From: an uncultured Muribaculaceae bacterium
Lineage (GTDB): Bacteria > Bacteroidota > Bacteroidia > Bacteroidales > Muribaculaceae
Length of the DNA stretch: 11,677 nt
Direction: 5' to 3'
Assembly (NCBI GenBank): GCA_947177435.1
Contig: CAMWUM010000025.1
Location: forward strand, 1 to 11,677
This document shows positions 1 to 11,677 of this stretch, one piece after another (the first letter of the stretch is position 1; each line of letters opens with the position of its first letter). The translations under genes were made by a program, and so were the position numbers. The notes beneath the pieces are model-generated. The model ran no database searches and was not told the origin of the DNA. It saw only the letters and a list, made by a program, of their open reading frames with translations.

Positions 1-946
1 GGTCGGTATATACGCGGATACAGGAGCGCAACGAATCAAAGTGATCGCAGTGCATTACCATGTTGGCGAGGGCTTCACGGAGCACCTTGTATTGGCTCTC
101 GTCTGTTGTCGCAAATCCATCGTCCTTGATATGTATTGGCGCATCAACAAGTGTTCGGAAACGACGCAGGATAATCTGAACCGCCTCCCAGATGTTATCC
201 TGTTCCGGAATGCGGTAGGTGTATCTTACCTCTGCCTGCTGGATTGTCGGACCCGGAATCTCTATGTAGTCCACACAGAATGTCGGTACATAGCGAAGGA
301 CGTAAGGGGCTTTGCCGAACATCAGAAGTCCGGCATAGGTGAGCAAGCCATTTCGGGTTATATTGACCTGCTCACAGAATTCCGCATCATCTACCTCGCG
401 GAGGTTGACAATATTCTGAGTCTGACTAAGAGCATACCTGTAACTTTTCAGCGTATTGAGATTCAGCATCTCAATACTTGTGTCGGGTATTGTCTCTTCG
501 GTTTTCTTGCCGAAGGATTGATTGCGGAACATCGCCCGTATCTCTCCCTCAGTTGCCCTTTGGTCTCCGCTACCCATTCGAATGAACGTGTTGATGGGGC
601 TGCCGAAATATATGGGCTTCAAATCAACTTCCGGCACATAGAACGCAAGAAGTTTCTTGCCGTCAATGTCGTATTGCTTAAAAGATACAGACAATCTTTG
701 ATTGAATTTCTCAGAGCGCAGAGTACCAAGAAAATCTTGTTCAAGTTTTTCGATGTTATCCACCCCTTGAATCTCGAATGTCTTGCCGGATTGTTTCACT
801 CCGAGCACAATCCATCCGCCGGAGGTATTTGAGAACGCGCTGACGCTTTCCCAGATATTCTTCGGCAATTCAGATTTTGCAGCCTTGACTTCAAAATCCT
901 CCCATTCTATGTCGTGTAGCTTCGCTACAAGCTCATCCTTTGTCAT
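1..946 (-). CDS. AlbA_2 (Schlafen-type) nucleic-acid-binding, GHKL ATPase-like protein, C-terminus cut by window edge
   Basis: Translating the minus strand from the ATG at 946 gives 315 open codons that run off the left edge, so the C-terminal part is missing. Residues about 14-139 match the AlbA_2 (Schlafen AlbA, PF04326) pattern: FEVKAAKSELPKNIWESVSA at 18-37, then FSNTSGGWIVLGVK, and later the classic TFIRMGSGDQRATEGEIRAM at 120-139. Near the cut end, REALANMVMHCDH (290-302) matches the N-box of the GHKL/HATPase_c_4 module, with E291 and N295 as the expected Mg/ATP residues. Proteins of this layout are annotated as putative transcriptional regulators, RecG-like ATP-binding proteins or RNA-binding-domain proteins; the true role is generally unknown, and some homologues lie in defence or mobile regions. 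I see no signal peptide, so it is presumably cytoplasmic. The start is well supported: the family's N-terminal motif begins within 20 residues and the next Met is residue 139. The 792-base plus-strand reading frame over the same DNA is a shadow. Confidence 0.9.
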   Translation of the reverse strand, partial: MTKDELVAKLHDIEWEDFEVKAAKSELPKNIWESVSAFSNTSGGWIVLGVKQSGKTFEIQGVDNIEKLEQDFLGTLRSEKFNQRLSVSFKQYDIDGKKLLAFYVPEVDLKPIYFGSPINTFIRMGSGDQRATEGEIRAMFRNQSFGKKTEETIPDTSIEMLNLNTLKSYRYALSQTQNIVNLREVDDAEFCEQVNITRNGLLTYAGLLMFGKAPYVLRYVPTFCVDYIEIPGPTIQQAEVRYTYRIPEQDNIWEAVQIILRRFRTLVDAPIHIKDDGFATTDESQYKVLREALANMVMHCDHFDSLRSCIRVYTD

Positions 947-954
947 TTCAACTA

Positions 955-962
955 CAAAATTA
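955..962 (-). promoter_or_regulatory. Candidate Bacteroidetes -7 box for the AlbA_2/ATPase gene
   Basis: Read on the minus strand this is TAATTTTG, a full match to the Bacteroidetes consensus TAnnTTTG. A TTT run about 17-19 bases upstream (979-981) is a weak -33 candidate. The box ends only 8 bases before the ATG at 946, so if it is used the mRNA leader would be a few bases long. Together with the hairpin at 1022-1051 it suggests that this gene is transcribed separately from the glycosidase gene upstream. The rest of the 91-base spacer is AT-rich and shows only the short palindrome CAATATTG (1007-1014). Confidence 0.45.
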
Positions 963-1021
963 CGAAAAATCCGTTAATAAACCACTACATTTGAGTATGG
1001 AATGCCCAATATTGAGGCAGC

Positions 1022-1051
1022 CAGGCGGCGAGTAAGTTTACTCGCCGCCTG
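1022..1051 (-). terminator. Strong hairpin overlapping the stop codon of the leftward GH127 gene
   Basis: Bases 1022-1035 and 1038-1051 are perfect inverted repeats (14 base pairs, core GGCGGCGAGTAA) with only two bases between them; in RNA the inner A-U pairs would open to make a normal loop. The stop codon of the 662-residue glycosidase (1038-1040) lies in the 5' arm of the RNA hairpin, and the same arm encodes its last residues, AGGE. No U-tract follows on the minus strand, so it is not a textbook intrinsic terminator. Its position between this stop codon and the next promoter still makes transcript ending or 3'-end protection the likeliest role. Confidence 0.6.
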
Positions 1052-3026
1052 CAGAAACCGCTCTCGCAGCGGACACGTCGATGGGCAGCCAGACTGCCAT
1101 GTTGCCGCGTCCGCGGTGATTCCACGCGTAATACGGGATGAGCGTGAGAGTGACGTCGTCGGCTACAAGTTTGCCTTGATCGTTGTATCTAAGTGCTTGG
1201 GCTTCGGTCTCTATCGTGTTGATGCCATAGAGCAAATCGGGACGTTCAGTCACGCGCAATCTTGGCGACTGGTTCATGAGCACGCTATGGATGTCGAAAT
1301 CATTGTCGGGCCACTCGGCGCAGTACACTATCGGGCCACGCTCTATAGCCACGCGTCCACGGTCAGCCTCGACAAGATCGTTGGCCTTTACCACACGCGG
1401 CTCCATATCGAAGTGTATATCTACCTTGTCGCCTTTTTTCCATTTGCGGTCGATGCAATAGTAACCTTGCTCAATGTGGCCATCGGCAGGAGAGCCGTTG
1501 ACGGACACGCTGTAACCCAGTTGCTTGCCATCAGCATACGCATACAGGTCGCCGGGGACGGGGCTGTTGTTGACCCAACCGGGAATACGGATCTTGAGGG
1601 TAAACTGTCCGGCCTTGTTTTTGTCAATGTTGAGCGCGATGTCGCCGTTCCAGGGATAGTTTGCGCTCTGGCTGAGGGCCAATTCTTTGTCATCAACATC
1701 GAGCTTTGCCGAGTTTGACATAAAGAGGTTGACGTACACGCTTCGGTCTTTCACAGCATACACGTAGCCGGGCAGTGAAGGGATGAAGCGGGAGATGTTG
1801 GACGGACAGCAGGCGCAGCCAAACCAGGGCTTGCGCTGATGCTGACCCTCCGACGCGAGAGGATTGGGATAGAAGAACGCTCCACCGTCGAGCGAAACTC
1901 CCGAAATGAGGCCGTTGTAAAGCGTGCGCTCAAGCACGTCGTAATATTTCGAATCTCCATGCAGCAGGAACAGACGGTGGTTGACGTATAGGTTGCCAAT
2001 GGCGGCGCAAGTCTCGCAGTACGCGGTCAGGTTTGGCAACTCGTAGTTTTCACCAAACGCCTCGCCATTGCTCGTGGCGCCGATGCCACCCGTTATGTAC
2101 AATTTCTTGTTGACGATATTATCCCATATTTTGTCGATGGCGGCAATATATGCAGAGTCACCGGTGAGAGCAGCCACATCCGCCATGCCGGCATACATAT
2201 AGGCAGCGCGCACAGCGTGGCCTACAGCCTCGTCCTGGTCAACGACAGGCTTATGCGCCTGGCTATAAGCGTCGGTGCGTGAAGTATGGCCGCGCTTGTC
2301 GAGGAAATACTTGGCCTGGTCGAGATATTTCTTGTCACCGGTGACGAGGTACAACTTAGCCAAAGCCATCTCAGCAATCTGGTGGCCGGGCACACGAGCC
2401 ACTTGGCCGGGAGCATCGCCAATGGCATCACAAACGCAGTCGGCATACCGAATGGCAATATCAAGGAAATTGCGCTTGCCCGTGGCCTGATAGTGGGCAA
2501 TCGCACCCTCCACCATGTGGCCCAAGTTATAAAACTCATGGCTCAACACTTCCACGGCCTCCCAGCGCTCAGCCCCGGCCCACTCGTGCGGATGTCGGGG
2601 ATTCATCGTGCGCGCTGTGTAAAGGTAGCCGTCAGGTTCCTGCGCAGCGGCAACGATGACAAGGACACTGTCAATGTATCTGTCGAGAGCCGGATCGGGA
2701 TAGGTCTGCATCAAATAGCTCGCGCCTTCAATCGTCTTGTATACATCGGTATCGTCAAACGAAAAGCCCCCGACATGAATGGTATCGGACGGGTGCGCCG
2801 CATTTATGAAATTCTGGTAACGACCCGACTCCTCGCACTTACTGAAAGCAAGCGGAATAGTCACATTACGGCTCGCATCGAGGCGCTGCCCCCAAAAGCC
2901 GTCAGTAACATGCACCGATGTGAAGGGCACCGGATCAATGGGATAGCCGTGATGGCTTTGCGACATAACAGCCGCGGGAAGCAATAGGCTTCCGGACAGC
3001 AGCATTGAAGATATGATTTTACGCAT
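1038..3026 (-). CDS. Secreted GH127/GH146-type (DUF1680) glycoside hydrolase, probable beta-L-arabinofuranosidase
   Basis: This 662-residue protein starts with a Sec signal peptide (MRKIISSMLLSGSLLLPAAV, likely cleaved near MSQ at 21-23), so it should act in the periplasm or at the outer surface. Residues about 33-430 form the (alpha/alpha)6 catalytic domain of the Glyco_hydro_127 family; a middle beta domain (ERGPIVYC motif) and a C-terminal domain (YYAWNHRGRGNMAVWLP) follow. The active site is intact: E322 in GEAFG as acid/base, E338 and C340 in YCETC, and C406-C407 in CACCPSN. By comparison with the Bifidobacterium enzyme HypBA1, C406 would be the nucleophile and E338, C340 and C407 zinc ligands. 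The family removes terminal beta-L-arabinofuranose from plant glycans; a Bacteroides member acts instead on aceric acid of rhamnogalacturonan II, so the exact sugar is uncertain. It is divergent from a paralogue across 109 bases and ends within a hairpin. Length is normal for a family member without extra modules. Confidence 0.92.
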   Translation of the reverse strand: MRKIISSMLLSGSLLLPAAVMSQSHHGYPIDPVPFTSVHVTDGFWGQRLDASRNVTIPLAFSKCEESGRYQNFINAAHPSDTIHVGGFSFDDTDVYKTIEGASYLMQTYPDPALDRYIDSVLVIVAAAQEPDGYLYTARTMNPRHPHEWAGAERWEAVEVLSHEFYNLGHMVEGAIAHYQATGKRNFLDIAIRYADCVCDAIGDAPGQVARVPGHQIAEMALAKLYLVTGDKKYLDQAKYFLDKRGHTSRTDAYSQAHKPVVDQDEAVGHAVRAAYMYAGMADVAALTGDSAYIAAIDKIWDNIVNKKLYITGGIGATSNGEAFGENYELPNLTAYCETCAAIGNLYVNHRLFLLHGDSKYYDVLERTLYNGLISGVSLDGGAFFYPNPLASEGQHQRKPWFGCACCPSNISRFIPSLPGYVYAVKDRSVYVNLFMSNSAKLDVDDKELALSQSANYPWNGDIALNIDKNKAGQFTLKIRIPGWVNNSPVPGDLYAYADGKQLGYSVSVNGSPADGHIEQGYYCIDRKWKKGDKVDIHFDMEPRVVKANDLVEADRGRVAIERGPIVYCAEWPDNDFDIHSVLMNQSPRLRVTERPDLLYGINTIETEAQALRYNDQGKLVADDVTLTLIPYYAWNHRGRGNMAVWLPIDVSAARAVSAGGE

Positions 3027-3074
3027 GGTGGTATTATTTGTTTTCCTGGATTATTCTCAAATAAGGTATGAGTG

Positions 3075-3082
3075 CAAAGATA
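3075..3082 (-). promoter_or_regulatory. Candidate -7 box for the leftward GH127 gene
   Basis: On the minus strand this reads TATCTTTG, a perfect TAnnTTTG box of the Bacteroidetes primary sigma factor. Transcription would start near 3068-3070 and give a leader of about 40 bases before the ATG at 3026. The -33 region (about 3098-3103) shows no clear TTG. An AGGAAAA stretch (minus strand, about 3041-3047) lies 14 or more bases ahead of the start, rather far for a ribosome-binding site. Confidence 0.55.
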
Positions 3083-3086
3083 GCAA

Positions 3087-3093
3087 TAATTTG
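3087..3093 (+). promoter_or_regulatory. Weak candidate promoter box for the rightward GH127 gene
   Basis: TAATTTG here is one base short of the TAnnTTTG consensus and is the best plus-strand candidate in the 109-base divergent region (3027-3135). If used, it would give a leader of about 35-40 bases. It lies only 4 bases from the opposite-strand box at 3075-3082, so the two promoters would overlap. No clear -33 element or strong Shine-Dalgarno sequence is seen ahead of the ATG at 3136. Confidence 0.2.
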
Positions 3094-3135
3094 TCACATT
3101 TTACGTTATAAACCAAGAAAAGCAACCCAAACGCC

Positions 3136-5577
3136 ATGAAACCAACATTTCGCATTCTCGGCTTGATAGCTGTGGCCGGAATCCTTGCCGCCGGTCCCAA
3201 AGCATACGCCGTAGCCGATAACAAGATAAGGGAAGTACAGTTTACGTCTGTACACATCGACGACAATTTCTGGGCGCCTCGCATTGAGACCAACCGCACG
3301 GTATCTATCCCCTCTGCCTTTGGAGAATGCGAACGCAACGGGCGCTTCGATAATTTCGCATTGGCAGGTGGCCTGATCGAAGGAGAGCACCGAGGCGACT
3401 TCTCATTTGACGACACCGACCCGTACAAAGTCATCGAGGGCGCGAGCTATGCCTTGGCCGCTCACTACGATCCTCGGCTTGACGCTTACCTCGACAGCGT
3501 AATCGCTATCATTGCCTCGGCTCAGGAGCCTGACGGCTACCTCACAACCTGCGTCACCAATAAATGCGAACGCCTGTCGGGCTGGTGGGGCTCGCACAGG
3601 TGGGAGAAAGTCAACTCTCACGAACTCTACAACAGCGGCCACCTATATGAGGCCGCAGTCGCCCACTTCCTCGCCACCGGCAAGCGCTCCCTGCTCGACG
3701 TGGCCATTAGAAACGCCGACCTGGTGTGTGAGGTGTTCGGCCTCGGCGAGGGCCAGATACATTACCCGTCAGGCCATCCAATCATCGAGATGGCTCTGGC
3801 CAAGCTTTACAAGATGACGGGAAACGAAAAGTACCTGCTCCAGGCCCGCTATTTCGTCGATGAAGCCGGACGGCTTAGCAATGGCCGCCGTCCCAACCAG
3901 TACAGCCAAGACCACATGCCGATAAAAGAGCAAGAGGAAATCGTCGGTCACGCCGTGCGCGCCGGCTACCTATACTCCGGCGCGGCCGATGTGGCTGCGC
4001 TCACGGACGACACCGAACTTTTCGAGGCTCTGCAACGCATCTGGGATAACATGGCATCGAAGAAGCTTTATATCACCGGAGGCATCGGCAGCCGCGCCCA
4101 AGGCGAAGGATTCGGCCCGGAGTACGAACTGCACAACCACACTGCCTATTGCGAGACCTGCGCGGCCATCGCCAACGTGTATTGGAATTACCGCATGTTC
4201 CTGGCCACCGGCGATGCTAAGTACGCCGACGTCTACGAGCGTGCGCTGTACAATGGCGTCATCTCCGGAGTCTCGCTTTCGGGCGACCGCTTCTTCTACG
4301 ACAACCCGCTCGAATCAATGGGCCAGCACGAGCGCGCTCCCTGGTTTGGCTGCGCCTGCTGCCCGGGCAATATCACCCGCTTCATGGCCAGCGTGCCCCA
4401 ATACGTGTACGCCACGCAGGACGCCGACATTTTTGTCAACCTGTATGCCAACAGCGTTGCCGACATCAAGACCACGAACGGCAAGGTGAAAATATCCCAA
4501 GGCACCAACTACCCATGGGACGGCAAAATTACATTCACCATCGACCCAGACCATGAGGGCGAGTGGGCATTGAGACTGCGCATACCGGGCTGGGCCAGTG
4601 ACAAACCGGTACCTACCGACCTGTATGCATTTGCGGATCAACTCTCACCGGCCTACAGACTTAAAGTCAACGGCGCCGACGCCAGCGAGTCGACATACAA
4701 GGGCTATGCCGTGATTGAGCGCCGGTGGAAGGCAGGCGACCGCGTAGAGTTAACCCTGCCGATGGACGTGCGCCGCATATCCGCCCACCCCAGCGTAGTC
4801 GATGACAGAGGCAAACTTGCAATAGAGCGCGGCCCGATCGTGTACTGCCTCGAAGGGGTTGACCAGGCCGACGGCTCGGTATTCAACAAGGCCATAGAGC
4901 GTGATGCCAAGTTCAACGTCCTGTACGAGCCCGACCTGCTCGGCGGCGTGATAACGCTGACGGCCACAGCCACCGAAGCGCAGCCTGACGGAACCACCCT
5001 CCGCGTCCCCGTCAAGGCCATCCCCTACTCCACCTGGAACAACCGCGGCCCCGCGCAGATGGCCGTATGGATACCAGAAACAACAGATGGCGCCCACGCC
5101 ACTCCGGCTTCCACCCTGGCCTCGACGGCTACTATGTACTCCGAGCCCACGTCGATCAACGCCGACGCTCCCGCAGCCACATCCAACCTGCAATGGGCAT
5201 GGGGCTACAACGACCTCTGGGAACCGTCATCGAGTGCCGACACATCAAAGCCCTATCACTATTGGTGGCTCCGCCGAGGCACTGAGGAAAACATCTGCTA
5301 CGGATTTGAACAGCCGGTTACAGTGTCATCGACAGACATTTACTGGCTTGAATTCGACCATTACGACGGCAACTACCGCGTGCCAGAGTCGTGGGCTCTG
5401 TATTACAAAGACAGCAATGGCTTATGGGCCGAGGTGCAGGCCAAGGGCCCCTACGGCACAGAGAAAGACAAGTACAATCATGTCGATTTTGAGCCGGTGA
5501 CAACAGATGCCCTAAAAATTGTGGTCAAGCTGCAGCCCAACGAAAGCGGCGGCGTCATCGAGTGGAAACTCCAATGA
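3136..5577 (+). CDS. Secreted GH127/GH146-type (DUF1680) glycoside hydrolase with C-terminal F5/8-like module
   Basis: This 813-residue protein has a Sec signal peptide (MKPTFRILGLIAVAGILAAG, cleaved near AYA at about residue 25). Its first 645 residues are colinear with the divergent 662-residue enzyme and clearly similar throughout. The DUF1680 active site is intact: E324 (GEGFG, acid/base), E340 and C342 (YCETC), C408-C409 (CACCPGN, with C408 the likely nucleophile); ERGPIVYC marks the middle domain. After a Thr/Ala/Ser-rich linker (about 646-665) comes a module at 666-813 (WEPSSSADTS, HYWWLRRGTEE, RVPESW, ending IEWKLQ). It resembles galactose-binding/F5/8-type beta-sandwich modules found C-terminal in many Bacteroidetes DUF1680 enzymes and may bind carbohydrate. 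Expected activity is exo-hydrolysis of beta-L-arabinofuranosides or a related sugar in the periplasm. Next to the acid/base region it has ELHNH where the paralogue has ELPNL, suggesting a different specificity. Its stop codon lies inside a hairpin, 26 bases from the convergent nrdJ stop. Confidence 0.92.
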   Translation: MKPTFRILGLIAVAGILAAGPKAYAVADNKIREVQFTSVHIDDNFWAPRIETNRTVSIPSAFGECERNGRFDNFALAGGLIEGEHRGDFSFDDTDPYKVIEGASYALAAHYDPRLDAYLDSVIAIIASAQEPDGYLTTCVTNKCERLSGWWGSHRWEKVNSHELYNSGHLYEAAVAHFLATGKRSLLDVAIRNADLVCEVFGLGEGQIHYPSGHPIIEMALAKLYKMTGNEKYLLQARYFVDEAGRLSNGRRPNQYSQDHMPIKEQEEIVGHAVRAGYLYSGAADVAALTDDTELFEALQRIWDNMASKKLYITGGIGSRAQGEGFGPEYELHNHTAYCETCAAIANVYWNYRMFLATGDAKYADVYERALYNGVISGVSLSGDRFFYDNPLESMGQHERAPWFGCACCPGNITRFMASVPQYVYATQDADIFVNLYANSVADIKTTNGKVKISQGTNYPWDGKITFTIDPDHEGEWALRLRIPGWASDKPVPTDLYAFADQLSPAYRLKVNGADASESTYKGYAVIERRWKAGDRVELTLPMDVRRISAHPSVVDDRGKLAIERGPIVYCLEGVDQADGSVFNKAIERDAKFNVLYEPDLLGGVITLTATATEAQPDGTTLRVPVKAIPYSTWNNRGPAQMAVWIPETTDGAHATPASTLASTATMYSEPTSINADAPAATSNLQWAWGYNDLWEPSSSADTSKPYHYWWLRRGTEENICYGFEQPVTVSSTDIYWLEFDHYDGNYRVPESWALYYKDSNGLWAEVQAKGPYGTEKDKYNHVDFEPVTTDALKIVVKLQPNESGGVIEWKLQ

Positions 5578-5584
5578 CGCCGCC
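5548..5584. terminator. Candidate bidirectional terminator hairpin between convergent GH127 and nrdJ
   Basis: GGCGGCGTCAT (5548-5558) pairs perfectly with ATGACGCCGCC (5574-5584). Inside the loop, GAGT (5560-5563) pairs with ACTC (5568-5571) around a GGAA tetraloop of the GNRA type. The TGA stop of the rightward glycosidase (5575-5577) is in the 3' arm. On the plus strand an A/T-rich stretch follows. On the minus strand the hairpin starts 20 bases after the nrdJ stop and is followed by GCTTTCGTT. It could end both transcripts, but neither side has a long U-tract. Confidence 0.6.
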
Positions 5585-5588
5585 AGCA

Positions 5589-5600
5589 ATAATTAATTAT
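5589..5600. repeat. Perfect 12-base AT palindrome between convergent stop codons
   Basis: ATAATTAATTAT is its own reverse complement and occupies nearly half of the 26-base spacer between the two convergent stop codons. It may simply be the A/T-rich tract of the neighbouring hairpin terminator. Confidence 0.35.
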
Positions 5601-5603
5601 CGG

Positions 5604-8126
5604 TTAGCCGCAGCGGGATGAGCCGCAAGAGGTGCAGATGAGACAGCCCTCTTGGTAAATGAGGGTGGCGTTTCCGCAGTTGGGGCATACCTTGCCGCTG
5701 GCTTTGGTGCCGTTGGGAATGTATTTTTTGAGCGCGCGCTCCACGCCCATCTTCCACGAGTTGATCGATTGGCTATCGAGCTCGAGGCCGTCAACCATCT
5801 TGATTACCTGGTCAATGGGCATGCCATAACGGAGCACGCCTGAGATAAGCTTGGCATAGTTCCAGAACTCGGGATTGAACTTGTACGACAGGCCTTCGAT
5901 CGTGGTCTTATAGCCGCGCTTGTTGATGAACTGGAAGTCGTAACGCTTGTTGCCTTCGGGGTCTATCGCCTTGATAATCTTGCCGCTGGTGACAGATTTG
6001 GGACAGAAGATGCCATCCTCGTCGTCGGCCAGACCGGTGAAGATTTCGTAAGGAGCGCCGTCGATGAGACCGACGAACGCAATCCACTTTTCCTTATTGT
6101 TCTGGAAGCGCACCACGTCGGCATCAAGTTCGTTGGGACGCTTCGTGACATGCGCCTTGTCAGCGGCAGGCTCGGACTTTTTCTTGTTATCCATCGACAT
6201 GAGCACATTGTTACGCGAGCCATCGCGATATACGGTGCAACCCTTGCAACCGGATTTCCAAGCCTCCATATAAAGCTGTGCGACAGTCTCTTCCGATACA
6301 TCCTCGGGCAGGTTGATGGTAACCGAGATGCTGTGGTCAACCCACTTTTGCACGGCACCCTGCATATGCACCTTTTCGAGCCAGTCGATTTCGTTGGCAG
6401 TGGCGCCGGCATAAGGCGACTCAGCCACGAGGGCGTCGATCTCCTCCTGAGTGTAGTTTTCCTTGCGCTCGCGTCCGGTGGCCTCCATCCAATCGATGAA
6501 CTTGGGATGGTACACTACGTATTCCTCAAAAGCATCGCCGGTCTCGTCGACGAAGTCAACGCGCACGTCGGCGTCATTGGGGTTAACCTTACGACGGCGC
6601 TTATAGACAGGACGGAACACAGGCTCGATGCCCGAGGTGGTGCGCGTCATAAGGCTGGTGGTGCCTGTGGGAGCGATGGTAAGGCAGGCGATATTGCGGC
6701 GGCCATGCTTCTCCATGTCGGCTACGAGTTCGGGATCGGCCTCGCGCAGACGGTTGATATAAGGATTGTTGCGCTCACGCTCGACATCATAGATCTCAAA
6801 CGCTCCGCGTTCCTTGGCCAGTTCGACCGATGCGCGGTAAATGGCAAGAGCCAAAGCGCGATGCACCTTGACGGAGAACTCGGTAGCCTCCTTGGTGCCG
6901 TATTTCAGGCCAAGTGCGGCGAGCATGTCGCCCTCGGCAGTTGTGCCCACGCCGGTGCGGCGGCCTTTGAGGGTCTTGCTGCGAAGCTTCTCCCAGAGAT
7001 GCTTTTCGCTGCTCTTAACCTCGACGGGCTCGGGGTCGGAATCAATCTTGGCGAGAATGGTCTCAATCTTCTCCATCTCGAGATCGATGATGTCATCCAT
7101 CATGCGCTGGGCGTACTGCGCGTGGTCGCGAAGCTTGTCGAAATTGAACGATGCCTCGGGCGTAAAAGGCTTGTCAACATACGAGTAGAGGTTGATGGCA
7201 AGCAGACGGCAACTTTCGTAAGGACACAATGGAATTTCACCGCAGCGATTGGTTGAGATGGTCTCGAATCCAAGGTCGGCGTAGCAATCGGGCACTGACT
7301 CGCGGGTGATGGTATCCCAGAAGAGCACGCCAGGCTCAGCCGACTGCCATGCGTTATGGATAATCTTATCCCACAGGGTCTTGGCATCGATTTCCTTCTT
7401 GACCATAGGGTCGGGCGCACCGATGGGATATTGCTGCACGAAAGGTTTGCCCTCACCGGCGGCATGCATGAAATCGTCAGAAATACGCACAGACACGTTG
7501 GCGCCGGTCACCTTGCCCTCGACCATCTTTGCGTCGATAAACGCCTCTGAATCCGGATGATTAATCGACACCGTGAGCATCAGCGCGCCTCGGCGGCCAT
7601 CCTGAGCTACCTCGCGGGTGGAGTTGGAATAGCGCTCCATAAACGGCACCAGGCCGGTCGAAGTGAGAGCCGAGTTGTTGACGGGCGTACCCTTTGGACG
7701 GATGTGGCTGAGGTCGTGGCCCACGCCACCGCGACGCTTCATAAGCTGCACCTGCTCCTCGTCGATGCGGATGATGCCGCCGTAAGAGTCAGGATGACCG
7801 TCAATGCCGATCACGAAGCAGTTTGAGAGCGAACCCACCTGGTAGTTGTTGCCGATGCCGCTCATGGGGCTGCCCTGGGGCACGATGTAGCGGAAATCCT
7901 TGAGCATCTCAAAGGCTTTTTCCTTCGACATCGGGTTGGGATATTTCTCCTCGATGCGGGCAATCTCACCGGCGATGCGGTGGTGCATATCGTCGGGAGT
8001 GAGTTCGTAAATATTGCCGTTGGAGTCTTTCAGCGCATACTTGCTGACCCAGACTCTTGCAGCCAACTGGTCGCCGCCGAAGTATTTCAATGAGGCTTCG
8101 TAGGCCTCGTCGTAGGTATAAGGCAT
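5604..8126 (-). CDS. nrdJ: Adenosylcobalamin-dependent (class II) ribonucleotide reductase
   Basis: This 840-residue cytoplasmic enzyme reduces ribonucleotides (typically diphosphates) to deoxyribonucleotides with a radical from coenzyme B12, so it works without oxygen. Landmarks: SLSNCFV with C103 as the first reducible cysteine; NRCGEIPL with N293, radical-bearing C295 and E297; C306 eleven residues later as the partner of C103; APTGTTSLM at 485-493 as the substrate-phosphate loop; and GCTVYRDGSR around 629-638. The C-terminus has a zinc-ribbon-like set of cysteines (C814, C817, C831, C834) and ends SSRCG, with C839 a candidate for re-reducing the active site. The spacing C103-C295-C306 is close to that of the Thermotoga maritima enzyme. 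No N-terminal ATP-cone is seen: the protein starts directly with the family sequence TYDEAYEASLKYFGGDQLAA. It is the last gene of a three-gene run, 23 bases after the DUF4301 stop, leaving no room for its own cobalamin riboswitch. No frameshift or missing catalytic residue is seen. Confidence 0.96.
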   Translation of the reverse strand: MPYTYDEAYEASLKYFGGDQLAARVWVSKYALKDSNGNIYELTPDDMHHRIAGEIARIEEKYPNPMSKEKAFEMLKDFRYIVPQGSPMSGIGNNYQVGSLSNCFVIGIDGHPDSYGGIIRIDEEQVQLMKRRGGVGHDLSHIRPKGTPVNNSALTSTGLVPFMERYSNSTREVAQDGRRGALMLTVSINHPDSEAFIDAKMVEGKVTGANVSVRISDDFMHAAGEGKPFVQQYPIGAPDPMVKKEIDAKTLWDKIIHNAWQSAEPGVLFWDTITRESVPDCYADLGFETISTNRCGEIPLCPYESCRLLAINLYSYVDKPFTPEASFNFDKLRDHAQYAQRMMDDIIDLEMEKIETILAKIDSDPEPVEVKSSEKHLWEKLRSKTLKGRRTGVGTTAEGDMLAALGLKYGTKEATEFSVKVHRALALAIYRASVELAKERGAFEIYDVERERNNPYINRLREADPELVADMEKHGRRNIACLTIAPTGTTSLMTRTTSGIEPVFRPVYKRRRKVNPNDADVRVDFVDETGDAFEEYVVYHPKFIDWMEATGRERKENYTQEEIDALVAESPYAGATANEIDWLEKVHMQGAVQKWVDHSISVTINLPEDVSEETVAQLYMEAWKSGCKGCTVYRDGSRNNVLMSMDNKKKSEPAADKAHVTKRPNELDADVVRFQNNKEKWIAFVGLIDGAPYEIFTGLADDEDGIFCPKSVTSGKIIKAIDPEGNKRYDFQFINKRGYKTTIEGLSYKFNPEFWNYAKLISGVLRYGMPIDQVIKMVDGLELDSQSINSWKMGVERALKKYIPNGTKASGKVCPNCGNATLIYQEGCLICTSCGSSRCG

Positions 8127-8149
8127 GTCGTTAGTCGATTGATATAGGT

Positions 8150-9676
8150 TTATGCCTGATGGGCGGGGCGCAGCAGGTCATTTACGGTCTTTACGGGATT
8201 GAAGCTTGTGCCGGGCACCTCAACGAAGATGGTGAGCCAGCGGCTCATGGCGCCATTCCAGAGGCCTGGAAGTTCGAGGGCGCGGAGGTCGCGGCCATCG
8301 AGCGACTTGCTTGAGATGAAGCCGGTGTCGGGATCTACGTAGTCGGGGAGGTTGAACTTATGGCCGTCGACATCCTTGATGTAGCATACGAGGTCAACCG
8401 GATTGAAGTGAGTGGCCTGGGCCATAATGTTGGCGTAAGCGGGCACGGTGGTGTCAATCTGAGTCGATTCGAGGATTTGGGGAGAAGCGGTGCCATCGGG
8501 ATTGTAAGCGATGAACGGGCCTCCGCCGGGTTCGCCCTCGTTGCGCACCATGCCGCAGACGCGCAGCGGGCGGTTAAGTTGGCTGATGAGGAAAGCCTGC
8601 AGCTCAGCGCCTTTGAGCGTAGCAAAACTATCTGAGATGATAGAGAACTCACTACGCAGGAAGTCGCACATCGGGCGCATCTGCTCGTCGGTGCAGTCAC
8701 CGGCCCAGAGTTGGTGCAGATATTCGGCCACCTTGTCGTGTGCGAGTATAAGCGTGCCGGCCAGCACCTGCTTGGAGCGGATAGTGGCATCGCGCTGTGA
8801 GTCGGGCACAACGTTGTCGATGTTCTTGATGAACACCACGGTTGAGTCGATATCGTTGAGGTTCTCGATCAGCGCGCCATGGCCGCCGGGGCGGAACACG
8901 ATGTTGCCTTCTTTGTTGCGGAAAGGCTCGCCGTCCATCGTAGCGGCCACTGTATCGGTGCTGGGCTTTTGCTGTGAGGTGGTGACGTCGAACTTCAGGC
9001 CGGTTTCCTTCTCCATCTGTGGAACAGCCTTGGCAATCTTCTCGTCAAAGAGGTGCTGATGGTTGGCCGAGACGGTGAAGTGCAACTTGACCTTACCGTG
9101 GGCAGCGGCGGTCTGGGCGCCCTCCATCAACTGCTCGTCCAGAGGAGTGCGCACATTGCCGTCGGCATAGCGGTGGAATGACAGCACGGCCTTGGGCAAC
9201 TGTCCGTAGTTGAGGCCGTCGGGCATAATGATACCGGCGATTACGTCCTTGCATCGGCCTTCGGCGATGAGTTCCTTGGCGGTCTTGCCGTACTTCTTGG
9301 CCAACACATCGTTGAGCTCGGCATAGAAAGGCGTCTTGTCGATATTGGCGATAAGTTTCTCAACGTCGCTGCCGGGCTTGGGAGCGTTCTCGTCGCCGTT
9401 GACGAACGAGAAGAGAGCCTTGAACATGCGCGAAGCGGCACCCGATGCGGGCACGAACTTGCACACGTCGCCACCGTCAGCCAGGTACTTTTTCCAACGG
9501 GCCACGGCCTCATCCTCCTGTCCGGAGTTGAGTTTGAGGATGCCGGCTCCGACCTTGGCCGAGGCGTAGAGTTTAAGGTAGGGGAAACCGCTCTTGAAGC
9601 GGGCCAGCTGCTCGTTGAGCTTTTCGGGCGTAATGCCTTTTTTCGCCATATAGGCAAGGTCTTGTTGTGAAAGCAT
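8150..9676 (-). CDS. DUF4301 family protein, predicted UDP-sugar-pyrophosphorylase-like nucleotidyltransferase
   Basis: The 508 residues match what I know of DUF4301 (PF14134), a family of unknown function concentrated in Bacteroidetes and about 500 residues long. There is no signal peptide or membrane segment, so it is probably cytoplasmic. Read in order, it resembles eukaryotic-type UDP-sugar pyrophosphorylases: a Gly-rich loop PASGAASRMFK (76-86); FTVSANHQHLFDEKI (200-214), where those enzymes have the SxxTH segment; PGGHGALIENL (263-273), like the PpGhGD loop; FIKNIDNVVPD (282-292), like the NxDN metal/uracil motif; CGMVRNEG (374-381) and ESTQID (403-408), like the VEYSEI region; and HFNPVDLV (423-430), like FNtNNLW. 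I infer activation of a sugar phosphate or similar compound with an NTP. The substrate is unknown and the family assignment is firmer than the function. The start at 9676, 5 bases after the TPR gene stop, is preferred over Met10 because the family begins with this QDLxxMAxKGI segment. Confidence 0.85.
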   Translation of the reverse strand: MLSQQDLAYMAKKGITPEKLNEQLARFKSGFPYLKLYASAKVGAGILKLNSGQEDEAVARWKKYLADGGDVCKFVPASGAASRMFKALFSFVNGDENAPKPGSDVEKLIANIDKTPFYAELNDVLAKKYGKTAKELIAEGRCKDVIAGIIMPDGLNYGQLPKAVLSFHRYADGNVRTPLDEQLMEGAQTAAAHGKVKLHFTVSANHQHLFDEKIAKAVPQMEKETGLKFDVTTSQQKPSTDTVAATMDGEPFRNKEGNIVFRPGGHGALIENLNDIDSTVVFIKNIDNVVPDSQRDATIRSKQVLAGTLILAHDKVAEYLHQLWAGDCTDEQMRPMCDFLRSEFSIISDSFATLKGAELQAFLISQLNRPLRVCGMVRNEGEPGGGPFIAYNPDGTASPQILESTQIDTTVPAYANIMAQATHFNPVDLVCYIKDVDGHKFNLPDYVDPDTGFISSKSLDGRDLRALELPGLWNGAMSRWLTIFVEVPGTSFNPVKTVNDLLRPAHQA

Positions 9677-9681
9677 ATATA

Positions 9682-11664
9682 TTAGTTTCTTATTCGTTTT
9701 AGCACATTATAGGCCGGAATGATGCCGAGCTCTCCGGCTTTGCTGAGGTCAGCCACACCGGCTGACTGGTTGCCGAGTTTAAGATAGACGTATCCACGGT
9801 TGTAGTACGCTTGTCCCATGGCCGGCTCGAGCTCAATGGCTCGTCCGTAGGCAGCGATGGCTGAAGTGTAGTCGCCGAGGTCGAACAGCACGTTGCCCTT
9901 GTTGTACCAGGCCACGGCCATGCGGGGCGAGAGCTCGACCACCCTATCGAGGTCGTCGAGGGCGCTTTTCAGCTGCACCTGCCTCGGGTCAAGCGTTGCT
10001 CCGGGTGCAATGGCTGCTGTCGGGCCGTCCTGCGGTCGGTTGCGGTACTTGGCCTGAGCGCGTATCATATATGCCACCGGTTGGTCGGGGGTGAGTTCGA
10101 GGGCTCGGTCGATGTCGGCGATGGCCGCATCGTAATTGCGCACAGTCAGGAAGTCCATGGCCCTGCCGATATAGTCGATGGCGCGAGGCTGATGGGTCGA
10201 CAGGTAGGAATTATAATATTCGATTGATTCGAAATGGCGGTTGATCATCGCCGTTTCGCTCATCGACGGCGGATTGATAGCGGCCATTATTATGTAGCGA
10301 AGCATGCGGGCGGCGTTGATGTCATCCACCTCCTTAATATAATAGGTATTGGCGCTGAGTTCGGTGGGAGAAGAGTAATACGACAATTCAACGATAGGCG
10401 CAATCTCGATGTCTGTAGAGCGATCCTGCACGCGGCCTCGAATGGCCTGATTGTTGTACTCGCCGTCAATGTCGGTGCTGTTGTCGATGGTAACGAGAGC
10501 GTTGAACTTGTTGGCCACATCCTCGGGCGTGAACGTCTCCTCGGCGGGCGTGCCGTCCGTCTCGGTCGGCTTGGTCTTAGCCACGGCCATGCCCTTGCGG
10601 TAGTCAGCCTCCGACTTGGCCAGCGCGCCGTCGCGGCGGTACAGGTCACTGCGCATAAAGTAGGCGCTAGACAACTCCGGCTCCTGCTCTATCACCATCG
10701 TTATGTCAGCGATGGCTGGCTCGTATTGCTTGAGCGAACCGTAGGCCACAGCCCTGTTGTAGCGGCTATGCGTATCGTTGGGATTTATCTGCAATATCTT
10801 AGATAAATCGTCGATGGCTCGCTGGTAGTCCGACACCTCCATAGCCAGGAGACTGCGGTTGAAGAGGGCCGCCTGATTGAGAGGTTCGAGCTGCAGAGCG
10901 TAGTCATAATCGGCCATGGCCCCGAAATAGTCGTCGAGTTCGTGGCGGAGATACGCGCGGTTGATATACAAGCCCGTGGCACGGGGCTGAAGTTTGATGG
11001 CCTGGTCCATGTCAGAAAGGGCCGAAGCGAAGTCCTGTTGATTGTCTATTGCAATCGACGCACGCAGCACATAGCCGTTGTAGGCGTTTGGGTTGAGTTC
11101 GAGAGCTTTGTCGATGCTGGCTGATGCAGCTGTGGTGTCAGCCATCTGCAGCAGCAACTTGGCTCGGCCAATGTAGGCGTTGTCGTATGCCGGATATGCC
11201 TCGATAATCTTCCCGAACACGGAGTCGGCACGCTCGAGCTCCTTAAGATCGGTAAGCGCCATGGCCATGTTGAACATTATGTTCTTGTTCCTCGGCAGCA
11301 GTTTCAACGCCTCGCCGTAATACACCACGGCTGCCGAGTCCTGGCCCATGTTCTGCGCAGCCACGCCGCGCACCTCCCATGCGTCGGGCATGTAGGGGTG
11401 AATCTTCACCGCCATGGCCGCGTCTGCCTCGGCTCCGGCGAAATCGTCAAGGTTGAGTTTGGCGATGGCGCGGTACAGATAGGGCGCAGGCAGGTAGGGC
11501 TTGTCTTGAAGGACCTGGTTGAAATACTGTATCGACAGCACATAATCCTCAAAGTACAAAGCATTTTGACCCACGCGCAGCATCTGGTCGGTGTTGACCT
11601 GAGCGCGCGCAACTGTGCAGCAAAGCGCAAAAATGAAAATTATATGCCAAAAAATCTTACGCAT
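9682..11664 (-). CDS. Exported tetratricopeptide-repeat protein with a non-TPR middle segment
   Basis: The 660-residue protein begins with a Sec signal peptide (MRKIFWHIIFIFALCCTVAR, likely cleaved after ARA at 19-21), so it is probably periplasmic. The cysteines in the signal do not form a good lipobox. Residues about 25-362 hold roughly ten consecutive 32-34-residue TPR units, recognisable by the A-x(n)-YxxA...AL/AI...P pattern (for example 61-91, 95-126, 299-330). A low-complexity and non-TPR segment spans about 363-490, and further TPR units follow at about 494-530 and 565-648. TPR arrays are protein-binding scaffolds; no catalytic motif is visible, so no specific function can be assigned. 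It is the first gene of the run leading into DUF4301 and nrdJ, with a 5-base gap after its stop. The ATG at 11664 leads directly into the signal peptide, which supports the start. The promoter is at or beyond the window edge. Confidence 0.9.
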   Translation of the reverse strand: MRKIFWHIIFIFALCCTVARAQVNTDQMLRVGQNALYFEDYVLSIQYFNQVLQDKPYLPAPYLYRAIAKLNLDDFAGAEADAAMAVKIHPYMPDAWEVRGVAAQNMGQDSAAVVYYGEALKLLPRNKNIMFNMAMALTDLKELERADSVFGKIIEAYPAYDNAYIGRAKLLLQMADTTAASASIDKALELNPNAYNGYVLRASIAIDNQQDFASALSDMDQAIKLQPRATGLYINRAYLRHELDDYFGAMADYDYALQLEPLNQAALFNRSLLAMEVSDYQRAIDDLSKILQINPNDTHSRYNRAVAYGSLKQYEPAIADITMVIEQEPELSSAYFMRSDLYRRDGALAKSEADYRKGMAVAKTKPTETDGTPAEETFTPEDVANKFNALVTIDNSTDIDGEYNNQAIRGRVQDRSTDIEIAPIVELSYYSSPTELSANTYYIKEVDDINAARMLRYIIMAAINPPSMSETAMINRHFESIEYYNSYLSTHQPRAIDYIGRAMDFLTVRNYDAAIADIDRALELTPDQPVAYMIRAQAKYRNRPQDGPTAAIAPGATLDPRQVQLKSALDDLDRVVELSPRMAVAWYNKGNVLFDLGDYTSAIAAYGRAIELEPAMGQAYYNRGYVYLKLGNQSAGVADLSKAGELGIIPAYNVLKRIRN

Positions 11665-11671
11665 TTGGATG

Positions 11672-11677
11672 CAAATT
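11672..11677 (-). promoter_or_regulatory. Possible 3' part of a -7 box for the TPR-DUF4301-nrdJ run, cut by window edge
   Basis: The first minus-strand bases of the window, AATTTG, would complete a TAnnTTTG box if the two bases beyond the edge are TA. The distance to the ATG at 11664 is 7 bases, similar to the arrangement ahead of the AlbA_2/ATPase gene. This cannot be decided from the window. Confidence 0.25.

Follow-up and report, generated by a model that had tools for sequence, protein, structure and literature searches.

The 11,677-nucleotide stretch of an uncultured Muribaculaceae bacterium analysed here (the window) carries on its minus strand a 508-amino-acid open reading frame that encodes a full-length DUF4301 protein, matching PF14134 over positions 2–507 of the 507-position profile; a search of NCBIfam at E ≤ 1 gave no match. 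A TPR-protein gene lies 5 bases before it, and 23 bases after it lies the gene for an adenosylcobalamin-dependent ribonucleotide reductase (NrdJ; 5604–8126, minus strand; TIGR02504, 560.6 bits, above cut-off). We set aside a link to NrdJ and B12; by gene clusters in 80 named loci, only DUF4301 and RelA/SpoT recur in more than five. The window also holds a divergent pair of GH127-family genes (1038–3026, minus, and 3136–5577, plus; PF07944, 429.7 and 379.1 bits), which reach about 490 bits each with the NCBIfam aceric acid hydrolase model, well under its cut-off of 950, and may differ in substrate, and an edge-open protein (1–946, minus) with a Schlafen/AlbA_2 domain (PF04326, 70.6 bits). The features of the DUF4301 gene are collected in Table 1.

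Table 1. The DUF4301 gene and its proposed functional elements, with window coordinates and the basis of each assignment
Feature	Position	Strand	Basis
DUF4301 (PF14134) gene, 508 aa; predicted UDPGP-like GT-A nucleotidyltransferase fold	8150..9676	-	Pfam, 694.3 bits; model
Proposed nucleotide-binding loop, P76-M84 (PASGAASRM)	9425..9451	-	S78, G79, R83 402/402; mapped by motif
Putative helical insert 1, residues 87-157, from nucleotide loop to PK motif; about 70 residues more than UGP	9206..9418	-	Model secondary structure and UGP spacing
P161-K162, candidate counterpart of UGP Lys135 (beta/gamma phosphates)	9191..9196	-	402/402; secondary-structure order, no superposition
S234-x-Q236, proposed uridine-side Gln (UGP Gln198)	8969..8977	-	Q236 402/402; mapped by motif
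RPGGHGAL (262-269), G265-H266 as putative UGP Gly227-His228	8870..8893	-	Aligned with 3oc9; conservation
N285-I-D287-N288, putative sugar Asn and Mg Asp of NxDN	8813..8824	-	Aligned with 3oc9; 402/402
Putative helical insert 2, residues 296-367, from NxDN to SB loop	8576..8791	-	Model helices 296-324, 330-343, 350-353, 356-367
NEGEPGGGP (379-387), proposed sugar-binding (SB) loop	8516..8542	-	P383 400/402; G384, G385 402/402; by motif
QILESTQ (400-406), E403 as putative UGP Glu307 (sugar)	8459..8479	-	E403 401/402; aligned with LxExAQ of UDPGP proteins
HFNPVDLV (423-430), N425 as putative UGP Asn329	8387..8410	-	Alignment with UDPGP; conservation
ALELPGLWNGAMSRW (466-480), family motif	8237..8281	-	W473, N474, G475, M477, W480 402/402
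FNPVKTVNDLL (492-502), K496 as proposed catalytic Lys (UGP Lys403)	8171..8203	-	Aligned with 7ppr and a UDPGP protein; 402/402

The first-pass annotation had proposed that this protein is a divergent UDP-sugar pyrophosphorylase; we find that predicted models support the fold, but that the protein does not fall within the UDPGP family (PF01704) by sequence. DUF4301 is its sole Pfam match, with no match to PF01704 at E ≤ 10 or to GalU/RmlA models (PF00483, TIGR01099; Pfam E ≤ 10, NCBIfam E ≤ 1), and by itself it matches no UDPGP chain in the PDB. Because the window protein lacks a PF01704 match, we count DUF4301 as a separate family by sequence, one that shares a UDPGP-type fold as judged from the models.

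We used selections of 19 diverse members (A2; the window protein and 18 DUF4301 ORFs of loci L031–L075), of 85 members (A4; 84 of 359 listed proteins and the window protein) and of 50 of the 359 (A5). Against the PDB, the 19-member profile found the UDP-GlcNAc pyrophosphorylase 3oc9 first (E 0.0061, from RPxGHG to NxDN) and the UGP 7ppr third (E 0.53, from LxExAQ to PVKT-DLL), with the unrelated 5z1g between them (E 0.16); the 85-member profile found no chain at E ≤ 10. PF01704 matches were obtained for 9 of the 19 A2 members at E ≤ 10 (best 1.7e-4), and a PF01704 search of 296 genomes returned one DUF4301 gene at 5.5e-4 and 18.5 bits, under the curated cut-off of 22 bits. Alignment by hhalign with one UDPGP protein covered the C-terminal part (E 1.6e-4, probability 50) and with two UDPGP proteins gave E values from 7.5e-5 to 3.9e-4 (probability 34–44); the N-terminal half of DUF4301 gave no sensible alignment to UDPGP, and a global run with A2 produced no match to a UDPGP protein. 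We therefore regard the support for homology in these searches as real but weak and profile-dependent and, with positive and negative results both on record, dropped the attempt to prove homology from sequence. Some Bacteroidota also carry open frames of about 1110–1144 amino acids with partial PF01704 matches, mostly about positions 160–295, that apparently belong to another UDPGP-like family (loci L177, L178, L179, L180, L181, L184, L185, L187 and L188).

The first-pass annotation had staked its reading on a GT-A-like nucleotidyltransferase core, and it is here that the models speak. Among the matches to the predicted structure of the window protein, UDPGP enzymes rank before the rest of the GT-A enzymes, and a second model, of a distant fused relative, had the same outcome, with UDPGP enzymes above other GT-A folds and NadR matched too. 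DUF4301 is thus predicted to have a UDPGP-like GT-A nucleotidyltransferase fold, a GT-A core with UDPGP topology.

The five motifs said to occur in UDPGP/UAP1 order are all present in that order and at the coordinates first given: PASGAASRMFK (residues 76–86; 9451–9419), PGGHGALIENL (263–273; 8890–8858), FIKNIDNVVPD (282–292; 8833–8801), the region of CGMVRNEG and ESTQID, and HFNPVDLV. Among the residues singled out with them, R83 and K86 were numbered correctly, whereas N286, D288 and N289 are really N285, D287 and N288. The conservation of these elements was counted over 402 distinct sequences (the 359 listed proteins, window cluster P0001 included, and ORFs longer than 450 amino acids from L031–L075, A2 members included), of which the listed proteins had been gathered through shared short words and so favour conserved words. 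R83, G265, H266, G267, N285, D287, N288, K162, Q236 and K496 are invariant (402/402), and E403 and N425 are each found in 401 of 402. Judged from these sequences, the conservation of the motifs is more than chance, and we take the most diagnostic motif to be one absent from the first list, FNPVKTVNDLL with K496.

We took the functional roles of fungal UGP residues (nucleotide loop, Lys135, NxDN and others) from PMC10470519, and propose by motif the following equivalents in DUF4301: Gly123 to Ser78, Gly124 to Gly79, Lys135 to Lys162, Gln198 to Gln236, Gly227-His228 to Gly265-His266, Asn256 to Asn285, Asp258 to Asp287, Lys292 to Pro383, Glu307 to Glu403, Asn329 to Asn425, Asn331 to Val427 and Lys403 to Lys496. 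The NxDN of the UDPGP family is present and aligned with that of 3oc9, the Lys of FxPVKTxxxLL is present and aligned with 7ppr and a UDPGP protein, and hhalign placed the SB-loop GG of DUF4301 on the KGG of a UDPGP protein. PxGHG is kept, with the Asp of GHGD replaced by Ala in 399 of 402 sequences; the base contact that had been assigned to this segment stands but is incomplete, as the same segment also carries a phosphate-binding His according to PMC10470519. The proposed match of K162 to Lys135 rests on secondary-structure order in the model, P161-K162 being taken as the PK motif that follows the nucleotide loop. K86 had been put forward as an active-site residue; because it is conserved in only 391 of 402 sequences, it is probably not the active-site lysine; better candidates for the lysines of UGP are P161-K162 and K496.

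The nucleotide loop was rightly described as altered. The LxGGxGT(R/S) sequence of the UGP and UAP loop does not occur in DUF4301, which has PASGAASR in its place, with Ser for the first Gly in 402 of 402 sequences. The other changed positions are equally fixed (P383 in 400 and V427 in 401 of 402), and because S78, P383 and V427 are as fixed as the kept residues, we regard the changed pocket as a trait of the DUF4301 family. UGP needs the base-contact Gly in its loop (PMC10470519), and the invariant Ser78 is a counterpoint to activity.

Taking model and motifs together, we consider it likely that DUF4301 is catalytically active, as a Mg-dependent nucleotidyltransferase (pyrophosphorylase) of the UDPGP-type GT-A fold, and have slightly greater confidence that it does nucleotidyltransferase chemistry of some kind. 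The NTP, for which UTP is a guess, would sit on the P76–M84 loop and have its base close to Q236 and G265; K162 would hold the beta and gamma phosphates and D287 the Mg. The acceptor phosphate, held by H266 and K496, would then attack the alpha-phosphate to yield an NDP-linked product and PPi. Of the four sugar contacts in UGP, three seem to be kept (N285, E403, N425), which makes a sugar 1-phosphate the most likely acceptor, although we favour it only somewhat over even chance; as DUF4301 lacks the Lys of the SB loop and one of the sugar Asn residues, the acceptor need not be Glc-1-P in the UGP pose. The data show a predicted fold and the order and conservation of the motifs, and from these we infer the residue equivalences, the activity, the NTP and the acceptor alike.

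DUF4301 is found in 51 of 296 Bacteroidota genomes, the same 296 in which PnuC, the kinase and NadR, UDPGP, NadD and GalU were counted. When one genome was taken per genus, 110 of 119 Bacteroidales genomes had it (109 above cut-off and one short fragment), and it is intact in a genome whose main contig is a chromosome of 1,114,206 bases (G428). Because of this frequency and its retention in a 1.11-Mb chromosome, DUF4301 is probably a core enzyme of the Bacteroidales, a major gut order. One listed protein, P0352, has the source label Thermodesulfobacteriota.

The gene neighbourhood of DUF4301 is most regular in one family of genomes, f6, probably the Flavobacteriaceae, as fused proteins of the same build carry Flavobacterium names. 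In this family PnuC lies directly upstream of DUF4301 in all 26 genomes with DUF4301, a NadR-type kinase lies between the two in 23, and kinase and DUF4301 share a single open frame in 15. The 704-residue ORF L043 and P0242 are natural fusions of this kind from Flavobacterium, joining a NadR-type ribosylnicotinamide kinase to DUF4301. The match of the kinase to NadR is confined to the kinase half (TIGR01526, 165–323 of 325); in the frames that hold both kinase and DUF4301 it covers positions 161–323, and no match to the NMNAT half (1–160) was found there. Fused proteins are annotated in places as nicotinamide riboside kinase or nicotinamide-nucleotide adenylyl..., names that probably derive from just the kinase half. 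Three f6 genomes (G084, G154, G289) have PnuC adjoining DUF4301 and no kinase at E 1e-5. Three f6 genomes without DUF4301 that were inspected retain PnuC and the kinase followed by a gene that by eye is arfB-like, and because this order persists we read DUF4301 as a removable module in f6. Gene order around the locus is conserved in its own right, which weakens any functional reading of the f6 neighbours, and the kinase fusion is the stronger functional hint.

Two other recurrent neighbours were considered and set aside. A small-protein gene, of the same cluster each time, lies directly before PnuC in L038, L040, L041, L046, L047, L061 and L070, and the member scanned is a Thiamine_BP (PF01910, 30.7 bits); a thiamine link was rejected, as no TPP riboswitch was found at threshold in 14 sources (the window and 13 loci). 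A divergent RelA/SpoT gene lies upstream, head-to-head with DUF4301, in 32 of 75 Bacteroidales loci (five of the 80 named loci, without a called DUF4301 ORF, were left out; one member was scanned, L086:3651-5855:-). It is the commonest neighbour seen, and we read the adjacency as synteny.

Several readings compete with that of an active UDPGP-type enzyme acting on a sugar 1-phosphate. That the motifs resemble those of UDPGP by chance, on an unrelated fold, would agree with the searches by single sequence and by one profile that found no UDPGP match, but is contradicted by two models that place UDPGP enzymes above other GT-A folds, and we consider it extremely improbable. A GT-A protein without catalytic activity, serving in binding or regulation, would account for the altered nucleotide and SB loops and might suit the RelA/SpoT gene so often found head-to-head; it is nonetheless very unlikely in our view, as every residue mapped to phosphate or Mg roles is invariant, which is unusual for a dead enzyme. 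DUF4301 could also be a special case of the explanation we prefer, the main UDP-glucose pyrophosphorylase of the Bacteroidales, replacing GalU and UDPGP. Of the 296 genomes, 11 have GalU (E 1e-30 or better) and one has a full-length UDPGP, and the finding of neither in the window genome (79% complete), G230 or G238 leaves room for such a role. Yet many Bacteroidota that lack DUF4301 are also without GalU and UDPGP, two genomes with DUF4301 have GalU (G190, G249), and an uncharacterised 302-residue NTP_transferase competes for the same role. We hold this special case to be unlikely. The NTP_transferase of the window genome (L212:387-1292:-) is related to PDB 3pnn, itself uncharacterised; a G428 protein (L215:519-1502:-) resembles it by eye, and at E 1e-10 no NCBIfam model matched either of them.

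The kinase fusion brings in a bolder candidate for the acceptor, NMN or another riboside 5'-phosphate. DUF4301 would then be a GT-A-fold NMN adenylyltransferase that takes the NMNAT-half role after a NadR-type kinase, which we think quite unlikely. The constant PnuC, the frequent kinase and single frame in f6, a kinase that covers just the kinase half of NadR, and a fused model that matches both UDPGP enzymes and NadR all point this way. However, PnuC adjoins DUF4301 in none of the other 24 DUF4301-bearing genomes, and the window genome has no match to PnuC or, at E 1e-5, to TIGR01526. Kinase and DUF4301 are each commonly found apart (DUF4301 without kinase also in the window genome, G230 and G238), so a mutual need was rejected. 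We had also considered that full-length NadR might avoid DUF4301, but 3 of 11 genomes with full-length NadR have DUF4301, compared to 51 of 296 overall. Nor is NadD missing: it is present in 293 of 296 genomes, and in 11 of the 12 Bacteroidales genomes tried (the miss is 74% complete), and NAD synthesis thus has no gap for which DUF4301 would be needed. The arfB-like gene in the same gene run, and the sugar contacts E403, N425 and N285 that seem to be kept, also speak against NMN. The full form of the proposal, in which the Flavobacterium fusion is an independently evolved NadR that converts nicotinamide riboside to NAD, is a little more doubtful still; if it held, DUF4301 would be the first enzyme known to form NAD with a fold other than that of the HIGH-type NMNATs.

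Once a chemistry is predicted and its residues are named, what had been an open annotation becomes a short list of assays. The Bacteroidales genomes searched were without GalU (3 of 3) and UDPGP (23 of 23), and DUF4301 may thus supply a step missing from nucleotide-sugar metabolism or, on the bolder reading, from NAD salvage. In the portions of the literature that we surveyed, DUF4301 is named in one paper, as a row of a proteomics table, and PF14134 was not found by name; in titles and abstract openings on Bacteroidetes NAD salvage and UDP-glucose enzymes, DUF4301 was not found.

The closest known systems to DUF4301 include the UDP-N-acetylhexosamine pyrophosphorylases UAP1/AGX1 and the UDPGP family (PF01704; Ugp1p, human UGP2, Leishmania UGP), from which DUF4301 differs in that the first base Gly is replaced by Ser, the Lys of the SB loop by Pro, one of the sugar Asn residues by Val and the GHGD Asp by Ala. 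Compared to UGP, it has two helical inserts of about 70 residues where UGP has short loops, and its chain ends a few residues past K496, without the C-terminal beta-helix domain of UGP. The UDP-sugar pyrophosphorylase of Leishmania (USP) scored a Z below most UGP and UAP matches to the DUF4301 model. FKP is of the kinase-nucleotidyltransferase fusion type. Like NadR, the Flavobacterium relatives join a NadR-type kinase to a nucleotidyltransferase-like domain, but their second domain is UDPGP-like and not NMNAT, and the window protein is unfused.
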